Below, piece after piece: positions 1 through 64,000 of a DNA stretch of 64,000 nt; position 1 is the stretch's first letter; each line of letters starts with the position of its first letter. A model generated the notes under the pieces. That model worked only from the letters and a program-made list of their open reading frames with translations, had not been told where the DNA came from and did no database searches. The position numbers were made by a program, and so were the translations under genes. Source of the DNA: Acidobacteriota bacterium (GTDB lineage Bacteria; Acidobacteriota; Terriglobia; Acidiferrales; UBA7541); NCBI GenBank assembly GCA_003167215.1, contig PMTV01000050.1, forward strand, positions 1-64,000, in the 5' to 3' direction.

Positions 1-50
1 CGACCCTCTGCTTAGAAGGCAGACGCTCTTTCCAACTGAGCTACGGGCGC
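1..50 (-). tRNA. tRNA-Arg (anticodon TCT), cut by window edge
   Basis: Read on the minus strand, the 5' half of a tRNA begins at position 50 with acceptor strand GCGCCCG, followed by a D-arm (TAGCTCAGTTGG) and an anticodon stem TCTGC/GCAGA around loop CTTCTAA. The anticodon is therefore TCT, which reads AGA (Arg). The T-arm and the 3' acceptor strand lie outside the window. The acceptor strand is identical to that of the second tRNA-Arg at 33307-33380. Confidence 0.9.
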
Positions 51-150
51 ATCTTTTCCGTATTGTAACATCTGCGCCGAATTGCTCCAGGGGTTCTTGA
101 TTCGCGGAGGGCATATAGTTTAGTGCTGCACGCCGTTCCAGAATTTCTGA

Positions 151-1008
151 TCAGGTTCCTAGCAGATTGATTTGCAGTTTCTCGTATCCGTGCTCGCGCG
201 CCCACAGGTCCAGAGGTATCGTCGCCAGCTCGTCCACAACGGGAACCGCCAGTCCCGTCTTCGTTAGATCGATACTCTTGAGGTAGACATGGCACGTGTC
301 GCAGACGTCCACGCGGACGTGCGCGATTTCCGGCGCCGAATAAAACGCCATTTGCGGTTCTCTCTCTTCTCCGCACGCTGGGCAATAAATCCTTCGAAAA
401 GCCCATTCGTGCGCGCAGAGCATGCAAATCAGAGACTTTTTCCCACCGTCACCTTCGCTTCGCAATACGCCGACGATCGGCTTGCCGCCGCAAAGCGGGC
501 AGGTGGATGGAGTTCCATCTACGATCGCGATTTCGCGGTGATCGGCAAGATACTCGGCATAGGGTTGAAGAAATATCCATGCCAGCAATCGATCGGAAAA
601 ATTTGCATCGTGCGAATCGCCAGCCTCGGCAGGCCCGGAGATGTCCTCGGCCGCAGTCAATTCCGGATCGCCGTGCCAGAAATCCTCGATCGCCTGTTGC
701 CATCCCGCCGGGCCCTTCTCCGCCAACTGAACGGCAGCCTGGGCCAGCGGCACCGGTGCAATCTGCTTGATGACGGATAGAAATGGGGAAAAGTGCGGCA
801 GGAGGAGGAAAAGATCCAATTCGTCACGCAGGGGACGGTCGGCGGAAATCTTCGGTGTGTCTGCAAGAGCTTTTTGGATTTCAGCGTAAAGGCTTTTCTG
901 GAATGTCGCCACGCGCGCGTAAAAGCGCAGTCCTTCAGCGCCGAATGGATAGGTTGAGGTTAATTCGGTGGCGCGCCGGATTCGGCGATCCCACTGCGAA
1001 AGGATCAT
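151..1008 (-). CDS. fdhE: Formate dehydrogenase accessory protein FdhE
   Basis: FdhE is a cytoplasmic rubredoxin-like chaperone needed for maturation of respiratory formate dehydrogenases. The protein is 285 residues, normal for the family. It has four CxxC pairs at about Cys170/173, 195/198, 209/212 and 236/239, which are the expected iron or zinc ligands. The open frame extends upstream, but the start chosen (MILSQW) forms an ATGA overlap with the stop of the cytochrome b subunit gene, indicating translational coupling. It is the last gene of the fdoG-H-I-fdhE operon. Confidence 0.93.
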   Translation of the reverse strand: MILSQWDRRIRRATELTSTYPFGAEGLRFYARVATFQKSLYAEIQKALADTPKISADRPLRDELDLFLLLPHFSPFLSVIKQIAPVPLAQAAVQLAEKGPAGWQQAIEDFWHGDPELTAAEDISGPAEAGDSHDANFSDRLLAWIFLQPYAEYLADHREIAIVDGTPSTCPLCGGKPIVGVLRSEGDGGKKSLICMLCAHEWAFRRIYCPACGEEREPQMAFYSAPEIAHVRVDVCDTCHVYLKSIDLTKTGLAVPVVDELATIPLDLWAREHGYEKLQINLLGT

Positions 1009-1688
1009 TGTTTGGGTCGGGATCTGCCGGTGACCTCGTAATACCATTTGCGATGGAACGTCCAGGCCCAGGCGCGCGTAACCGTTCCGTGAACCATGGA
1101 CGCGAAACTTCCTTCTTCCAAGAGCGTGCTCATGTAAACGTGAATCAAGAATAGACCGATGGTGAGTACCGCCACACTGGCGTGAATGAGGATCGCCACG
1201 TAGCGCAGGATGTGGATACTCCACGGGACGGCTTCGACGTACCATAGTACAAAACCGGAAAGCAGAAGAAGAATCGTGCTGCCCACCATCGCCCAAAAGT
1301 AGAGTTTCTGTCCCCAGTTAAAGCGTCCTACCGGAGGGAGTTTGTCGTCCTCATTTTCAATGTAGGCTTTGATGTTGTCCGCCCAGACGCGATCGTCGTT
1401 ATCCATTTCCATATCGCCGCCCCAGTGCAGGAACATCAAGAACTGAGACACGACGAAAAAAATACCGAACCATGGATGCCAGAATCTCGCTGTTGGTCCG
1501 CCGCCGACAATCGCGGCCAGCCAGTAAAGGTAAGGCGTCCAGAAAGCGAGCCCGGTGATCAAACAGTAGGAATATGTTGCTGCGCCAAACCAATGGTTCA
1601 CGCGCTCGACAAACGAATAACGCGGGATCAGTTCCTCGTCGAAATCCGTGGTCGTTCGAGGACGCCGTACCGTATCGGTAGTGCTCAT
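1005..1688 (-). CDS. fdoI: Formate dehydrogenase cytochrome b556 (gamma) subunit
   Basis: Membrane subunit that takes electrons from the iron-sulfur subunit through b-type hemes and reduces quinone. It is 227 residues with four hydrophobic helices (about residues 35-60, 75-95, 135-160 and 170-195) and membrane-edge histidines, including the HW motif near the N-terminus and the His in the last helix, that fit heme ligation. The start MSTTDT was chosen because its ATG overlaps the stop of fdoH as ATGA. The reading frame upstream of this start runs antisense-like inside fdoH and is not used. It overlaps fdhE by 4 nt. Confidence 0.93.
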   Translation of the reverse strand: MSTTDTVRRPRTTTDFDEELIPRYSFVERVNHWFGAATYSYCLITGLAFWTPYLYWLAAIVGGGPTARFWHPWFGIFFVVSQFLMFLHWGGDMEMDNDDRVWADNIKAYIENEDDKLPPVGRFNWGQKLYFWAMVGSTILLLLSGFVLWYVEAVPWSIHILRYVAILIHASVAVLTIGLFLIHVYMSTLLEEGSFASMVHGTVTRAWAWTFHRKWYYEVTGRSRPKQ

Positions 1689-2575
1689 GAAGGCCCCCGA
1701 TCTTCCGGCGGGATCGGTTCTTCTTTCTTCGGCCCGACTCGCAGGTAATGCAAGGCGAGGCCCACAATGCCGCCAATCATGGCCAAATTCCCCAGCCATT
1801 TCAGCGGTTTTTTCCATAGCCACACCGAATAGGGAATGTGCGGATCTTTTGGCAAGCCGCCGTACAACTCTGGATTCTTGGCATCGTGCAGGACGTAGAT
1901 CACGTGTGTTCCGCCCACTCCGGCCGGATCGTACACTCCCGCGTCGGCGAACCCGGAGACGTCGCGAAGCTGCTCCGCCCTGAATTCCGCCAGTTCCTTC
2001 ATTTCCGATTTCGTGCCGAAGTGCAGGCAGCCCGTGGGACAAGCTTTAATGCAGGCTGGTTCGAGACCCACAGACACGCGATCGTTGCACAGCGTACACT
2101 TAAAAACTTTGTGCGCCTCCGGGCTGAATTTTGGAATGTTGAAAGGGCACCCGGTGACGCAATAGCCGCAACCGATGCAATGCGCTTCCTGAAAATCCAC
2201 GATGCCGTTGGCGTACTGCACGATGGCACCGTCCGCCGGACATGCTTCCAGACAGCCCGGCTCTTCGCAGTGCATACACTGATCTTTGCGCATCAGCAGC
2301 ATCATGCTGCCGTCATCGCGCTCGTGCTCGTTGAATTTGATCAGGTTCCAGTAATTCCACGCCGTCTCCGGCATCGTCTGGTAGCTGTTGTTAAAGGACG
2401 TTTGAGTGAAGGTGTAGCCGTTCCATTCCAGGCAGGCCACTTCGCACGCTTTGCATCCAATACACGTGGTGGTGTCCACGAGCTTGCAGACTTGGAATTC
2501 CCGATTTAGCCCGGCTCCCGGGACCGCCCCGGCATGTCCCGAGATTCTGATTATTTCCGTTGACGCCTGGCTCAT
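1685..2575 (-). CDS. fdoH: Formate dehydrogenase iron-sulfur (beta) subunit
   Basis: Electron-transfer subunit that links the molybdo/tungsto-selenoenzyme alpha subunit to the cytochrome b. It is 296 residues with four ferredoxin-type cysteine clusters in order: CIGCKACEVAC, CMHCEEPGCLEACP, CIGCGYCVTGCP, and the CTLC...CIKACP set. A single hydrophobic helix near the C-terminus (about residues 262-280) is the usual periplasm-facing anchor. No signal peptide is present; like its relatives it is expected to be carried out by the Tat signal of FdoG. It starts 9 nt after the fdoG stop and overlaps fdoI by 4 nt. Confidence 0.95.
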   Translation of the reverse strand: MSQASTEIIRISGHAGAVPGAGLNREFQVCKLVDTTTCIGCKACEVACLEWNGYTFTQTSFNNSYQTMPETAWNYWNLIKFNEHERDDGSMMLLMRKDQCMHCEEPGCLEACPADGAIVQYANGIVDFQEAHCIGCGYCVTGCPFNIPKFSPEAHKVFKCTLCNDRVSVGLEPACIKACPTGCLHFGTKSEMKELAEFRAEQLRDVSGFADAGVYDPAGVGGTHVIYVLHDAKNPELYGGLPKDPHIPYSVWLWKKPLKWLGNLAMIGGIVGLALHYLRVGPKKEEPIPPEDRGPS

Positions 2576-2584
2576 CGTCGCTCC

Positions 2585-5500
2585 CTACGCCTTCTCCACT
2601 TTCACTAGGAACCCTTTGGACTCGGGGGTGTGGGCATTCGGGTCGGTCACCGCCGGCGTCAACAAATTCGCCGGCGTCCGCGCGTTTCTTCCTTCATCCT
2701 CGTCAATGCCGCGGAAGCCCTGGTGAATCGGCAACCCTATCTGGTAGACCTTTTTCCCATCGATCATCATGGGCTTCAGCCGCCGCGTCACGAAAGCTTT
2801 GGCCGTGTAGGTTCCCCTCGCGCTGATCACATGGATCACGTCGGCTCCGCGGATTCCCTTTTCATCCGCCAGCTCGACAGGAATTTCCACGAATGGCTCC
2901 GGGATCAACTGGACATTCATCGGATTATTTTTCGTCCAATAGTGATACTGCTCGGTGAGCCGGTACGTGGTGCATACGATGCTGTACTCCTCCGGCGAAC
3001 CAAACTTGTCGTAGGGCGACTTGAATTTTTTCACCAGCGGATTATTCGATTGATCGGGGTGCAGCGGATTCTTGATGGGGCTTTCAATCGGTTCGTAGTG
3101 CTCGGGGAACGGCCCGTCCGCGAGTACCCCGATCGGAGCGAAGAGGCGACCGATGCCTTCGGGATTCATAATGAATGGTCCCATGTGGTCTTTCGGATTG
3201 GAGTCGGGTTTGAAGTCCGGCACGTCGTTGCCGACCCATTTCCCCGCCGCTTCGTTCCACCAAATCTGCTTGCGATCCGGATCCCACGGCTTTCCAGCGG
3301 GATTGCAGGACGCACGGTTGTAAAGCACGCGCCGGTTGGCCGGCCACGACCACGCCCAGTTAGGAAACACTCCCATTCCGGAGGGATCTTCCGTGCCTCG
3401 CCGCTGGATCTGCGATCCGGCTTCCGTCCAACAACCGGAGTAAATCCAATTGCCGCACATCGTGGTGCCGTCGTCCTTCAACCATGCGAATCCGGGCAAT
3501 TGTTGACCCGCCTTAATCACTTGCTTCGTCACCGGATCCGTCAGGTCTGCCAGCGCTTTTCCGTTGAGCTCCATGGCCACCTGAGTGAGTGGTGGATGAG
3601 CCGCGTCCGCATAGGCCCAGCTTACGTTCAGTATGGGATCGGGGAATTTGCCTCCGTCCTTCTTATAGAGATCGCGCACACGCAGGAGAATCTGCGCGAT
3701 GATGTCCTGGTCAAGGCGCGCTTGCCCCGGAGGCGGAACGGCGGCGTATTTCCAAGTCACCCAGCGCGCCGAGTTCGTCATGCTGCCGTCTTTTTCCGCG
3801 AAGCCGGCGCAGGGCAAGCGATACACCGTGGTATTGATTTTCTTCTGTTCGTCGGCTGTGATTCCCGGCGCTCTCCAGAACTCGCTGGTCTCATCCGGAT
3901 AAATTTCGCCCACTACCAGCCAGTCCGCTTTCTTCAGTGCGTTGATGTTCTTGGTCGTGTCCGGGCCGATCATCACTCCGTTCATGCCGAAGGCCATCAT
4001 GCCCTTAACCTTGCCGTTGTACATATCCTCCCAGATATGCGTCCACGAATAATTGCGGTCAACTTTGGGCAGATAGTCAAAAGCAAACCCGTTTTCTTTT
4101 GTCGCGGCGTCGCCGTACATCGCCTTCAGCAGGGAGACGAAGAACTTCGGTGTGTTCTGGTAATAGTTCATCGAATCCCACGGTGTTGGTTTCGACGCTG
4201 TCGGTGTTACGCGTTTCAGATAAGTGGCCAAGTCCACGTCATCCGGAACGGGGGCTTTCAAGTATCCAGGCATAGAGTCATAAAGTCCCGCCATGTCTGT
4301 TGCGCCTTGAATATTTGAATGGCCGCGGAGCGCGTTCACGCCACCTCCCGCTCTTCCGACGTTGCCAAGCAACAATTGAATCATGGCGGCGGTGCGGATG
4401 ATTTGGGTTCCGAAGGTATGTTGCGTCCAACCGACGGCGTAGATGATCGTCGCGACTTTTTTCATGTCGCCGTCTTTGCGGACGGACGTAAACAGTTCAA
4501 TAGCCTTCAGGTACTGTTCCTTGGGGATACCGGTGATGCGCTCGACGGTTTCCGGCGTGTAGCGAGAATACTGCTTCTTCATCAATTGGAAGACGCAGCG
4601 CGGATGCTGAAGCGTCAAATCGTAGGCGACGTTTGGCGGCAGAGTCGGAGGTGGCGCCGGCCCAGCGGGCTTACCTGGCGCCGGTTCGGGAGCGTGACCC
4701 GAGGCAGCGCCCGCGGAAGATGCCGCCGCGGCTGCCGCGTGTGTCGGAGTCGCGGGAGCGTCCGTCTTGCCGCTGAAGTCCCCGCCCTCCTGATAATTCC
4801 AGGTGGTCTTGTCGTAAGTGCCCGACCCGGCGTTAAACCCGGAGTACAAGCCATCTTCGGGAAGTTTGAAACCTTCCTTAACGATGAACGCGGCATTCGT
4901 ATAATTGACCAGATACTCCTTCGCGTATCGGTTGTTCTCGATAGCGTAGCGAATCAGGCCGCCGAGGAATGCGATGTCCGTGCCGGCGCGAATTTGGAGA
5001 AACAGGTCTGCGGTTGCGGATGTCCGGGTAAATCGCGGATCGACGGAAATCAGCTTGGCGTTGCGGTTGCGCTTGGCCTCCATCGCCCACTTGAATCCGC
5101 AGGGATGGTTCTCGGCGGGATTGCCGCCCATGATCAACATCATGTCGGTGTTCTTGATGTCGATCCAGCCATTCGTCATCGCCCCGCGTCCAAACGTTGG
5201 TCCCAAACTTGAGACCGTGGGGCCGTGTCAAACACGGGCTTGGTTTTCTAAATACACCAAGCCCAGACTCCTCATTGCTTTCACTACCAAATAATTGAAT
5301 TCGTTTGTGTCCGTACAGCCGCCGATAAAGGATATTCCTTCGCAGCGATTTACGGTCCGGCCGTTCGCATCCTTCTCCACGAAAGACGCGTCGCGGGTTT
5401 TCTTGGTCCATTGCGCAATCTCACTTAGCGCCGTGTCCCAGGAAATGTCCTGCCAGTCCGTCGCACCGGGGCGCCGTACTTGCGGCTTAGTCAGCCGGCG

Positions 5501-5809
5501 CGGATTGAGCATGTCCTGTTCGAGTGAAGAGCCCTTCGGGCACAACGTCCCGCGGTTGGTGGGGTGATCGGGATCGCCTTCGACGTGAATCACTTGCGGC
5601 GTGACGTTCTTGGCCTTGTCGCCGATGGTGTAAATGAGAACGCCGCAGCCCACGGCGCAGTAAGGACAGGTTGAGCGCGTTTCGGCAGCGCGTGCAATCT
5701 TTAACTCCTTGAGTTGGGCGTAGGCGGGCTTGAGGTCGAATCCAAAGATTGTGGCGGCAACGCCACCGACAGCCGCTACCTTAAAGAAGTCTCTGCGGGA
5801 CGTCTGCAT
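2585..5809 (-). CDS. fdoG: Selenocysteine-containing formate dehydrogenase alpha subunit
   Basis: Catalytic subunit oxidising formate to CO2 in the periplasm. The full product is 1074 residues when the in-frame TGA at 5230-5228 is read as selenocysteine 194; the flanking residues NQARV-U-HGPT match the active site of FdnG/FdoG. The N-terminus has a Tat signal (SRRDFFK), followed by a 4Fe-4S motif CPYCAVGC...CPKG. The start has an SD sequence GGAGG about 7 nt upstream. Residues about 351-392 form an Ala/Pro-rich low-complexity insertion just before the conserved TLQHPRCV motif; it is in frame and seems not to disrupt the fold. A gene caller treating TGA as stop would split this into 193- and 873-residue pieces. 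First gene of the fdo operon. Confidence 0.95.
5199..5230 (-). promoter_or_regulatory. SECIS-like element after the fdoG UGA codon
   Basis: Minus strand: the UGA (5230-5228) is followed after 11 nt by a stem GGTCTC (5216-5211) and GGGACC (5204-5199) with loop AAGTTT. Two further A-U pairs can close, leaving GU at the tip. The position corresponds to the SelB-binding hairpin of E. coli fdnG/fdhF. The hairpin is seen; its function is inferred from family knowledge. Confidence 0.75.
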
Positions 5810-5958
5810 CGAAGGGACCTCCGCATCCTTTCAAAAATCGGCGACCCCTATTTCTTAGACCTCGATGGTTCATTTGTCAAGGTGGACGAAAGAGAGAATG
5901 AGAATTTGAGCATCCTGAACACTGAAGCTTTTCATACTGGGGAAGCGAGCTTTGTCGT

Positions 5959-6921
5959 TTACGGACTTTTCCAGGCGACATTGGCGGCACCGATCAACGG
6001 AAGCTCTTCGTTCAGAATGACGCAGATCGGAATTTGGGCGAGGAAGTCGGCGAGCTTCTCCTTGTGTTTCACGGCTGCTGCAAAGCGGCCATTCTTCAGC
6101 TTGGGCAAAACTTTAACTGCGATTCCTCCGGCGATGTAAATTCCGCCGCGCGCGACGTTGCGGAGAGCCAGGTTCCCTGCTTCGGAGCCGTAGATTTCGA
6201 CCCACAAATCCAGTGTTGCCATGCACACAGGACACTCACCAGAAAGGCCGCGGCGGGTGATTTCGGGCGCGGGATCCACGGAATGGTCGTCAAAACCGGG
6301 ATGGCGCACGGAAGGGTTCAGGAACTCATGCACGCGAAAAAAACCTCGACCGGACAGGATAGCTTCGGCGCTTACGAATTCTTCGGTCTGCTTGATAAAT
6401 TTCCACAGATCGGCGTGCTGAGCGGTATTCGGGGAGTAGTCGGAATGGCCGGATTCGGTCGCCATCGGCAAGTAGCGCTTGCCATCCCAAAACAATACGC
6501 CTTCGCCCAGGCCGGTTCCTGCGGCGATGATTACTTGAGTGGCTTGAGGAGTTGAAACTCCCGCGTAAATAGTTTCGATGTCCTGCGGCTCGAGAACTTC
6601 AATACCGTAGGCGGACGCTTCGAGGTCGTTCAGTAAGCGCACATACGCGAGGCCCAGATGCTTCGCCACCGAGGCGCCGTCCACGACCCACGGCAGGTTC
6701 GTGCCACGCACTCGATTGTTCACCACCGGGCCCGCGATTCCAAAAGAGGCGTGCGTAATTTTGGCGCCCGTGCCGCTCAAAAAGAGACTGATGATCTCTT
6801 CCAGGCCGGAATGTTCGCTGCTTGCGAAGCGCTTGCGCGCCACGCACACGAGTTTCTCGCGCTGCACATCGAATAGCCCGAGATTTGACTTGGTTCCTCC
6901 CAAGTCTCCCGCAAGAATCAT
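5959..6921 (-). CDS. glk: Glucokinase (Glk family)
   Basis: Phosphorylates glucose with ATP to glucose-6-phosphate in the cytoplasm. The 320-residue protein begins with the phosphate-binding loop AGDLGGTKSNLGLFD, continues with the conserved GAGTGLGEGVL-like segment (AAGTGLGEGVLFW) and ends with the adenosine motif GGIYIAGGIAVKVLPKL, the order typical of the proteobacterial-type Glk family (PF02685). SD GGAGGGG lies 5 nt before the ATG. It sits 83 bp downstream of zwf on the same strand, so the two probably form a glucose-to-pentose-phosphate unit. I cannot exclude a broader hexose specificity. Confidence 0.92.
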   Translation of the reverse strand: MILAGDLGGTKSNLGLFDVQREKLVCVARKRFASSEHSGLEEIISLFLSGTGAKITHASFGIAGPVVNNRVRGTNLPWVVDGASVAKHLGLAYVRLLNDLEASAYGIEVLEPQDIETIYAGVSTPQATQVIIAAGTGLGEGVLFWDGKRYLPMATESGHSDYSPNTAQHADLWKFIKQTEEFVSAEAILSGRGFFRVHEFLNPSVRHPGFDDHSVDPAPEITRRGLSGECPVCMATLDLWVEIYGSEAGNLALRNVARGGIYIAGGIAVKVLPKLKNGRFAAAVKHKEKLADFLAQIPICVILNEELPLIGAANVAWKSP

Positions 6922-7004
6922 CGAACCCCTCCACCGCGTTCTATGAAAGCCGAATCCATATCGAACTGATTGCGAAACGCATGAGAATTCTGCGCGTAAA
7001 AAGC

Positions 7005-8549
7005 TTACAACGGGCGCCAGTGCCGACCTTCAGAAACTGCCAAATCATCCGCAGCCCGCGGACCTTCGCTGCCGGCGGGATAGTTCGGGAAAGGCGGCGC
7101 CGAGGCGCTTTGCCAGGCTTGGAGAATGGGATCGACGAGAGCCCAGGCCGCCTCAACGCTGTCAGCGCGATCGAAAAGCGTGGCGTCTCCGCGGATGCAG
7201 TCATTAATGAGCGTGGAGTAGGCATCACGCGAGACCCCGCCGAATGTAGCGCGATATTGGAAATCCATGGTCACCGGACTGATGTGCATTTGGCCTCCGG
7301 GGGCTTTCGCTCCAAAAGAGAGCGAAATTCCTTCATCCGGCTGGATATTGAGCACAATGCAATTCAGGTCGGTACTCTCGCCACGAAAGACCTTGTGGGG
7401 AGCCGGCTTGAACTGGATGACGACTTCGGTGATCGCTTTTTTCGAACGTTTTCCAGTTCGCAAATAAAAAGGGACGCCGCTCCACCGCCAGTTATCCACC
7501 AGAAGCTTCATCGCTACGAAAGTCTCCGTCGAGGAATCAGGCTTGACTCCCGGCTCCTGGCGGTAACCGGCAACCGGTTTTCCGTCTTCCTGTCCAGCAG
7601 CGTACTGCCCTCGGACCACGTATTTCCAAATGGCGTCGGGAGTGAACGGCCTAATGGATTGCAGCACCTTGATCTTTTCGTTGCGCACTGAAGTGGCATC
7701 AAACGTCGCCGGCGATTCCATGGCTACGAGCGAAGTAAGCTGCAGAACGTGGCTCTGGATCATATCGCGCAGCGCTCCGGCAGATTCGTAAAAGGCCGCG
7801 CGCCGCTCGACTCCCAAAGATTCCGCGGCGGTGATTTGCACATGATCGATGTAATTGCGGTTCCACAACGGTTCGAAGATCCCATTACCAAAACGGAAGA
7901 CCAGCAGGTTTTGGACTGTCTCTTTACCCAGGTAATGATCGATGCGGTAAACCTGGGATTCGTCGAAGACGCTGAGGACCTTTTCATTCAGCTCGCGGGC
8001 GGAGGCTTGATCCCGTCCGAACGGTTTTTCGATGATGACCCGCGTCCACGACTTGTCGGACTTGGGACGGGCGAGATTAGCCTTTCCCAGCTGCTCGATA
8101 ACTTTCAAATAGATTTCCGGGGGAGTGGCGAGATAGAAAAGGCGATTGCCGCCGAGTTGGGCTTCCGTGTCGAGCTGGTTCAATCGTTCTGCAAGACGGC
8201 GGAAAGCTTCAGGATCATCATAATCTCCGGTGAAATACTGAAGATTTTCCAGGAATTCAGTCCGCTTGCTGTCGTTAGCTCCGGGTGCACTGGCTTTAGA
8301 CAAAGCTTCGGCGGACTTGCGCCGGAATTCGGCATCGTCCATTTTTGTCCGTGAAAATCCCACCAAACGAAATCGCGGCGCGAGACAAGCATGGAAAGCA
8401 AGGTCGTAGAGCGCAGGCAGAAGTTTTCGCTGCGCCAGGTCGCCCGAAGCTCCAAACATTACGATGGCGCAGGGCTGAGAAGGGACTTCGCAATAGTAAG
8501 CGTCAACCTGCGGCTTTTCAGTAGTTTCTGGTGCTTGGGCATTCACCAT
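7005..8549 (-). CDS. zwf: Glucose-6-phosphate 1-dehydrogenase
   Basis: First enzyme of the oxidative pentose phosphate pathway; oxidises glucose-6-phosphate with NADP+. It is 514 residues with the dinucleotide motif GASGDLAQRKL near residue 35 and the active-site motif RIDHYLGKE in the middle, plus the C-terminal substrate domain. The frame is open for 36 codons further upstream, but the ATG at 8549 (MVNAQAPE) has an SD-like AGGGAG 5 nt ahead and puts the dinucleotide motif at the normal distance, so this start was taken. It is divergent from yggX across a 200-bp gap and is followed by glk. Confidence 0.94.
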   Translation of the reverse strand: MVNAQAPETTEKPQVDAYYCEVPSQPCAIVMFGASGDLAQRKLLPALYDLAFHACLAPRFRLVGFSRTKMDDAEFRRKSAEALSKASAPGANDSKRTEFLENLQYFTGDYDDPEAFRRLAERLNQLDTEAQLGGNRLFYLATPPEIYLKVIEQLGKANLARPKSDKSWTRVIIEKPFGRDQASARELNEKVLSVFDESQVYRIDHYLGKETVQNLLVFRFGNGIFEPLWNRNYIDHVQITAAESLGVERRAAFYESAGALRDMIQSHVLQLTSLVAMESPATFDATSVRNEKIKVLQSIRPFTPDAIWKYVVRGQYAAGQEDGKPVAGYRQEPGVKPDSSTETFVAMKLLVDNWRWSGVPFYLRTGKRSKKAITEVVIQFKPAPHKVFRGESTDLNCIVLNIQPDEGISLSFGAKAPGGQMHISPVTMDFQYRATFGGVSRDAYSTLINDCIRGDATLFDRADSVEAAWALVDPILQAWQSASAPPFPNYPAGSEGPRAADDLAVSEGRHWRPL

Positions 8550-8706
8550 AGCTCTCCCTGGGGTTCGGCGCTCGCAGCCGAGCGAGCGTTTCTCTTTCTC
8601 AATCCCAAAAACTTTCCGAAAGAGCCTACCATAATTATTGGTATGCGTTGCTCTCATCTGGCGGCCTGCGGTGAGTCTGCGGCGCTAGCTGGAATTTATC
8701 CCGCCG

Positions 8707-8721
8707 TTGAAGTATCTTCAA
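8707..8721. promoter_or_regulatory. Perfect inverted repeat upstream of yggX
   Basis: TTGAAG-TAT-CTTCAA lies 28 bp before the yggX ATG in the divergent zwf/yggX intergenic region. The symmetry is seen directly. It could be an operator or a leader hairpin; no regulator is known to me for this motif, so the assignment is weak. Confidence 0.3.
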
Positions 8722-8749
8722 TTACAGGACATTTTCAGAGGAGGGCTTC

Positions 8750-9079
8750 ATGGCAGACGAGAAGCGTTCGGATAGCGCGGGGACAGCCGCTCAGCCTGCG
8801 ACTCAAGGCGTGCACATGGTGAAGTGCGTTAAATTCGGCAAAGAGATGCCCGGCCTTGACCGTATCCCGTGGAAGGGCGAAATCGGAAAGCGCGTTTACG
8901 ACAATGTTTCGAAGGAAGCATGGAAGTTGTGGGTCGAGCATTCCAAAATGATTATGAACGAATTCCGCTTAAATCCGCTTGATCCTAACGGTATGAAGGT
9001 CATGGAAGAACAAATGGAAATGTTTTTCTTCGGGGAAGGCTCGAAGTTGCCCGAAAGTTACGTGCCCCCGAAACACTAG
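8750..9079 (+). CDS. yggX: Probable Fe(2+)-trafficking / oxidative damage protection protein YggX
   Basis: Small cytoplasmic protein of the YggX family, which in enterobacteria protects iron-sulfur clusters from oxidative damage. Of the 109 residues, the family domain begins at about residue 23 with MVKCVKFGKEMPGLDR, including the conserved Cys, and continues with the WKLWVEHSKMIMNEFRLN helix. The first 22 residues are a polar extension not seen in E. coli YggX. The upstream ATG was kept because GGAGG lies 7 nt before it. It sits 86 bp before acnA, whose product is an iron-sulfur enzyme, a fitting neighbour. Confidence 0.9.
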   Translation: MADEKRSDSAGTAAQPATQGVHMVKCVKFGKEMPGLDRIPWKGEIGKRVYDNVSKEAWKLWVEHSKMIMNEFRLNPLDPNGMKVMEEQMEMFFFGEGSKLPESYVPPKH

Positions 9080-9165
9080 GCTCACAATTTCTGCGAATCA
9101 GCTGCCGCACCGCGGGAATACGCTAAAATGGGAACGGCTTCCATAACAGGAGAACTTATCCGCGC

Positions 9166-11844
9166 ATGAGCCGCATATCGAAAAATTCGTTTGCTACACG
9201 CTCGGCATTGCGCTCCGGCGATGAATCGTTTGAAATTTACGGTTTGAACGCCCTCGAACGCGCCGGCGTGGGAAATGTCGCTCGGCTGCCCTTCTCACTG
9301 AAAGTTCTCCTGGAAAATTTGTTGCGGCATGAAGACGAGCGTTTCGTGTTCGCGGACGATATTCGCGCGCTGGCGGGCTGGGATCCATCGAGCGCGGAAG
9401 GCGCCACCGAAAAGGAAATTTCATTTATGCCGGCGCGCGTCCTGCTGCAGGATTTCACGGGCGTGCCTGCAGTAGTGGACCTAGCGGCCATGCGCGAAGC
9501 CATGCGGACGCTCGGCGGCGATCCGAAGAAAATTAATCCGTTGCTTCCGGCTGAGCTGGTGATTGACCACTCCGTGCAGGTGGATAAGTTTGGCACCACG
9601 GGGGCTTTCGCGTTCAATGCCGAACTCGAAATGCAGCGCAATATCGAACGTTACGCGTTTCTGCGCTGGGGCCAGAAAGGGTTCCGGAATTTCAAGGTCG
9701 TTCCGCCGGACACGGGCATCTGCCACCAGGTGAATCTGGAATATCTCGCGCGCGTTGTTTTTCGAGAAAAACAGGATGGCCATTGGATCGCGTTCCCCGA
9801 CTCGCTCGTTGGCACAGACTCACATACCACGATGGTGAACGGGCTCGGCGTATTTGGCTGGGGCGTCGGAGGAATTGAAGCGGAGGCCGCTATGTTGGGC
9901 CAGCCGCTCTCGATGCTGATTCCTGCCGTGATCGGTTTCAAACTGTACGGTCGTTTGCCGGAAGGCGCAACGGCGACGGACCTTGTTCTCACCGTGACGC
10001 ACATGTTGCGCAAAAAAGGCGTGGTCGGAAAGTTCGTGGAGTTCTACGGTCCCGGGCTTTCCAGCCTCACACTTCCCGACCGCGCAACGATCGCCAACAT
10101 GGCGCCCGAATATGGCGCGACGATGGGCTTCTTTCCAGTAGACGCAGAGACGCTCGCATACTTGCGGTTTACCGCGCGGAGCGAAGAACACGTAAAGCTC
10201 GTCGAAGCGTACACGAAAGAACAGGGACTTTTCCGCACCGACGCGACGCCCGACCCCATCTTTTCAGATCGGCTGGAGCTCAATCTCGCAACGGTGGTTC
10301 CCACCATGGCCGGCCCGAAGCGGCCACAAGATAGCGTTTTTCTGACCGATGCGAAGAGCTCATTCGAAAAATCGTTGAGCGCCGCTCCCAAGTCGGTCAG
10401 CGTGCAAAACAATGGCGATCATTTCGAACTGAGCGACGGCTCGGTAGTGATCGCCGCAATTACCAGTTGCACCAATACTTCAAATCCATCCCTGATGTTG
10501 GGAGCCGGCCTGCTGGCGAAAAAAGCGGTCGAGCGCGGCCTAACTTCCAAACCATGGGTGAAAACTAGTTTTGCGCCGGGATCTAAAGTTGTCACTGATT
10601 ACCTGGCTAAGGCTGGATTGACGCCTTTTCTCGAATCGCTGCGCTTCAACCTGGTTGGCTACGGCTGCACCACATGCATCGGCAATAGCGGTCCTCTCTC
10701 CGATCCGATCAGCAAGGCAATCAAGGACAATAATCTCCTAGCGGTTTCCGTGCTGAGTGGCAATCGTAACTTCGAGGGGCGGATCAATCCGCTTTGCCGC
10801 GCGAATTATCTGGCCTCGCCGCCTCTGGTTGTCGCGTATGCGCTGGCGGGCCGAATGGATTTCGACATCGTGAACGAATCACTCGGCAAGGACAAGGGAG
10901 GCAAGCCGATCTATCTGCGTGATATTTGGCCCACGCCCGCGGAAGTGGAGGCCACGATGCGTTCGTCCGTTTCCAGCGAGATGTTCAGAAAAGAGTACGC
11001 TGACGTGTACACAGGTGACGAGCATTGGCGGGCGCTGCCGATTCCCGAAGGCGATCTCTACGCCTGGGATTCGAAATCCACATACATCAATCATCCGCCT
11101 TTCTTTCAGGACATGCCGCGGAAACCAGTTGCCCTGAAAGATTTGACCGGCCTGCGCGCGCTCGCCGTGCTGGGGGACAGCGTGACCACCGATCATATTT
11201 CTCCCGCTGGCTCAATCCCTGCCGATACGCCGGCCGGCAAATATTTAATTTCGCGCGGCGTTCAACCCAAGGATTTTAATTCGTATGGCGCGCGCCGCGG
11301 CAACCACGAAGTGATGATGCGCGGGACATTCGCGAATATCCGCTTGCGCAATCTGCTCGCTCCCGGCACCGAAGGCGGTTGGACCATTCACCAGCCTAGC
11401 GGCGAGAAAATGGCCATCTATGACGCCGCGATGAAATACCACGATGAACACATCCCGCTGATCGTGTTCGCCGGCAAAGAATATGGCTCCGGTTCTTCAC
11501 GCGACTGGGCCGCCAAGGGAACCGCTTTGCTCGGCGTTCGCGCAGTACTAGCCGAAAGTTTTGAACGTATCCACCGGAGCAACCTGGTTGGCATGGGAAT
11601 CCTTCCGCTTGAATTTTTGCCGGACCAGAATCTAAAAACGCTGGGGCTCACGGGACTGGAACTTTTTGACATTGAGGGCCTGGCTCAGAATTTCGAGCCG
11701 CGAAAGAAGATGAAAGTGCGCGCTCGAACCACGAACGGTGCTGAAAAGACATTCACGGCAATTACCCGGGTGGATACGCCTTTCGAACTTGCTTACTACC
11801 AACACGGCGGGATCCTGCAGTACGTTCTCCGGCAGATGCTATAA
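9166..11844 (+). CDS. acnA: Aconitate hydratase A
   Basis: TCA-cycle enzyme converting citrate to isocitrate through cis-aconitate, carrying a 4Fe-4S cluster. The 892-residue length fits the AcnA/IRP class. Cluster ligands are visible as SCTNTSNPS (first Cys) and [10 protein letters not shown] (second and third). The C-terminal swivel domain has [12 protein letters not shown], which binds substrate. The start has AGGAG about 10 nt upstream. The gene stands alone after yggX and ends convergently with the propeller protein gene. Confidence 0.96.
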
Positions 11845-11868
11845 GCGCCATTCCTAAAAAAAGCCGAC

Positions 11869-11896
11869 GAGACTCCCTTTGGCTTCGCTCAGGACA
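11869..11896. repeat. Dispersed intergenic repeat (CTTCGCTCAGGAC type)
   Basis: The 90-bp gap between acnA and the converging propeller gene contains GACTCCCTTTGGCTTCGCTC followed by AGGACAAA, a motif resembling the short intergenic repeats I recall as common in Acidobacteriota genomes. A related motif is at 40347-40373. The copy number cannot be judged from this window. Confidence 0.4.
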
Positions 11897-11934
11897 AACC
11901 GGCGCTGAGAAAACACCCGCGGCAGATGCGATAT

Positions 11935-14900
11935 CTAGTTAACAATGAGTTGCACAGTGGTTGAATGTTGGAAGGTGTTGCCTGAAGAACCCATAATTTC
12001 AATCTGAAATGCCTGTCCTTGACCACCGCCTCCTCCGCCGCTTCCCCCGCCGCAGGCCGACATAGAAACCAGAACCAAAAATATTGCGACGCAAGTAAAC
12101 GCAACTGCGAACCGGCGCGCGCGAAGTAACTGTTTCGAGACAAGAAGAAGTGATACGAGACCGAGAATTAAGACGACCAACGGCAATCGGTAAAGTGTGG
12201 ATGTAAAGCGCGGCGTTGCGAGCCTAAATGGAACAATCGCCGAAGATGGCACCGCGATCGCGAGAGCGACGTTTGTTCCGCCGGCCGCGGGCGTGACAGG
12301 ATTCGGAGTGAAGGTACACGTAGCTCCGGCGGGCAAACCGCTGCACGACAATGTAACCGGGCTTCCGGCCCCCACGGGGCTTACGGGGACCACGTAATTT
12401 GCCGTCCCGCCTGTGCTGACCGTCTGGCTCGCCGGACTTACCGTGCCGAAGCTGAAATCATCAGACGTCGTAAAATTCGGAAGCAGCAAACTCCACATCC
12501 CGCGACCGTGAGTGGCTGCAATGAGCGTGCGGGATATCTTGCTGAGGTTGAGCGAGAGCACTTCGGAATTCGGCAGTCCGCTGCTGAGCACGCTCCAGGT
12601 TGTTCCGGAGCCCGCCGTAGCATTCGCGGTAGCATAAACGCCAGAGTCTGTGCCCACGTAAATGGTGTTATCGGATGTGTCCGCCGGATCGATCACGATG
12701 CTGTTTACTGGAATGTCGGGAAGATTGCCATCGACTTTCGTCCACGAAGCTCCGGAGTTGTTCGTGAAAAATATGTGTCCAAGCCCGTCGCAGCCGGATA
12801 CGCCGGGACAGGAAAAACCCGAATAAGCGGCGAAGGCAGATTGTGGATTCAGAGAATCAACCGAAATGGCTGTTACGAACCGCGCGGGCTGCAGATTCGC
12901 ATGGCTGACTTTGTGAACGTTTATCGAGTTGGAGAGAGCGTCGGAGATTTGCCAGATGAGGCCGTCGGAAGTTCCCACATATAACGTAGTCGAATCGGAA
13001 GGTGCGACAGTGATGGTCGTGACGAAATTTTCGCTGTTGTCAGTCGTCAGATCGCTCGTAATGGGGCTCCAGGTCCCTCCGGCATTAGTTGTTTGATAAA
13101 GACGATAAGTACCGAAGTAAAGGTTCTGGCTGTTTTTCGCGTCGATAACAAGGGGAGGAATAAAATCGGCGTTGTCGCTAAAATCCATTCCATTGTCGAA
13201 GTCAATTGCAGCCCAATTGACTCCGTCAGTTCCAGGGACGCCATTCAGAACATTTTTATTCAGAGTGCCGGGACCACCCAGATACGAACACGCTACGTAG
13301 ATTGTCGTCGGCACTTGCTGATCGATCGCAGTAAAGCCGCCATCGTACGGGCAGGCTTCGGTATCGCTCCAGGCGAGCGAGCCACTGTACTGCTGAGCGT
13401 CGTTGCCTTGAGTGCCTCCATAAATCGTTTGATCGCTCACCGGACTAATAGAAGCGCCCGGATAAAACTGTGTAATGTTGAGCGAAGTACTTGGGTTTCC
13501 GGTATTCGTATTCAAGTCGGCCCAATGCTGGTTGCCGCTGGCTGTTGCCGGATCGAAGGCGTCCTGCGAAGCCCAAACTCCGCCATCGTTTCCGACGAAC
13601 ATGCCTAGAACCTGCGCGCCAGCGCCAGTTGCGAAGCTGAATGCGTGCACGTCCACATGAGTAGAAGTATTGTTTCCACTGCCATCCGCCGAGAAATCAG
13701 CCCAGGAATTGCCGCCATCCATTGAACGAAAAATCGAAGACTTGCCGACGCCGGGAGGCTGCGCGGATCCGCCGACGAAAACGACTTCCCCGGACGATGA
13801 TGGAACAGCGCCAATCTGCATGTCATAGAAACATTGCGGCGTGCAGAAGTCGGGTAAGCCCGAAGTACTCGATATGTTGGTCCACGTCCCGCCGGCGCCA
13901 TTGGCTCCAATTCCCGTTCCTTTCAAAACTCCGAGAAGAGAGCTGGACGGATTTTGAAGATTCGAGGAATTCGCGATAGCTACATAGAGCTTCGAAGTGG
14001 AAGGCGAAGCTCCCGGAGCGACCGAAAGTGAGATCAGCCCATATGCGGCGGGATCGGAAGCGGCATCGAGCCCGGAGACTCTGTTCCAGGTGCTACCCGC
14101 GTTCGTTGAAACATAAACGCCATTACAAGGAGGCGCAGAGCACGACGCTTTCGAATCAGAATCTCCATCGGGATCGCCGAGCGCCGCGTAGACCGTATTC
14201 CCTGACGAGTCGCTGGAATCGAACACGACGTCCGTACCAGGATTGAAGGGCGCGCCGGTCGCCCCTCCGCCGTCCGGCTGAACGCGAACCCAGTGCTGGC
14301 TGGCGTCAGTCGAGCGCCATATCCCCGAGAGGAGAGTTCCGCCGGAAGAAAAATCTGTTCCCTGAATCGCAGCCAACAATGCTGGATTCGATCGGCCCGG
14401 CTGAACCGCGATCTTCGCTATATAAGGTCCGCTTGCATTTTTACTGCTCGCGGAACTTCCTACAAACGTCGAATCTTGCTGCCACGTTTGTCCGCCATCC
14501 GTGGAGCGCAGGACCCCGGCACCGTACAGATTGTCCAGAGCGAAGTTAGACTCCCCAGTGCCTGCAAAAATGGCGTTGCTCTGGCTGTGACCGTTGATCG
14601 TATGACAAGAGGAGCTGTCCAATGAAAGCGAGCCCGTGGAGAGCGAAGGCTGATTGTCAGATAGCGGCTTCCAAGTGGTGGAGGTTCGGCTCAAGGCGTT
14701 GAAGCTCACCCAAATGCCTCCATCTGCGCCGCCCACGTAGATTGTATTGCCGGTTGTGTCGCACGGGTCGGATGCCGTCGCGGTCACTCGTCCCGAAACA
14801 TTTCCGTAAAAGGGCGTATTAACTGTGGGTTGAGGCCCGAGCGAAGTCCACTGATTCATGTTTGGTGCAATCGCAAAGCCGGTGGCCGAGAAACGGTTAG

Positions 14901-15159
14901 TGAATGTGCCTCCTGCGCGAATCAGTCTTGCGTTTTCGGCAAGAGCTTGCAGGCGGAAAGAACTAGGGATGTGTCCCTGGATGGAAGCGCGCTGCCGGAA
15001 ATACCATTGAGCGCGCCGGCGTACGAGGGCACTCGTTTCTTCCTTGCGCGCTCGAATCTCATCTAGAGTAGAAGCTTTCTGCGCAACGAGCGGTCCGAGC
15101 GCCAGGACGAAAATCAGAATCCCCAGGACGGAAATTGCTGCCGGTTGATGAGGCCCCAA
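11935..15159 (-). CDS. Large exported BNR/sortilin-type propeller protein with C-terminal membrane tail
   Basis: About 1074 residues. After a hydrophobic N-terminus the protein has many BNR-type repeats (e.g. LRSTDGGQTWQQDS, IFRSMDGGNSWADFS, IFFTNNSGASWTKVD) of the kind that form sialidase/Vps10-like propellers. Near the end there is an Ig-like segment (SPASQTVSTGGTANYVVPVS), two hydrophobic helices, then ACGGGSGGGGGG and a short beta-like tail. The frame is open up to 15333, but that start would give 58 extra residues of non-secretory sequence; a TTG at 15159 with GGAG 4 nt upstream makes a clean signal peptide, so I prefer it. Substrate unknown; glycan or protein binding outside the cell is inferred. 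Confidence 0.75.
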   Translation of the reverse strand: MGPHQPAAISVLGILIFVLALGPLVAQKASTLDEIRARKEETSALVRRRAQWYFRQRASIQGHIPSSFRLQALAENARLIRAGGTFTNRFSATGFAIAPNMNQWTSLGPQPTVNTPFYGNVSGRVTATASDPCDTTGNTIYVGGADGGIWVSFNALSRTSTTWKPLSDNQPSLSTGSLSLDSSSCHTINGHSQSNAIFAGTGESNFALDNLYGAGVLRSTDGGQTWQQDSTFVGSSASSKNASGPYIAKIAVQPGRSNPALLAAIQGTDFSSGGTLLSGIWRSTDASQHWVRVQPDGGGATGAPFNPGTDVVFDSSDSSGNTVYAALGDPDGDSDSKASCSAPPCNGVYVSTNAGSTWNRVSGLDAASDPAAYGLISLSVAPGASPSTSKLYVAIANSSNLQNPSSSLLGVLKGTGIGANGAGGTWTNISSTSGLPDFCTPQCFYDMQIGAVPSSSGEVVFVGGSAQPPGVGKSSIFRSMDGGNSWADFSADGSGNNTSTHVDVHAFSFATGAGAQVLGMFVGNDGGVWASQDAFDPATASGNQHWADLNTNTGNPSTSLNITQFYPGASISPVSDQTIYGGTQGNDAQQYSGSLAWSDTEACPYDGGFTAIDQQVPTTIYVACSYLGGPGTLNKNVLNGVPGTDGVNWAAIDFDNGMDFSDNADFIPPLVIDAKNSQNLYFGTYRLYQTTNAGGTWSPITSDLTTDNSENFVTTITVAPSDSTTLYVGTSDGLIWQISDALSNSINVHKVSHANLQPARFVTAISVDSLNPQSAFAAYSGFSCPGVSGCDGLGHIFFTNNSGASWTKVDGNLPDIPVNSIVIDPADTSDNTIYVGTDSGVYATANATAGSGTTWSVLSSGLPNSEVLSLNLSKISRTLIAATHGRGMWSLLLPNFTTSDDFSFGTVSPASQTVSTGGTANYVVPVSPVGAGSPVTLSCSGLPAGATCTFTPNPVTPAAGGTNVALAIAVPSSAIVPFRLATPRFTSTLYRLPLVVLILGLVSLLLVSKQLLRARRFAVAFTCVAIFLVLVSMSACGGGSGGGGGGQGQAFQIEIMGSSGNTFQHSTTVQLIVN

Positions 15160-15388
15160 GCATCTCCAACAAGATTCAAAAGAACTTGTCCCTCGGTGCT
15201 TCTGTTTTCTCGGGCGACCCAAGTGATCTCCGTGGCGGCTGGCTGCATTATAGCCAATACGAACCTGCGAAGTGAGTTCTTTGAAAACGTGTGCTGGGAT
15301 TTCCTTGAGAGCGCGTGCGATTGTTCGCGGCATTGACTCCGTTGCCCGCGCACGATATCGTGCGATTCAAGAAAAGCGAGGTGTTCGT

Positions 15389-16081
15389 TTGCGTTGGTGG
15401 AAGTGGGCAATCCTGGTAATTGTTTTTCTCTCGGCGATCGGCTACGGCGTTCTAAGCCATTTTATGGGAGGGCCCCGCGATGTTTACGGCTTCCTGCGCT
15501 ATGCGCTGCCGCAGTGGCATCGCGGCGATTTGCGTGTGGGAGACCGCGCTCCCAATGTCCGGCTAATGAATCTCGATGGGCAAACCACATTTTATCTACG
15601 CGATCGCATCGGGCAGCGTCCCTTGGTTCTCGTTTTTGGAAGTTATACCTGACCGCCATTCCGGCGCGAGGTAGGCTACCTCGTAAATCTTTACAACGAT
15701 TACAAATCTCAGGCAGACTTTTTGATAGTCTATATACGCGAAGCCCATCCGCAGGACGAATGGCAGATGAAAAGCAACGTGGACGAGAGCATTTGTTACC
15801 CGCAGCCGCAGACGCTTGTCCAGCGAGTGGCGATCGCCAACGATTTCATCCAGCGCTTCCACTTCCCTTTGCCGATCAGCGTGGATGACATGCAAGAGAC
15901 CGCGGACCTCGCATATGGCGCTTGGCCCGAGCGAATCTACATTATCGATGAATCGGGCGTGATTGTGTATCGTGGCGGACTTGGACCTTTCAACTACCAT
16001 CCCGAAGAAGCACGTGCATGGCTCGAGAAAACATTTGCAGCCGTGCACGCAGTCGCCGCGGGCGATCGCGCAGCAAACTGA
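15389..16081 (+). CDS. Selenocysteine iodothyronine-deiodinase-like membrane redoxin
   Basis: Read through an in-frame TGA at 15650-15652, the gene encodes 230 residues with Sec at position 88. The core reads FGSYT-U-PPFRRE, then DFLIVYIREAHPQDEW, AYGAWPERIYIIDE and GPFNYHPEEARAWLEK, which follows the animal deiodinase order (FGSCTUPSF, VIYIEEAH, PERLYII, GPWNYNPEEVR; PF00837). A single N-terminal helix (about residues 4-25) anchors it, as in deiodinases. The TTG at 15389 was chosen because GAGGTG lies 5 nt upstream; a GTG at 15272 would add 39 residues. The true substrate is unknown: thioredoxin-fold peroxide or thiol chemistry is more likely than thyroid hormone. Splitting at TGA would give two false genes. 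Confidence 0.88.
15650..15683 (+). promoter_or_regulatory. SECIS element of the deiodinase-like gene
   Basis: The UGA at 15650-15652 is followed 14 nt later by a perfect 7-bp stem CGAGGTA (15667-15673) / TACCTCG (15677-15683) with loop GGC. The distance from UGA to loop is 21 nt and the loop begins with G, both within what I know of the bacterial SECIS consensus. The stem lies inside the coding region, as bacterial SECIS elements must. Confidence 0.82.
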
Positions 16082-16188
16082 ATCGATTGCATCAAGCAGG
16101 CGCCAAAATTCCACTAGGCTCAGCGCTTGAAGCGTGCTATTCTTGATTTGCGTTTGTTGCTCTTGTAACACCTTTAGATTCGATTGAA

Positions 16189-16225
16189 GGGGCTGCAAGT
16201 TCACACTTGCGGCCTCTTTTGCTTT
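16189..16225 (+). terminator. Rho-independent terminator between the deiodinase-like gene and cspA
   Basis: A 12-bp stem (16189-16200 with 16205-16216, two G-U pairs) closes a TCAC loop and is followed by CTTTTGCTTT-like sequence. It can end the upstream transcript, or act as an attenuator in the leader of the cold-shock gene, which starts 55 nt later. Confidence 0.7.
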
Positions 16226-16280
16226 ACGGCTGGAGGCGGTCGAGAAGCACAAATAGCTTAAAAAAGAAGGAAGTACATCA

Positions 16281-16484
16281 GTGAGAGAACAAGGAACAGT
16301 AAAGTGGTTCAATGCCAGCAAGGGTTTTGGATTCATCCAGCGCCAGTCCGGCGAGGATGTTTTCGTCCACTTTTCCGCGATTCAGGCGGAAGGGTATAAG
16401 TCGCTGAACGAAGGCCAAGCGGTTGAGTTCGAAGTTACCCGTGGCCCCAAGGGCCTGCAGGCTGCGAACGTCACCAGCCTCTAG
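16281..16484 (+). CDS. Cold-shock protein (CspA family)
   Basis: A 67-residue OB-fold nucleic-acid chaperone. Both RNA-binding motifs are intact: KGFGFIQ (RNP1) and DVFVHFSAI (RNP2). The start is a GTG, with a purine-rich GAAGGAAG about 8 nt upstream; the next residues [10 protein letters not shown] align with the usual start of the family, so no other start is plausible. It is bounded by hairpins on both sides: 16189-16225 before and 16491-16528 after. Paralogue assignment (CspA/C/E) is not possible from sequence alone. Confidence 0.95.
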
Positions 16485-16490
16485 TCAAGC

Positions 16491-16528
16491 AGGGCGAGTC
16501 GGCAAAACCGGCTCGCCCTCTTTTTTTG
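16491..16528 (+). terminator. Rho-independent terminator after the cold-shock gene
   Basis: A 12-bp stem (AGGGCGAGTCGG with CCGGCTCGCCCT, one G-U pair) around a CAAAA loop is followed by CTTTTTTT. It begins 6 nt after the stop codon. The strong hairpin and T-run make this the clearest terminator in the window. Confidence 0.93.
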
Positions 16529-16562
16529 TTCGCACACGATTTTTCGGTCTCAGGAGCCCCTG

Positions 16563-16808
16563 TTGAAAGCTCTCCCCGAAGGACAATATATCAAGCACTT
16601 TCAGTATGGTTTGGGCGTGATTACGGAATCCGATCACGACCGCACCTCCATCGATTTCGATTTGCACGGCATGAAGAAGTTCGTCACCAGCATTATGGTC
16701 GTCGAAATTGCCGAAGGCACTCCGCCCAAGCGCAAGCGAGCGAAGCGCGTCAAGAAAACGGTTGCGGCAATCGCCGCGGCTGCCGGAACTGTGTCCGGAG
16801 CGAAATGA
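16563..16808 (+). CDS. Small conserved protein with SH3/Tudor-like core
   Basis: An 81-residue protein starting at a TTG with AGGAG 6-7 nt upstream. The core YIKHFQYGLGVITESDHDRT followed by SIDFDLHGMKKFV has the beta-strand pattern G-x-G-x-I...V-D-F...G-x-K seen in the small SH3/Tudor-like domains at the C-termini of UvrD/PcrA-type helicases (DUF3553-like) and CarD; this likeness is inference from pattern only. The tail is Lys/Ala-rich (KRKRAKRVKK), which suggests nucleic-acid contact. It follows the cspA terminator by about 35 nt and overlaps the next gene by 4 nt (ATGA). Confidence 0.7.
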   Translation: MKALPEGQYIKHFQYGLGVITESDHDRTSIDFDLHGMKKFVTSIMVVEIAEGTPPKRKRAKRVKKTVAAIAAAAGTVSGAK

Positions 16809-17134
16809 CGTCGCAGATCATCGTCCAGTTCGTCGGTTTCCAATCCAAACCGGCTGTCCGCGAATATACGTTTACAGTTCGAGAGCCTCAGACCGAGCCG
16901 CGTGAATTTACTCTGTCGATTCCAAACGACGCTTTCAACACTCGCCGCGTGCGCTATCAGGATGCGCCGGACATCTGTTCGCACAGGCTTCACCGGGAAC
17001 TGGCCGCCGCCGAAAACCATCCCTCAAATACGCATTTCGATCTCACGGATGCCGAGTTAGATGAATATCGCACCACCCATATGCACAAACCTCCGAAGTA
17101 TCCTTACGCCCCCAAGCCGGACCAAGACGCCTAA
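16805..17134 (+). CDS. Conserved hypothetical protein
   Basis: A 109-residue cytoplasmic protein translationally coupled to the previous gene by an ATGA overlap, which decides the start (MTSQIIVQF). The sequence is beta-rich at first (REYTFTVREPQTEPREFTLS), then has an acidic-polar helix and a Pro/Tyr-rich tail KPPKYPYAPKPDQDA. No signal peptide, membrane segment or cofactor motif is visible and I do not recognise a family. The coupling suggests a shared job with the Tudor-like protein. Confidence 0.65.
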   Translation: MTSQIIVQFVGFQSKPAVREYTFTVREPQTEPREFTLSIPNDAFNTRRVRYQDAPDICSHRLHRELAAAENHPSNTHFDLTDAELDEYRTTHMHKPPKYPYAPKPDQDA

Positions 17135-17231
17135 AGCTTGCGCTCTTGCTCGCAGCTCCCATCCAAGTAATCCATGATATGTTTCCATACGCTGAGGGAA
17201 AACTGCTTTTTGAACGGAGCCCGCGTAATCG

Positions 17232-18773
17232 ATGCAACAAAGCAATTCGAAGTCAGTTGACCGCATGGTGCGAGAGATTGAGTCCCCTGCCGAAACTGAA
17301 TCATCCTCATCCGCGTTAAGACACTCAGCGCTTTTCGTACGTCAGCATTATCCAAAGATCTTCGCCATCTCCGCACTCGTGCTGGTCCCCTGCTTCTGGC
17401 ACCGGCGTATTGCCGCGGGCGACCTGGCAAGCCACATGTATAACGCGTGGCTGGCTCAACTCATCGAGCGCCATCAGGTGACCGGATTATGGATCGAACG
17501 GCGATGGAACAACGTGCTCTTCGATTTGCTGGTTAGCGGGCTGGGAAAAGTCTTCAGCCTGCATGTCACGGAGAAAATCGCTGTGTCCTTAGCCGTCCTA
17601 ATTTTCTTCTGGGGCGTCTTCGCTCTGGTCTCCGCCGCTAGCGAGATTGCCGCGTGGTTTTTGGTTCCCGTAATTGCCATGATCGCGTACGGGTACACGT
17701 TTCATGTGGGTTTCTTCAATTACTATCTTTCGATTGGATTGTCATTCATCGGAATAGCTATTTTCTGGAGGGGCAATAAATGGGAGCGGTTGATCCCGCT
17801 GGCGCTGGCGCCTCTCGTTGTGCTCGCGCATCCTCTGGGTCTCGCGTGGATGTTGGGAGCGGTTGCCTACATCGGAATCGCCAAAGGAATGCCTCTTCGT
17901 CACCAGCCACTCTTGCTGGCCGCGGCGGGAGCGGTACTCGTCCTGATTCATTACGATTTTTGGCATTCCTATGAGCTCGAAGCGCAGCCGCAGCGGTTTT
18001 ATATTTTCAACGGCGCGGACCAAGTGTATCTCTTCGGGCCGCGTTACAATATTTTGCGCATCGTGCTGATTTCTTTCGCTCTTTTCGCGCTCGCCGTTGA
18101 TATTTACCGCCGGCGGCGCGAGCGCGGTGCCTGGACGAAGTATTCGATTCCAGTCCAGCTTTACGTCCTGCTCCTCTTGAGCGCGCTGCTGTTGCCCGAG
18201 GCGATCCGATTCCGCCCTGGGAACGCGCACGTTTTGGCTTTATTAGCTGAAAGGCTGACTTCGGTTTCTGCTGCTGTGTTTTGTTGTGTGCTTGCCGCGA
18301 TGCGGCCCCGCTGGTGGCATTTGATTGGATTCACCGCGATCGCTGCCTTTTTTTTCACATTTCTTTATCAGGACACGGCGACGGTAAATAGAATGGAACT
18401 ACAAGCGGAGCGGCTGGAGAGAACTCTCCCTCCCAACCAGCGCATTCTGGTCACGATTAAGACGCTGCCGGGCTCCCGCGTTATGATTCAGCACATCGCC
18501 GATCGCGCCTGCATCGGCTATTGCTTCAGTTACGGCAATTACGAGCCAGGTTCCGGGGAGTTTCGCGTTCGCGCGTCGCCCGGGAATCCTTACGCCATGT
18601 CGTCTTACGATCCGGTGCCCGAAATGGAAAACGGAACGTACGAAGTTCAGCCGGAGGACTTGCCCGCGTATCAAATATATCAGTGCAGTCTCAGCGGGAC
18701 GGATTTGTGCATTCGCCCGCTCGAAGCCGGCGAGGAAAACGATCGGCTCGGGGTCCATCCGGACGACGACTAG
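17232..18773 (+). CDS. Multi-pass membrane protein, GT-C-like glycosyltransferase
   Basis: 513 residues with about ten hydrophobic helices and a soluble C-terminal stretch of about 120 residues. After the first helix the loop RRIAAGDLASHMYNAWLAQL has the acidic residue position typical of GT-C glycosyltransferases that use polyprenyl-linked sugars. The start MQQSNS is the first ATG after the intergenic gap; SD support is weak (GGAG about 12 nt upstream). No operon partner is evident: the next gene is 107 bp away. Without a clear motif for donor or acceptor, the transferase role is inference; a hypothetical integral membrane protein is the safe statement. Confidence 0.65.
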   Translation: MQQSNSKSVDRMVREIESPAETESSSSALRHSALFVRQHYPKIFAISALVLVPCFWHRRIAAGDLASHMYNAWLAQLIERHQVTGLWIERRWNNVLFDLLVSGLGKVFSLHVTEKIAVSLAVLIFFWGVFALVSAASEIAAWFLVPVIAMIAYGYTFHVGFFNYYLSIGLSFIGIAIFWRGNKWERLIPLALAPLVVLAHPLGLAWMLGAVAYIGIAKGMPLRHQPLLLAAAGAVLVLIHYDFWHSYELEAQPQRFYIFNGADQVYLFGPRYNILRIVLISFALFALAVDIYRRRRERGAWTKYSIPVQLYVLLLLSALLLPEAIRFRPGNAHVLALLAERLTSVSAAVFCCVLAAMRPRWWHLIGFTAIAAFFFTFLYQDTATVNRMELQAERLERTLPPNQRILVTIKTLPGSRVMIQHIADRACIGYCFSYGNYEPGSGEFRVRASPGNPYAMSSYDPVPEMENGTYEVQPEDLPAYQIYQCSLSGTDLCIRPLEAGEENDRLGVHPDDD

Positions 18774-18880
18774 TCGGCAGCTTTAGCGTCGTACGCTTTG
18801 ACCAGTCGTCGAAAATTGCCCTCTCATGCTTAGTCTTGTATCATTCCCGGTGGGAGACTGGGAATTTTGAGGGAGGAAAC

Positions 18881-19450
18881 ATGACGGCTGGAAAGCACAG
18901 AATATCGAGAAAGTATCTTATGGGACTGGTGATCGTGCTGATGAGCGCTTCCCTGTTCGCTGCGTCGAGCATTTATGATTTCACCCTGCCGTCCATTGAC
19001 GGCAAGCCGATGCCGCTCGCAAATTTCAAAGGCAAAGTAATTCTGGTAGTGAACGTGGCCAGTCGTTGCGGATTCACTCCGCAATACACAGCGCTGGAAT
19101 CCGTCTACGAAAAATACAAGGATCAAGGATTCGTGATCCTAGGCTTCCCCGCGAATAATTTCGGAGGTCAGGAACCCGGCACGAACGCTGAAATCAAGAC
19201 TTTCTGCTCCGCAAAATACAGCGTCACCTTCCCGCTGTATGGCAAAGTTTCGGTGAAAGGCGACGATCAAACTCCGCTCTACAAATACCTGACCACGAGC
19301 GCCAACCCCTCTTTCGCCGGTGACATCAAGTGGAACTTCACGAAATTTCTTGTGGATCGCAGTGGCAACGTGGTTCAGCGCTTCGAATCCCAGATCACAC
19401 CCGATTCGCCGGAAGTGCTCGCGGCGATTGAGAAAGCACTGAAGCAATAG
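18881..19450 (+). CDS. Glutathione peroxidase-family thiol peroxidase, exported
   Basis: 189 residues. Residues 12-28 form a signal or membrane segment, then a full GPx fold. The peroxidatic residue is Cys63 in NVASRCGFT, with the catalytic Gln97 in FGGQEPG and the WNFTKF motif. Cys109 in IKTFCSAKYSVTFP matches the resolving Cys of thioredoxin-dependent GPx enzymes such as yeast Gpx3, so thioredoxin-like reductants are more likely than glutathione. Position 91 is Ala where many relatives have a Cys (FPCNQF). SD GGAGGAAAC precedes the ATG. It is a Cys enzyme, although the genome makes selenoproteins. Confidence 0.9.
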   Translation: MTAGKHRISRKYLMGLVIVLMSASLFAASSIYDFTLPSIDGKPMPLANFKGKVILVVNVASRCGFTPQYTALESVYEKYKDQGFVILGFPANNFGGQEPGTNAEIKTFCSAKYSVTFPLYGKVSVKGDDQTPLYKYLTTSANPSFAGDIKWNFTKFLVDRSGNVVQRFESQITPDSPEVLAAIEKALKQ

Positions 19451-19697
19451 ACTGGCGGACGCGAGCCGAAGCCCGCCACGCCTGTTGGGGCGCCGCCTAA
19501 ACTCTTCGATTGGTAATCTCGGCGTGATGAATTTACGGTCGGAAAAAGAACATCCTCAACAAAAAACACAACGTGCACGCTGCCAGTAAATTCAGGCTGT
19601 CGGTATCGGCAGATTCTGAAGCGCCTAGGCTCGGCTAATGCCGGGGCCTTTTCTAAGAGCAAAGACCCGATTGAATAAACATGTGGAATCTATATCG

Positions 19698-20681
19698 CTA
19701 CTGGCGATAGCCCTTAGGATGGCGCTGCCGCCAGGTCCACGCTGATTGGACGATTGCGCGCAAATCAGATACGAGAGGCTTCCAACCGAGAACAGTTTGG
19801 ATCCTGGAAGCGTCGGCGACCAATTTCGCAGGATCACCAGGCCGTGGCGCTTCAATTCGTGCATGTATTTCGCGTTGAGTCACTCGGCGCGCGCATTCGA
19901 TGACTTCAAACACGGAATGGCCGTGTCCAGTCCCAACGTTGAGGGATTCGGATTGGCCACCCCGGCGAAGGTGATCGAGCGCGAGAATATGCGCGTCAGC
20001 AAGATCTGAAACGTGAATGTAGTCGCGAATCGGAGTGCCGTCTGGCGTCGCATAATTATCGCCAAACACGGCAAGCTCGGGCTTTTCTCCTGTGGCGGCC
20101 GCGAGAATGTTCGGAATTAAATGCGTCTCGGGTTCGTGATCTTCCCCATAGCATTCGCTCGCTCCCGCCGCGTTGAAGTAGCGCAACGCGGCAAATCGCA
20201 AGCCATACGCACGATCGTAGCTTTCCAAGAGCCGTTCCATGCAGAATTTGGACCAGCCGTACGGGTTTTTCGGCCACTGGGGACACTGTTCCGAAATAGG
20301 CATTTCTGCAGGCTCGCCATACGTCGCGCAAGTGGACGAGAAAACCACGATCCGAACTTTCGCTCGGATCAAAGAGCCCATCAGCGCAGTCCCCTGAGCC
20401 ACATTATTTTCGAAATATTTTGCCGGCTCAGCAACCGACTCACCCACCGACGCCAGCGCGGCGAAATGAATACAAGCCTCGAGTCGATGCTCTTTCGCGA
20501 TGCGCTCCAAAAGAGCTGAATCTCCTACTTTTCCCTGGTAAAAAGGGACCCCCGGATCGACCGCTTCCCGGTGCCCGTATGCCAAATCATCTAGGACCAC
20601 AACCTCTTCCCGATTTGCGCGTAGGCGCTCCACCGTCACGCTGCCGATGTAACCCGCACCGCCTGTAACAAGGATCGTCAT
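19698..20681 (-). CDS. galE: UDP-glucose 4-epimerase
   Basis: NAD-dependent SDR that interconverts UDP-glucose and UDP-galactose. 327 residues, with TGGAGYIGS at the N-terminus, the catalytic Ser/Thr region SSTCATYG and the YGWSK Tyr-Lys motif. Two ATGs lie 6 nt apart; the inner one at 20681 (MTILVTGG) has AAGGA at the correct spacing, whereas the outer ATG directly abuts the SD, so the inner start is used. It opens the surface-glycan block and pairs functionally with galT at 51114-52115. Confidence 0.94.
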
Positions 20682-20950
20682 GCCCATCCTTTCAGCACTT
20701 TGAATCTACTCATGGTGCGTTACACGGTGGAAATTCGCAAGGTGCCGAAGGTCAACTTGGAAGTTGCCAGGAAGGTGCGGGAGACAATCAATCACGACAC
20801 GGGGAAAAGATGGTGAGAACGGAGAAGCAGGTGGCCCAGCCCTAATTTTTATTAAGGATTCCCTCTGCTCCTCCACTCTCCGCGAGCATATTCCCGCAGA
20901 AGAACGCGAGCATCTATCGGGAGAATACTGTATCTGCGAGCCGGTCTAAC

Positions 20951-21068
20951 TGTAGCCTCCGGCGAGGTAAAGATATGCTTCGGATTTCCCGCTGCGTTTT
21001 TCGAGTTTTCCGGAACTCGGCGTGCGGCTCTCCAGTTGTTATCAAATTGAACCGGGGATAGAATCCGG
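20951..21068 (+). promoter_or_regulatory. Promoter element, copy A (upstream of GT2 gene)
   Basis: TTGTTA (21036-21041), a 17-bp spacer and TAGAAT (21059-21064) form a good sigma70-type promoter for the gene at 21200. The whole stretch from TGTAG at 20951 resembles 22309-22405 upstream of the PQQ-like gene, most closely over the last 55 bp. The rest of the 518-bp gap between galE and this gene shows no convincing gene. Confidence 0.7.
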
Positions 21069-21199
21069 TCTGACCGAGCGTCTAACGGGCGGCTCTTGAG
21101 CAAGCGGATTCCTCGTACTGGACTCGAATGGACTTGAATGCTTTTAGGTACGGTGGAACGCGTTTTGACGGCTACATCCGAATCCGGCAAGAATGAATA

Positions 21200-22228
21200 A
21201 TGCAGCTAGCAAACAATAATTATCGTCTGTTGCAGCCGCGTCCTTATCCCGCCCTGCTTTCGTTTGTCATTCCGATGTACAACGAAGGATTAGTCGTACC
21301 GTTCTTGACCAGTGGGTTGGAACAATTCATGACGGAGCTGCGTGGTGAAGCGGAAGTCGTTCTGGTCAACGATGGGAGCACCGATTCAACCTTGAAACAA
21401 ATCGTTGAATGGGCGCAACAGAACCCGCGCGTAAAGGTGGTAAACCTCTCGCGCAACTTCGGGCATCAGATCGCCTCCACCGCGGGCTTAGACTACGCAA
21501 CGGGCGATGCAGTTGTCCTACTAGACTCTGATATGCAGGAGCCCCTCAACGTCATTCACCGGATGATCGAGCGCTACTGCGAAGGCTACGATGTGGTGTA
21601 TGGCCAGCGCGAAGCCCGCCGTGGAGAGACGTGGTTTAAGAGGCTTACTGCGTGGTTGTTCTACCGATTGATGCGTATGTTGGTCCACAAGGACCTGCCG
21701 GTAGATGCAGGGGATTTCCGCCTGCTTTCCCGTCCCTGTTTGGATGCCCTGCAACAAATGCGAGAGACACATCGTTTTCTTCGCGGAATGGTGGCGTGGG
21801 TAGGATTTCCACAAACCGGAGTTCCCTACGAACGATCGCCGCGAGTTGCGGGATCATCCAAATATACCCTGACGAAAATGGTGAAGCTTGCATGGACCGC
21901 AGCGACTTCTTTTTCGATATTTCCCCTGAAAGTGAGTACGTTGCTGGGCGTTGTCGTCACGCTATTGGGGTTGGAAGAGGCAGTTCGGGCTGTTCTGTCG
22001 AAGATCTTCCACTGGTACGTCGTGCCAGGATGGTCCTCACTGACCGTGCTTATTAGCATCATTGGTGGTGCGACGTTGGTGAGCATTGGAGTGCTGGGTG
22101 AGTACGTCGGAAAGCTGTATGAACAAACTAAAAACCGTCCCCTTTACTTGGTATCACAAACGGTGAATGTTGGTTCGGAGAAACAGTCCGATGGGAATCG
22201 GCGTTTTGAGACGACTGGGAAGCCGTGA
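21200..22228 (+). CDS. Family 2 glycosyltransferase, GtrB/dolichol-phosphate-mannosyltransferase type
   Basis: 342 residues. The N-terminal GT-A domain has SFVIPMYNE, the nucleotide-binding VLVNDGSTDST and the DSDMQEP metal motif, then VDAGDFRLLSR. Two C-terminal helices (about residues 235-260 and 270-295) anchor it in the membrane, as in GtrB/ArnC enzymes that transfer a sugar from a nucleotide donor to polyprenyl phosphate. The product lipid-sugar would feed GT-C enzymes such as those at 24155 and 25791. The leader is about 130 nt from the predicted promoter. Sugar identity is not readable from the sequence. Confidence 0.9.
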   Translation: MQLANNNYRLLQPRPYPALLSFVIPMYNEGLVVPFLTSGLEQFMTELRGEAEVVLVNDGSTDSTLKQIVEWAQQNPRVKVVNLSRNFGHQIASTAGLDYATGDAVVLLDSDMQEPLNVIHRMIERYCEGYDVVYGQREARRGETWFKRLTAWLFYRLMRMLVHKDLPVDAGDFRLLSRPCLDALQQMRETHRFLRGMVAWVGFPQTGVPYERSPRVAGSSKYTLTKMVKLAWTAATSFSIFPLKVSTLLGVVVTLLGLEEAVRAVLSKIFHWYVVPGWSSLTVLISIIGGATLVSIGVLGEYVGKLYEQTKNRPLYLVSQTVNVGSEKQSDGNRRFETTGKP

Positions 22229-22308
22229 TCCCCTACAGTTGGTACATCGCCTTTACGGCATACTGCTCTTTCTTATCGTCTTAACGTTAGCGCTCAAATA
22301 TTAACGAT

Positions 22309-22405
22309 TGTAGGCGACCGGCAATGTAAAGATCCCCTTCAGGTCTTCAAAATTCGGCGCGCGGCTCCGCCGTTGTTATCGAATTGAATCGAGGATAGAA
22401 TCGAA
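22309..22405 (+). promoter_or_regulatory. Promoter element, copy B (upstream of PQQ-like gene)
   Basis: TTGTTA (22373-22378), 17 bp and TAGAAT (22396-22401) repeat the architecture of copy A at 20951-21068. Transcription would begin near 22408, about 20 nt before the ATG at 22429, so here the element directly supplies the promoter and the SD follows at once. Confidence 0.72.
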
Positions 22406-22428
22406 CGTTTCTTGAGGTGGCAAGAATC

Positions 22429-24153
22429 ATGTCGATAGGGTGTGTGAAAGCCGCGCTAATCATTTCTTTTTTGCTTCTGCTTTGCGTCGTTCGTACGCAG
22501 GATACGAAGGAATCATTTAATCTCTACACACAGCGGGTAGATAACCAGCGCACGGGTGTCAATCTTGTCGAAAAAGAGCTAAGCCAATCGAGTGTGAAAA
22601 CTCGGTTCGGAAAATTGTGGACTCTCTATTCCGATGCCAAAGTTATGGCTCAGCCGCTGTATGTATCTAATCTTGTGAGCGCCAAATGCCCGCAGGGTTG
22701 CAATACTGTGATATTTGCCTCGATGAACGACACGGTTTACGCGTACATGGCTGATCAAAAACCGACCAGCTCGAACGACACTCTGGTCTGGTCGAAATCT
22801 CTCGGGACTCCGCGTGCGGGTTCGCATGACATTGACGAGTCCGCTATCGACGATCCATCCTGGGGAATTCTGGGAACTCCGGTAATCGATATCGCTAACA
22901 ATCTTCTTTATCTCGTAGCGTGGAACGACGATCAGATGTACCGGCTCTACGCGCTGAATCTTCGTACCGGCGAGATAGCGAAAGGCCCGGTGGTTGTGGA
23001 GGGTTCCATCGAGGGCGAGCCTTTTTTTCGTCGCGAGCCTAAGTGGAGCCAGCGGCGGAAACAGCGCGCCGCATTATTATTGGACCATGGAGCGCTCTAC
23101 ATAGCCTTCGGGTATGACAATCCCACTGGAATCGGCGGGTGGCTATTCGTCTACGATTCCGCGACCCTTCAGATACGAACCGTGTGGAGTGCCGAGCCGA
23201 ACGGGAAGGGCGGCGGTATTTGGATGTCGGGGACCGGCCCGGTGGCAGATGACGCGGGCAATGTCTATCTCCAAACTGCGAATGGTGAGTTCAACGCGTC
23301 GCGGAATCAGTATGGAAACAGCATGCTCAAACTTCATCTCCAAGGTGAAAAGCTTGACCTTGTAGATTCTTTCACGCCGTGTAATCAGTCGTATTTGAAT
23401 CACGAGGATCTGGACATGGGTTCAGCCGCTCCTCTGCTGTTACCGGGCAATTTGATTCTCGGCGGCGGGAAGTTTGGGACGCTGTATTTAATGAGCCGCG
23501 ACCATCTAGCGGGCTTCGTACCCGCCGGCGGAATCTGGCGACCCGAATGCCAAAATTCAGATCGAGTTTTGCAGACAGTTGACGTAGATCGCGGACATAT
23601 TCACGGCGCGCCTATTTATTGGAAAGGTCCAAACGGTACGCAATGGATCTACGTGATGGCCGAACAGCGAAGTCTGGAGGCCCTTCCATTTGCCGACGGA
23701 AAACTCAAGACCGGCGACGCGGATATTAGGATGAGCGGTTGGAAACCTCCGCATCAGTCACCGCCGGCTTGCCACCATCCCGCCAAGAATTGGATGCCGG
23801 GAGGCATACTCGCGGTCTCGAGCGAAGAAGATTTGCAGGGCACTGGAATCGTGTGGGCGCTGGTTCCCGCCAATGGCGATTCGAACGGCTATCGCGGCGT
23901 GAAAGGAATGCTGTTGGCCCTCAACGCTGAAGACGTTTCCCAGGAATTATGGCGAAGCCAGGGACCCGACGCAGAAACAGACACACCTGATAGCCTTGGC
24001 TTACTCGCGCGTTTCGTGCCGCCAACGGTGGCCAATGGAAAGGTTTTTGTAGCGAACGCCGGCGATCATGAAGAACTCAAGCGATATTGTGGAACTCGTC
24101 CAACCAAATTTCCGAGTAATTACGCGGTGGTAGTGTATGGCTTGAAGAACTAG
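22429..24153 (+). CDS. Exported PQQ-like beta-propeller protein
   Basis: 574 residues with an N-terminal signal peptide (MSIGCVKAALIISFLLLLC) and repeated quinoprotein-like blades such as VYAYMAD, YRLYALNLRTGE, GGWLFVYDSATLQ, GNVYLQTANGE and KGMLLALNAED. The ATG at 22429 was chosen over a GTG at 22417 because GAGGTGG lies 8 nt before it and the predicted transcript starts near 22408. No catalytic residues of PQQ dehydrogenases are evident, so it is probably a structural or binding propeller. It runs into the next gene with a 1-nt gap, indicating an operon with the membrane glycosyltransferase-like gene. Confidence 0.78.
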   Translation: MSIGCVKAALIISFLLLLCVVRTQDTKESFNLYTQRVDNQRTGVNLVEKELSQSSVKTRFGKLWTLYSDAKVMAQPLYVSNLVSAKCPQGCNTVIFASMNDTVYAYMADQKPTSSNDTLVWSKSLGTPRAGSHDIDESAIDDPSWGILGTPVIDIANNLLYLVAWNDDQMYRLYALNLRTGEIAKGPVVVEGSIEGEPFFRREPKWSQRRKQRAALLLDHGALYIAFGYDNPTGIGGWLFVYDSATLQIRTVWSAEPNGKGGGIWMSGTGPVADDAGNVYLQTANGEFNASRNQYGNSMLKLHLQGEKLDLVDSFTPCNQSYLNHEDLDMGSAAPLLLPGNLILGGGKFGTLYLMSRDHLAGFVPAGGIWRPECQNSDRVLQTVDVDRGHIHGAPIYWKGPNGTQWIYVMAEQRSLEALPFADGKLKTGDADIRMSGWKPPHQSPPACHHPAKNWMPGGILAVSSEEDLQGTGIVWALVPANGDSNGYRGVKGMLLALNAEDVSQELWRSQGPDAETDTPDSLGLLARFVPPTVANGKVFVANAGDHEELKRYCGTRPTKFPSNYAVVVYGLKN

Positions 24154-24154
24154 C

Positions 24155-25699
24155 ATGTCTCGTGAACCTAACGTAGCTCCCGACGATCGAGCATGGACGG
24201 CAGACACCGGAGATTGGCTCGTTCTCGGACTCATTTCCTTGTTTTGCCTTATCACCGCTATCTACCCTGTCGTTCGAGCGTTTTACCACTTTGAAGTGAA
24301 CTACAAAGAAGGCTGGATGATGTACGACGCAATGGCTGTTGCACATCACCTTCCTCTTTATGGCACGAAGTACGGCTGGACGCTGGTAGATTACCCGGCC
24401 TTATCGTTTTACATCATGTCTTTTCTATCTCGCTTCTTTCACGATTACCTTTTGACTGGGAGGCTAGTCCAGCTGGTCTCGTTTGGAGTCTGTTCCCTGT
24501 TCATCGGGCTAATCATCCGGAAGCTGACGGGACGTCTGGCGCCCGCGATCTTCGGATCCGTTTTTTGCGTGGGCCTGTTTTGCGCCGGGGCAACACGGTA
24601 TATAGGAGTGGACGACCCTCAAATGCTTGCGGAAGTCTTCTTCCTTAGTGGCCTACTATTATATCTTTCCAAGCGTCCCACTTTTGGCCGTATCGCAGTG
24701 ATTGCCTTTCTTTTTGTCGTAGGCGGGAATATCAAACACAATCTCGTTGACTTGCCTCTCGCAGTGTTCATAGACCTCTGGTTGATTTCACGACGAAAGG
24801 CTCTACAATTTTTGCTTTGTGCGGCAGTCCTCATCACCTGCTCGATTCTTGGGACCATAAAAATAGCTGGGCCTTTCTTCATACAGAACATGCTCAGTTT
24901 CCGTCATTATTCCTTGCTGGGTGCGTTCCTCGACTTCCTCTACTACTACTCCGTGATTCTTTTGCCCTTTGTTGCTGCGTTGATCTGGGCCGTCAAGGCG
25001 CAAAGAGATACATCGAATCGCGTAATTTCCATCTTCTTTTTCACTTCGCTATTCGCCGGAATATTTTTCTCGGGAGGCACGGGAATATCCATCAACGTTT
25101 ATTTCAGTAACTTCTTTGCGATCTCAATCGTTATGGGGATGCTTCTCTATTCTGCCTGGCGCGTCCCTTCTCCTTTCGCTAAGTACAAGTTTCTGGGACG
25201 GCGCGCAGTCCCTCTGATTTTGTCCGCTTTTCTGGTTTTAGCCTTGATTTTGTCGGGCTGCTCCAACGTTTGGGGTCGTATCGCGGAGTTGCCGGAGGAG
25301 CAGAGGCAATTCGACGCAGAGGTGTCCTTTTTGAAGGCCCAGCCGGGTCCGGCGATCTGCGAGAGTCTCCTGCGTTGCTTCTATGCAGGAAAACCATATG
25401 TGTATGATCCTTACCACTTTACCAGGTTAGTCTCCCTCAATCTGCTTGACAGCGGAGGACTTGTTGCCGAGATCAAGACTTTTCATTACGGAGCCATTCA
25501 GCTTCGTGGGCCTTTGCACTCTCTAGAACGCCCAAACGAGCGTTTCCCGGACGCGGTCCTCGACGCCATTGATCAATATTACAGTCTTTCGGCTGAGTAT
25601 CCGGATTGCGCGATTTACGTCCCTAGGACATCCAGCAAGAATCAAACATACGGCGAAGCGCGATTCGATCCCGTTCAAAGCAATTATCCTCCTGAATAG
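24155..25699 (+). CDS. GT-C-like membrane glycosyltransferase
   Basis: 514 residues with about ten hydrophobic helices. After the first helix the loop HFEVNYKEGWMMYDAMAVAHH carries the acidic EGW motif characteristic of GT39/ArnT-like enzymes that use polyprenyl-phosphate sugars. The C-terminal 120 residues after the last helix are soluble and presumably extracytoplasmic. The ATG follows the stop of the PQQ-like gene after one base. With the GT2 enzyme upstream it fits a lipid-linked sugar transfer pathway for a surface glycan; the acceptor is unknown. Confidence 0.75.
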   Translation: MSREPNVAPDDRAWTADTGDWLVLGLISLFCLITAIYPVVRAFYHFEVNYKEGWMMYDAMAVAHHLPLYGTKYGWTLVDYPALSFYIMSFLSRFFHDYLLTGRLVQLVSFGVCSLFIGLIIRKLTGRLAPAIFGSVFCVGLFCAGATRYIGVDDPQMLAEVFFLSGLLLYLSKRPTFGRIAVIAFLFVVGGNIKHNLVDLPLAVFIDLWLISRRKALQFLLCAAVLITCSILGTIKIAGPFFIQNMLSFRHYSLLGAFLDFLYYYSVILLPFVAALIWAVKAQRDTSNRVISIFFFTSLFAGIFFSGGTGISINVYFSNFFAISIVMGMLLYSAWRVPSPFAKYKFLGRRAVPLILSAFLVLALILSGCSNVWGRIAELPEEQRQFDAEVSFLKAQPGPAICESLLRCFYAGKPYVYDPYHFTRLVSLNLLDSGGLVAEIKTFHYGAIQLRGPLHSLERPNERFPDAVLDAIDQYYSLSAEYPDCAIYVPRTSSKNQTYGEARFDPVQSNYPPE

Positions 25700-25790
25700 G
25701 AGACCGCGCAGGTCCCGGCATGGAGATCCGCTTCAGCCAGCTCGAGATTGCATTTTCTCCGGCGCCGAGGCCCGGCTGGAGCGGTCTCTG

Positions 25791-27257
25791 GTGAGCTCCG
25801 CCACCTCTTCTCCGCCCAACCCTATACGTGACGTTCTTATCCTCTCGAGTATCACCGGCGCAGCGGTGCTCATCAATGGCTACCACTATGGGATCGAGGA
25901 CATGGGGATTTATCTGCCGGCCATCAAGAAAATAATAGATCCCGCTCTCTTTCCTTACGATGCGAATTTTTCCCTGTTGTTTACTCGATGGACGTCGTTT
26001 CATCCAGCGGTAGCAGCCGCAGTCCGTATTTCACATATTTCGCTTGAATCATTTCTTTTCTATTTGCATATCGTAAGCATCCTTCTGGTGCTGCTGGGCT
26101 GTCTGCAATTAATCCGCAAATGTTTTTCGCAGCCTGCCGCCCAATGGTGTGGCGTCGCCCTGGTGGCCACCTTGCTGACATTTCCGGTGGCGGGCACTGC
26201 GCTCTTTGTGGTGGACCAGCACCTGCATCCGCGCACGTTTGCCACCGCCTTCCTGCTATTCGGCGCCGTGGCCGTGCTCGAAAAAAGATCGATAGCTTTG
26301 CTCTGGATTTTCTTAACCGCGCTTTGCCATCCCACCATGGCTGTGTATGGAGCCTTCCATTTGTTCTTTCTCGCATGGCCAGAAAAGTTCTTGGCGCAAC
26401 CCGCCCTCGCCTTTGGCAGCATCCCATTCGCAGCCCCTCCGAATCCGATTTGGCGGGAAGTCATGGCCGGCCGCGGCTACCACTATCCGTTTCTTTGGGC
26501 CTGGTACGAATGGCTGGGAGCATTGGCACCCATCGCGTTACTGGAATATTTTGCGCGGATCGCGCGGCGTGACGGCATGTCGACTTTCGAGCGCGTGTGC
26601 CGCCGGCTGATAATTTCAACTTCCCTCGGCGTCCTGATCGCAATTGTCGCCTCTGAGTTTTTACAAACTCAGACGCAGACCTGGGCGCGGCTTGAACCCA
26701 TGCGTGTCCTCCACTTCACCTATGTAATATTCATTCTGTTTTCGGGCGCGATGCTCGGAAAATATGCGTTGCACGGGCGGCCAATGCGCTGGTTTGCGCT
26801 TTTCGTTCCACTGGCGCTCATAATGTTTTTTGCTCAGCGCCAGGAATTTCCGTCGAGTTACCACATCGAATGGCCCCACCGGGCTCCCCGCAACGAGTGG
26901 GTAAAAGCATTCGAGTGGGCCCGCGACAATACTCCGAAGAGTGCACTTTTCGCACTGGACCCAAATTACGCAAAATTGCCGGGAGAGGATTACTACGGCT
27001 TCCGCGCATTCGCAGAACGAAGTATGCTCGCCGACGGTGACAAAGATGCCTCGGTTGTCGCCCTGTTTCCCGAGCTTGCCTGGCAGTGGAATCTGGAAGT
27101 AACAGATCGGGGAAATTGGAAGCAGTTCACGCTCGCGGATTTTGAGCGCTTGAAGAAAAAATACGGCGTGACCTGGGTGATCGTAGTCCGGCCTGGCGTT
27201 TCCGGCCTTTCGTGTCCGTATGCCAACAGCGAAGTAATGGTCTGCCGGATTCCTTAG
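25791..27257 (+). CDS. Multi-pass membrane protein, GT-C-like
   Basis: 488 residues, about ten hydrophobic helices, with the N-terminal loop HYGIEDMGIYLPAIKK of a kind common in large uncharacterised bacterial membrane proteins. The frame is open 74 codons further into the previous gene, but that stretch overlaps the end of the upstream coding sequence; the GTG at 25791 (MSSATSSPPN) with GGAG about 9 nt upstream gives a sensible short cytoplasmic N-terminus. It follows the gene at 24155-25699 by 91 bp on the same strand. Function not proven; association with glycan export or transfer is by context. Confidence 0.68.
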   Translation: MSSATSSPPNPIRDVLILSSITGAAVLINGYHYGIEDMGIYLPAIKKIIDPALFPYDANFSLLFTRWTSFHPAVAAAVRISHISLESFLFYLHIVSILLVLLGCLQLIRKCFSQPAAQWCGVALVATLLTFPVAGTALFVVDQHLHPRTFATAFLLFGAVAVLEKRSIALLWIFLTALCHPTMAVYGAFHLFFLAWPEKFLAQPALAFGSIPFAAPPNPIWREVMAGRGYHYPFLWAWYEWLGALAPIALLEYFARIARRDGMSTFERVCRRLIISTSLGVLIAIVASEFLQTQTQTWARLEPMRVLHFTYVIFILFSGAMLGKYALHGRPMRWFALFVPLALIMFFAQRQEFPSSYHIEWPHRAPRNEWVKAFEWARDNTPKSALFALDPNYAKLPGEDYYGFRAFAERSMLADGDKDASVVALFPELAWQWNLEVTDRGNWKQFTLADFERLKKKYGVTWVIVVRPGVSGLSCPYANSEVMVCRIP

Positions 27258-27280
27258 TCACTGAGGCGCTTCGTTTCGAC

Positions 27281-27976
27281 TTATTTCTTGACTGCCCAGT
27301 GCTGGCCAATGCCCCCGAAGAAGTACGAGCGCGTCGCCACGCGCACGTATCCGGAGTCCTCGAGCAGCGCGGAAAAGTCCCGCATGGAGAGAAAGCTCCG
27401 TAGTGAATCTGGAATATAGGTGTAAACGCGCGCACGGCCGTGAAGCAGCAAGCCCCAGACGGCGCCCTGCGCGTATAAGTACGCAAGATAAATCTCGCGC
27501 AACACAGCATTCGACGGCAGGAAAAAATCGATGCTGACTATTGATCCTCCGGCCCTCGTAACACGTTTGATTTCCTGCACGGCCGCCTTCAGGTCGGGAA
27601 AGTTTCGCAACCCGTAGCCGATGAAAACGCAATCGAAAGAATTGCCCGCGAAGGGTAAGCACGCCGCGTCACTGCAGACCGCATTTTTCAGCCCCCGAAC
27701 GCGGGCCAGTCGCAGCATGAGTTCGGTAATATCCGCGGCAATCACCGTTGCCCTGGGCAGGCGTTCGATCACGAGCTGTGAAATGTCCCCCGTCCCGCAA
27801 GCCAAATCCAGCACGGATGCGTTTTCCGCCAGCGCGGCTCTCGCTACGCTAAGGCGTTTCCACCGCCGGTCCAGGCCGAAGGAAAAAACGCGGGAGATAA
27901 AATCGTAGCGCGGCGCGATCGTGTCAAACATCTGCCGCATGAGGCGAGAGTCTTGGCGTTCTTCGGGAGATTTCAT
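27281..27976 (-). CDS. ubiE: UbiE/MenG-type quinone methyltransferase
   Basis: S-adenosylmethionine-dependent C-methyltransferase of quinone synthesis. 231 residues, with the family signature YDFISRVFSFGLDRRWKR, motif I VLDLACGTGDIS and the GYGLRNFPD motif. In Acidobacteriota the quinone is usually menaquinone, so the demethylmenaquinone step (MenG) is the more likely activity. It would serve the quinone pool used by the formate dehydrogenase in this window. The gene converges on the membrane protein gene with a 23-bp gap and is divergent from the hydrolase gene. Confidence 0.9.
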   Translation of the reverse strand: MKSPEERQDSRLMRQMFDTIAPRYDFISRVFSFGLDRRWKRLSVARAALAENASVLDLACGTGDISQLVIERLPRATVIAADITELMLRLARVRGLKNAVCSDAACLPFAGNSFDCVFIGYGLRNFPDLKAAVQEIKRVTRAGGSIVSIDFFLPSNAVLREIYLAYLYAQGAVWGLLLHGRARVYTYIPDSLRSFLSMRDFSALLEDSGYVRVATRSYFFGGIGQHWAVKK

Positions 27977-28110
27977 TTTCGGCTGTGAATCTTACCACTC
28001 ATGCTTAGTTAGAAGCGCGTTTCCAAAGCGCGATTGTGCAACTCAAAAACCTTGCCGCAGCCCCTTCGCACAATTATCATCGCTGACGCCATTGCCAGAC
28101 GAGGTGAGCC

Positions 28111-28920
28111 ATGAAGCGATTCGCAGAAATGATGTTGCTTGTGATAGGGATCTTGTTGGTCACGCAAACGATTGCTGCGCAGGAATGGTCTCAACCTTGG
28201 GCGCGCGAGCGAATCGAGAAATCGCCACGTCATAGCGAGTGGATTACCGTGAAACACGACGGTCGAAACGTGGAGACTCTCGTCGTCTACCCCGAATCGA
28301 AAGACAAGCGGCCGGTTGTGCTCATCATTCACGAAATCTTCGGATTGAGCGACTGGGCCCAGGAACTTGCCGACGAAGTCGCCGCAGCGGGCTACATCGC
28401 TGTCGCGCCCGACCTTCTGAGCGGTATGGCGCCGAACGGCGGACGCACGAAAGATTTTCCCACAGGAGTCACTGAGGCCATCAGCAAGTTGAATCCCGAC
28501 CAAGTCACGGCGGACCTGAATGCCGCAGCGGACTACGCCTTGAAGCTCCCCGCGTCGAACGGCAAAATTTATGTCGCGGGATTTTGCTGGGGCGGCGGAC
28601 AGACTTTCCGTTTTGCAACAAACCGCGCGGACCTTTCCGCCGCATTCGTTTTTTACGGCCCGCCGCCCGCCACAGACGCGATGTCACGCATCAAGGCGCC
28701 CGTCTATGGCTTTTACGCCGGCAACGACGCGCGCATCGACGCCAAAATTCCAGACACAATCGCCGCGATGAAAGCTGCAGGAAAAACGTACGACCCGGTG
28801 ACCTATGACGGCGCCGGTCACGGCTTCATGCGCGCCGGCGAAGCTCCCGATGCCTCCGACGCCAACAAAAAAGCCCGCGAAGACTCCTGGAAACGCTGGA
28901 AAACCCTGCTTGCGCAGTGA
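28111..28920 (+). CDS. Exported dienelactone hydrolase family protein
   Basis: 269 residues with a signal peptide (about residues 1-23, cleavage near AAQ). The alpha/beta hydrolase core carries the dienelactone hydrolase triad: Cys159 in AGFCWGGG, Asp206 in AGNDARID and His237 in GAGHGFMR. The Cys nucleophile marks the DLH family as opposed to Ser carboxylesterases. SD GAGGTGA precedes the ATG. Secreted DLH-like proteins of this type rarely have known substrates; ester or lactone hydrolysis in the periplasm is inferred. Confidence 0.88.
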   Translation: MKRFAEMMLLVIGILLVTQTIAAQEWSQPWARERIEKSPRHSEWITVKHDGRNVETLVVYPESKDKRPVVLIIHEIFGLSDWAQELADEVAAAGYIAVAPDLLSGMAPNGGRTKDFPTGVTEAISKLNPDQVTADLNAAADYALKLPASNGKIYVAGFCWGGGQTFRFATNRADLSAAFVFYGPPPATDAMSRIKAPVYGFYAGNDARIDAKIPDTIAAMKAAGKTYDPVTYDGAGHGFMRAGEAPDASDANKKAREDSWKRWKTLLAQ

Positions 28921-29028
28921 CCTTAGCTTTTCCGCGAGTGTTCCCGTGTCGCCTGTGTCGGATATGCGCACTTAATCGCACAGTGATTTTCAAATGTCCG
29001 GCAGCCGAACTCTCCTTCGCAAGCAAAA

Positions 29029-31758
29029 CTACTTCTGGCTAAGTAGATACAGGTCGGCGTGGCCGGCACGCCGAGCGTAGACCACGGTGGAAAGGTCGCG
29101 CGCGAAGTCGTAACCGTTGCCGCCCGAGCTAAAGGGGATAGCAAAGGGGAGTTTCACTGCTACCTGCGGCGAGCCTGTAAGCTTTCCGTCCTGCCAGCCA
29201 ACCCGGTAAATCGTGACTTCGTGCTCCGACGGGATGGCGTACATGAGAAACTTCCCGTCAGGAGCAAATACAGACTGGAAGGTTGCGACACCCGGCAAAA
29301 GCGGAATGCACTTCTTTTCAGGGATGGAGAACTCGTAGATTCCAGTTTTTTCTCCAGCCCATACTGCACCGATCAGGTATTGCCCGTTGGGTGAGATTTC
29401 CGCAATATTGCCGCAATTCCCGCCGATTTTCTCCTGAGCGGAACCGTCCGGGTTCGCTTTCCAAATGGCCGGCACCGAAGAATCCTTCTCGAACCCGTTG
29501 ATGTAGAGGGTTTTCTGGTCACGAGCCCAAAGCAAAGTAAAGACGGTTCCGCTGGACCAGGGAATCTGGTGGAGATCGCTGCCATCGGCTCCCACAGTAT
29601 ATGGTTTGTCTATAGCGCCGTTTTGCGCTACCACAAAAGCCAGGTGAAAACTGTCCGGCGCCCATGTTGTGGTTGCCAGGGATTCTCCCGTGGCGATTTT
29701 CACCGGGTTGCTGCCGTCAATGTTGGCGGTCCAAACTTCGGTGCGGTCCCTTGCAGGCTGGGCGACGTACATCAAGCGCTTTCCGTCCGGCGAGATGGAA
29801 GGTTGCGTCGCATTTTCCGATGCGATATCGGCGGTCTGCTTCGTGCGTACATTGTACGCGGTCAAAAAGCCGGTGGATTTGCCGTTCACGAAATAAAGCC
29901 CTTTTCCGGACGGGTCAACCATGGGCGAAAGATCCGGTCCGGTTCCCTGGGTGACCTGCGTGAGCGATTTGTCACTCAGGGTGTACTTCCAGATGTTCGT
30001 CAGGCCGCTCACCGTGCGGTCGAACAGCACGGTCTTGCCGGGCTCGCCCCAGGCAAGTTCCACGGTGTGCGCGGGTATGTCACCAAGCGCAACGATCGAG
30101 TGATTGGATAAATCCAGGTCGTAAACGTGAGCGAGCGGGAGCAAAGAGATGTTGTCGTTCGTGAATACGAGCAAGTGGTTGCCGTCAGGGAAGGGCAAAA
30201 GTCGCCGTGGCGGAAACAGCGCAGCATCCAGAGTATAAATCTGCTCCTCGCTGAGGCTGGATCTTTGCGTACGGAATACGCCGCGGCTGTTTGCTTTTAG
30301 GTAGTAGATGAAGTTGCCATTGGGGGATGGAACTAACGCGAAGCCCGACGCGACGCGATTGGGTTTTCCGCCGAGCGTGGGGACGGCCCAACCTTCGTCG
30401 TTACCTTGGTATCTCCCATAATAAATCTCGGTTCCGTCGGCGGAGAAGCTGTCCACAATCTTGTCGCCTCCGTCATTGGTGAGCTGAAGAGGCTCGCCAC
30501 CGGATGTGAGTATGACAAAGACCTGCGAGATGCCGCCCACTTGCGAGGTGAACGTCACGGTATGGCCGTCGGGAGAAATCCTCGCAAACTCCATCGGCTT
30601 GTCCCAATGGCTGATTTGCGTAATCTTCGCGGGCCCGCTCGGAGCGCCCGCGCCACCCCAATAGCGATAGGCTGCAAACGCGCCAGCAACAATCAGCAGC
30701 GCAACACAAGCGGCGATGATCGGGAATTTTTTGCGAGCCGGCGCGCTCTGCGAGAAAGGCTGCGCGGCCACCGCGGCGCTCGACGAGATTTTCCCGCTCC
30801 CAGCCTCCGGAGCTGTATCCTGAACCGCCTTATTTGCCGACGAAGACACTCGCCCGGAATCGGTATCCCTCCGCAGCCGCTTCAAGTCCGTGCGCAGGTC
30901 CGACGCAGCCTGATAGCGCAGGTCGCGATCTTTTTCGAGCGCCTTGTTGATGATGTCTTCCAGCTTCGCCGGAAGTTCCGGGTTCAACCGCACAGGTGCC
31001 ACCGGCGCCCGATTCAAAATCGCTTCCGTTATCACACCGGATGTTTCACCGCGAAACGGAACCGTGCCGGTGGCCATTTCGTACAGCACCACGCCAAACG
31101 AAAACAGATCGGTGCGAGCGTCGAGTTCCTTTCCGCGAACCTGCTCGGGAGACATATACGCAACTGTCCCCACTGCGACGCCCGGGCTGGTGAGGTCTTC
31201 CGGGCGCACTCCCGCCGTCATCTGAGCCGCCATGGTCGCGTCCGACGTCATCGAATGGACCGTGGCGAGGCGAATCTGTTTGGCCAGTCCGAAATCCAGA
31301 ATCTTGGCGTGACCGCGCTCCGTCACGAAAATGTTGGCCGGCTTTATGTCGCGGTGAACAATGCCCTTGCTATGCGCGGCATCGAGCGCGTCCGCAATCT
31401 CGATGCTGAGATCGAGAAGCAATTCCAAATCCAGGGGACGGCCCGCGATGGAATGTTTTAAAGTCTTCCCATCGAGGCATTCCATTGCCAGGTAGGTCTG
31501 CCCGTTCTCTTCGCCGATATCGTGGATCGTGCAGATGTTCGGATGATTCAGCGCTGAGGCAGCTCGCGCCTCCCGCCGGAATCGTTCGAGCGCCTGCGGG
31601 TCTCCCGCCAATTCATCCGGCAAAAATTTCAGCGCAACGTTCCGGCCAAGGTTGGTGTCCTCAGCCTTGTAAACCACACCCATGCCTCCGCGGCCAAGCC
31701 GTTCGACGATGCGGTAATGCGAGAAGGTTTTGCCAATCAGCGAATCGGTGGGTTGCAT
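29029..31758 (-). CDS. Membrane Ser/Thr protein kinase with C-terminal TolB/WD40-like propeller
   Basis: 909 residues. An N-terminal Hanks-type kinase domain (about residues 12-280) has GRGGMGVVY, Lys44 in [13 protein letters not shown] and DFGLAK, all intact. A Pro/Ala/Ser-rich juxtamembrane segment leads to one helix (about 345-365), then an extracytoplasmic propeller of TolB/PD40 blades (e.g. [35 protein letters not shown]). This architecture is abundant in Acidobacteriota. A GTG at 31767 is also in frame, but the promoter at 31768-31796 places the transcript start near 31761, so the ATG at 31758 is used and the mRNA is almost leaderless. Confidence 0.9.
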
Positions 31759-31767
31759 GCGCTGCAC

Positions 31768-31796
31768 ATATTAGGTTGCAAGCGAAGTCAAGTCAA
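31768..31796 (-). promoter_or_regulatory. Sigma70-type promoter of the kinase gene
   Basis: On the minus strand TTGACT (31796-31791), a 17-bp spacer and TAATAT (31773-31768) form a near-consensus promoter. It ends 9 nt before the ATG at 31758, so the predicted mRNA has only about 3 nt of leader and no SD, and it excludes the GTG at 31767 as a start. Confidence 0.75.
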
Positions 31797-31911
31797 CGAG
31801 CGGAACCCGGGTCGACAACCGCCGGGAAGATGGCTTGCCCGCGATCGAGTGCCTGACAAGTGCGCTTACCGGACAAATGACGGCTCAGCGTGGGCGGTTC
31901 GGAATTCGACT

Positions 31912-32751
31912 TCAACCTCCGATAAAGAGCCCGCCGTTCGGGGACAGCCATTGCCCGGTGAAATACGAACTATCATCGGAGGCCAGAAAGAGAGCTGTCG
32001 TAGCAACTTCGCGCGGCTGCCCGGAGCGCCCCATGGGAACCCGGGACATCAGCGCCCGTTTCAGAAGCGGGGATTCTGCCTGACCCGCCGTCATGGGCGT
32101 ATCGATCCAACCTGGGCAGATGGCATTTACGCGAATGTTGCGCGACGCGACTTCTTTCGCCACTGCCCGTGTAAAACCAAGGATGGCGCCCTTCGCCGCG
32201 CTGTAGTTAGGAGCGTACTCGAGGCCGCCTAGTCCCGCCACGCTCGACATGTTAATGATCGCACCTCGATTTTTTGCACCCATCAACTTGAGCGCCTCGC
32301 GAGTACAGAAAAATGTTCCGTTCAGATGGACACCGATCATCCGGCTCCAATCTACGTCCGACATTTCCGAAGTAACATCCCAATGCGTGCCGATTTCACC
32401 ACCGCTCATCAATTCCATAATGCGCGCGTCCGCTTTCCGCCTGATTTCTTCCCCGTGTTTGGCGTCCGTTTCGCCTATCCCGGCATTGTTCACCAGGATG
32501 TCGAGCGTGCTGTAGCGCGCCGCAATTTGCGCGAACATTGATTTCACCTCCACGCTCGAGGACACATCAGCCTTTATGGCCATGCAGCGCGCGCCGGCAG
32601 GCCCCATTCCTTCAACCGTTTTCTGCGCCCCCTCCAGCACGACGTCGTTGACGATCACGCTAGCGCCTTCTTCGACGAACAACGTGGCGATGGCTCGCCC
32701 GATCCCGGATCCTCCGCCTGTAACCAACGCAACTTTGCCTTCAAGTCTCAC
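31912..32751 (-). CDS. Short-chain dehydrogenase/reductase
   Basis: 279-residue classical SDR with the cofactor motif TGGGSGIG, the NNAG motif, catalytic Ser in NMSSVAG and YSAAK. The end DTPMT plus an insertion at about residues 95-125 (ETDAKHGEEIRRKADARIME) makes it slightly longer than the usual 250. It starts at a GTG with GGGGAGG 7 nt upstream. Substrate cannot be assigned. NAD(H) preference is plausible from the acidic residue after the second strand (VNDVV), by family knowledge. Confidence 0.88.
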   Translation of the reverse strand: MRLEGKVALVTGGGSGIGRAIATLFVEEGASVIVNDVVLEGAQKTVEGMGPAGARCMAIKADVSSSVEVKSMFAQIAARYSTLDILVNNAGIGETDAKHGEEIRRKADARIMELMSGGEIGTHWDVTSEMSDVDWSRMIGVHLNGTFFCTREALKLMGAKNRGAIINMSSVAGLGGLEYAPNYSAAKGAILGFTRAVAKEVASRNIRVNAICPGWIDTPMTAGQAESPLLKRALMSRVPMGRSGQPREVATTALFLASDDSSYFTGQWLSPNGGLFIGG

Positions 32752-32799
32752 AGTGGTGCCTCCCCGGTTAGATTCGGTATTGCCGAAAACACGCCCTCG

Positions 32800-33282
32800 T
32801 CACTTGATGAAAACCTGTCGGATCGGAACTTCAGGCCCCCGATCTCCTCCTCTCCTGCCAGTTCCTGGATCTGACCAAGTCTTCCAATTTTCCTTTTCGT
32901 AGAAATCCACGGTCATTTCGCGATGCTTCGATTGCATCTGCCCGTGTTCAAGTGCTTCAAGCATTGAATCTTGCTGGCTCTTGTTTATGACACCATAAAT
33001 TCGAACATGGTCGAATCGCTTTAAAAGGAAACCCCGCATCCCTACGTCGCAAAAAATCGCCGGGCGACCTGGAGTAGAGATCGATTCTGGGATGACATGT
33101 CCCGATGTTACCAAGCCTGCGATGGCCTTGCATTCAAGGAGGTCATTACCGCTGGTTGTCATGGCAGTCAGATAGAAACAACCATACGCGAGGGGGAAAA
33201 GGACCAACAGAGTCGTGACAGTTTTCGGAATGTAACGTTTCTTGATCCCTTCGGACTGTGAGGGGACAGAGTTTCCAATCAT
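32800..33282 (-). CDS. Hypothetical membrane-anchored protein
   Basis: 160 residues when started at MIGNSV; the frame is open further upstream but would run through the tRNA-Arg gene, so this start was taken. One hydrophobic segment (about residues 22-42) precedes a soluble domain with two Cys residues and a basic, Gly-rich tail. No family recognised. It begins 24 nt after the 3' end of tRNA-Arg on the same strand, so the two may share a transcript. Confidence 0.5.
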   Translation of the reverse strand: MIGNSVPSQSEGIKKRYIPKTVTTLLVLFPLAYGCFYLTAMTTSGNDLLECKAIAGLVTSGHVIPESISTPGRPAIFCDVGMRGFLLKRFDHVRIYGVINKSQQDSMLEALEHGQMQSKHREMTVDFYEKENWKTWSDPGTGRRGGDRGPEVPIRQVFIK

Positions 33283-33306
33283 CGAAGCCGGCTGCGAAAA
33301 AAGTGG

Positions 33307-33380
33307 CGCGCCCGGAGGGGTTCGAACCCCCGACCTTGTGCTCCGGAGGCACACGCTCTATCCATCTGAGCTACGGGCGC
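33307..33380 (-). tRNA. tRNA-Arg (anticodon CCG)
   Basis: A complete cloverleaf on the minus strand: acceptor GCGCCCG/CGGGCGC, D-arm TAGCTCAGATGGATAGAGC, anticodon stem TGTGC/GCACA with loop CTCCGGA giving anticodon CCG (reads CGG, Arg), and T-loop TTCGAAC in a GGGGG/CCCTC stem. Discriminator G73. The 3' CCA is not encoded. Confidence 0.96.
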
Positions 33381-33562
33381 ATATCGGAAAAGGAGCGACG
33401 TTCGCGGTTGATTTTACTCTGCTTCTCGCCTGGTAGCAAAAGCAATCAAAGGCTACGCGCGCTACGCTCAGAGAGTTTTCCGGGAGCCGCCCGCTCAAAA
33501 GCTAATTGATCGGCCAGCCTCAAAAGCTGGTTTCCGAGCCCCACCCTGGCCGGCGCTGGGCA

Positions 33563-33958
33563 TCATCCGCCGCGGGCCAAGTTCTTCACTTGCTTCGCTA
33601 GTTTTTCGATCTGTTCCGCCTTTTGAACCATGGGAAGAGACAGGGTATTTGTCGCGTCCGTTTTTTCCACTTCGTCTTTCAATTCCTCGGCCAGCTTGTA
33701 GATTCTCTCCACATTCTCTTTAATCTGCCGCTGATTCTGTTTCAGGATGTCCTTAGCCTCTTTGGAATTCGGTTTGATTTCATCGTTTGGCATCGGCTGG
33801 TTGATCTTGGGTGGCTCGGGGTTCTGTGCCGATTCCGGCCGAGCCGGCAGGCCGTTCTGAGCGCTCGCAATACCGGCGCTGGAAAACAGTCCCAACGGTA
33901 CGCCTAACGCCATCGGGATCATCACCGTCAAAAAATGTCGCTTTTTCGCGTCCACCAT
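33563..33958 (-). CDS. Hypothetical exported helical protein
   Basis: 131 residues. A signal peptide (about residues 1-33, cleavage near ASAQ) is followed by a Pro/Asn-rich linker and then a long charged helix (EAKDILKQNQRQIKENVERI onward) with heptad-like spacing, typical of a small periplasmic coiled-coil protein. SD GGAGC is about 8 nt before the ATG. It is divergent from the MscS gene. Family not recognised. Confidence 0.7.
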   Translation of the reverse strand: MVDAKKRHFLTVMIPMALGVPLGLFSSAGIASAQNGLPARPESAQNPEPPKINQPMPNDEIKPNSKEAKDILKQNQRQIKENVERIYKLAEELKDEVEKTDATNTLSLPMVQKAEQIEKLAKQVKNLARGG

Positions 33959-34051
33959 AAGTCAGCTCCTATCGAAAAAAATGCTTGCCACGGTCGCGCG
34001 CTCCAGGCAGCTATACTTGCAGCGGAAGCTCCATGCACCAGGACGCGTGAA

Positions 34052-34060
34052 TGGTATAAT
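34052..34060 (+). promoter_or_regulatory. Extended -10 promoter of the MscS gene
   Basis: TGGTATAAT matches an extended -10 element (TGn-TATAAT) with no good -35. The ATG of the channel gene is 17 bp after the -10, predicting a leader of about 10 nt with no SD. Confidence 0.6.
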
Positions 34061-34077
34061 TCCGCTCCCCTTATCTT

Positions 34078-34929
34078 ATGACTGATTCGCTCAGGCGGTG
34101 GATGGAATTTGCGGGCGTACGCGCGCTGCGCGTCCTGATTATCGTTTTCATCGCCCTTCTGGTTGCCCGCCTGCTGAGAGCCCTTACTTCCCGTCTGATT
34201 CACTCCGCCAAGTCCCCCTCGCGCGTGGCCCAGATGCGCGAACAGCAAACGCGCACAATGGCTGCATTACTCTACAGCGTTGGCCTAGGAATCATCGTCG
34301 GCGTTGCGGTTCTGACGGCGCTGCCTGAATTCGGATTCAACGTGAGCCCGGTGGAAGCGGCGGCGGCAGTAGCCAGCCTTGCGCTCGGATTCGGCGCGCA
34401 GAATCTCGTCAAGGATCTGATCAACGGCTTCTTCATCGTTTTTGAGGACCAGTTTGTCATCGGTGATTTGATTCAGACGAATGGCGAAATGGGACGCGTG
34501 GAACACCTCACTCTGCGCCGAACCGTACTTCGAAATGTTGCCGGTGCGATGGTAACCATTCCGAATGGACTTGTTGGTCCGGTCGCTAACCTTAGCCGGG
34601 ATTGGTCGCAGGTTTTTGTCGACGTCACCGTTCCTTCGGAAGAAATGGTGGGACGCGCCCTTACCGCTTTGGAAAAAATCGCCGGTGATTTCCGCGATGA
34701 CGCCGACTGGTCGCCGGCCCTGGTGGATGGCCCTCGCGTCCTCGGTATCGAGGCTCTTTCGCTCGATGGCACCGCGATCCGGCTGCAGGTGCGAACCGTT
34801 CTGAATCGCAAAGAAGACGTAGCGCGCGAACTCCGACGTCGAATCAAACTTGGCTTTGAGCAATCTCGCATCTCGCTTAGCCAGATGTACAATGTTTCCG
34901 TACGCGAAGTTCCACCGCCGAATTCCTAA
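34078..34929 (+). CDS. MscS-family mechanosensitive ion channel
   Basis: 283-residue inner-membrane channel. Three helices are visible (about residues 17-37, 60-80 and 92-115), the last being the Gly/Ala-rich pore helix AAAAVASLALGFGAQNLVKD that typifies MscS TM3. Then comes the beta domain with DLIQTNGEMGRVEHLTLRRT and the conserved PNGLV...N segment. The soluble C-terminus follows. It acts as a pressure-release valve in hypo-osmotic shock. Start supported by an extended -10 element 17 bp upstream; the short leader has no SD. The next gene lies 22 bp downstream. Confidence 0.92.
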   Translation: MTDSLRRWMEFAGVRALRVLIIVFIALLVARLLRALTSRLIHSAKSPSRVAQMREQQTRTMAALLYSVGLGIIVGVAVLTALPEFGFNVSPVEAAAAVASLALGFGAQNLVKDLINGFFIVFEDQFVIGDLIQTNGEMGRVEHLTLRRTVLRNVAGAMVTIPNGLVGPVANLSRDWSQVFVDVTVPSEEMVGRALTALEKIAGDFRDDADWSPALVDGPRVLGIEALSLDGTAIRLQVRTVLNRKEDVARELRRRIKLGFEQSRISLSQMYNVSVREVPPPNS

Positions 34930-34951
34930 TTCTTTCTCGACAGGAGGAACA

Positions 34952-35413
34952 ATGGGTGAAGTTACGCACGATCAGGTCAATTTAATGCTGCGGTTGTACG
35001 ATATCCGTCGCGAACCTCGCCTTCGTGAAGCGCGTCAATGGTTCATGGATAATTTCCGCCCCGCCACGATGGACGACGTGATGAAGCAATATCCTCCGGC
35101 GAGCCAGGAAAACGCTTACTTCCGCATGGTCATGAGTTACTGGGATATGGTGGCCAGTATCGTCAACCGAGGATTGATCGATGAAGAATTGTTCTTCGAG
35201 AACTCCGGGGAGCAGTGGATCGTTTGGGAACGCTTGAAGCCCGTAGTCGGTCCGTGGCGGGCGCTTTTCAAAAATCCGCACATGCTCAAGAATCTTGAAG
35301 AACATTGCAAGCGCCTGGAGGCCTGGCGCGAAAAGCGTTCGCCCGGAACAAACCAGGCGATGCGTGACATGTTTGCCCAAATGGAAAAGGCCACGCCAGC
35401 CGCAAAGAAATAG
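34952..35413 (+). CDS. Conserved hypothetical protein (DUF4760-like)
   Basis: 153 residues, predominantly helical, no signal peptide or membrane helix. The opening MLRLYDIRREPRLREARQWF followed by paired aromatic helices (YFRMVMSYWDMVASIVNRG) resembles the DUF4760 proteins, an identification from memory only. The start has AGGAGG 7 nt upstream. It is 22 bp after the channel gene and so probably co-transcribed. Confidence 0.7.
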   Translation: MGEVTHDQVNLMLRLYDIRREPRLREARQWFMDNFRPATMDDVMKQYPPASQENAYFRMVMSYWDMVASIVNRGLIDEELFFENSGEQWIVWERLKPVVGPWRALFKNPHMLKNLEEHCKRLEAWREKRSPGTNQAMRDMFAQMEKATPAAKK

Positions 35414-35627
35414 GCTGGCCGGGATTGAGCGGGAGCGAGGGGCGCACACGGCCGCCCAAGTCGATGCCTCAAACACCTCGACTGCGGCAATTTCCCTAGG
35501 TTTTCGTGGGGAATTTGTGATAGCTTTTCTCAGACCCCGCGATCAGATTTTTTTATAAGACGTAAGGAATCCGGGAGCATTGCTTAGTTTTCCGCCCTAC
35601 CCAGGGCATCCGGAGAGGAATATCCAA

Positions 35628-36464
35628 ATGAATGTCCGTCATCCTGTCATTTCTACTCTCGTGCTCGTAATCTGCCTGGCGCTGGTAGTGCCTCCCGATG
35701 TCGCGGCTCAGGCAGCCCAAAGCGCCGGGAAAATCACTGCGGTGGTGCCGATCGTGAACGTGATTCGAGGCGCCCAGCAAGTGCCCGCTTCAACTTCTCA
35801 GCAAGTATTTTGGGGCGATGTTATTAATACCGGGCATCTGGCGCGCGCTCGCGTCGCCTTGGATGACGGCTCGATTCTGAGTGTCGGCTCGGATTCCAAC
35901 TTGGCGATTGCCAAGCATGATGCCGCACAGCAGCAGACCGACCTGGATTTGAATTACGGGCGCGTCCGCGCCAAAGCGGCCAAGCTCGTGAAGCCGGATG
36001 CCCACTTCCAGATCCGCACTCCCGTCGGTGTTGCCGGCGTCGTCGGCACAGACATGGCCGTAATATTTGACGCTAACGGAAAGATGGAGGTCTTCTGCAT
36101 CGAGGGCGCCTGCAAGGTTTGTGACACGGGCGGACACTGCGTTCTGATGAAGGGTGGCCAGGAATCCAGTGTTCGTAGCAACGAACCGCCGTCTCAGCCT
36201 GTTCAAGCTACGCCACTGAACATGACCGAGGCCGTAAATACAACTGCCACATCTGGCGCTGGTGCGGCCGGCGGAGGACTTGGAGTTGCCGGCGGCGTGG
36301 CCGTCGGAGTGGGTGCCGCAGTGGCAGCTACGGTCGCAATCGTGGTGGTCCGCGTTGTCACCAAAACACAATCTTGCGGCACGACCCCGACGAACACCGG
36401 CGTCCACGCCAATTGCACGAAGATCGATACCGGCGGGAAAATTAACGGACAGCGGGTGCCCTAG
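35628..36464 (+). CDS. FecR-domain exported protein
   Basis: 278 residues starting at MNVRHP (SD AGAGGAA). A signal peptide (about residues 1-28, AQAAQ) precedes a FecR-type beta domain: VFWGDVINTGHLARARVALD, DGSILSVGSDSNLAI and IRTPVGVAGVVGTDM are its hallmark strands. Four Cys residues follow in a short loop (FCIEGACKVCDTGGHC), which may form disulfides. The rest has a Gly/Ala-rich helix that could insert into the membrane (about 215-245). Unlike FecR of E. coli there is no adjacent sigma factor gene, so a regulatory role is uncertain. Confidence 0.85.
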   Translation: MNVRHPVISTLVLVICLALVVPPDVAAQAAQSAGKITAVVPIVNVIRGAQQVPASTSQQVFWGDVINTGHLARARVALDDGSILSVGSDSNLAIAKHDAAQQQTDLDLNYGRVRAKAAKLVKPDAHFQIRTPVGVAGVVGTDMAVIFDANGKMEVFCIEGACKVCDTGGHCVLMKGGQESSVRSNEPPSQPVQATPLNMTEAVNTTATSGAGAAGGGLGVAGGVAVGVGAAVAATVAIVVVRVVTKTQSCGTTPTNTGVHANCTKIDTGGKINGQRVP

Positions 36465-36509
36465 CTGCCGTGGCGTCGAGTCGGCGCCCTGTAGAGTTCA
36501 AAAACCTCA

Positions 36510-36854
36510 TTGCTCACACATCTTCTTCTTCGCTTCGTGATCGGCGGAATTATCGTTTGTGGCTTTGCTGCGATCAGCGACGTCTTGAAACCGAAAAGCT
36601 TCGCCGGACTTTTTGGCGCTGCGCCGTCGGTGGCCTTGGCTACCCTGTGGATGACGATTTCCTCAGAGGGTAAAATCTACGCCGCAGCGGAAACTCGCTC
36701 GATGATTGCTGGTGCCGCTGCATTTTTCATTTATGCCTCCTGCGCGACCTGGCTGCTGATGAAGGGCCAGTGGTCCAGCCTTTCGGTTACCGTGAGTCTG
36801 ATCCCGGTGTGGTTAGCCGTTTCTCTTGGTCTTTGGTTTTTGCTGCTGAGGTAA
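36510..36854 (+). CDS. DUF3147-like small membrane protein (first of pair)
   Basis: 114 residues with four hydrophobic helices (VIGGIIVCGFAAISDVL, APSVALATLWMTI, IAGAAAFFIYASCATWLLM and VSLIPVWLAVSLGLWFLLL). The pattern FGAAPSVALATL resembles DUF3147 proteins. Start TTG at 36510 is the best available; no strong SD. The stop TAA is directly followed by the ATG of the next gene, a homologue, so the two are co-translated neighbours that perhaps form a heteromer. Confidence 0.7.
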   Translation: MLTHLLLRFVIGGIIVCGFAAISDVLKPKSFAGLFGAAPSVALATLWMTISSEGKIYAAAETRSMIAGAAAFFIYASCATWLLMKGQWSSLSVTVSLIPVWLAVSLGLWFLLLR

Positions 36855-37298
36855 ATGTTCTTGAATATCAGCGTCAATTTGTCGGCACTGCGCCAAGCGA
36901 AATGGTACCAATTTGCTCTACGATTCCTATTCGGAGGAGCCATCTGCGTTCTTGCGGGTATCGTCGCGAATAAATATGGACCCGCAGTCGGCGGCCTGTT
37001 TATGGCTTTTCCTGCTATCTTTCCTGCAAGCGCGACGTTACTTGAAAACGAACAGAAAGAAAAAAAGGAACGAGCTGGATTGCACGGCACGATCCGCGGA
37101 AGAAGAGTCGCCGGTGTTGATGCAGCCGGCGCCGCCATGGGAAGCATCGGAATGATCGTGTTTGCCGCGATTGTCTGGGGGCTCCTGCCGAAGCACCCTG
37201 CTCCCGCGGTGTTGATCGGCGCGACCACAGCCTGGTTTGGCGTTTCTGTGTTCGTCTGGCACATGCGCAGCATGTGGGTGCACTCGCGCAAGTGTTGA
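36855..37298 (+). CDS. DUF3147-like small membrane protein (second of pair)
   Basis: 147 residues with a layout like its neighbour: LRFLFGGAICVLAGIVANKYGP, GLFMAFPAIFPASATLL, then a charged loop rich in Lys/Glu (ENEQKEKKERAG), and two further helices. FMAFPAIFPA corresponds to FGAAPSVALA in the first protein, suggesting an old tandem duplication. It starts at the base after the previous stop. Function unknown. Confidence 0.75.
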   Translation: MFLNISVNLSALRQAKWYQFALRFLFGGAICVLAGIVANKYGPAVGGLFMAFPAIFPASATLLENEQKEKKERAGLHGTIRGRRVAGVDAAGAAMGSIGMIVFAAIVWGLLPKHPAPAVLIGATTAWFGVSVFVWHMRSMWVHSRKC

Positions 37299-37364
37299 AT
37301 TGAACAGTGTTTTCCGGGCATCAATTATTTCCCCAGGTGCAGTCATATATGTGTAATGCCTCGG

Positions 37365-38126
37365 TCATTCTTTCTCGAAAGGCCGGGAAGGCAGCAAGAA
37401 CTGCAACCCAAAGTAGCCAACGAAATATGGCTGGGTGGTTCCTGCTGTTTGCATGCTGCGTCCGGCCATTAAGAGGAGGATTACCGGAGGGTGTATCTTG
37501 TAGCGGAGTCCTCCCTCCAGCGTTTCTTGGTTCGTGGATGGATGGAATGTTCCCGTTGAGTAAAATTCCGCGTCCAGTTCCAGGTTCTTTGTAAAGTCAT
37601 GGCCGACGACAAGGCCTGCGAGCCACCCGTCCGGCCCGCGGTGTACGAGATTGTAGCCAGCCTCCCAATTCAGATCGATCGGGCCAAGCTTTTTAGAAAA
37701 TTCGAGAGGCAAGATCAAGCTCGCACCTCGCGGGGTGATTCCTCGCTCGACGGAGTTATTCGGATTATTGATGGAGAGCTGCGGAAAAAGTGACATAGCG
37801 AATCCCGAGTCCTGATTGTCGTAGAATCGCCATTTCACTCCCAATTGGTCCTGCCCCAGCCCGTATTTCACCGGCGAGGGATTGTCCACGCGCAGCCACG
37901 CGTTTTCGTAAGTCAACTGGATTCGATCGCCGAGGCCAAGGTTGATGTCTACGTCCGGAGTGTGCGCGACCGAATGGTCGGGATAAAGAAAAGGCATGTA
38001 GGCCAGATTAATCTCCCATTGCAGGTTTCCAGGGGTGCCGGGATCGTTGGTGTAATACGGCGGCCCGCCCTGCGCAAAAACGGCGGGGCAAGAAAATAAA
38101 AGAAGGCAGACTAGCCGGGAGGAAAT
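37365..38126 (-). CDS. Outer-membrane beta-barrel protein (phenol-MetA/transporter-like)
   Basis: About 253 residues if initiated at the ATT (38126), giving a short signal peptide SSRLVCLLLFSCPAVFAQ. The mature part is a run of alternating amphipathic strands (WEINLAYMPFL, DRIQLTYENAWLRV, LGVKWRFYDN, WEAGYNLVHRG, NLELDAEFYSTG) ending in a strand with aromatic residues, as in MetA-type outer-membrane transporter proteins. The frame is open upstream but passes through tRNA-Cys; the only upstream candidates (for example a GTG) lie inside the tRNA. The real start is therefore unresolved. Confidence 0.65.
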   Translation of the reverse strand: MSSRLVCLLLFSCPAVFAQGGPPYYTNDPGTPGNLQWEINLAYMPFLYPDHSVAHTPDVDINLGLGDRIQLTYENAWLRVDNPSPVKYGLGQDQLGVKWRFYDNQDSGFAMSLFPQLSINNPNNSVERGITPRGASLILPLEFSKKLGPIDLNWEAGYNLVHRGPDGWLAGLVVGHDFTKNLELDAEFYSTGTFHPSTNQETLEGGLRYKIHPPVILLLMAGRSMQTAGTTQPYFVGYFGLQFLLPSRPFEKE

Positions 38127-38131
38127 TTTGG

Positions 38132-38203
38132 AGGCGCGGGCGAGAATCGAACTCGCGTATGAAGGTTTTGCAGACCTCTCCCTTACCACTTGGGTACCGC
38201 GCC
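38132..38203 (-). tRNA. tRNA-Cys (anticodon GCA)
   Basis: Minus-strand cloverleaf: acceptor GGCGCGG/CCGCGCC, anticodon stem GAGGT/ACCTT with loop CTGCAAA (anticodon GCA), T-loop TTCGATT. Discriminator U73, as in other tRNA-Cys. CCA not encoded. Its 3' end lies only 5 nt before the first possible codon of the outer-membrane protein. Confidence 0.96.
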
Positions 38204-38325
38204 TTAGATTCAAAGTATAACGAAAATCGCGTTCCGTTTCAGCCCGGAAAAGACGCGCGAGGTTCCATTCGCCGCCAAATGGGGCCGGCCAGAATTTAGG
38301 TTGGCCATCAATATTTATTCCCAAT

Positions 38326-40020
38326 TTATTTTATGTGCAGCTCGTAGGGCAGGCGCGCCTGGATGGGTTCCATGAGGCCCAGAATGTGTTGCAGCGTGGC
38401 TTCCAGGGATCTTGATTCGTTCATCTGTTCTTTTTCGCGCTCAAGAAGCTGCTGAAAGAAAGTCTTCTCTTCGGGAAGGCGCACGATGCGAACGGAATCG
38501 CTCGCGGGGATGTGGGCCAGCCGCTTGGCGACTTCGATTGCGTGGTCCGTACCTCCCAGCTCGTCAACGAGCCCCAGGTCTTTGGCCTGCGCTCCAGACC
38601 AGACGCGGCCCTTGCCGACTTTGTCCACCGCTTCCACGGACATTTTACGGCCCGCAGCCACGCCCTTTGTGAATTCGTCGTAGGTTTCGTGCAGAGACTT
38701 TTCAATGTAATCGCGCTGGGCCGGGGTGAAATTCTGTTGCGCGGAAAAAAGCGTGGCGTTGTCGCTGGTGGCGACGTAATCCGTGCTGACGCCAAGCAGA
38801 TTGAAGAGTCCCGACACATTCAGCTTGCCGATCAAGACGCCGATCGAGCCGGTTATAGTGTTCGGATCCGCGACGATTTTGTCCGCAGGCGAGGCGATCC
38901 AGTAACCGCCGGAAGCAGCAACATCCGACATGGAAACGACTACGGGTTTCACTTCGTGCGCGAGCTCCACTTCCCTGCGAATCACTTCGCTGCCAACCAC
39001 AGAGCCACCACCGGAATCCACGCGCAGAACGATGGCTTTGATACTCGAGTCCATGCGCGCTTTGCGAATGTCCGCGGCCACCGAATCGCCGCCCATAATG
39101 GATCCGCCGGCGGGTGTGGTGCCGGAACTTCCGGAGACGATCAGGCCACTGGCGTAAACGATGGCGATTTTCTGCAGGGCAAAATTCGGTGCGTTCAGCG
39201 AAGTGCGGTAGCTATTCAGAGAAATCGGATTCCAGCCACCTGCGCGTCTTTTGAAGAAGTCCTGGACCTGGTCCCAATAACCGAGCTTGTCAACGATCTT
39301 GGTCGCCAGTGCATCGCCGGTAGCGAGCGGGCCACGGTTAAGAATTGCTTCAAATTCATCGCGGCTCATGCCGCGCGCTTTGGAAGTGTCGCCTAGATAT
39401 TGTTCGTAAACGCTGTGCAGAAGCGATTCCACCTCTTCTTTGTGCGCCGGGGTAAATTTTTTCTCGGTAAACATGTTTCCGGCAGTCTTGAACTCGGCGA
39501 TGTGATAGTACTCGGGGACGATTTTCAGCTTGTCGAGCGTGCCGCGGACAAAAATAGCCTCTGCCATCATTCCGCGAATGCTAACAGGCGTGGTGGGCAC
39601 GAGCCAGATTTGCTGGCAAGCGCTGGCGAGATAATATTCCTGGTTTTGGATGCCGTCATAGCCCAGATAACAAATGCTGGGTTTGCCGCTCGCGCGGAAC
39701 GCAAGCAGATGATTGCGAATCTCTTCGAGTTTTGCCCAGCCGGTTTCGAGCGGAGCGATACGGACTACTAGACCGGTGATGCGTGGATCGGTGCGAGCGT
39801 TGTCGAGCGCGTCGAGATAATCATGCAGGACAGGAATGGTGCCGTTGAAGGCGCTGAAAAAGTCCGGGACGCGCTGCTCTTCGATTTGGCCGGTCGCGTC
39901 GATAACCAGGACGGAATTCGAGGCGACGCGGATGCCCGGCTTCGAAGCGGCCCAAATAATGAGGATCACAAAAACAAACAATACGATGATTACAATCGCT
40001 CGCCGCTTGCCCCAAGTCAT
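38326..40020 (-). CDS. sppA: Signal peptide peptidase SppA, 67K type
   Basis: Membrane-bound Ser-Lys protease that degrades cleaved signal peptides. 564 residues, with one N-terminal helix (about 8-25) and two tandem ClpP-like domains, the long E. coli-type form. The general base is Lys178 (AEFKTAGNM) from the first domain and the nucleophile Ser370 (AASGGYW) from the second. Two ATGs are 6 nt apart; the inner one (MTWGKRR) has GAGGTG at proper spacing and is used. It lies downstream of no obvious partner. Confidence 0.92.
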   Translation of the reverse strand: MTWGKRRAIVIIVLFVFVILIIWAASKPGIRVASNSVLVIDATGQIEEQRVPDFFSAFNGTIPVLHDYLDALDNARTDPRITGLVVRIAPLETGWAKLEEIRNHLLAFRASGKPSICYLGYDGIQNQEYYLASACQQIWLVPTTPVSIRGMMAEAIFVRGTLDKLKIVPEYYHIAEFKTAGNMFTEKKFTPAHKEEVESLLHSVYEQYLGDTSKARGMSRDEFEAILNRGPLATGDALATKIVDKLGYWDQVQDFFKRRAGGWNPISLNSYRTSLNAPNFALQKIAIVYASGLIVSGSSGTTPAGGSIMGGDSVAADIRKARMDSSIKAIVLRVDSGGGSVVGSEVIRREVELAHEVKPVVVSMSDVAASGGYWIASPADKIVADPNTITGSIGVLIGKLNVSGLFNLLGVSTDYVATSDNATLFSAQQNFTPAQRDYIEKSLHETYDEFTKGVAAGRKMSVEAVDKVGKGRVWSGAQAKDLGLVDELGGTDHAIEVAKRLAHIPASDSVRIVRLPEEKTFFQQLLEREKEQMNESRSLEATLQHILGLMEPIQARLPYELHIK

Positions 40021-40606
40021 GGTCATTCACCTCTTACCCGCGCGCGTGGGAGAAATGGCTGATACCGCGGGCTGGTACCGCTGACAACAAGGTAGCATCG
40101 AGGCGGGCAAAACTCCAATTTGGGCTGCGGTTGATGTGTTCACGGCGAATATTCTTGCTGCTACCAGAGCGGCAGAAACGGAACAAAAAGGAGGATATCC
40201 ATTTCTGAATTTTTTGGCGATTTGAGCATGTCGCGCTCGTTTGTTTTCAGTGAGTTGGAGCATGTTCTACTTCCTGAGTTTGGCGATTTAATTTTGCAGC
40301 TTCGGTGTTCGCGGGGGGATCCAGAGGAACAGAAAATGCAAGAGCAGATCCCTCGCTGCGCTCGGGATGACAGTGGACAGAAATCGGGGACTCGTTCGGA
40401 GCGGAATGAGTATTCTCTCCGGATGCGTTCTGGTGCTGCACAATTACGATGTGCTTGGTGGGATGCTTAACCCATTCTCCGAACTCGTTGATGTGAGTGT
40501 AGGCGTGCACGGCTTTGACCACGGAAGAGGCTGTAACTTTGACGATTTCCGCGCACTCGATAACCGATTCCAGGGCAAGCGGACGGCTCTTCGGCGACGG
40601 GCAAAA
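40021..40606. other. Intergenic stretch with repeat and degraded sequence
   Basis: 586 bp without a convincing gene. It holds one dispersed repeat (40347-40373) and short antisense-style open frames on both strands with no recognisable domain. It leads into a truncated regulator fragment, so it is probably a site of past rearrangement. Confidence 0.4.
40347..40373. repeat. Dispersed intergenic repeat (HPERSEGS type)
   Basis: GATCCCTCGCTGCGCTCGGG then ATGACA. On the other strand it would translate as CHPERSEGS, a well-known footprint of this repeat in mis-annotated proteins. One copy is clear here and a cousin is at 11869-11896. Confidence 0.6.
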
Positions 40607-40903
40607 ATGCCTGTGGCATGGACGGGCGTGGCGTCGCGATGGCCGGGCTTTTTGAAAATGGGACGCACGATTCTGGCTGCCGCGGGATTTCATCCAGAGA
40701 GCCTGCTATTTCGCGATGCTCGCAAGGCAAATTGGCAGCGAGGTTTGAAAGAGACTGCGGCGGTTGTTTGCGATTCGGTGACCGCGTCAGAACTGCCGAA
40801 AACATTTCGTGTGGTGCAATTCCCTCTCGTTTCGGAAGCTACTTTGGCGGAGCTACGGCGTTACGAGAAGTTCATCCGCAATCCGCTCGTTCCTTCAGTG
40901 TGA
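40607..40903 (+). pseudogene. C-terminal fragment of a GntR-type regulator
   Basis: About 98 residues of open frame: GVASRWPGFLKMGRTILAAA then RDARKANWQRGLKE, AAVVCDSVTASELPKTF and LRRYEKFIRNPL. From memory this matches the effector-side end of some Acidobacteriota GntR-family regulators. The DNA-binding N-terminal part is absent from the upstream DNA in every frame. I therefore read it as a remnant. It could also be a short real gene, but no SD supports the ATG at 40607. Confidence 0.4.
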
Positions 40904-40969
40904 CCCTGTGGCGATGAAATCCCCGATCGACTACGAAGCCTAAAAAAAAAGGCAAGGACACGTCAAAAC

Positions 40970-40998
40970 CCGCACCCTTCGAAAAACGAAGAGTGCGG
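40970..40998. repeat. Intergenic palindrome CCGCACCCTTCG-n5-CGAAGAGTGCGG
   Basis: Twelve-base arms (one mismatch) around AAAAA, followed by CACC. It resembles a family of GC-rich palindromes often seen between genes in Acidobacteriota. It may act as a bidirectional transcription end but has no T-run. Confidence 0.55.
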
Positions 40999-41164
40999 CA
41001 CCCTGAAATTCGGTCTTCGGCGTAGGGGGAGTACGGTGTGCTGCCGAGGGGTCTCTGTGGCAGGGCGCTTCGTAAGTCCTTTGGCACTGCTCTTAAGCTG
41101 TACTTTCGTCCAGTTGTTCGGCGGCGGCACGCACGCGCATCATCGAAGCAGGGATTAGCCTGCA

Positions 41165-43000
41165 TTGGCATTTGTGTCGGTGCCACTAGATCGAAACACC
41201 TGGAGAAGACCTTTGCGTCGCGCGCACCAATGGCTCGTTGTCGCGTTCATACTTGTGCAATTGGGCTGCTCGGGCACAACGAAGACGCCTGGAACGCCGC
41301 CAGCGCAGATCGCTGTGAGCGTGATGCCGACCGCCGCGAATGTGCGAGCAGGAGCGACGCAGCCTTTTACTGCCAGCGTAACCGGCACAACGAATCAGAA
41401 TGTGACCTGGTCGGTGAATGGGGTTGCGGGCGGCAACGCGACAAGCGGAACGATCAGCGGGTCGGGGGTGTACACCGCTCCGGCTAGCTTGCCGAATTCA
41501 AACGCGATCACGATCGGCGCCGCGTCCGCTGCGGATTCCAGCGCGAGCGGAACGAGCAAGGTCACGTTGTGGAATGCCACGCCGACGGTCAGCAGCGTAA
41601 CTCCGACGAGTTTTACCGCGGGCGCCTATACGCTTACGGTGACGGGCAGCAATTTCGTGAGTGGCGCGCAAGTGCTGTTTGGAGGCGCGGCGGTCACTAC
41701 GGCCTATGTTTCAGCTACGCAGCTTACCGCGACGGGTTCGGAATCCAGCGCGGGACTATTTGCCGTCAGCGTGAGCAATCCGAATCCAGGGAGCAGCACT
41801 TCTTCAGGCATCAACGTGACGGTGACGTCGCAATCCGGCGGCAATCCTCCACCGCCGAGCGCTTGCAGCGCAATCAGCCTCGGGCAGGGCGGCAGCCTCA
41901 ACGGCTTCCTTCCCTTTCCGGCGGATAACGCATGGAACCAGAATATTGCAGACGCGACGGTGGATCCGAATTCCGCCGCGATTATTAATTTCATCGGAGC
42001 AGGCGATCCGGTGCATCCGGATTTCGGCTCCGGCGAGTATCAAGGATCGAGCATTGGAATTCCTTACATCGTGGTTGATTCAGACCAAGCGCCGGTGGCG
42101 ATTAATTTCACAGCCTATGGAGACGAGAGCGATCCCGGGCCGATGCCGGTTCCGGCGAGCGCGCCGATAGAGGGATATCCGAATCCGGGAAGCGGCGACC
42201 GGCACGTGCTGGTTCTCGACAACAGCAACTGCTGGCTGTACGAACTCTACAGCTCGTATCCGCAGAGTGATGGGAGTTGGAATGCGGCGTCCGCAGCGGT
42301 GTGGGATTTGACGGCAGACGAGCAGCGGCCACTGACGTGGACATCCGCCGATGCCGCGGGGCTTTCGGTTTTCGCCGGGCTCGCGCGCTACGACGAAGTT
42401 GCCAGCGGGGAAATCAAGCACGCGCTACGGTTCACGCTGCAAGACAGCCGCGCGGCTTTCGTGCCGCCGGCTTCGCACTGGGCTGCGAATTCAACGAATG
42501 CGAATGCCGCTCCCATGGGCATGCGTCTGAGGCTGAAAGCGAGTTTTGATATTTCGCAGTTTTCGGCCACGAACCAGGTGATTCTGACGGCGCTGCAGCA
42601 GTACGGCATGATCATGGCTGACAACGGCTCAAACATGTACATCAGCGGCGCGCCGGACGATCGCTGGGATAACGATGACCTGCACAATCTGGATCAGGTC
42701 ACGGCTTCGGACTTCGAAGTGGTGACGATGAATCCGATCTACACGCAAGCTAACTTGCCTACCGGAGCAGCACCGGCGATTTCGAGCTTCACGGCAAGTC
42801 CCTCGACGGTTTCCGCCGGGGCGCAAGTGACGCTGCAATGGAATGTAACGGGAGCGTCGTATTTCGATGTGACGCCGGAAGTTGGCGCGATCCGCGGCGC
42901 GAGTGTGGTGGTTACGCCGTCGCAGACTACGACGTTTACGCTCAACGCGACGAACGAATTCGGACGCACGACTTCAACCGTCACTGTTACGGTGCAGTGA
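41165..43000 (+). CDS. Ig-like/IPT lipoprotein of unknown function
   Basis: 611 residues. The N-terminus has a lipoprotein signal ending in the lipobox LVQLGC. Then a bacterial Ig-like domain (SVMPTAANVRAGATQPFTAS), an IPT/TIG domain (VSSVTPTSFTAGAYTLTVTG), a Pro/Gly linker, a globular domain of about 270 residues (NGFLPFPADNAWNQNIADAT, ALRFTLQDSRAAFVPPASHW) and a final Ig-like domain (SFTASPSTVSAGAQVTLQWN). The globular part is a recurrent but unassigned Acidobacteriota domain. Start TTG at 41165 is the outer limit; GTG codons at 41174 and 41180 are alternatives. Cell-surface exposure is inferred. Confidence 0.75.
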   Translation: MAFVSVPLDRNTWRRPLRRAHQWLVVAFILVQLGCSGTTKTPGTPPAQIAVSVMPTAANVRAGATQPFTASVTGTTNQNVTWSVNGVAGGNATSGTISGSGVYTAPASLPNSNAITIGAASAADSSASGTSKVTLWNATPTVSSVTPTSFTAGAYTLTVTGSNFVSGAQVLFGGAAVTTAYVSATQLTATGSESSAGLFAVSVSNPNPGSSTSSGINVTVTSQSGGNPPPPSACSAISLGQGGSLNGFLPFPADNAWNQNIADATVDPNSAAIINFIGAGDPVHPDFGSGEYQGSSIGIPYIVVDSDQAPVAINFTAYGDESDPGPMPVPASAPIEGYPNPGSGDRHVLVLDNSNCWLYELYSSYPQSDGSWNAASAAVWDLTADEQRPLTWTSADAAGLSVFAGLARYDEVASGEIKHALRFTLQDSRAAFVPPASHWAANSTNANAAPMGMRLRLKASFDISQFSATNQVILTALQQYGMIMADNGSNMYISGAPDDRWDNDDLHNLDQVTASDFEVVTMNPIYTQANLPTGAAPAISSFTASPSTVSAGAQVTLQWNVTGASYFDVTPEVGAIRGASVVVTPSQTTTFTLNATNEFGRTTSTVTVTVQ

Positions 43001-43103
43001 GCAGCCGCCTCTGACCAACCCCTTCGCTCTACTCTGATCGATAAACCCCGGGCAGAATTAAGAGAAGGCGAAGCTATCTAGGCGTGATTGATTTGGAGCG
43101 GTC

Positions 43104-44630
43104 TTAGTGAGGCCTTTGCTGCGCTGCTCGTTGTTGTGCTGCGGCGGCTGCTGCGGCTCTGGCCTGGGCTTGCGCGTTATATTGGTAACCTGGTGCGGGT
43201 TGAGGCGGATAGCCGGGGCGCAGACCGGGATTGAGCGGGTTCATCTGACCAGGTCCTGGTGGCGCACCACTTTGTGCGGCCATTAGTCTTTGTTGATCGC
43301 CGGCGAGCTCAGGGCTACTCGGGTAATAAACCAGCATCGCGTTCACCAAGTGGAGAGCGGCAGGAAAATTCTGCTGCTGGGAGAGCTGGTTGAGCTGCGT
43401 GCGAAACTGATTGCCGAGTTGCTGCTCCATCGCTTTACCGGCGGGATTACCCGCTTTCCCGGCGAGGATAGCCCAGTGAAGCGCGCAATCATTCGGCGGC
43501 TCGAAGTAGCGCGCCTGCGCGTAGGCGGCCTGCGCATTTGAAAGCATGGCTTGACTCGGATTGGCGGAAGATACGGGAACGGTTGATGCGGGAGCAGCCG
43601 GCTTGGCGACTCGCACGTTTTCTCCAGGCGCTTTGGCCGGCTCGGTGCTGGCATCGACAACTTCCATAACTCCTGTGCCGCCCGGCTTGCTTTGCCAGTT
43701 CATATCGAAGACAACGCCATCGTGAACGTCGATGACGCCCGAGCCTGAAGCACTGCTGGGCTTTCTGCCGGGGCAGGAAACCAGTCCATCAATGGAATAC
43801 TGCTGCTGCCCTTTGGGCACGTCGTTCGCGGCATAAGGATTGGTGGCGAGATGAAAGGTTTTGCCGGCGACGGTCATATTCAGATTCGGCGTGCACAGAT
43901 GGCGATCCACGTTGTATTTCAAGACGATGGTGGCAGTGGCGGGCGCAACCGGCACAGGAGCAGGCTTTGGATGCGGCTTGAGAAAATGCCATCCGGCAAG
44001 AGCAGCGACGACAACTGCGGCGCCTGCGGCTATCGGAATCCACGGAGGTTTCGTCGCGGCGGCAGGAGAGCCGCTCGCAACTTGAGCGCTCGGCGCGGGA
44101 GGCGGGACCGCACGCACGCTGGGCGGAGCGGTGGGAGCGACGTCGGGCGCCGGGCGCGTGACGGCCGCGGGCGGAGCAGGCGGAGTTGAACTCTCCACGT
44201 CGGCACGAATGCCCTTGGCATGGAGGCCGGCAACCAGGGCTGGAATGATAGTGGGGATTTGATCGGCGCGAACGCGAGTGGCGTTGGCGGCAGCCATGGC
44301 CTGTTTCCAACCGGGCCTGCGGTGCGCGTACTCGTCGTGGGTCAAGTCCAGAAGCAGCGGCAGGGTGGCTTTGTTAGCTTCGACGGCGCGGACGATCTCG
44401 CGCGTAATTTGGTCGGAGGGCAGCGAGCGAGGAGAAATAATAATGGCCATCGCCTCGCAGTCCGATATTGCTTTGAAGGTTTCTTCGAAGTAATCCGCGC
44501 CCGCGGGGCAATCGCGTTCGTAATACCAACTGCTATAGCCGTGCGACTCCAGCTGCTTGGCAATTTCGTGCGCTACGCCGCCGTCTTCCTCAACGTAACT
44601 GACAAAAACCTTTTTGGGCCCTGAATCCAT
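43104..44630 (-). CDS. TIR-domain transmembrane protein
   Basis: 508 residues from MDSGPKK (SD GGGAG 5 nt upstream; the frame upstream is ignored). Residues 5-135 form a TIR domain: KKVFVSYVEEDGGVAHEIAK, YSSWYYERD, AMAIIISPRSL and then ITREI, whose Glu78 sits where catalytic TIR NADases have theirs. A Pro/Ala-rich linker (150-195) leads to one helix (about 198-216) and an extracytoplasmic part with a beta module and TPR-like Gln-rich helices (NAQAAYAQARYF). The end is PGYPPQPAPG and poly-Ala/Gln. Divergent from the RyR gene across 254 bp. It may be a signalling enzyme or effector; NADase activity is not shown. Confidence 0.82.
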   Translation of the reverse strand: MDSGPKKVFVSYVEEDGGVAHEIAKQLESHGYSSWYYERDCPAGADYFEETFKAISDCEAMAIIISPRSLPSDQITREIVRAVEANKATLPLLLDLTHDEYAHRRPGWKQAMAAANATRVRADQIPTIIPALVAGLHAKGIRADVESSTPPAPPAAVTRPAPDVAPTAPPSVRAVPPPAPSAQVASGSPAAATKPPWIPIAAGAAVVVAALAGWHFLKPHPKPAPVPVAPATATIVLKYNVDRHLCTPNLNMTVAGKTFHLATNPYAANDVPKGQQQYSIDGLVSCPGRKPSSASGSGVIDVHDGVVFDMNWQSKPGGTGVMEVVDASTEPAKAPGENVRVAKPAAPASTVPVSSANPSQAMLSNAQAAYAQARYFEPPNDCALHWAILAGKAGNPAGKAMEQQLGNQFRTQLNQLSQQQNFPAALHLVNAMLVYYPSSPELAGDQQRLMAAQSGAPPGPGQMNPLNPGLRPGYPPQPAPGYQYNAQAQARAAAAAAAQQRAAQQRPH

Positions 44631-44766
44631 GCGCACTCCCGAAGGACCGCTCGGATTTGATCGCAAGAAACCGCAAGTATTGTCTAATACCCGTTGCGGC
44701 TTTTGCAAACTGAAAGCGAGTAACAGTACTGTTCGACTCTGATTCAGGACTGCCACCGGGGAGTTG

Positions 44767-44795
44767 TTGGGCCGGGTTTGGTCTTCTGGTATAGT
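44767..44795 (+). promoter_or_regulatory. Promoter of the RyR/4TM operon
   Basis: TTGGGC (44767-44772), 17 bp and TATAGT (44790-44795), the latter preceded by TGG as an extended -10. It points to the RyR-domain gene 90 bp downstream. The rest of the TIR/RyR intergenic region shows no clear minus-strand promoter. Confidence 0.6.
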
Positions 44796-44884
44796 GGCGC
44801 GCTCCAGGCGATTTTTCGGGACAGTAGCGGCAAGTTCCTAAGAAGTCCCAAGTTCTTCTATCAGCAAGCGGAGATGGCAATCGA

Positions 44885-45175
44885 ATGGCAGAGAAACCAT
44901 ACATTCCCCACCCGATAGATACGTCGCGGGTCAGCCTCAGCGAGGTGCAGCCGTTGCTGGAAGACCTGGCGCGAAATGCGCATGAAGTGTGGGCGCAAAA
45001 ACGGATCGAAGATGGGTGGACGCTGGGGCCGCGGCGTGATGATGCCCAGCGTACGCATCCATGCCTTGTTCCCTACGAGCAGCTTCCGGAATCCGAGAAG
45101 GAGTACGATCGAGCCCTGGTGAATCAAACGCTTAAAACGATTCTTGCATTGGGGTATCGCATCGTAAAACGGTGA
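44885..45175 (+). CDS. Stand-alone RyR-domain protein
   Basis: A 96-residue protein that is almost entirely one ryanodine-receptor Ryr repeat (PF02026): PHPIDTSRVSL, LARNAHEVWAQKRIEDGW, HPCLVPYEQLPESEK and LKTILALGY are the characteristic motifs in the right order. In prokaryotes such domains are known as putative ligand-sensing parts of nucleotide-dependent conflict systems (Burroughs/Aravind analyses, from memory). The ATG is preceded by GGAGATGG. The next gene starts 3 nt after its stop, so the two are one operon. Confidence 0.9.
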   Translation: MAEKPYIPHPIDTSRVSLSEVQPLLEDLARNAHEVWAQKRIEDGWTLGPRRDDAQRTHPCLVPYEQLPESEKEYDRALVNQTLKTILALGYRIVKR

Positions 45176-45178
45176 GAG

Positions 45179-46309
45179 ATGGCAACTCCGGCATCGGCAG
45201 TATCGGGTTCATTCGATGACATGGATGACTCCTTTGAGATTTCGTTTTGCCGGGAGAAAGTAGAAGCGGGTCACAAACGTTATCTGCCTCTTTTCAATGC
45301 GCTGAAGCTGGCTGAGGAATTGATCCTCGACAAATTTCGGGAAGCGGACGAGCGCGCGAAGACTTACCGGAGCAGATACCAGAACATTTCCTTGGGTGCG
45401 GTGCTTGCCGGATTGTTCGCGGTCATGCTAGGGATCTGTGAAATTGTTTTACCCCACTTTTGGCCCGTCGTTTCCGAACTACGCCTGGCAGTATTTGAAT
45501 CCGCCGCAGCCGTCATTTGCCTAGCTTTAATCCTTGTGGGAACTATCGGTAAACCGAAAAATCAATGGCTGCTGGCGCGATATCAAGCGGAAAATCTACG
45601 GCTTCTAAAATTCAAGACGCTCATGGACTCCCGTCTATGGTGCGAAGAACCTGAACAAATCGATAGGAGCGGTGAAACGCCTCCGGATCATGTTCGTGCG
45701 GAAGTACGCGACGCGGTTCGTGCTCTCCACGGATTGGTTTATGAAGACGTGGCGGAACGTGCGGCGCAAGGTGTGGTACCGGACGTCTCGGAAATACATT
45801 GTCCTGATAGTTGCCATGAGGCACTGCAGGAAATAATTCAATATTACCGTGACAAACGGCTCGCCACACAGATGGATTACCTCGCGGCCAAGAGCGACGA
45901 AGAAGAAAGCGGCGGTAGAGTGTGGCGCTTGGCGACAAGTATCTTATTTTTCGTCAGCTTCGGCTTGGTCCTGTTCCATTTGCCGTTCGTTACCAAGACG
46001 GATAAGCTGAAGGACCCCAATGACTTCAAGGACCCCTATTACTTACTAACCAGTTTACTGCTGTTAGGGGCGGCGTTGCTGCCGGCCATGGTTGCGGGAA
46101 TTCGGACCTACCGCGCTTCTCGCGAGTTCGAGAGGAACGCTTTGCGCCATCGCGCAACGCTTCATTCGCTGGAAGGGCTAAATGTGGAGATGGGCAAGGC
46201 CAAGAACCTGCCGAGAAAATTCCGAATTGCCCGAACTTGCGAGCTGATTCTGGAATTCGATTCTTGCGAATTCATGCGCTTGCTGCGCGAAGTGGAATGG
46301 TACGGCTGA
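45179..46309 (+). CDS. Four-helix membrane protein, tandem SLATT-like
   Basis: 376 residues with two 2TM modules. Helices are at about 65-85, 100-122, 258-276 and 292-312. Each module has an amphipathic region after its helix pair: NQWLLARYQAENLRLLKFKT in the first and RASREFERNALRHRATLHSL in the second, the W/R-x-x-AE-x-L type of pattern seen in SLATT-family 2TM effectors. No enzyme motif. SLATT proteins are thought to form pores upon nucleotide or ligand signalling; here that is inference. Pairing with RyR and TIR suggests a sensor-effector set. The ATG has GGTGAGAG just ahead. Confidence 0.72.
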   Translation: MATPASAVSGSFDDMDDSFEISFCREKVEAGHKRYLPLFNALKLAEELILDKFREADERAKTYRSRYQNISLGAVLAGLFAVMLGICEIVLPHFWPVVSELRLAVFESAAAVICLALILVGTIGKPKNQWLLARYQAENLRLLKFKTLMDSRLWCEEPEQIDRSGETPPDHVRAEVRDAVRALHGLVYEDVAERAAQGVVPDVSEIHCPDSCHEALQEIIQYYRDKRLATQMDYLAAKSDEEESGGRVWRLATSILFFVSFGLVLFHLPFVTKTDKLKDPNDFKDPYYLLTSLLLLGAALLPAMVAGIRTYRASREFERNALRHRATLHSLEGLNVEMGKAKNLPRKFRIARTCELILEFDSCEFMRLLREVEWYG

Positions 46310-46798
46310 CGTATTGAGGCCGGGTGTTGCGGCTCTCGGTCAGAAAATGGGCTTTTTCCCTCCGCAAGGTTGCCTGCTTCATTCCGCCCCGCCTGATTTC
46401 CTCGCGCGATTCAGCGCAACAAAAATCCAGAACTTGGGTTGAATCGGTCTGTAAACAAGCGGGCTACCAGCCGGAAGCGCAGTATCCGGCGGCTGAATGA
46501 CGAGAAATGGCTACGGTGGCTATGGAACGGGATTACAGGGTTTCCGGCATGGCCCAGAATTAGAGAAATGTAATACTTTCTTGCCCGACTGTACTACTCC
46601 CTCAATCAAACGGGGCGAGTAACCTCTAGCGGGCCGAGTTAAATTGGAATTGATTGCAGGATTCGCCGGGGGTAAAATTCAGGCTCACGGAACGGTACTT
46701 GCGGCCGGCTATTACACAGGTTTGACCCACAGCCGGCGGGGATAACTGTCGCTTCGGAAGCCGCGCGGTCTGGTGCAGTCCGCAAGCGGAGGTGATAT
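46310..46798. other. Intergenic region without recognised genes
   Basis: 489 bp between the 4TM gene and the zinc-ribbon gene. I see no convincing coding frame, RNA gene or terminator. A TGTACTAC motif near 46590 recalls the AGTACT sites at 48682-48711. An SD-bearing start for the zinc-ribbon gene lies at its right end. Confidence 0.35.
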
Positions 46799-46981
46799 AT
46801 GTCGACCAATACGTTGCAACATTCAGCTAGCGCGGTGCAACATACATGTCCTCAATGCGGCAGTTCGATCGTCCGCCGATCGCACAGGCACGGAGTGGTT
46901 GACCGAATACTGCAGATGGTGCGATTTCGGCCCTACCGTTGCCAGGAATGTCACAACCGATTTTTTAAGATTGCGGCGTGA
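46799..46981 (+). CDS. Small zinc-ribbon protein
   Basis: A 60-residue protein with one CPQCGS and one YRCQECHNRFF knuckle, spaced as a treble-clef zinc ribbon, and a basic middle (VRRSHRHGVVDRILQ). SD GGAGG is 6 nt before the ATG. Short proteins of this kind are frequent in Acidobacteriota, but I know no function. Not expected to be membrane-bound. Confidence 0.75.
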   Translation: MSTNTLQHSASAVQHTCPQCGSSIVRRSHRHGVVDRILQMVRFRPYRCQECHNRFFKIAA

Positions 46982-47289
46982 AACAGGCTAGTGAATCGGC
47001 GGTTAACCGAAGACGATTCCGAACTCCTCGTAGCATAAACCAGAAATTTTAACTGAGCCGCCCTTTGCAGCCGGGGTGCGCGCAGTGGCAGTCAATATCA
47101 GGAGTTTTTTCCATTGCCTCGCAGGCTTCGCTGCAATACTTCTGTGATGTTACAGTGCACGAGCATACTGGATGAGCGCACTTTTTCCCTTCGTTAGCCA
47201 TTTGCAGCTCCAGTTAAAAATTTCAAAGAAGAGATTCTTTCATCTTATTTTCGAAGCTCGTTTAAATTCCGAAATCCCATGCGAGATTT

Positions 47290-47319
47290 GAGGAGGAAGG
47301 CCGCGAGGCCCTCCTCCTC
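47290..47319 (-). terminator. Hairpin after the stress-protein gene
   Basis: A 13-bp stem GAGGAGGAAGGCC/GGCCCTCCTCCTC (one mismatch, GCGA tetraloop), extendable by two A-T pairs, begins 8 nt past the stop of the gene at 47327-47905. There is no long T-run, so termination may be partial, or the hairpin may simply stabilise the transcript end. Confidence 0.55.
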
Positions 47320-47326
47320 AAGGGAT

Positions 47327-47905
47327 TTAGTCAGTGGCGCCGGCTGCGCGACGATTGAGGTCGCGGTCGGATTTTGAGACGTCGGAAGAAGATTCGCTGG
47401 TGGAGGAAATGTCTTCCCCGCCGGTGTTCTTCATGACTTCCTTCGCGCGCTTGATCTCGTCGGAAGTATCGCAATGCACCGACAAGAGAATTCCGCCCTT
47501 TTGAATGCGGCCTTCGTAGCGTTTTGCCTCGTACTCCGGAATGCCCAAACCGATCAGAGCACCTGTAAAACCGCCCACTGCGCCACCTACGCCGATGCCG
47601 GCCAATGCGGCCATGATCGGGCCTGCGGCGATGAACGGACCCACGCCTGGAATCGCGAGAGCGCCAATTCCGGCCAAGAGTCCCAGAGTTCCGCCAATGA
47701 CGGCGCCAGATCCTGCGCCGGCGGCTGCGCCTTCAGGAGCCTTGGTAGCCTTGTCCGTTGCGATGGGCTTCGCACCCAGATTTTCGGGCAAGAGGACCGA
47801 AACGTCTGAGGTTGAGAAGCCGCTCTTTACAAATGTATCGACGGCGCGCTCGACTGTTTCGCGCGAACCGTAAATCCCGAATACTGCAGTTTTCTTTCCT
47901 GACAT
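47327..47905 (-). CDS. General-stress YflT-like protein with glycine-zipper segment
   Basis: 192 residues from MSGKKTAVF (SD AAGGAG). The first 60 residues follow the pattern of the heat-stress YflT/17M domain (VFGIYGSRETVERAVDTFVK). The middle is a hydrophobic Gly-zipper (GAVIGGTLGLLAGIGALAIP, AALAGIGVGGAVGGF), and the tail is Ser/Asp-rich. The Gly-zipper suggests membrane insertion or assembly. It is the second gene of an operon with the BON-domain gene, 55 bp downstream of it. Confidence 0.8.
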   Translation of the reverse strand: MSGKKTAVFGIYGSRETVERAVDTFVKSGFSTSDVSVLLPENLGAKPIATDKATKAPEGAAAGAGSGAVIGGTLGLLAGIGALAIPGVGPFIAAGPIMAALAGIGVGGAVGGFTGALIGLGIPEYEAKRYEGRIQKGGILLSVHCDTSDEIKRAKEVMKNTGGEDISSTSESSSDVSKSDRDLNRRAAGATD

Positions 47906-47960
47906 TTTTTGTTTCTCCTTTTTTCTATAAGTAAAAGACGAACTTCCGCGAAATCGAAAG

Positions 47961-48356
47961 TTACTGTTTTGGAGCAATTTGAAGCTGGTCGGTTACGTTG
48001 TCCGCGCCAGCTACGGCAACGGCCTTGGCTACTATGTTCGCCTTGTCGTCCGCAGTACGAACCGGCCCCTTCAAAGTGACCTTCCCGTCCTGCGTGATGA
48101 TCTTGATGTTGTGACCGTAAGTGGAGAGGGACTGGTCCTGCATGATGGATTTGCGAATTTGTTTGGTAGTGTTGCGATCCGCGGGATTCATCTTTTGCTG
48201 ATCGGCGGTCGTTGCATCTTTACTGGCGTCCCCTTGATTATTCTTCGTGTTGTCAGGGGCAGGCTGCTGACCGCTCTGTGGCACGGGGCTTGCGAGCAGT
48301 GATGCGCCGAAAAATAAGGTAGCTCCCAAAACTGATAAGCGCTTCCCGAATTTCAT
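47961..48356 (-). CDS. BON-domain exported protein
   Basis: 131 residues with a signal peptide (cleaved near LASPVPQ) and one BON domain: IRKSIMQDQSLSTYGHNIKI, TQDGKVTLKGPVRT and a Val-rich end. The Gln/Asp/Asn-rich linker at residues 25-60 is flexible. BON domains bind membranes or outer-membrane components in stress proteins such as OsmY. SD AAAGGAG lies 8 nt before the ATG; the frame upstream is not used. It leads the operon with the YflT-like gene. Confidence 0.88.
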   Translation of the reverse strand: MKFGKRLSVLGATLFFGASLLASPVPQSGQQPAPDNTKNNQGDASKDATTADQQKMNPADRNTTKQIRKSIMQDQSLSTYGHNIKIITQDGKVTLKGPVRTADDKANIVAKAVAVAGADNVTDQLQIAPKQ

Positions 48357-48681
48357 TTTTAGATCTCCTTTCGTCAACAATGATCTTCGTGTGAAAAATG
48401 GAATCAAATATCAACAACGCAAACCGGTTGCTTAATCCTTGCGAGAGAATCATAGCTTCAATATTGAATCGAACCTATACAGGGAACGGGGTAGATTACA
48501 GGGGGGCATTCGGTATTGCATTGTGCTTAAAGCATTTAAGGCAAAACACGTACCAGGTCAGAAAGCGGAATTCGCAGACCCTCCCCGCGTCAGGGCTCCC
48601 GCCGTTCTCCCGGTCGTTGCTAACCATGTTCGTTGAGTGTGGGTTCCGGACAAAATACGGCTTCTATCCGCGAATAGAATC

Positions 48682-48711
48682 AAGTACTTAAGAGGCACCT
48701 CCTTAGTACTA
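48682..48711. promoter_or_regulatory. Paired AGTACT palindromes upstream of the hybrid kinase
   Basis: AAGTACTT (48682-48689) and TAGTACTA (48704-48711) have centres 22 bp apart, i.e. two turns on one face of the helix. They lie 60-90 bp before the kinase ATG, in a 414-bp gap that shows no gene. The spacing suits a dimeric response regulator. This is an inference from symmetry only. Confidence 0.4.
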
Positions 48712-48770
48712 GAGGCCCATTTTCACCGGCGATTCGCCCTGTTATTTTTCTCTAGTCCAGAAAACTGCCA

Positions 48771-51059
48771 ATGAGAATGCCAGAAATCTCGAAGTGTCTG
48801 CAGTGGCTACAAGTCGCGCGCAAGACTCCGGTCGTTCTGCGCCTGCGGACGAAGTTCCTGTTGTCGATCGTTCTGATCATCGCCTGGCTTACGTTCGCGA
48901 CCTTATTGATCGTAGGGCGTACCGCGCAGAAAGAAGTTGAACGGGGGATGGAGAAGGACACGCGGAATTCGATGTTGACGTTCCAGAATCTAAAGGCCGA
49001 ACGCCAGCTAGAAGAAAATCGCCAGGCGGAATTGCTGGCCACGCTCCCCACGGTGAAATCGCTCCTGTCGGAAGAAGACGACACCCCGGAGGCGCAAGAA
49101 GCCGCGGAAAGCCTGTGGCTTTCGGGGGGATACGAACTCGTGGTGGTGGCCGATTGGAAGGGAAAAGTTATTGCGCTGCATTCCAACGTCCCCGGATTTT
49201 CTGAGGGCGATGCAGAACAAATGTTTTCTCGTTCGCAAAAGATAAGTGGGGCAGGGGGATGGTGGTACGGCGACCGACGTCTGTATCAAGTTGCGTCTCG
49301 CCCCGTCCAACTTGGACCGGCCTCTGCGAATATGCGTTTGGGTACGGTGGTGGTCGGACGCGAAATTGATTCGAGTGTGGCGCACGATGTGGGGCAGATC
49401 GCATTTTGCCGTGTGGCGTTGCGCTACGGCGACGAACTGGTGGTGAGTTCCCTTCCGGCGATGGATGAGCGCACGGCGGCAGATGCGCTTCTAAATTCTC
49501 CGGGCGCGAACAAGATTCAGATTGGGAAAGAATGGTATCTGGCCAACACAGTGGATTTGACTCCGGGCTCGTCTCCGGCGGTCACGCTGACGGTGCTGAA
49601 GTCTTACGATGATGCGACTGCATTTATAACACGGCTGAATCAGACTCTGATCGCGCTGGGCTTATTTGCCGTTTGCGCAGGAGGAGGGCTGGTCTTCCTG
49701 ATTTCATACACATTCACGAAACCACTGGCGACGTTGGTGAACGGCGTTCGAGCGCTGGAACAGGGAGACTTCGATTATCCGGTGGATATTGGGGGCGGAG
49801 ATGAAGTAGCAGAAGTGACCGCCGCTTTCGACCGCTTGAGAAGCACGCTGCTTCGAAATGAAGAACAAAGCAAACGGCTGGGAGAACAGCTGCGGCAGGC
49901 GCAAAAAATGGAGGCTGTTGGCAGGCTGGCGGGCGGGGTGGCACATGATTTCAATAATTTGCTGACGGTGATCAAGGGCCACAGCGACCTGCTTGAAGAA
50001 AAAATCACTTTGGCCACTCCGATGTTCCACAGCATCACGCAAGTGAAGAAAGCGACGGACCGCGCGACTTCGCTGACGCGCCAACTGCTGGCATTCAGCC
50101 GCATGCAGGTATTGCAACCGAAGATTCTGGATCTGAATTCCTTGATTGCGGAGACCTGCAAAATGCTGCCGGTGCTGATCGGCGAGGATATCGACTTCAA
50201 ATTCTATGCGGCGCGGTCTCTGGGATTGGTGAAAGCGGATCCTTCGCAGATCGAGCAGGTCTTGATGAATTTAGCCGTGAACGCTCGAGATGCGATGGAG
50301 AAAAGAGGCGGCGAATTCACCATTCGGACGCGGAACATCGTCCTCGACGAGCAGTATTCAAAGGCCCATCCTCCCACCGTGCCGGGACACTATGTATTGC
50401 TGGAGGTGGAAGACACGGGGAAAGGGATGGACGCGCCAACTAAGGCGCGGATTTTCGAGCCGTTCTTCACCACGAAGGAGCTCGGCAAGGGTACGGGACT
50501 TGGTCTTTCGACGGTGTATGGGGTGGTGAAGCAGAGCGGCGGCTACATTTGGGTGGAAAGCGAAGTTGGGAAAGGTACAAAGTTTCAGATTTTCCTGCCG
50601 CAAAGCGGAGAAAGTGTGCCGACCGCCGTATCGGAAAGCGGCTCAGCATCTTCCGCAAGCGGATTCGGCACGATCCTGCTGGCCGAGGACGAAGAGGCAG
50701 TTCGAGAGTTGGCGTCTGAATTCCTGAAGGCAAGCGGGTATACGGTCTTGGTTGCGAAGGATGGATTAGACGCGCTGGAGGTCGCCGAGCAGCGCAGAGG
50801 TTCGGTCCATGTGCTAGTGACGGACGTGGTGATGCCGCGAATGAGGGGCACGGAGCTGGCGCGGAAGTTAAAGCGCTGCCATCCGGAACTTAAGATCGTT
50901 TATATGTCCGGCTACCTCGAACACGACAGCCAGGATAATGACTACGTGCCTGACTCGGAATTTCTGCAGAAGCCATTTACGCGAGAGAGCTTGTTGCGGA
51001 AAATACGAGAAGCCATCGAGAGCAAATCTAATGCATCCGAATCCGTCGGAGTCCGCTAG
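48771..51059 (+). CDS. Hybrid sensor histidine kinase with receiver domain
   Basis: 762 residues. TM1 (about 28-49), an extracytoplasmic sensor of 240 residues, TM2 (about 292-314), HAMP (315-365), a HisKA region with His392 in GGVAHDFNNLL, an ATPase domain (NLAVNARDAM N-box, DTGKGMD and GTGLGLSTVYG), then a REC domain with phospho-acceptor Asp685 in VTDVVMPRMRG. The HDFNN form of the H-box places it in the NtrB-like class. The final Asp can work as a phospho-sink or relay. ATG at 48771 is the outer start; one at 48777 is possible. Confidence 0.92.
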   Translation: MRMPEISKCLQWLQVARKTPVVLRLRTKFLLSIVLIIAWLTFATLLIVGRTAQKEVERGMEKDTRNSMLTFQNLKAERQLEENRQAELLATLPTVKSLLSEEDDTPEAQEAAESLWLSGGYELVVVADWKGKVIALHSNVPGFSEGDAEQMFSRSQKISGAGGWWYGDRRLYQVASRPVQLGPASANMRLGTVVVGREIDSSVAHDVGQIAFCRVALRYGDELVVSSLPAMDERTAADALLNSPGANKIQIGKEWYLANTVDLTPGSSPAVTLTVLKSYDDATAFITRLNQTLIALGLFAVCAGGGLVFLISYTFTKPLATLVNGVRALEQGDFDYPVDIGGGDEVAEVTAAFDRLRSTLLRNEEQSKRLGEQLRQAQKMEAVGRLAGGVAHDFNNLLTVIKGHSDLLEEKITLATPMFHSITQVKKATDRATSLTRQLLAFSRMQVLQPKILDLNSLIAETCKMLPVLIGEDIDFKFYAARSLGLVKADPSQIEQVLMNLAVNARDAMEKRGGEFTIRTRNIVLDEQYSKAHPPTVPGHYVLLEVEDTGKGMDAPTKARIFEPFFTTKELGKGTGLGLSTVYGVVKQSGGYIWVESEVGKGTKFQIFLPQSGESVPTAVSESGSASSASGFGTILLAEDEEAVRELASEFLKASGYTVLVAKDGLDALEVAEQRRGSVHVLVTDVVMPRMRGTELARKLKRCHPELKIVYMSGYLEHDSQDNDYVPDSEFLQKPFTRESLLRKIREAIESKSNASESVGVR

Positions 51060-51113
51060 GGGCGCCCGCTGATTTCCCGCACGGAACCTGAGACATCTGA
51101 GGACTCGCAGGAG

Positions 51114-52115
51114 CTAGGGCCTTGATTCGCGGAGAAAGCGTGCGGCTTCTTCAGGGGGAGTGGGGTTGATGTAAAAGCCGGTGCCCCATTCAAAGCCAGC
51201 GACCTTGGTTAGTTTCGGCATCATTTCGATGTGCCAATGATAGTGGTCATTGATTTCTTCGCCCATAGGAGACGTGTGGATCACGTAGTTGTAAGAAGGA
51301 AACGCGAGGACGGAATCGAGCCGGGCGAGGAAATCGCGCAAGATGCGCGCGAGACTTCCGTAATAGGGAGCGGGCATATTTTCGAATGCTGAACTGTGCT
51401 GCCGGGGGAGAATCCAGGTCTCGAAGGGAAAACGCGGGGCGTAGGGAGCAAGCGCGATGAAATAGTCGTTTTCGAGGATCATGCGCGTGCCGGTCTCGAT
51501 CTCCTGGCGAATCATGTCGCAAAAAATGCAGCGCTCTTTCTCGTCGTAATAATGCTTGGAATTGTCCACTTCTTCGCGAACGCGTTTGGGCACGATGGGT
51601 AGCGCGATCAATTGCGAATGGGTGTGTTCGACGGTGGCACCGGCGGCCTCTCCGTGATTCTTAAACAGCAGGATGTAGCGAAAGCGGCGGTCATTCTTCA
51701 AATCCAACATGCGATCGCGGTAGGCCCAAAACACTTCCTCGACCGATTTGTCACTGATGGTGGCGAGCGTAGATTTGTGGTCCGGCGTTTCGATGATGAC
51801 TTCATGGGCGCCGACGCCGTTCATGCGGTCAAAGAGGCCTTCGCCTTGGCGGTCCAAGCCGCCTTCAATGCCGAGCGCGGGAAACTTGTTGGGCACCACG
51901 CGCAGCGACCAGCCGGGCGTGTCTTTTCCGCTGCCGTTGCGGCCATAGGCGAGGATTTCAGGCGGAGTTTTTCCTTCATTGCCGGGGCAGAACGGACAAT
52001 TCGCGTTGCCCTTGATCTGAACGCTTTCGCGGACAAAATCCATGGGGCGTTTGGCCCGATCGGTGGAAATGATAACCCAACGCCCGGTAATTGGATCTTT
52101 GCGAAGCTCCGGCAA
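51114..52115 (-). CDS. galT: Galactose-1-phosphate uridylyltransferase
   Basis: Leloir enzyme that exchanges UMP between UDP-glucose and galactose-1-phosphate. 333 residues, with zinc-site CPFC near residue 40, and the nucleophile motif VEHTHSQLIALP with the HxHxQ histidine. The frame is open 13 codons further, but the TTG at 52115 (LPELRKDPITGRWVII) has GAGGAG 6 nt upstream and matches the usual N-terminus of the family, so it is used. galE lies 30 kb away in the same window. Confidence 0.93.
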   Translation of the reverse strand: MPELRKDPITGRWVIISTDRAKRPMDFVRESVQIKGNANCPFCPGNEGKTPPEILAYGRNGSGKDTPGWSLRVVPNKFPALGIEGGLDRQGEGLFDRMNGVGAHEVIIETPDHKSTLATISDKSVEEVFWAYRDRMLDLKNDRRFRYILLFKNHGEAAGATVEHTHSQLIALPIVPKRVREEVDNSKHYYDEKERCIFCDMIRQEIETGTRMILENDYFIALAPYAPRFPFETWILPRQHSSAFENMPAPYYGSLARILRDFLARLDSVLAFPSYNYVIHTSPMGEEINDHYHWHIEMMPKLTKVAGFEWGTGFYINPTPPEEAARFLRESRP

Positions 52116-52240
52116 ATTTTTCTCCTCGGCGGTACGATTCCGCGATCGTATCAAGCCGGAATGAGCGCTATGCGCTACGGATTATTCCACTATGCCGGAC
52201 AAGCACAAGGGCTACAAGCGGTCATCGTGCGTGTCGAGCA

Positions 52241-52705
52241 TCAAGCCTGGTCTTGGGCGAAAGCCGCTTTATGGAGGCGCACAGCTGGTTTTTGACCGAG
52301 GCTGGTCTCAATGGCGAGAACGTCAAACCTCCACGGCGTATTTTCCAAGTGGCGAGCGCGAAGAAATTGCCGAGCCATGCGGGCCAGGTTGCGGCGTTTT
52401 TCGTGATTGATGGCGTCTTCCGGCCGCGATTGGCCTAACTGGGAGGCGACGCGAGTTTTTACTTCCACAAACGCGAGGACTGGGCCGTCGTAGCCCACGA
52501 TGTCGAGTTCACCTTTCATTCCAGGCACCGTGAAATTCCGGGCGATCACGACGTAACCATGACGGCGGAGATACCAGTAGGCATAGGTTTCGCCGCGAAC
52601 TCCTGTCTTTCGCGCGCGCTGCTTAGCGGACGCTTCGATGCGTGCTTCGGCCAGGCCTTTACGAGCGGCAAAATTCAGAACGGAATACATGAGCTGAGAA
52701 ATCAT
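52241..52705 (-). CDS. YraN/UPF0102 family endonuclease-like protein
   Basis: 154 residues with a restriction-nuclease-like core: GVRGETYAYWYLRRHGY, then MKGELDIVGYDG and LAFVEVKTR, which supply the E/D-x-K residues of the fold. The last 30 residues are more variable. Members are often next to ribonuclease HII or topoisomerase genes; here it lies between galT and the aminotransferase, so context adds little. Start at 52705, or the inner Met at 52690. Confidence 0.88.
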   Translation of the reverse strand: MISQLMYSVLNFAARKGLAEARIEASAKQRARKTGVRGETYAYWYLRRHGYVVIARNFTVPGMKGELDIVGYDGPVLAFVEVKTRVASQLGQSRPEDAINHEKRRNLARMARQFLRARHLENTPWRFDVLAIETSLGQKPAVRLHKAAFAQDQA

Positions 52706-52756
52706 CGTGAATCATCCCGATTATAAGATACCTGCACCAGAATCGGGCAGAAAGCG

Positions 52757-54115
52757 CTACAGCGTTCGCTCGATCTCCGTGATGATGCCATCGAGGGTGC
52801 GAACTGCAAACTCGGCTTGTTCCTCGTCGATCATGAGCGGTGGGCAAAGGCGCAGAGTGGTGTCGCCTGAACCAAGGACGAGAAGACCCTTGTGGAACGC
52901 CATCTGGACGATGCGGTTACGCAGGTCGGGCGCTCGCTCCTTAGTCTTTTGGTCGCGCACAAACTCAACGCCAATCATCAGACCGCGGCCGCGAACTTCG
53001 CCGACGATTTTGTGCCGCTCGGGCCAGTTTGCCGTTTGCCGCTTGATGAACTCGCCCATGCGAGCGGCGTTGGCCATGTAACCTCGTTCAATTAGGCCCA
53101 GCGTTGCGAGGGAAGCTGCGATGCAAACGGGATTGCCACCGAACGTGGAAGCATGCGCCCCAGGCTTCCAGTCCATCACCGAAGCCTTTGTGATAATGGC
53201 GCTGAGCGGCATGCCGGAGGCAATTCCCTTCGCGGTGCAGATAATATCGGGCTCGACGCCGGCATAATCCACGGCCCACCACTTGCCGGTGCGGCCCATG
53301 CCCGATTGCACTTCATCGGCGACGAGCATGATTCCATACTTGCGGCAGATTTTTTCCAGGCCTTGCAGGAATTCCGCGGGGGCGGGCAAATAACCGCCTT
53401 CGCCTTGGACCGGCTCGATGAAAATTCCGGCTACTTCGTCGGGATCCACACGACGGCGGAAGAGTTCATTTTCGAGATACGAAAGGCAATCAGCGGACGC
53501 GTTCTCCGGACGGATTCCGTAGGTGCCGCGATAAGTGTCCGGGAACGGCATGTGAAATACGCCGGAGAGTAGAGTGCCAAATCCTTTGCGCTGGACTGCC
53601 CTGCTGGCGGTGAGTGAAAGCGCGCCCATGGTGCGTCCGTGGAATGCACCGTGAAAGGCAACGAGCTTGTCGCGCTTGGTATGATATTTGGCCAGCTTGA
53701 TCGCCGCTTCCACCGCCTCCGTGCCCGAATTGCCGAAATAAACACGCTTGGGTTCCTTGCCAGGCGCAATGGAAGCAAGCTTCTCGGCCAATTCCACCAT
53801 GTTGGGATAATAAAAATCCGTGCCGGACATGTGAATCAATTCGGAGGCTTGCTTTTGAATTGCGGCGACGACCTCAGGGTGGCAGTGGCCCGTGGAAACG
53901 ACAGCAATGCCTGCGGCAAAATCGAGGAACGAGTTGCCGTCCACGTCTTCAATCACCGCGCCGCGGCCTCTTTTGACGACGAGTGGATAATCGCGCGTGT
54001 AAGAAGGCGAAACTACGCGCCCATCGCGCTCTACAACCTGCTGGGCCTTGGGGCCCGGCAGCGGAGTAATCAGGTGCGGAAGCTTGGTTTCAATATTTGT
54101 TTCCGTCGCTTGCAT
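52757..54115 (-). CDS. Class-III PLP aminotransferase (4-aminobutyrate/acetylornithine type)
   Basis: 452 residues with the class-III fold. The glycine-rich phosphate motif is NSGTEAVEAAIK, the aromatic stacking motif FHGAFHGRT, the Asp in LVADEVQSGMGRTG, and the PLP Lys in TAKGIASGMPLS. The N-terminal 40 residues are longer than in acetylornithine aminotransferase and match GABA-type enzymes better, so a 4-aminobutyrate-like substrate is my preference. Amino acceptor not certain. No adjacent gene of a GABA pathway. Confidence 0.9.
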   Translation of the reverse strand: MQATETNIETKLPHLITPLPGPKAQQVVERDGRVVSPSYTRDYPLVVKRGRGAVIEDVDGNSFLDFAAGIAVVSTGHCHPEVVAAIQKQASELIHMSGTDFYYPNMVELAEKLASIAPGKEPKRVYFGNSGTEAVEAAIKLAKYHTKRDKLVAFHGAFHGRTMGALSLTASRAVQRKGFGTLLSGVFHMPFPDTYRGTYGIRPENASADCLSYLENELFRRRVDPDEVAGIFIEPVQGEGGYLPAPAEFLQGLEKICRKYGIMLVADEVQSGMGRTGKWWAVDYAGVEPDIICTAKGIASGMPLSAIITKASVMDWKPGAHASTFGGNPVCIAASLATLGLIERGYMANAARMGEFIKRQTANWPERHKIVGEVRGRGLMIGVEFVRDQKTKERAPDLRNRIVQMAFHKGLLVLGSGDTTLRLCPPLMIDEEQAEFAVRTLDGIITEIERTL

Positions 54116-54285
54116 GTCTTCCTCCAGGAAGCAGATTTATGAAATCTTTATTTAAAAACGCGCACAAGTTTCTGCACGCGAGGAACGAACAGATAGAGGA
54201 AGAAGGACTTAATCGACGCCGAAGAGGTTCGGGCGTTCGTGGGAAGGCTGACTATGCAGCGACAGAATGTATTTCGTTGAAATCT

Positions 54286-55725
54286 TCATTTGTACTTCCA
54301 GCGGACGCTTCCGTCTTTCGTGTCTTCAACTATGATACCAGAATCGGCGAGCTGCTGGCGGATATCATCGCTGCGTTTGAAGTCTCGACGCTTCTTTGCC
54401 GCATTGCGTTCCTCGATCAGCGTTTCGATGCGTTCCGCGGGCATCCGCTCTTGTGACTGACCAAAACCGAGCTTGGCCAGCTTGTCATCGTCATCGTCCA
54501 CGAGCACGGCCAGGATGGCATCTACTTTCTCCATAGTGGCGACGACGCGCGGAGCGTCCTGCTGCAGGAATTCGCCGCGGTCCATGGCCGTATTTATGTC
54601 GCGCACCAGATCGAAAACCGCGGCCAAGGCCATTGCCGTATTTAAGTCGCCGGCCAGCCCAGCGTCGAAATCCGTCTCGGCCTTTTCGGCACGCTTGAGG
54701 ATTTCCGCGCTCGATCCAGCGGGAAATTGCTCCACCTTCAATCGCGAGACAAAATTCCGAAGCCGCGCGACCGAACTTTCCGCTTGCTTCAGACTGTCCG
54801 AGGTGAAATTAAGCTGGCGGCGGTACGGAACGGAGAGTAGCAGAAAGCGGATGGTGGAGGGCTTGTGGCCTTTGGCGAAAAGATCGCGCAGGGTAAAGAA
54901 GTTTCCGAGCGATTTCGACATTTTTTCGCCGTCAATGATCAAGTGTTCCGCGTGAAGCCAGAGCCGGACAAAGGGATGGCCTGTCGCCGCTTCACTTTGG
55001 GCGATTTCGTTTTCGTGATGCGGGAATGCAAGGTCCACGCCGCCGGTGTGGATGTCCAGGGTATCTCCCAAATATTTCATAGCCATCGCGGAGCACTCGA
55101 TGTGCCAGCCAGGCCGGCCTGGGCCGATACGCGTCTCCCAAAAATGTTCGCCGGGCTTGGGGGCTTTCCAAAGAGCAAAGTCGCGCGCGTTCTCCTTCTC
55201 GTACTGGTCAACGTCAACGCGCAGGCCCGTTTTCATCCCGGCCAGATCGATCTTGGAGAGCCGTCCATAGTGCGGAAATTTTGCGATGCTGTAATAAATC
55301 GAGCCTTCGCTCGAGTAGGTCAGGCCCTTTTTTTGAAGCCGCTCGATCAGGGCAACCATGTCGTCAATGTGGTCCGTGGCGCGGACGAGCTCTTCAGGAA
55401 CTTCCAGATGCAGAGCGTCCATGTCCTGGAGAAACGCCTGGACGTATTTTTCGGTGTACTCGCGGATGCTGACTCCGGCGGCCGCGGCCTTCTGGATGAT
55501 GCGATCGTCCACGTCCGTTAAGTTCATGACCTGAAGCACGCGGTATTTGCGAGATTGAAGGAAACGCCGGAGAACATCCTGAAAGACGAACGTTCGGAAA
55601 TTCCCAATATGCGCAAAGTCATACACGGTCGGGCCGCAGGTGTACATGCGAACCTCGCCTTTATGGACTGGATCCAGAGGCTGCAACCGGTTCGTCAGCG
55701 TATTGTGCAGGTGTATGGCAGTCAT
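54286..55725 (-). CDS. cysS: Cysteinyl-tRNA synthetase
   Basis: Class-I synthetase of 479 residues, started at MTAIHLHNT (22 codons inside the open frame). The zinc Cys and HIGN motif appear as YTCGPTVYDFAHIGNFRTF, the Zn ligands as HIECSAMAM and HHENEIAQSEA, and the KMSKS loop is intact (GEKMSKSLGN). Its C-terminal anticodon domain is complete, ending in KRRDFKRSDDIRQQL. The cognate tRNA-Cys is at 38132-38203. Confidence 0.96.
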   Translation of the reverse strand: MTAIHLHNTLTNRLQPLDPVHKGEVRMYTCGPTVYDFAHIGNFRTFVFQDVLRRFLQSRKYRVLQVMNLTDVDDRIIQKAAAAGVSIREYTEKYVQAFLQDMDALHLEVPEELVRATDHIDDMVALIERLQKKGLTYSSEGSIYYSIAKFPHYGRLSKIDLAGMKTGLRVDVDQYEKENARDFALWKAPKPGEHFWETRIGPGRPGWHIECSAMAMKYLGDTLDIHTGGVDLAFPHHENEIAQSEAATGHPFVRLWLHAEHLIIDGEKMSKSLGNFFTLRDLFAKGHKPSTIRFLLLSVPYRRQLNFTSDSLKQAESSVARLRNFVSRLKVEQFPAGSSAEILKRAEKAETDFDAGLAGDLNTAMALAAVFDLVRDINTAMDRGEFLQQDAPRVVATMEKVDAILAVLVDDDDDKLAKLGFGQSQERMPAERIETLIEERNAAKKRRDFKRSDDIRQQLADSGIIVEDTKDGSVRWKYK

Positions 55726-56043
55726 TTCAGGGCTGTGCAAGAGTGTAATTCTAACTGACGCATCGGTTTGCAGCAAAGCTCCGTGGCGCAACGAAGTTCC
55801 TGGGCGCCGCCAGTGTTTGCCCGGATGGATTTAGCGCGGTGGCCAACCCGAACGGATCTAGCCGATATACGACGCGGCGGAGAATCCTCTGGCCGGCGGG
55901 TACTGGAACTCCTACGGAAAATTTGCGGTTCGAACAGTACCAATAGCCCGTCTGTACCATTTTTTGAAAAATGTGTTCGGTTAGTCTATAGGCAGATTTG
56001 GAGGCTCGCGGCGAAAATTGGCGCGGGTCCGAAGAGAAAAATT

Positions 56044-56436
56044 ATGAAAAAGATAATTCTGCTGGCAGGCATCGCGCTGCTGGCCGGCACAGCGCAGGCG
56101 CAGTTCGGCGGCTCACTAAATTCCGCGAGTGGCATGAACGATTCTCGTTCGACTATCGCCAACAACGTGGCCCCGGCTTCGGCTCCGCAGGCGAATGTGA
56201 GCGGGACAAACCCCGGCGAGTTCGTTCCCTCGACTTTTGAAAGTTACCAGCAAGCCGTAGCAACCGGGCAGGAAGAGCTGGACGCGAGGCCGCTCCGCGT
56301 GGCAGAGGTGGCGCGAATGCTTCAGGCGCGGAGAAAATTGGAAATACAAACGCCCGCGCTTATCGCCGAGCAGGACGATGACGGGAACGTCATCATCTCC
56401 AGCGGGAAACAGCGGGGAGCCGGCAAGAGCAATTAG
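56044..56436 (+). CDS. Small exported hypothetical protein
   Basis: 130 residues. The signal peptide (MKKIILLAGIALLAGTAQAQ) is clear, which fixes the start. The mature part has Asn/Ser/Pro-rich low-complexity sequence, then a basic helix (VAEVARMLQARRKLEIQTP) and an acidic stretch. No family recognised. It converges on the M28 peptidase with an 8-nt gap. Confidence 0.72.
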   Translation: MKKIILLAGIALLAGTAQAQFGGSLNSASGMNDSRSTIANNVAPASAPQANVSGTNPGEFVPSTFESYQQAVATGQEELDARPLRVAEVARMLQARRKLEIQTPALIAEQDDDGNVIISSGKQRGAGKSN

Positions 56437-56444
56437 CGGAACGA

Positions 56445-58751
56445 TTAAGGATTCAGCTGAACCTGACGGCTGAGAATGGTCACGTCCCCTTGCGAATAGG
56501 GTGTGGCAGTCAGTGGGCGGGATTTCAGCACGAACATTCCCTCAAGAGGCAAACCATAGCTTAGATCCAGGACGTAGACTTCAACCGGCGTTCCTAAAGG
56601 CAACTCAAACTGTACCTCAATGCCTTTCGCAGTCATCGTCAAGCAGCGATACAAATCCCAGCCGTTAAAATAACGAAAGACCCGCGCGGTCTTCTGCGGA
56701 ATTGGCTGGTCTTGTATGCGGACGTGATCGATTCCCGAATCCGGCGGGAAAAAAACCACGGCCTCGGGCGCACCGCGTTCAGACCGCAGCAGAGCGCGAT
56801 AGTGCCGCATTCCTCCCGATTCGGAAGATTCAAGGATGGTGAAGGTGGGTGCGGCAATTTCCAGGTGCGGCGCGTCGGCGAGAAACGCGGGTAGCGAATC
56901 CCACGGAAACGAACCTTTGTCTAGGCGATGGAAGTTTGTTGCAACTCGAATGGGCTCGGGCAGGCGGCCGGAATCCGTATAGACCACCCATTGCGATCTG
57001 CCGGAATCGGCGTCCTGCCGGTATTGCAGATTGACGTGTTCCGGCGCCTTGGCCGAGTACGCGGGTGCGACAACGGCCGCGAACACCGCGAGCAGAGTGG
57101 CTACGAGCGCTGCGCCGGGAAGAGCAAATCGTGCAAAACCTTTCGGCTCGCGCAAACTGGCCAGCAGGGGCGCGAGCGGCGAAAGTAGTAGCGCAACGAG
57201 AAGTGCGATGCCTGCAAGTATGCGGATGCCCAGTCCGTCATAGAGCAAGATCACGTGGCCGAAACCCAATACGCCAGCTACAAATAAAGGCAAAGCCGCG
57301 GAGAGCCACACGCCATTGCGGGGTTCACCACGCCGCAACGTAAATGGCAATCCGACCAGCACTGCGGTGCAAGATGGAACGAGCAGAATGTAGCCAATTC
57401 CGCTGCTCAGCCAAGAAATCACAACTGAAAACAGCGTCCACCAGATCCACACACCGGCCCACAAGCCCCAATAACCGGTACGACTCTCGAAGGCGAGCGA
57501 CAGGACAGTCACCACGGAAATGGCCAGACACCAGAATGCGATTTGCAAAGGAAGCGGGTGGGCCAGCCAGTTAGTCGGCGTGACGCCGGTAGCATGCAGG
57601 ATTTTTTGGAGTATTAATGCAAGGACACCCGTGGTAACAAAAATCGCCAGCCAGTTGACGACTCCCCACAGGAGCGCGGAAGGGAGGAGGCGATTTTTAG
57701 CTATCAGCCATCCAACTTGAAAAAGCAGAAGAATCAGGGCGACGATTGCGACGGGAAAGCTCCAACCCGCCGGCCACATAACCACGCCGCGTTCGAAGAG
57801 ATCAAAGAAAACAGCCTCTCTCACCGGTGGGCTGGTAAGGTCGCTATTCGCAAGCGCCAGAATCATTCGGAGCGCGTTATCCCCGTGATGCTGCAAGCTT
57901 CCGGGATCAGCATTTGCGAAATTATCGAGCTGGGTGTGATAGTGGTTCACATCCCCGATGAAGGCAAAGTTAGCGCCCTGGTATCCGGAGGCCTTGAACA
58001 CGGTAAAATCCGTGTCGTTCGGTAGCTGCTTGTAGACCTGGTAGAAAATCGAACTGGCGGCAGGACGCGAAGCGTGCTGTGAATAAAGTTTTACGGCCCA
58101 ATAGTTGGCGGTGCCCGTTTCGAACATCATGCTTGGGCCGGAAGTGCCGCGCGCTTCCAAGTTGACGGCCGCGCGAACGTCTTTAGCCCAAGGGCTCTCC
58201 GCTACAAACACACGCGCGCCGAGCAAACCCGCTTCTTCACCGTCGTCGATCAGAATAATGATGGAGTGACGCGGGACTGCGGTGGATTTCAGGGCGCGCG
58301 CAATCTCGATTACGGCTGCGACTCCCGCGCCGTCGTCGGAAGCTCCCGGACCCGCCGGAACAGAGTCATAGTGGGCGGCTAACAGCACCGACGCGCCAGG
58401 CTCGGCTCCGTCCAAGCGCGCCAGGATATTTTTTACCGTGGCGCAGGTCCCGAACTCGTCACACGAAAAACCAGTTTGCACTTGCGGCTGATAACCGAGC
58501 TTGGTGAGCTCATCAATGACGCGCCCGCGAACGACACCGTTTGCGGCGCTTCCGGTGGGATGCGGGATACCGTCGCCCACAAGATGATTAAGAACCTCAC
58601 GAGCGCGACCGGCGGAAAACTGAGCGGCAGGCGCGCTGGCCGGCTGCGGCGCAGGGGGCCGCAATCCCGCCACCGAGAGAAAAAAAATTACGGCCAGGAT
58701 GGCTACGGTAGGCAGTACTCGACGGGCCCCAGGCGTATCTTCAGGTTGCAA
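56445..58751 (-). CDS. Membrane-bound M28 family metallopeptidase
   Basis: 768 residues. An N-terminal helix (about 12-30) is followed by an extracytoplasmic Zn-aminopeptidase domain with the ligands in VLLAAHYDSVP, GASDDGAGVAA and IDDGEEAGLLG, and later HYHTQLDN. Eight or nine further helices (about 320-560) and a 200-residue soluble C-terminal domain follow, so the architecture resembles the ER peptidases ERMP1/Fxna. Two Cys in the N-terminal domain (SCDEFGTC) may form a disulfide. The stop lies close to the preceding gene on the opposite strand. Confidence 0.88.
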   Translation of the reverse strand: MQPEDTPGARRVLPTVAILAVIFFLSVAGLRPPAPQPASAPAAQFSAGRAREVLNHLVGDGIPHPTGSAANGVVRGRVIDELTKLGYQPQVQTGFSCDEFGTCATVKNILARLDGAEPGASVLLAAHYDSVPAGPGASDDGAGVAAVIEIARALKSTAVPRHSIIILIDDGEEAGLLGARVFVAESPWAKDVRAAVNLEARGTSGPSMMFETGTANYWAVKLYSQHASRPAASSIFYQVYKQLPNDTDFTVFKASGYQGANFAFIGDVNHYHTQLDNFANADPGSLQHHGDNALRMILALANSDLTSPPVREAVFFDLFERGVVMWPAGWSFPVAIVALILLLFQVGWLIAKNRLLPSALLWGVVNWLAIFVTTGVLALILQKILHATGVTPTNWLAHPLPLQIAFWCLAISVVTVLSLAFESRTGYWGLWAGVWIWWTLFSVVISWLSSGIGYILLVPSCTAVLVGLPFTLRRGEPRNGVWLSAALPLFVAGVLGFGHVILLYDGLGIRILAGIALLVALLLSPLAPLLASLREPKGFARFALPGAALVATLLAVFAAVVAPAYSAKAPEHVNLQYRQDADSGRSQWVVYTDSGRLPEPIRVATNFHRLDKGSFPWDSLPAFLADAPHLEIAAPTFTILESSESGGMRHYRALLRSERGAPEAVVFFPPDSGIDHVRIQDQPIPQKTARVFRYFNGWDLYRCLTMTAKGIEVQFELPLGTPVEVYVLDLSYGLPLEGMFVLKSRPLTATPYSQGDVTILSRQVQLNP

Positions 58752-58813
58752 ATACTCCCCCTGTGCGCGTCATCCTAGGATGCGACTGGTTTCAAGTCAA
58801 TGCGGATGTGGGC

Positions 58814-59200
58814 TTAGCCGGTTGTTAAAGCGAGGTATTGGGCCGCCGTCAGAGGGACGACCGAGAGCCTGCCCTGCCGAACCAAAGGAGAATCGGCGAA
58901 GAGCTTGTTCGCTTTGATTTCTGCCAGCGATACCGGTTTGGAGAGCGCTTCCCCGGCTTGAATCTTAATCTGAGGTTTTTTCGGGTCCGAGATATCGACG
59001 GAGATCACCTTCGCTGTTCCCACAGCGGATTTTTGGGCGGCAGTTTCATAGATGATGAGCTGGGCCCCCGGCTTCATTTCGCGCATATTTCTCAAGGCCA
59101 CGGGATTTGACACGCCGTCCCACACTGTTGCTTTGTCTCGCTGCAGATCGGCAAAGGAGTACTCGGAGGGCTCGGTTTTCAGCAGGTAGTAGTCAGCCAT
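58814..59200 (-). CDS. EVE-domain protein
   Basis: 128 residues starting at MADYYLLKTEPSEYS. EVE domains are YTH-like readers of modified bases. The motifs YYLLKTEPSEYSFADL, WDGVSNPVALRNMREM and GAQLIIYE fit the family well. It could be a DNA- or RNA-modification reader. Two codons upstream a GTG is in frame; the ATG is preferred because relatives start at this residue. Upstream of it is an IR-bounded, gene-poor region. Confidence 0.9.
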   Translation of the reverse strand: MADYYLLKTEPSEYSFADLQRDKATVWDGVSNPVALRNMREMKPGAQLIIYETAAQKSAVGTAKVISVDISDPKKPQIKIQAGEALSKPVSLAEIKANKLFADSPLVRQGRLSVVPLTAAQYLALTTG

Positions 59201-59273
59201 GGCGTCCACTCTAAGTCAAAAATGCGAGGAAGGAAACAGGGGGAGTGGGTCAGTTTCCGATAAGCGCGGTGGT

Positions 59274-59466
59274 CTCAATAGGTCGATGCAATACCAAGCG
59301 CGAGCCCACCTTGCATTGAAAATAAAAGCTAAAATCCCTCGCTAGGGTTCGACCAGCCGAAACGCTGCCCTGGCTACGTCTTGGCCGAGTATGGCCAAAG
59401 ACATGGTTTTCCCGCGGAAGCATTGTCGAATCAATGCACTGGATGGTGTTGCATCGACCGGTTGAG
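59274..59466. mobile_element. Inner MITE-like element with 23-bp inverted ends
   Basis: CTCAATAGGTCGATGCAATA then CCA at the left end pairs with TGGTGTTGCATCGACCGGTT then GAG at the right end, 20 of 23 bases complementary. The unit is 193 bp and has no coding capacity. The size and ends suit a miniature inverted-repeat element nested in the larger one. Target duplications are not obvious. Confidence 0.5.
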
Positions 59467-59527
59467 CTGGCAGCGTTAATCAGGACTTACGACACTACGC
59501 GAGCCTCAGAGGAAACCACGACCTGGA

Positions 59528-59749
59528 TTAGCGTCTATCCTCCCCTGAATGACCATTTTTGTTGAGCTTTTTCAGAAAGGCTTTCACAACGAAATATCCT
59601 ACGAACAGATAGGTCAGAAACACTATGGGCGGCCACGGGAAGGGCGGGAGCTTGCCATACGCGATGCTGACCCAGAGCCATGTGTAGAAAGGGGCAAAAA
59701 TAATCAGGGTTACGACGCCTATTCTCCAGCCCTTGCTAAGTGATCGCAT
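59528..59749 (-). CDS. Small two-helix membrane protein, hypothetical
   Basis: 73 residues with two hydrophobic helices (GVVTLIIFAPFYTWLWVSI and PIVFLTYLFVGYFVVKAFL) and basic ends. It lies inside the inverted-repeat-bounded interval. No SD is evident and no family is recognised, so the call rests on a typical 2TM pattern only. Confidence 0.45.
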   Translation of the reverse strand: MRSLSKGWRIGVVTLIIFAPFYTWLWVSIAYGKLPPFPWPPIVFLTYLFVGYFVVKAFLKKLNKNGHSGEDRR

Positions 59750-60128
59750 ACTCGAAGATCAGATTTTACAGGTGCTCTGGAGATTTCTGACTGAATACGC
59801 GAAAAATGATTGCCAAAAGGACACCTCAAACCCGTCAGTTACGCGTTGTGCCCGATTGGTCGGATTACCGGAAACTGACCCACTATGGAAACAGCAGGTA
59901 TCGCAGCGCAGATAAGTTCCTACTGAAACAATTCGCAACACCGGCCTTTACACGGCTCGCGCGCCATGCTAATTTCTCTTTCCGTACCGCCGATCCGATA
60001 GCGCCAGGCGGCAGGGCCATTGATTAGCGACCCTCCCACGTTTTTGTCTCGAAAGACCTCCAAGGAAATTTCAAATCGAAGCCCCTTCTGCCGATGAGGC
60101 GCAGGGAGCGAACTGTGCGAGGGAACTG

Positions 60129-63100
60129 GTGTTAAAACTGCGCAAAGTTGAGTTGTTGGGCTTCAAATCGTTCTTCGAGAAGACGCCGATCACGTTCAGC
60201 GGCAGCGGAATCACGTGCATCGTTGGCCCGAACGGGTGCGGCAAGTCGAATGTGGTGGACGCGATCTCCTGGGTGCTCGGAGAACAGAGCCATAAGCAGT
60301 TGCGGGCGGAGCGCATGTCGGACTGCATATTCAACGGGACTGCCAAGCGGCCTCCGTTGGGTCTGGCGGAAGTGACTTTGACGCTGGTGGACCCGGAACT
60401 GTCGGAAGCCGTGGCCAAGGTGCTGGACGCACCGGAGGAAATGCCCACGGAGGCGGGACCCACGCTTGTGGAGGAGCAAATCTCTGTAGCGAACGAAGAC
60501 GGCTTTCTTGAGATTCCTTCCACTCAAACTGACGTCCCAACAGAAGAAAATGCGGACAACCGCAAGCCTTGGAAGAAGCGCGCGGCTGAGAAATCTGCGA
60601 TCGCTCTGAAACCTGGGGAGGTTGTTGTTGGTCGGCGGCTCTATCGCTCGGGACAAAGTGAGTACTTGATTAATGGGCGCGTGGCGCGTTTGCGCGATGT
60701 ACAAGAACTTTTTATGGGCTTGGGCCTGGGACCCGATAGCTACGCAATTATCGAACAGGGCCGCATCGGGCAGATTCTGAATTCAAAGCCGATGGACCGC
60801 CGCGCAATTATTGAAGAAGCGGCCGGCATTACGATGTACAAGACGAAGAGGCGTTTGGCGGAAGCGAAACTGGAAGCTTCGAAGCTTAATCTCTCGCGTG
60901 TGAACGATATTCTGGCGGAAGTGGAGAAGCAACTTGCTTCGCTAAAACGGCAGGCTTCCAAAGCTCGGCGTTACGCGGAGCTGCGGGAACAAATGCGGGG
61001 CCTGCTGCGCAGCGTTCTGGCCAGCAAGGCGGAGCATCTCGATATCGAAGCTGCGCGGCTGGAAAATTTACTGCGCGAAATGGAGTCGGTGGAAGAGCTC
61101 GAGGCGCGCTCGGTGCACGAGCTGGAGTCCGAGCAAGAACGGTTGAGCGCGCGGAGCTACGAGCTGGACGCCGAATTGCGGCAAATTCATAACCTGCTGG
61201 GGCAAACGGCGCTGGACCTGGATCGCGCGGAAAACCGAATCACGTTTAATCGCGAGCAAGTCGCCCAAATTGACACACGCGCCACGCGTTTGGCCGTTGA
61301 ATTGGAACAGGCTGAACGGCAGGCAGCGGAGCTAACCGCGCGGATGTCGGCACAGCGCGAGGCGGCGAGTTCTCTTCGCGGACAGACCGCACTGCTGGAG
61401 GCTTCACTCCACCAAACGACAGAGCAAGCCGCGTCCAGCGCCGGCGAGCAAGAACGGCTGGAAGCGCGCATTGCGGAGCTGCATCAGCTGGCAGCGCGGT
61501 TGGTGGAAGAATCGGCACGCGAACAGGCGGAATCGCTGCAGGCTGAAGAAGCAGCCGCCCGGCACGCAGCTGCCGAAGAACAGCGCGGCATCGCGCTGCG
61601 AGCAATCGAAGACGAGTGCGCTGTATTGAAAGAAAGAGTTGCAGCGGCTGAACGCACATTCGAACAGGCGCAACTGCAAGCACAGGAATTCGGCAAGGCG
61701 GTTCAAAATTCGCAGGCGCGGCTCGCAGAACTTCGACACAACCAGCGCGAAGCCGGGCAGCGGCTGGAAGGGATTCGTGAAAACCTTTCGGCCGAGCGAG
61801 CGCGCCGCACATCCATCGAGCAGATCCTGAGCGACCGGGCCTACACAGCCGACGCGGTACAAAAATTATTCAGCGTCAATCCGCAGCATAATCAGGCTTC
61901 CTCTGACGACGGCTTCCGAGCGATCGGATTGCTGGCCGATTACGCTGAGGTGCAAGAAAAATACGAAAGTGCCATCGAGCAATTCCTGCGGGATGAACTG
62001 GAATACATCGTGGTCGAATCGTTCGATCACGCCCGGGCCGGGATCGCGCTGCTGCGCAATGAAATGGGCGGGCGCGCGACTTTCTTTGTCGATTCGCAAG
62101 TGAATCTGGATATTCAGGCGCCCGAAGCCGACGGTTCCCTTCCCCTCGCGTCGGGCATAGTAGCGAGACTTGACCGACTGGTGGAATTCCGCGATCCGGT
62201 GGGGCCGACGGCGAAACATTTTCTCACCAAGCTTCGCACCGCGTACCTGGTGGAGCCCGCCGTAGCCGAACGATTGGCGCACGAAAATCCGCATAGTTAT
62301 TATTTGACGCTCGACGGCACTTGTTATCACGGGCGCATCGTTTCCGGAGGCCGCGCGGGAGAGGCAGGCCCGTTGGCCTTGAAGCGTGAACTTCGCCAGC
62401 ATGAGGCCGAGGCGATACGCCTGGAGCGAATCTGCCAGGAACAGCAGGAGCAACTCACTCAACTCGGCCATGAAATCTCCGCGGGCGAGTCCACCGTGGC
62501 GCTGGCAAATTCGCGGCACGTGGAAGCAGAAAAATCCCTGGTCGCGGCCACTCATCTTCTGGACCAGGCGCGCTTAGATCTGCAGAGAATCGAACTTCAA
62601 GTTTCTACCGAGCGCGAAGAAATCGGCCGGCTGAACTCCGAAGCGGACGCGGCGCGCTTGCGCGTGGAACAATCGCGGCGGCAACATGCGGAAGCTGTCC
62701 GTTTGCGGGCCGCTACGGAGACGGAGAGTTCCGAATCCGCCGAGAGACTCTTGCGGATGCGTCAAGATTTTCAGGTTTTGCAGGAACGGCTGGGCACAGG
62801 CCGCGAAGAGCTGGCAACCATGACCGAACGATTGGTAAGCGCCGAGGCCGCCGGACAAAAGGTTTCGGAGGAAATCGGCCTCGCCGAGGAGCGTTTGTTA
62901 TCGTTGCGACAGCAGCAGAAAGCGATGTATCAGGAAAAGTCCGAGTTGGAGTCTTCCTGCGGCCAGCTCTCGCTCCAGGCGGACGACCTGCGTAAAGAGA
63001 AGCACAGGATGGAAGAACAAAAGGGCGCGCTCGAAAAGGAATGGGAAGCGGCCCGGTCGCGCACAGCGGTGCTGGAAGAATCCGTACGAGGAAAACGCCA

Positions 63101-63950
63101 GTCTCTCGACGAGCTTCGCGCCGAACGCAGCCAGCGGCAAATCGAAAAGGCGCGTAATGACGCGGATCGCGATTACCTGCGGCAGACATGCGTGGCGGAG
63201 CTAAACGCTCAGCCCGAAGACCTGATGGCGCAAGAAGCGCAATTGCTTATCGGCGAAGACCTGGTGACAGCGGAGACGAATTACAACGAAATGAAAGCCC
63301 GCGTGGAAGCCATGGGGCCGGTCAATATGATGGCGCTGGAAGAGTTTCAAGAGTGCGAGCAGCGCGAGGAATTCTTGCGACGCGAGCGCGACGACTTGGT
63401 TGCAGCCATCGAAAACACGCGGCTTACCATTACGGAACTGGATCAGGTGTCGCGGCAAAAATTCGAAGAAGCGTTCAACTTCATCAATGCGCATTTCACG
63501 ATTGCGTTTCAATCTCTGTTTGGCGGCGGACACGGCGAGATGCGGCTCAGCGAACCGGACAGCTCGGGCGAAGCCGGGATTGACATTGCGGCGCAGCCAC
63601 CGGGAAAGCGGCTGCAAAATATTCTTCTGCTCTCCGGGGGCGAAAAGGCCCTTACGGCACTGGCACTACTCATTGCCGTGTTCCGCTACCAGCCCAGTCC
63701 ATTCTGCATACTTGACGAAGTGGACGCACCGCTCGACGAGGCCAACGTTGGGCGCTTCAATAAAATGCTGGCAGAGATGTGCGCGCAAACGCAGTTCATC
63801 GTGGTAACCCACAATCGGAAGACGATGGAGATGGGATCGGTCATGTATGGAGTGACGATGCAGGAACCGGGCGTCTCGAAGCTGGTTTCCGTCAAGTGGG
63901 AAGATGCCGCCTCCGCGGCCGCACCGAAAGCCGCCAGCAACGCCGCTTAA
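60129..63950 (+). CDS. smc: Chromosome segregation protein SMC
   Basis: Condensin ATPase of 1273 residues. Walker A GPNGCGKSN is at 33-41; long coiled coils flank a hinge at about 570-690 (RAIGLLADYAEVQEKYESAI); the signature LSGGEKALTAL starts at 1168 and Walker B FCILDEVDAPLDEAN at 1192. An acidic/polar insert of about 75 residues (90-165) separates the first head strand (EVTLTLVDPEL) from RRLYRSGQSEYLING, where other SMCs have only a short loop. Starts at a GTG with GAGGG 7 nt upstream. Confidence 0.96.
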   Translation: MLKLRKVELLGFKSFFEKTPITFSGSGITCIVGPNGCGKSNVVDAISWVLGEQSHKQLRAERMSDCIFNGTAKRPPLGLAEVTLTLVDPELSEAVAKVLDAPEEMPTEAGPTLVEEQISVANEDGFLEIPSTQTDVPTEENADNRKPWKKRAAEKSAIALKPGEVVVGRRLYRSGQSEYLINGRVARLRDVQELFMGLGLGPDSYAIIEQGRIGQILNSKPMDRRAIIEEAAGITMYKTKRRLAEAKLEASKLNLSRVNDILAEVEKQLASLKRQASKARRYAELREQMRGLLRSVLASKAEHLDIEAARLENLLREMESVEELEARSVHELESEQERLSARSYELDAELRQIHNLLGQTALDLDRAENRITFNREQVAQIDTRATRLAVELEQAERQAAELTARMSAQREAASSLRGQTALLEASLHQTTEQAASSAGEQERLEARIAELHQLAARLVEESAREQAESLQAEEAAARHAAAEEQRGIALRAIEDECAVLKERVAAAERTFEQAQLQAQEFGKAVQNSQARLAELRHNQREAGQRLEGIRENLSAERARRTSIEQILSDRAYTADAVQKLFSVNPQHNQASSDDGFRAIGLLADYAEVQEKYESAIEQFLRDELEYIVVESFDHARAGIALLRNEMGGRATFFVDSQVNLDIQAPEADGSLPLASGIVARLDRLVEFRDPVGPTAKHFLTKLRTAYLVEPAVAERLAHENPHSYYLTLDGTCYHGRIVSGGRAGEAGPLALKRELRQHEAEAIRLERICQEQQEQLTQLGHEISAGESTVALANSRHVEAEKSLVAATHLLDQARLDLQRIELQVSTEREEIGRLNSEADAARLRVEQSRRQHAEAVRLRAATETESSESAERLLRMRQDFQVLQERLGTGREELATMTERLVSAEAAGQKVSEEIGLAEERLLSLRQQQKAMYQEKSELESSCGQLSLQADDLRKEKHRMEEQKGALEKEWEAARSRTAVLEESVRGKRQSLDELRAERSQRQIEKARNDADRDYLRQTCVAELNAQPEDLMAQEAQLLIGEDLVTAETNYNEMKARVEAMGPVNMMALEEFQECEQREEFLRRERDDLVAAIENTRLTITELDQVSRQKFEEAFNFINAHFTIAFQSLFGGGHGEMRLSEPDSSGEAGIDIAAQPPGKRLQNILLLSGGEKALTALALLIAVFRYQPSPFCILDEVDAPLDEANVGRFNKMLAEMCAQTQFIVVTHNRKTMEMGSVMYGVTMQEPGVSKLVSVKWEDAASAAAPKAASNAA

Positions 63951-64000
63951 TGCCGGATTGTTGTCGAAGCCATTGGGCGAATCATCGCTGAGGAAAAAAA

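Follow-up and report, generated by a model that had tools for sequence, protein, structure and literature searches.

Is the TGA at 15650–15652 of the acidobacterial DNA studied here (64,000 nucleotides, hereafter the window) the end of a gene, or is it read as selenocysteine (Sec) inside a longer one? From a TTG at 15389 on the forward strand the frame meets this codon at residue 88, so that under genetic code table 11 the first frame ends at 15652, and it then stays open until a second TGA at 16079–16081; read through, the coding sequence (15389–16081) specifies a deiodinase-like selenoprotein of 230 amino acids including Sec88. We infer the TTG start because a putative Shine-Dalgarno-like GAGGTG (15378–15383, forward strand) lies 5 nt 5' of it and the closest relative, locus L050, also has a GAGGTG ahead of a TTG, the two separated by one base fewer. 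An earlier note, made from the letters alone, had joined the two same-frame pieces across the one TGA into a single protein, and the family models bear this out: the joined protein matches PF00837 (T4_deiodinase) with an E value of 4.6e-45 (154.2 bits against a cut-off of 27), compared with 0.0014 for the first piece and 1.3e-31 for the second, and all the motifs quoted in that note (FGSYT-U-PPF, IVYIREAH, PERIYII, and GPFNYHPEE) are present. It is thus confirmed that the TGA interrupts a single PF00837 deiodinase-like protein, and for annotation the gene is another case split by standard calling.

The joined protein is additionally matched by the Redoxin and AhpC-TSA models, and the NCBIfam model NF038285 (deiodinase family protein) aligns to residues 49–208 (E 5.1e-53), yet with a score of 180.7 against a cut-off of 250, the first 176 of its 347 positions being unmatched. 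Among proteins of solved structure, those closest in sequence are mouse DIO3 (3.9e-31) and DIO2 (2.5e-30), with ResA-type proteins far behind. An AlphaFold model built from 30 sequences (mean pLDDT 80.7, pTM 0.77) is closest among PDB folds to DIO3 (Z 21.9) and DIO2 (Z 21.8), at 37% identity over 171–173 aligned residues, while the next chain scores 16.9; Foldseek agrees on these two as best folds, and peroxiredoxins, thiol peroxidases, and ResA-type proteins come next. The loop-D insertion region aligns to that of DIO3 and DIO2 at similar length. Deiodinase activity is not implied by this match to the animal enzymes.

The TGA itself is conserved. A PF00837 gene occurs in 46 of 89 genomes of the same taxonomic family, and 46 of the 49 matches in those genomes contain exactly one TGA, the other three beginning past the active site. 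The motif GS[YF]TUPPF is found in all 30 family loci fetched, and the same TGA recurs in every one of 39 loci drawn from the species collection, whose titles are almost all acidobacterial. Across the phylum (396 genomes surveyed) the gene is patchy, present in 38 genomes and above cut-off in 30. Nearer groups have Sec and distant ones Cys; among nine distant rows without the in-frame TGA, Cys occupies the Sec column in eight and Thr in the ninth. The catalytic position proposed for Sec, in FGSYT-U-PPF, is therefore upheld by the relatives, in which Cys replaces U only in distant groups. Between the window and relative L051, changes at codon positions 1, 2, and 3 number 13, 5, and 33 over 60 codons upstream of the TGA, and 17, 14, and 56 over 124 codons downstream; coding constraint is similar on both sides, with third-position changes dominant.

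Just downstream, the RNA can form the hairpin CGAGGUA-GGC-UACCUCG (15667–15683, apical loop 15674–15676, forward strand), with seven base pairs and a GGC loop, beginning 14 nt after the UGA. The earlier note had pointed to a SECIS-like hairpin at this position; the position stands, and covariation can now be added. In 15 sequences chosen for a common stem register, all 105 stem cells are paired, 28 of them changed on both sides, and double changes occur at five of the seven pairs; no shuffle out of 500 scores as high in pairing or in covariation, and sliding the partner strand breaks the pairing. The figure falls to 74% of cells when the window's stem register is applied to 33 family sequences, since the hairpin of other clades seems to be shifted, in most again with GG in the loop. 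Synonymous recodings of the same peptide fold less well than the natural sequence (p 0.028 for the window, 0.006 for L051), and several relatives, not all, are likewise unusual (down to 0.002). A search of Rfam with 15600–15740 gave no match, which says little, since we know of no general bacterial SECIS model there. A small apical loop containing G, just downstream of the UGA, is the mark of bacterial SECIS elements (PMC1088965), and the window hairpin has such a loop; it is a bacterial-type SECIS.

The host also carries the machinery for Sec insertion, as the earlier note had suggested be checked: selB (372 bits), selA (557 bits), and selD (320 bits, running into a contig end) are all present, together with a tRNA-Sec (selC, 64.6 bits) with a TCA anticodon. 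Among the 46 family genomes with the deiodinase-like gene, selB is above cut-off in 41 and truncated in two more, and the remaining three, without selB, are 55–77% complete. Conservation of the TGA, coding constraint on both sides of it, the SECIS, and this machinery together lead us to read the UGA as Sec. None of the observations that the earlier note had set against its own reading (homologues with a stop or an unrelated residue at this position, no conservation downstream of the TGA, a genome without selB and selC) occurred. We also considered, and rejected, a code in which every TGA means Trp or Gly, as the gene itself ends at a TGA and the genome has tRNA-Sec. A second selenoprotein lies within the window, a canonical Sec formate dehydrogenase: the alpha subunit (TIGR01553; 5809–2585, reverse strand) has a TGA at 5228–5230 in ENQARV-U-HGPTV, the textbook Sec site of this enzyme, and is followed by genes for a ferredoxin-type subunit (2575–1685), a membrane subunit (2042–1005), and an FdhE-like protein (1296–151).

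How far does the likeness to animal deiodinases extend into the active site? When 45 Sec rows were aligned to DIO3 and DIO2, Thr87, Sec88, Tyr115, Glu118, and His120 proved to be kept in all 45, Ser85 and Pro90 in 44 each, Arg182 in 41, and Trp125 in 40. The equivalents of Ser, Thr, Sec, Tyr, Glu, His, Trp, and Arg have been assigned to the proton relay and substrate site of the animal enzymes (PMC11592359); in the window, Tyr115, Glu118, His120, Pro121, and Trp125 line the edge of loop D (15731–15763), and Glu181-Arg182 (15929–15934) corresponds to DIO2 Glu225-Arg226, the site for the carboxylate and amino groups of the substrate (PMC11592359). The likeness claimed earlier thus holds for the family model, the fold (4tr3, 9h48), and most catalytic residues (GS-x-T-U-PPF, EAHP, W, and E-R), but not for one relay His nor for the proximal and distal Cys. 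The position of relay His182 of DIO2 is Pro140 in the window and Pro in 41 of 45 Sec rows. The proximal Cys, needed by DIO1 for re-reduction by glutathione (PMC9141512), is replaced by Tyr86, and by Tyr or Phe across the Sec rows except in three with FGSCTUPPF; the same column is Ala in DIO2. In the distal Cys column stands Leu161. A different Cys, Cys136 (15794–15796) in loop D, is found in 20 of the 45 Sec rows, all from the window's clade and its neighbors, and as a candidate resolving Cys it could take over from the proximal Cys of DIO1 and DIO3. It is not essential to the family, since Bryobacter-type relatives have Sec and lack Cys136. Other differences from DIO1–3 lie in the SECIS, bacterial and within the coding region here but a 3' UTR element in animals, and in the host, which is without thyroid hormone. 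In another acidobacterial family, three relatives (L094, L098, and L101) show the exact animal FGSCTUPPF, proximal Cys included, with GGC- or GGU-loop SECIS elements.

An N-terminal anchor helix shared with the deiodinases, also proposed from the sequence, is seen in the AlphaFold model at residues 3–26 (15395–15466), where hydropathy peaks (best 19-residue Kyte-Doolittle mean 2.1, at residue 8). Most likely this helix tethers the protein to the inner membrane and leaves the domain, which has a thioredoxin/peroxiredoxin fold, facing the periplasm, a placement suggested by the basic N-terminus preceding the hydrophobic helix. The domain of DIO1 and DIO2 is usually read as cytosolic, the opposite side. 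The gene is flanked upstream by a divergent gene for a large Sortilin/Vps10-type repeat protein and downstream by a cold-shock gene. In a sister genus (L054, 3391–7598, and about 25 similar loci) the order is pyrG-kdsA-kdsD-kdsC-ppa-DIO-rluB, but the order from kdsA to rluB is not common to the window's genome. In neither the window's genome nor the sister genus do the neighbors hint at a substrate, those conserved in the sister genus being housekeeping genes. A glutathione peroxidase gene (PF00255, E 2.5e-40; 18521–19450, forward strand) with Cys, not Sec, in its active site lies 2.5 kb downstream, and one also lies near the deiodinase-like gene of the closest relative (L050, 4095–4772).

Taken as a whole, the locus is very probably best explained as one PF00837 selenoprotein with Sec88 inserted via the SECIS, a periplasmic domain, selenol redox chemistry, and Cys136 as the resolving residue. 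That the gene is instead a broken or truncated redoxin with an ordinary stop, or two separate genes, agrees with the table 11 reading but is scarcely credible given the TGA in all family relatives that span the active site, the two-sided constraint, the SECIS, and the full Sec machinery. For the selenoprotein we propose an envelope-facing selenol oxidoreductase. SelB and tRNA-Sec would bind the hairpin after the UGA and place Sec at residue 88; by analogy with DIO1–3, the selenolate of Sec88 would attack a soft electrophile on a small substrate, while Tyr115, Glu118, and His120 might relay a proton and Arg182 might hold an acidic group of the substrate, as has been proposed for their counterparts in animal enzymes. 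The oxidized selenium could then be resolved by Cys136, or directly by thiols, and the enzyme would be reset by thiols of the envelope.

What the electrophile might be separates the remaining readings, and we lean slightly toward a peroxide or other redox electrophile over a carbon-halogen bond. A Se-dependent peroxidase or peroxiredoxin-like enzyme guarding the cell envelope is a real though tentative possibility: after the deiodinases, the closest folds are those of peroxiredoxins, thiol peroxidases, and ResA-type proteins; there are matches to Redoxin and AhpC-TSA as well; and a distant relative, encoded on a Mycolicibacterium plasmid, is flanked by a gene of the carboxymuconolactone-decarboxylase family and one for a glutaredoxin. 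However, the protein keeps the deiodinase-specific loop D and its residues, a loop that to our knowledge peroxiredoxins lack, and its active-site motif is FGSYTUPPF, not that of peroxiredoxins. Rather unlikely, by our estimate, is a reductive dehalogenase acting in soil on halogenated phenols or amino acids, from which it would remove I or Br by the chemistry of animal deiodinases. It would account for the retention of Sec, Ser85, Thr87, Tyr115, Glu118, His120, Trp125, Arg182, and loop D, and Pro180 has its counterpart in the Pro of DIO1, which accepts a wider range of substrates than the other isoforms (PMC11592359); yet Pro stands in place of one relay His, dehalogenation genes are absent next to the gene, the neighbors vary by clade (a cold-shock gene in the window; kdsA-kdsD-kdsC, ppa, and rluB in the sister genus), and the literature searched contained no bacterial member with a tested activity. 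Our expectation for the electrophile runs in about the same proportions, with peroxide-like compounds plausible, carbon-halogen bonds doubtful, and the rest left to disulfides and others. A bolder extension, in which a soil acidobacterial clade of periplasmic Sec enzymes dehalogenates natural halogenated phenolics, with Cys136 resolving, and lies close to the bacterial origin of the animal enzymes, seems improbable to us; if true, Cys136 would have a resolving role without known counterpart in animal deiodinases.

The earlier identification as a bacterial Sec deiodinase-like protein is sound, with the correction that the kind was already known. A 2005 study of the Sargasso Sea reported bacterial deiodinase-like proteins, both Sec and Cys forms, and proposed a redox role for them (PMC1088965); deiodinase-like selenoproteins appeared again in Sargasso Sea/GOS metagenome work in 2008 (PMC2398784), and reviews covering them give the motif UxxC (PMC9312934, PMC13188914). 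The window protein shares with these PF00837, an in-frame UGA, a bacterial SECIS, and both Sec and Cys relatives, but it has UPPF as in animals in place of that UxxC, comes from soil Acidobacteriota, and has the N-terminal anchor and Cys136. Membrane-anchored thiol-disulfide oxidoreductases of the ResA/TlpA type are similar in having an anchor and an outside thioredoxin-like domain, whereas the window protein has no CxxC, possesses loop D, and matches them more weakly. The plasmid collection yielded one distant protein annotated as deiodinase-like, that of the Mycolicibacterium plasmid. Our literature search found no paper joining iodothyronine deiodinase, Acidobacteria, and selenocysteine; as far as it shows, the wide acidobacterial spread and the clade with a conserved Cys136 are new. 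A clade with a near-complete animal active site in many soil genomes is a good candidate to express and assay, and its activity would tell whether dehalogenation predates thyroid hormones or developed from a peroxidase or disulfide reductase.

When mouse DIO2 and DIO3 are included in a tree, they join next to the acidobacterial clade, with a branch length of 1.68 changes per column. An alternative topology uniting the acidobacterial rows to the exclusion of the animal enzymes is not rejected (p-AU 0.475); given the long branch and this alternative, we draw no conclusion about where animal deiodinases came from. Within the phylum the family shows further diversity. Each of three genomes from one family (G306, G322, and G402) has between three and six matches to PF00837, some carrying the in-frame TGA and others lacking it. 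A second type of Sec paralogue (L086, L088, and L121–L128) has UPPFRREVPALNKLY, Asp-Arg for Glu-Arg, and no Cys136, and several of its members carry a hairpin of their own, GGCGGGA-GGU-UCCCGCC, in a register slightly more upstream.
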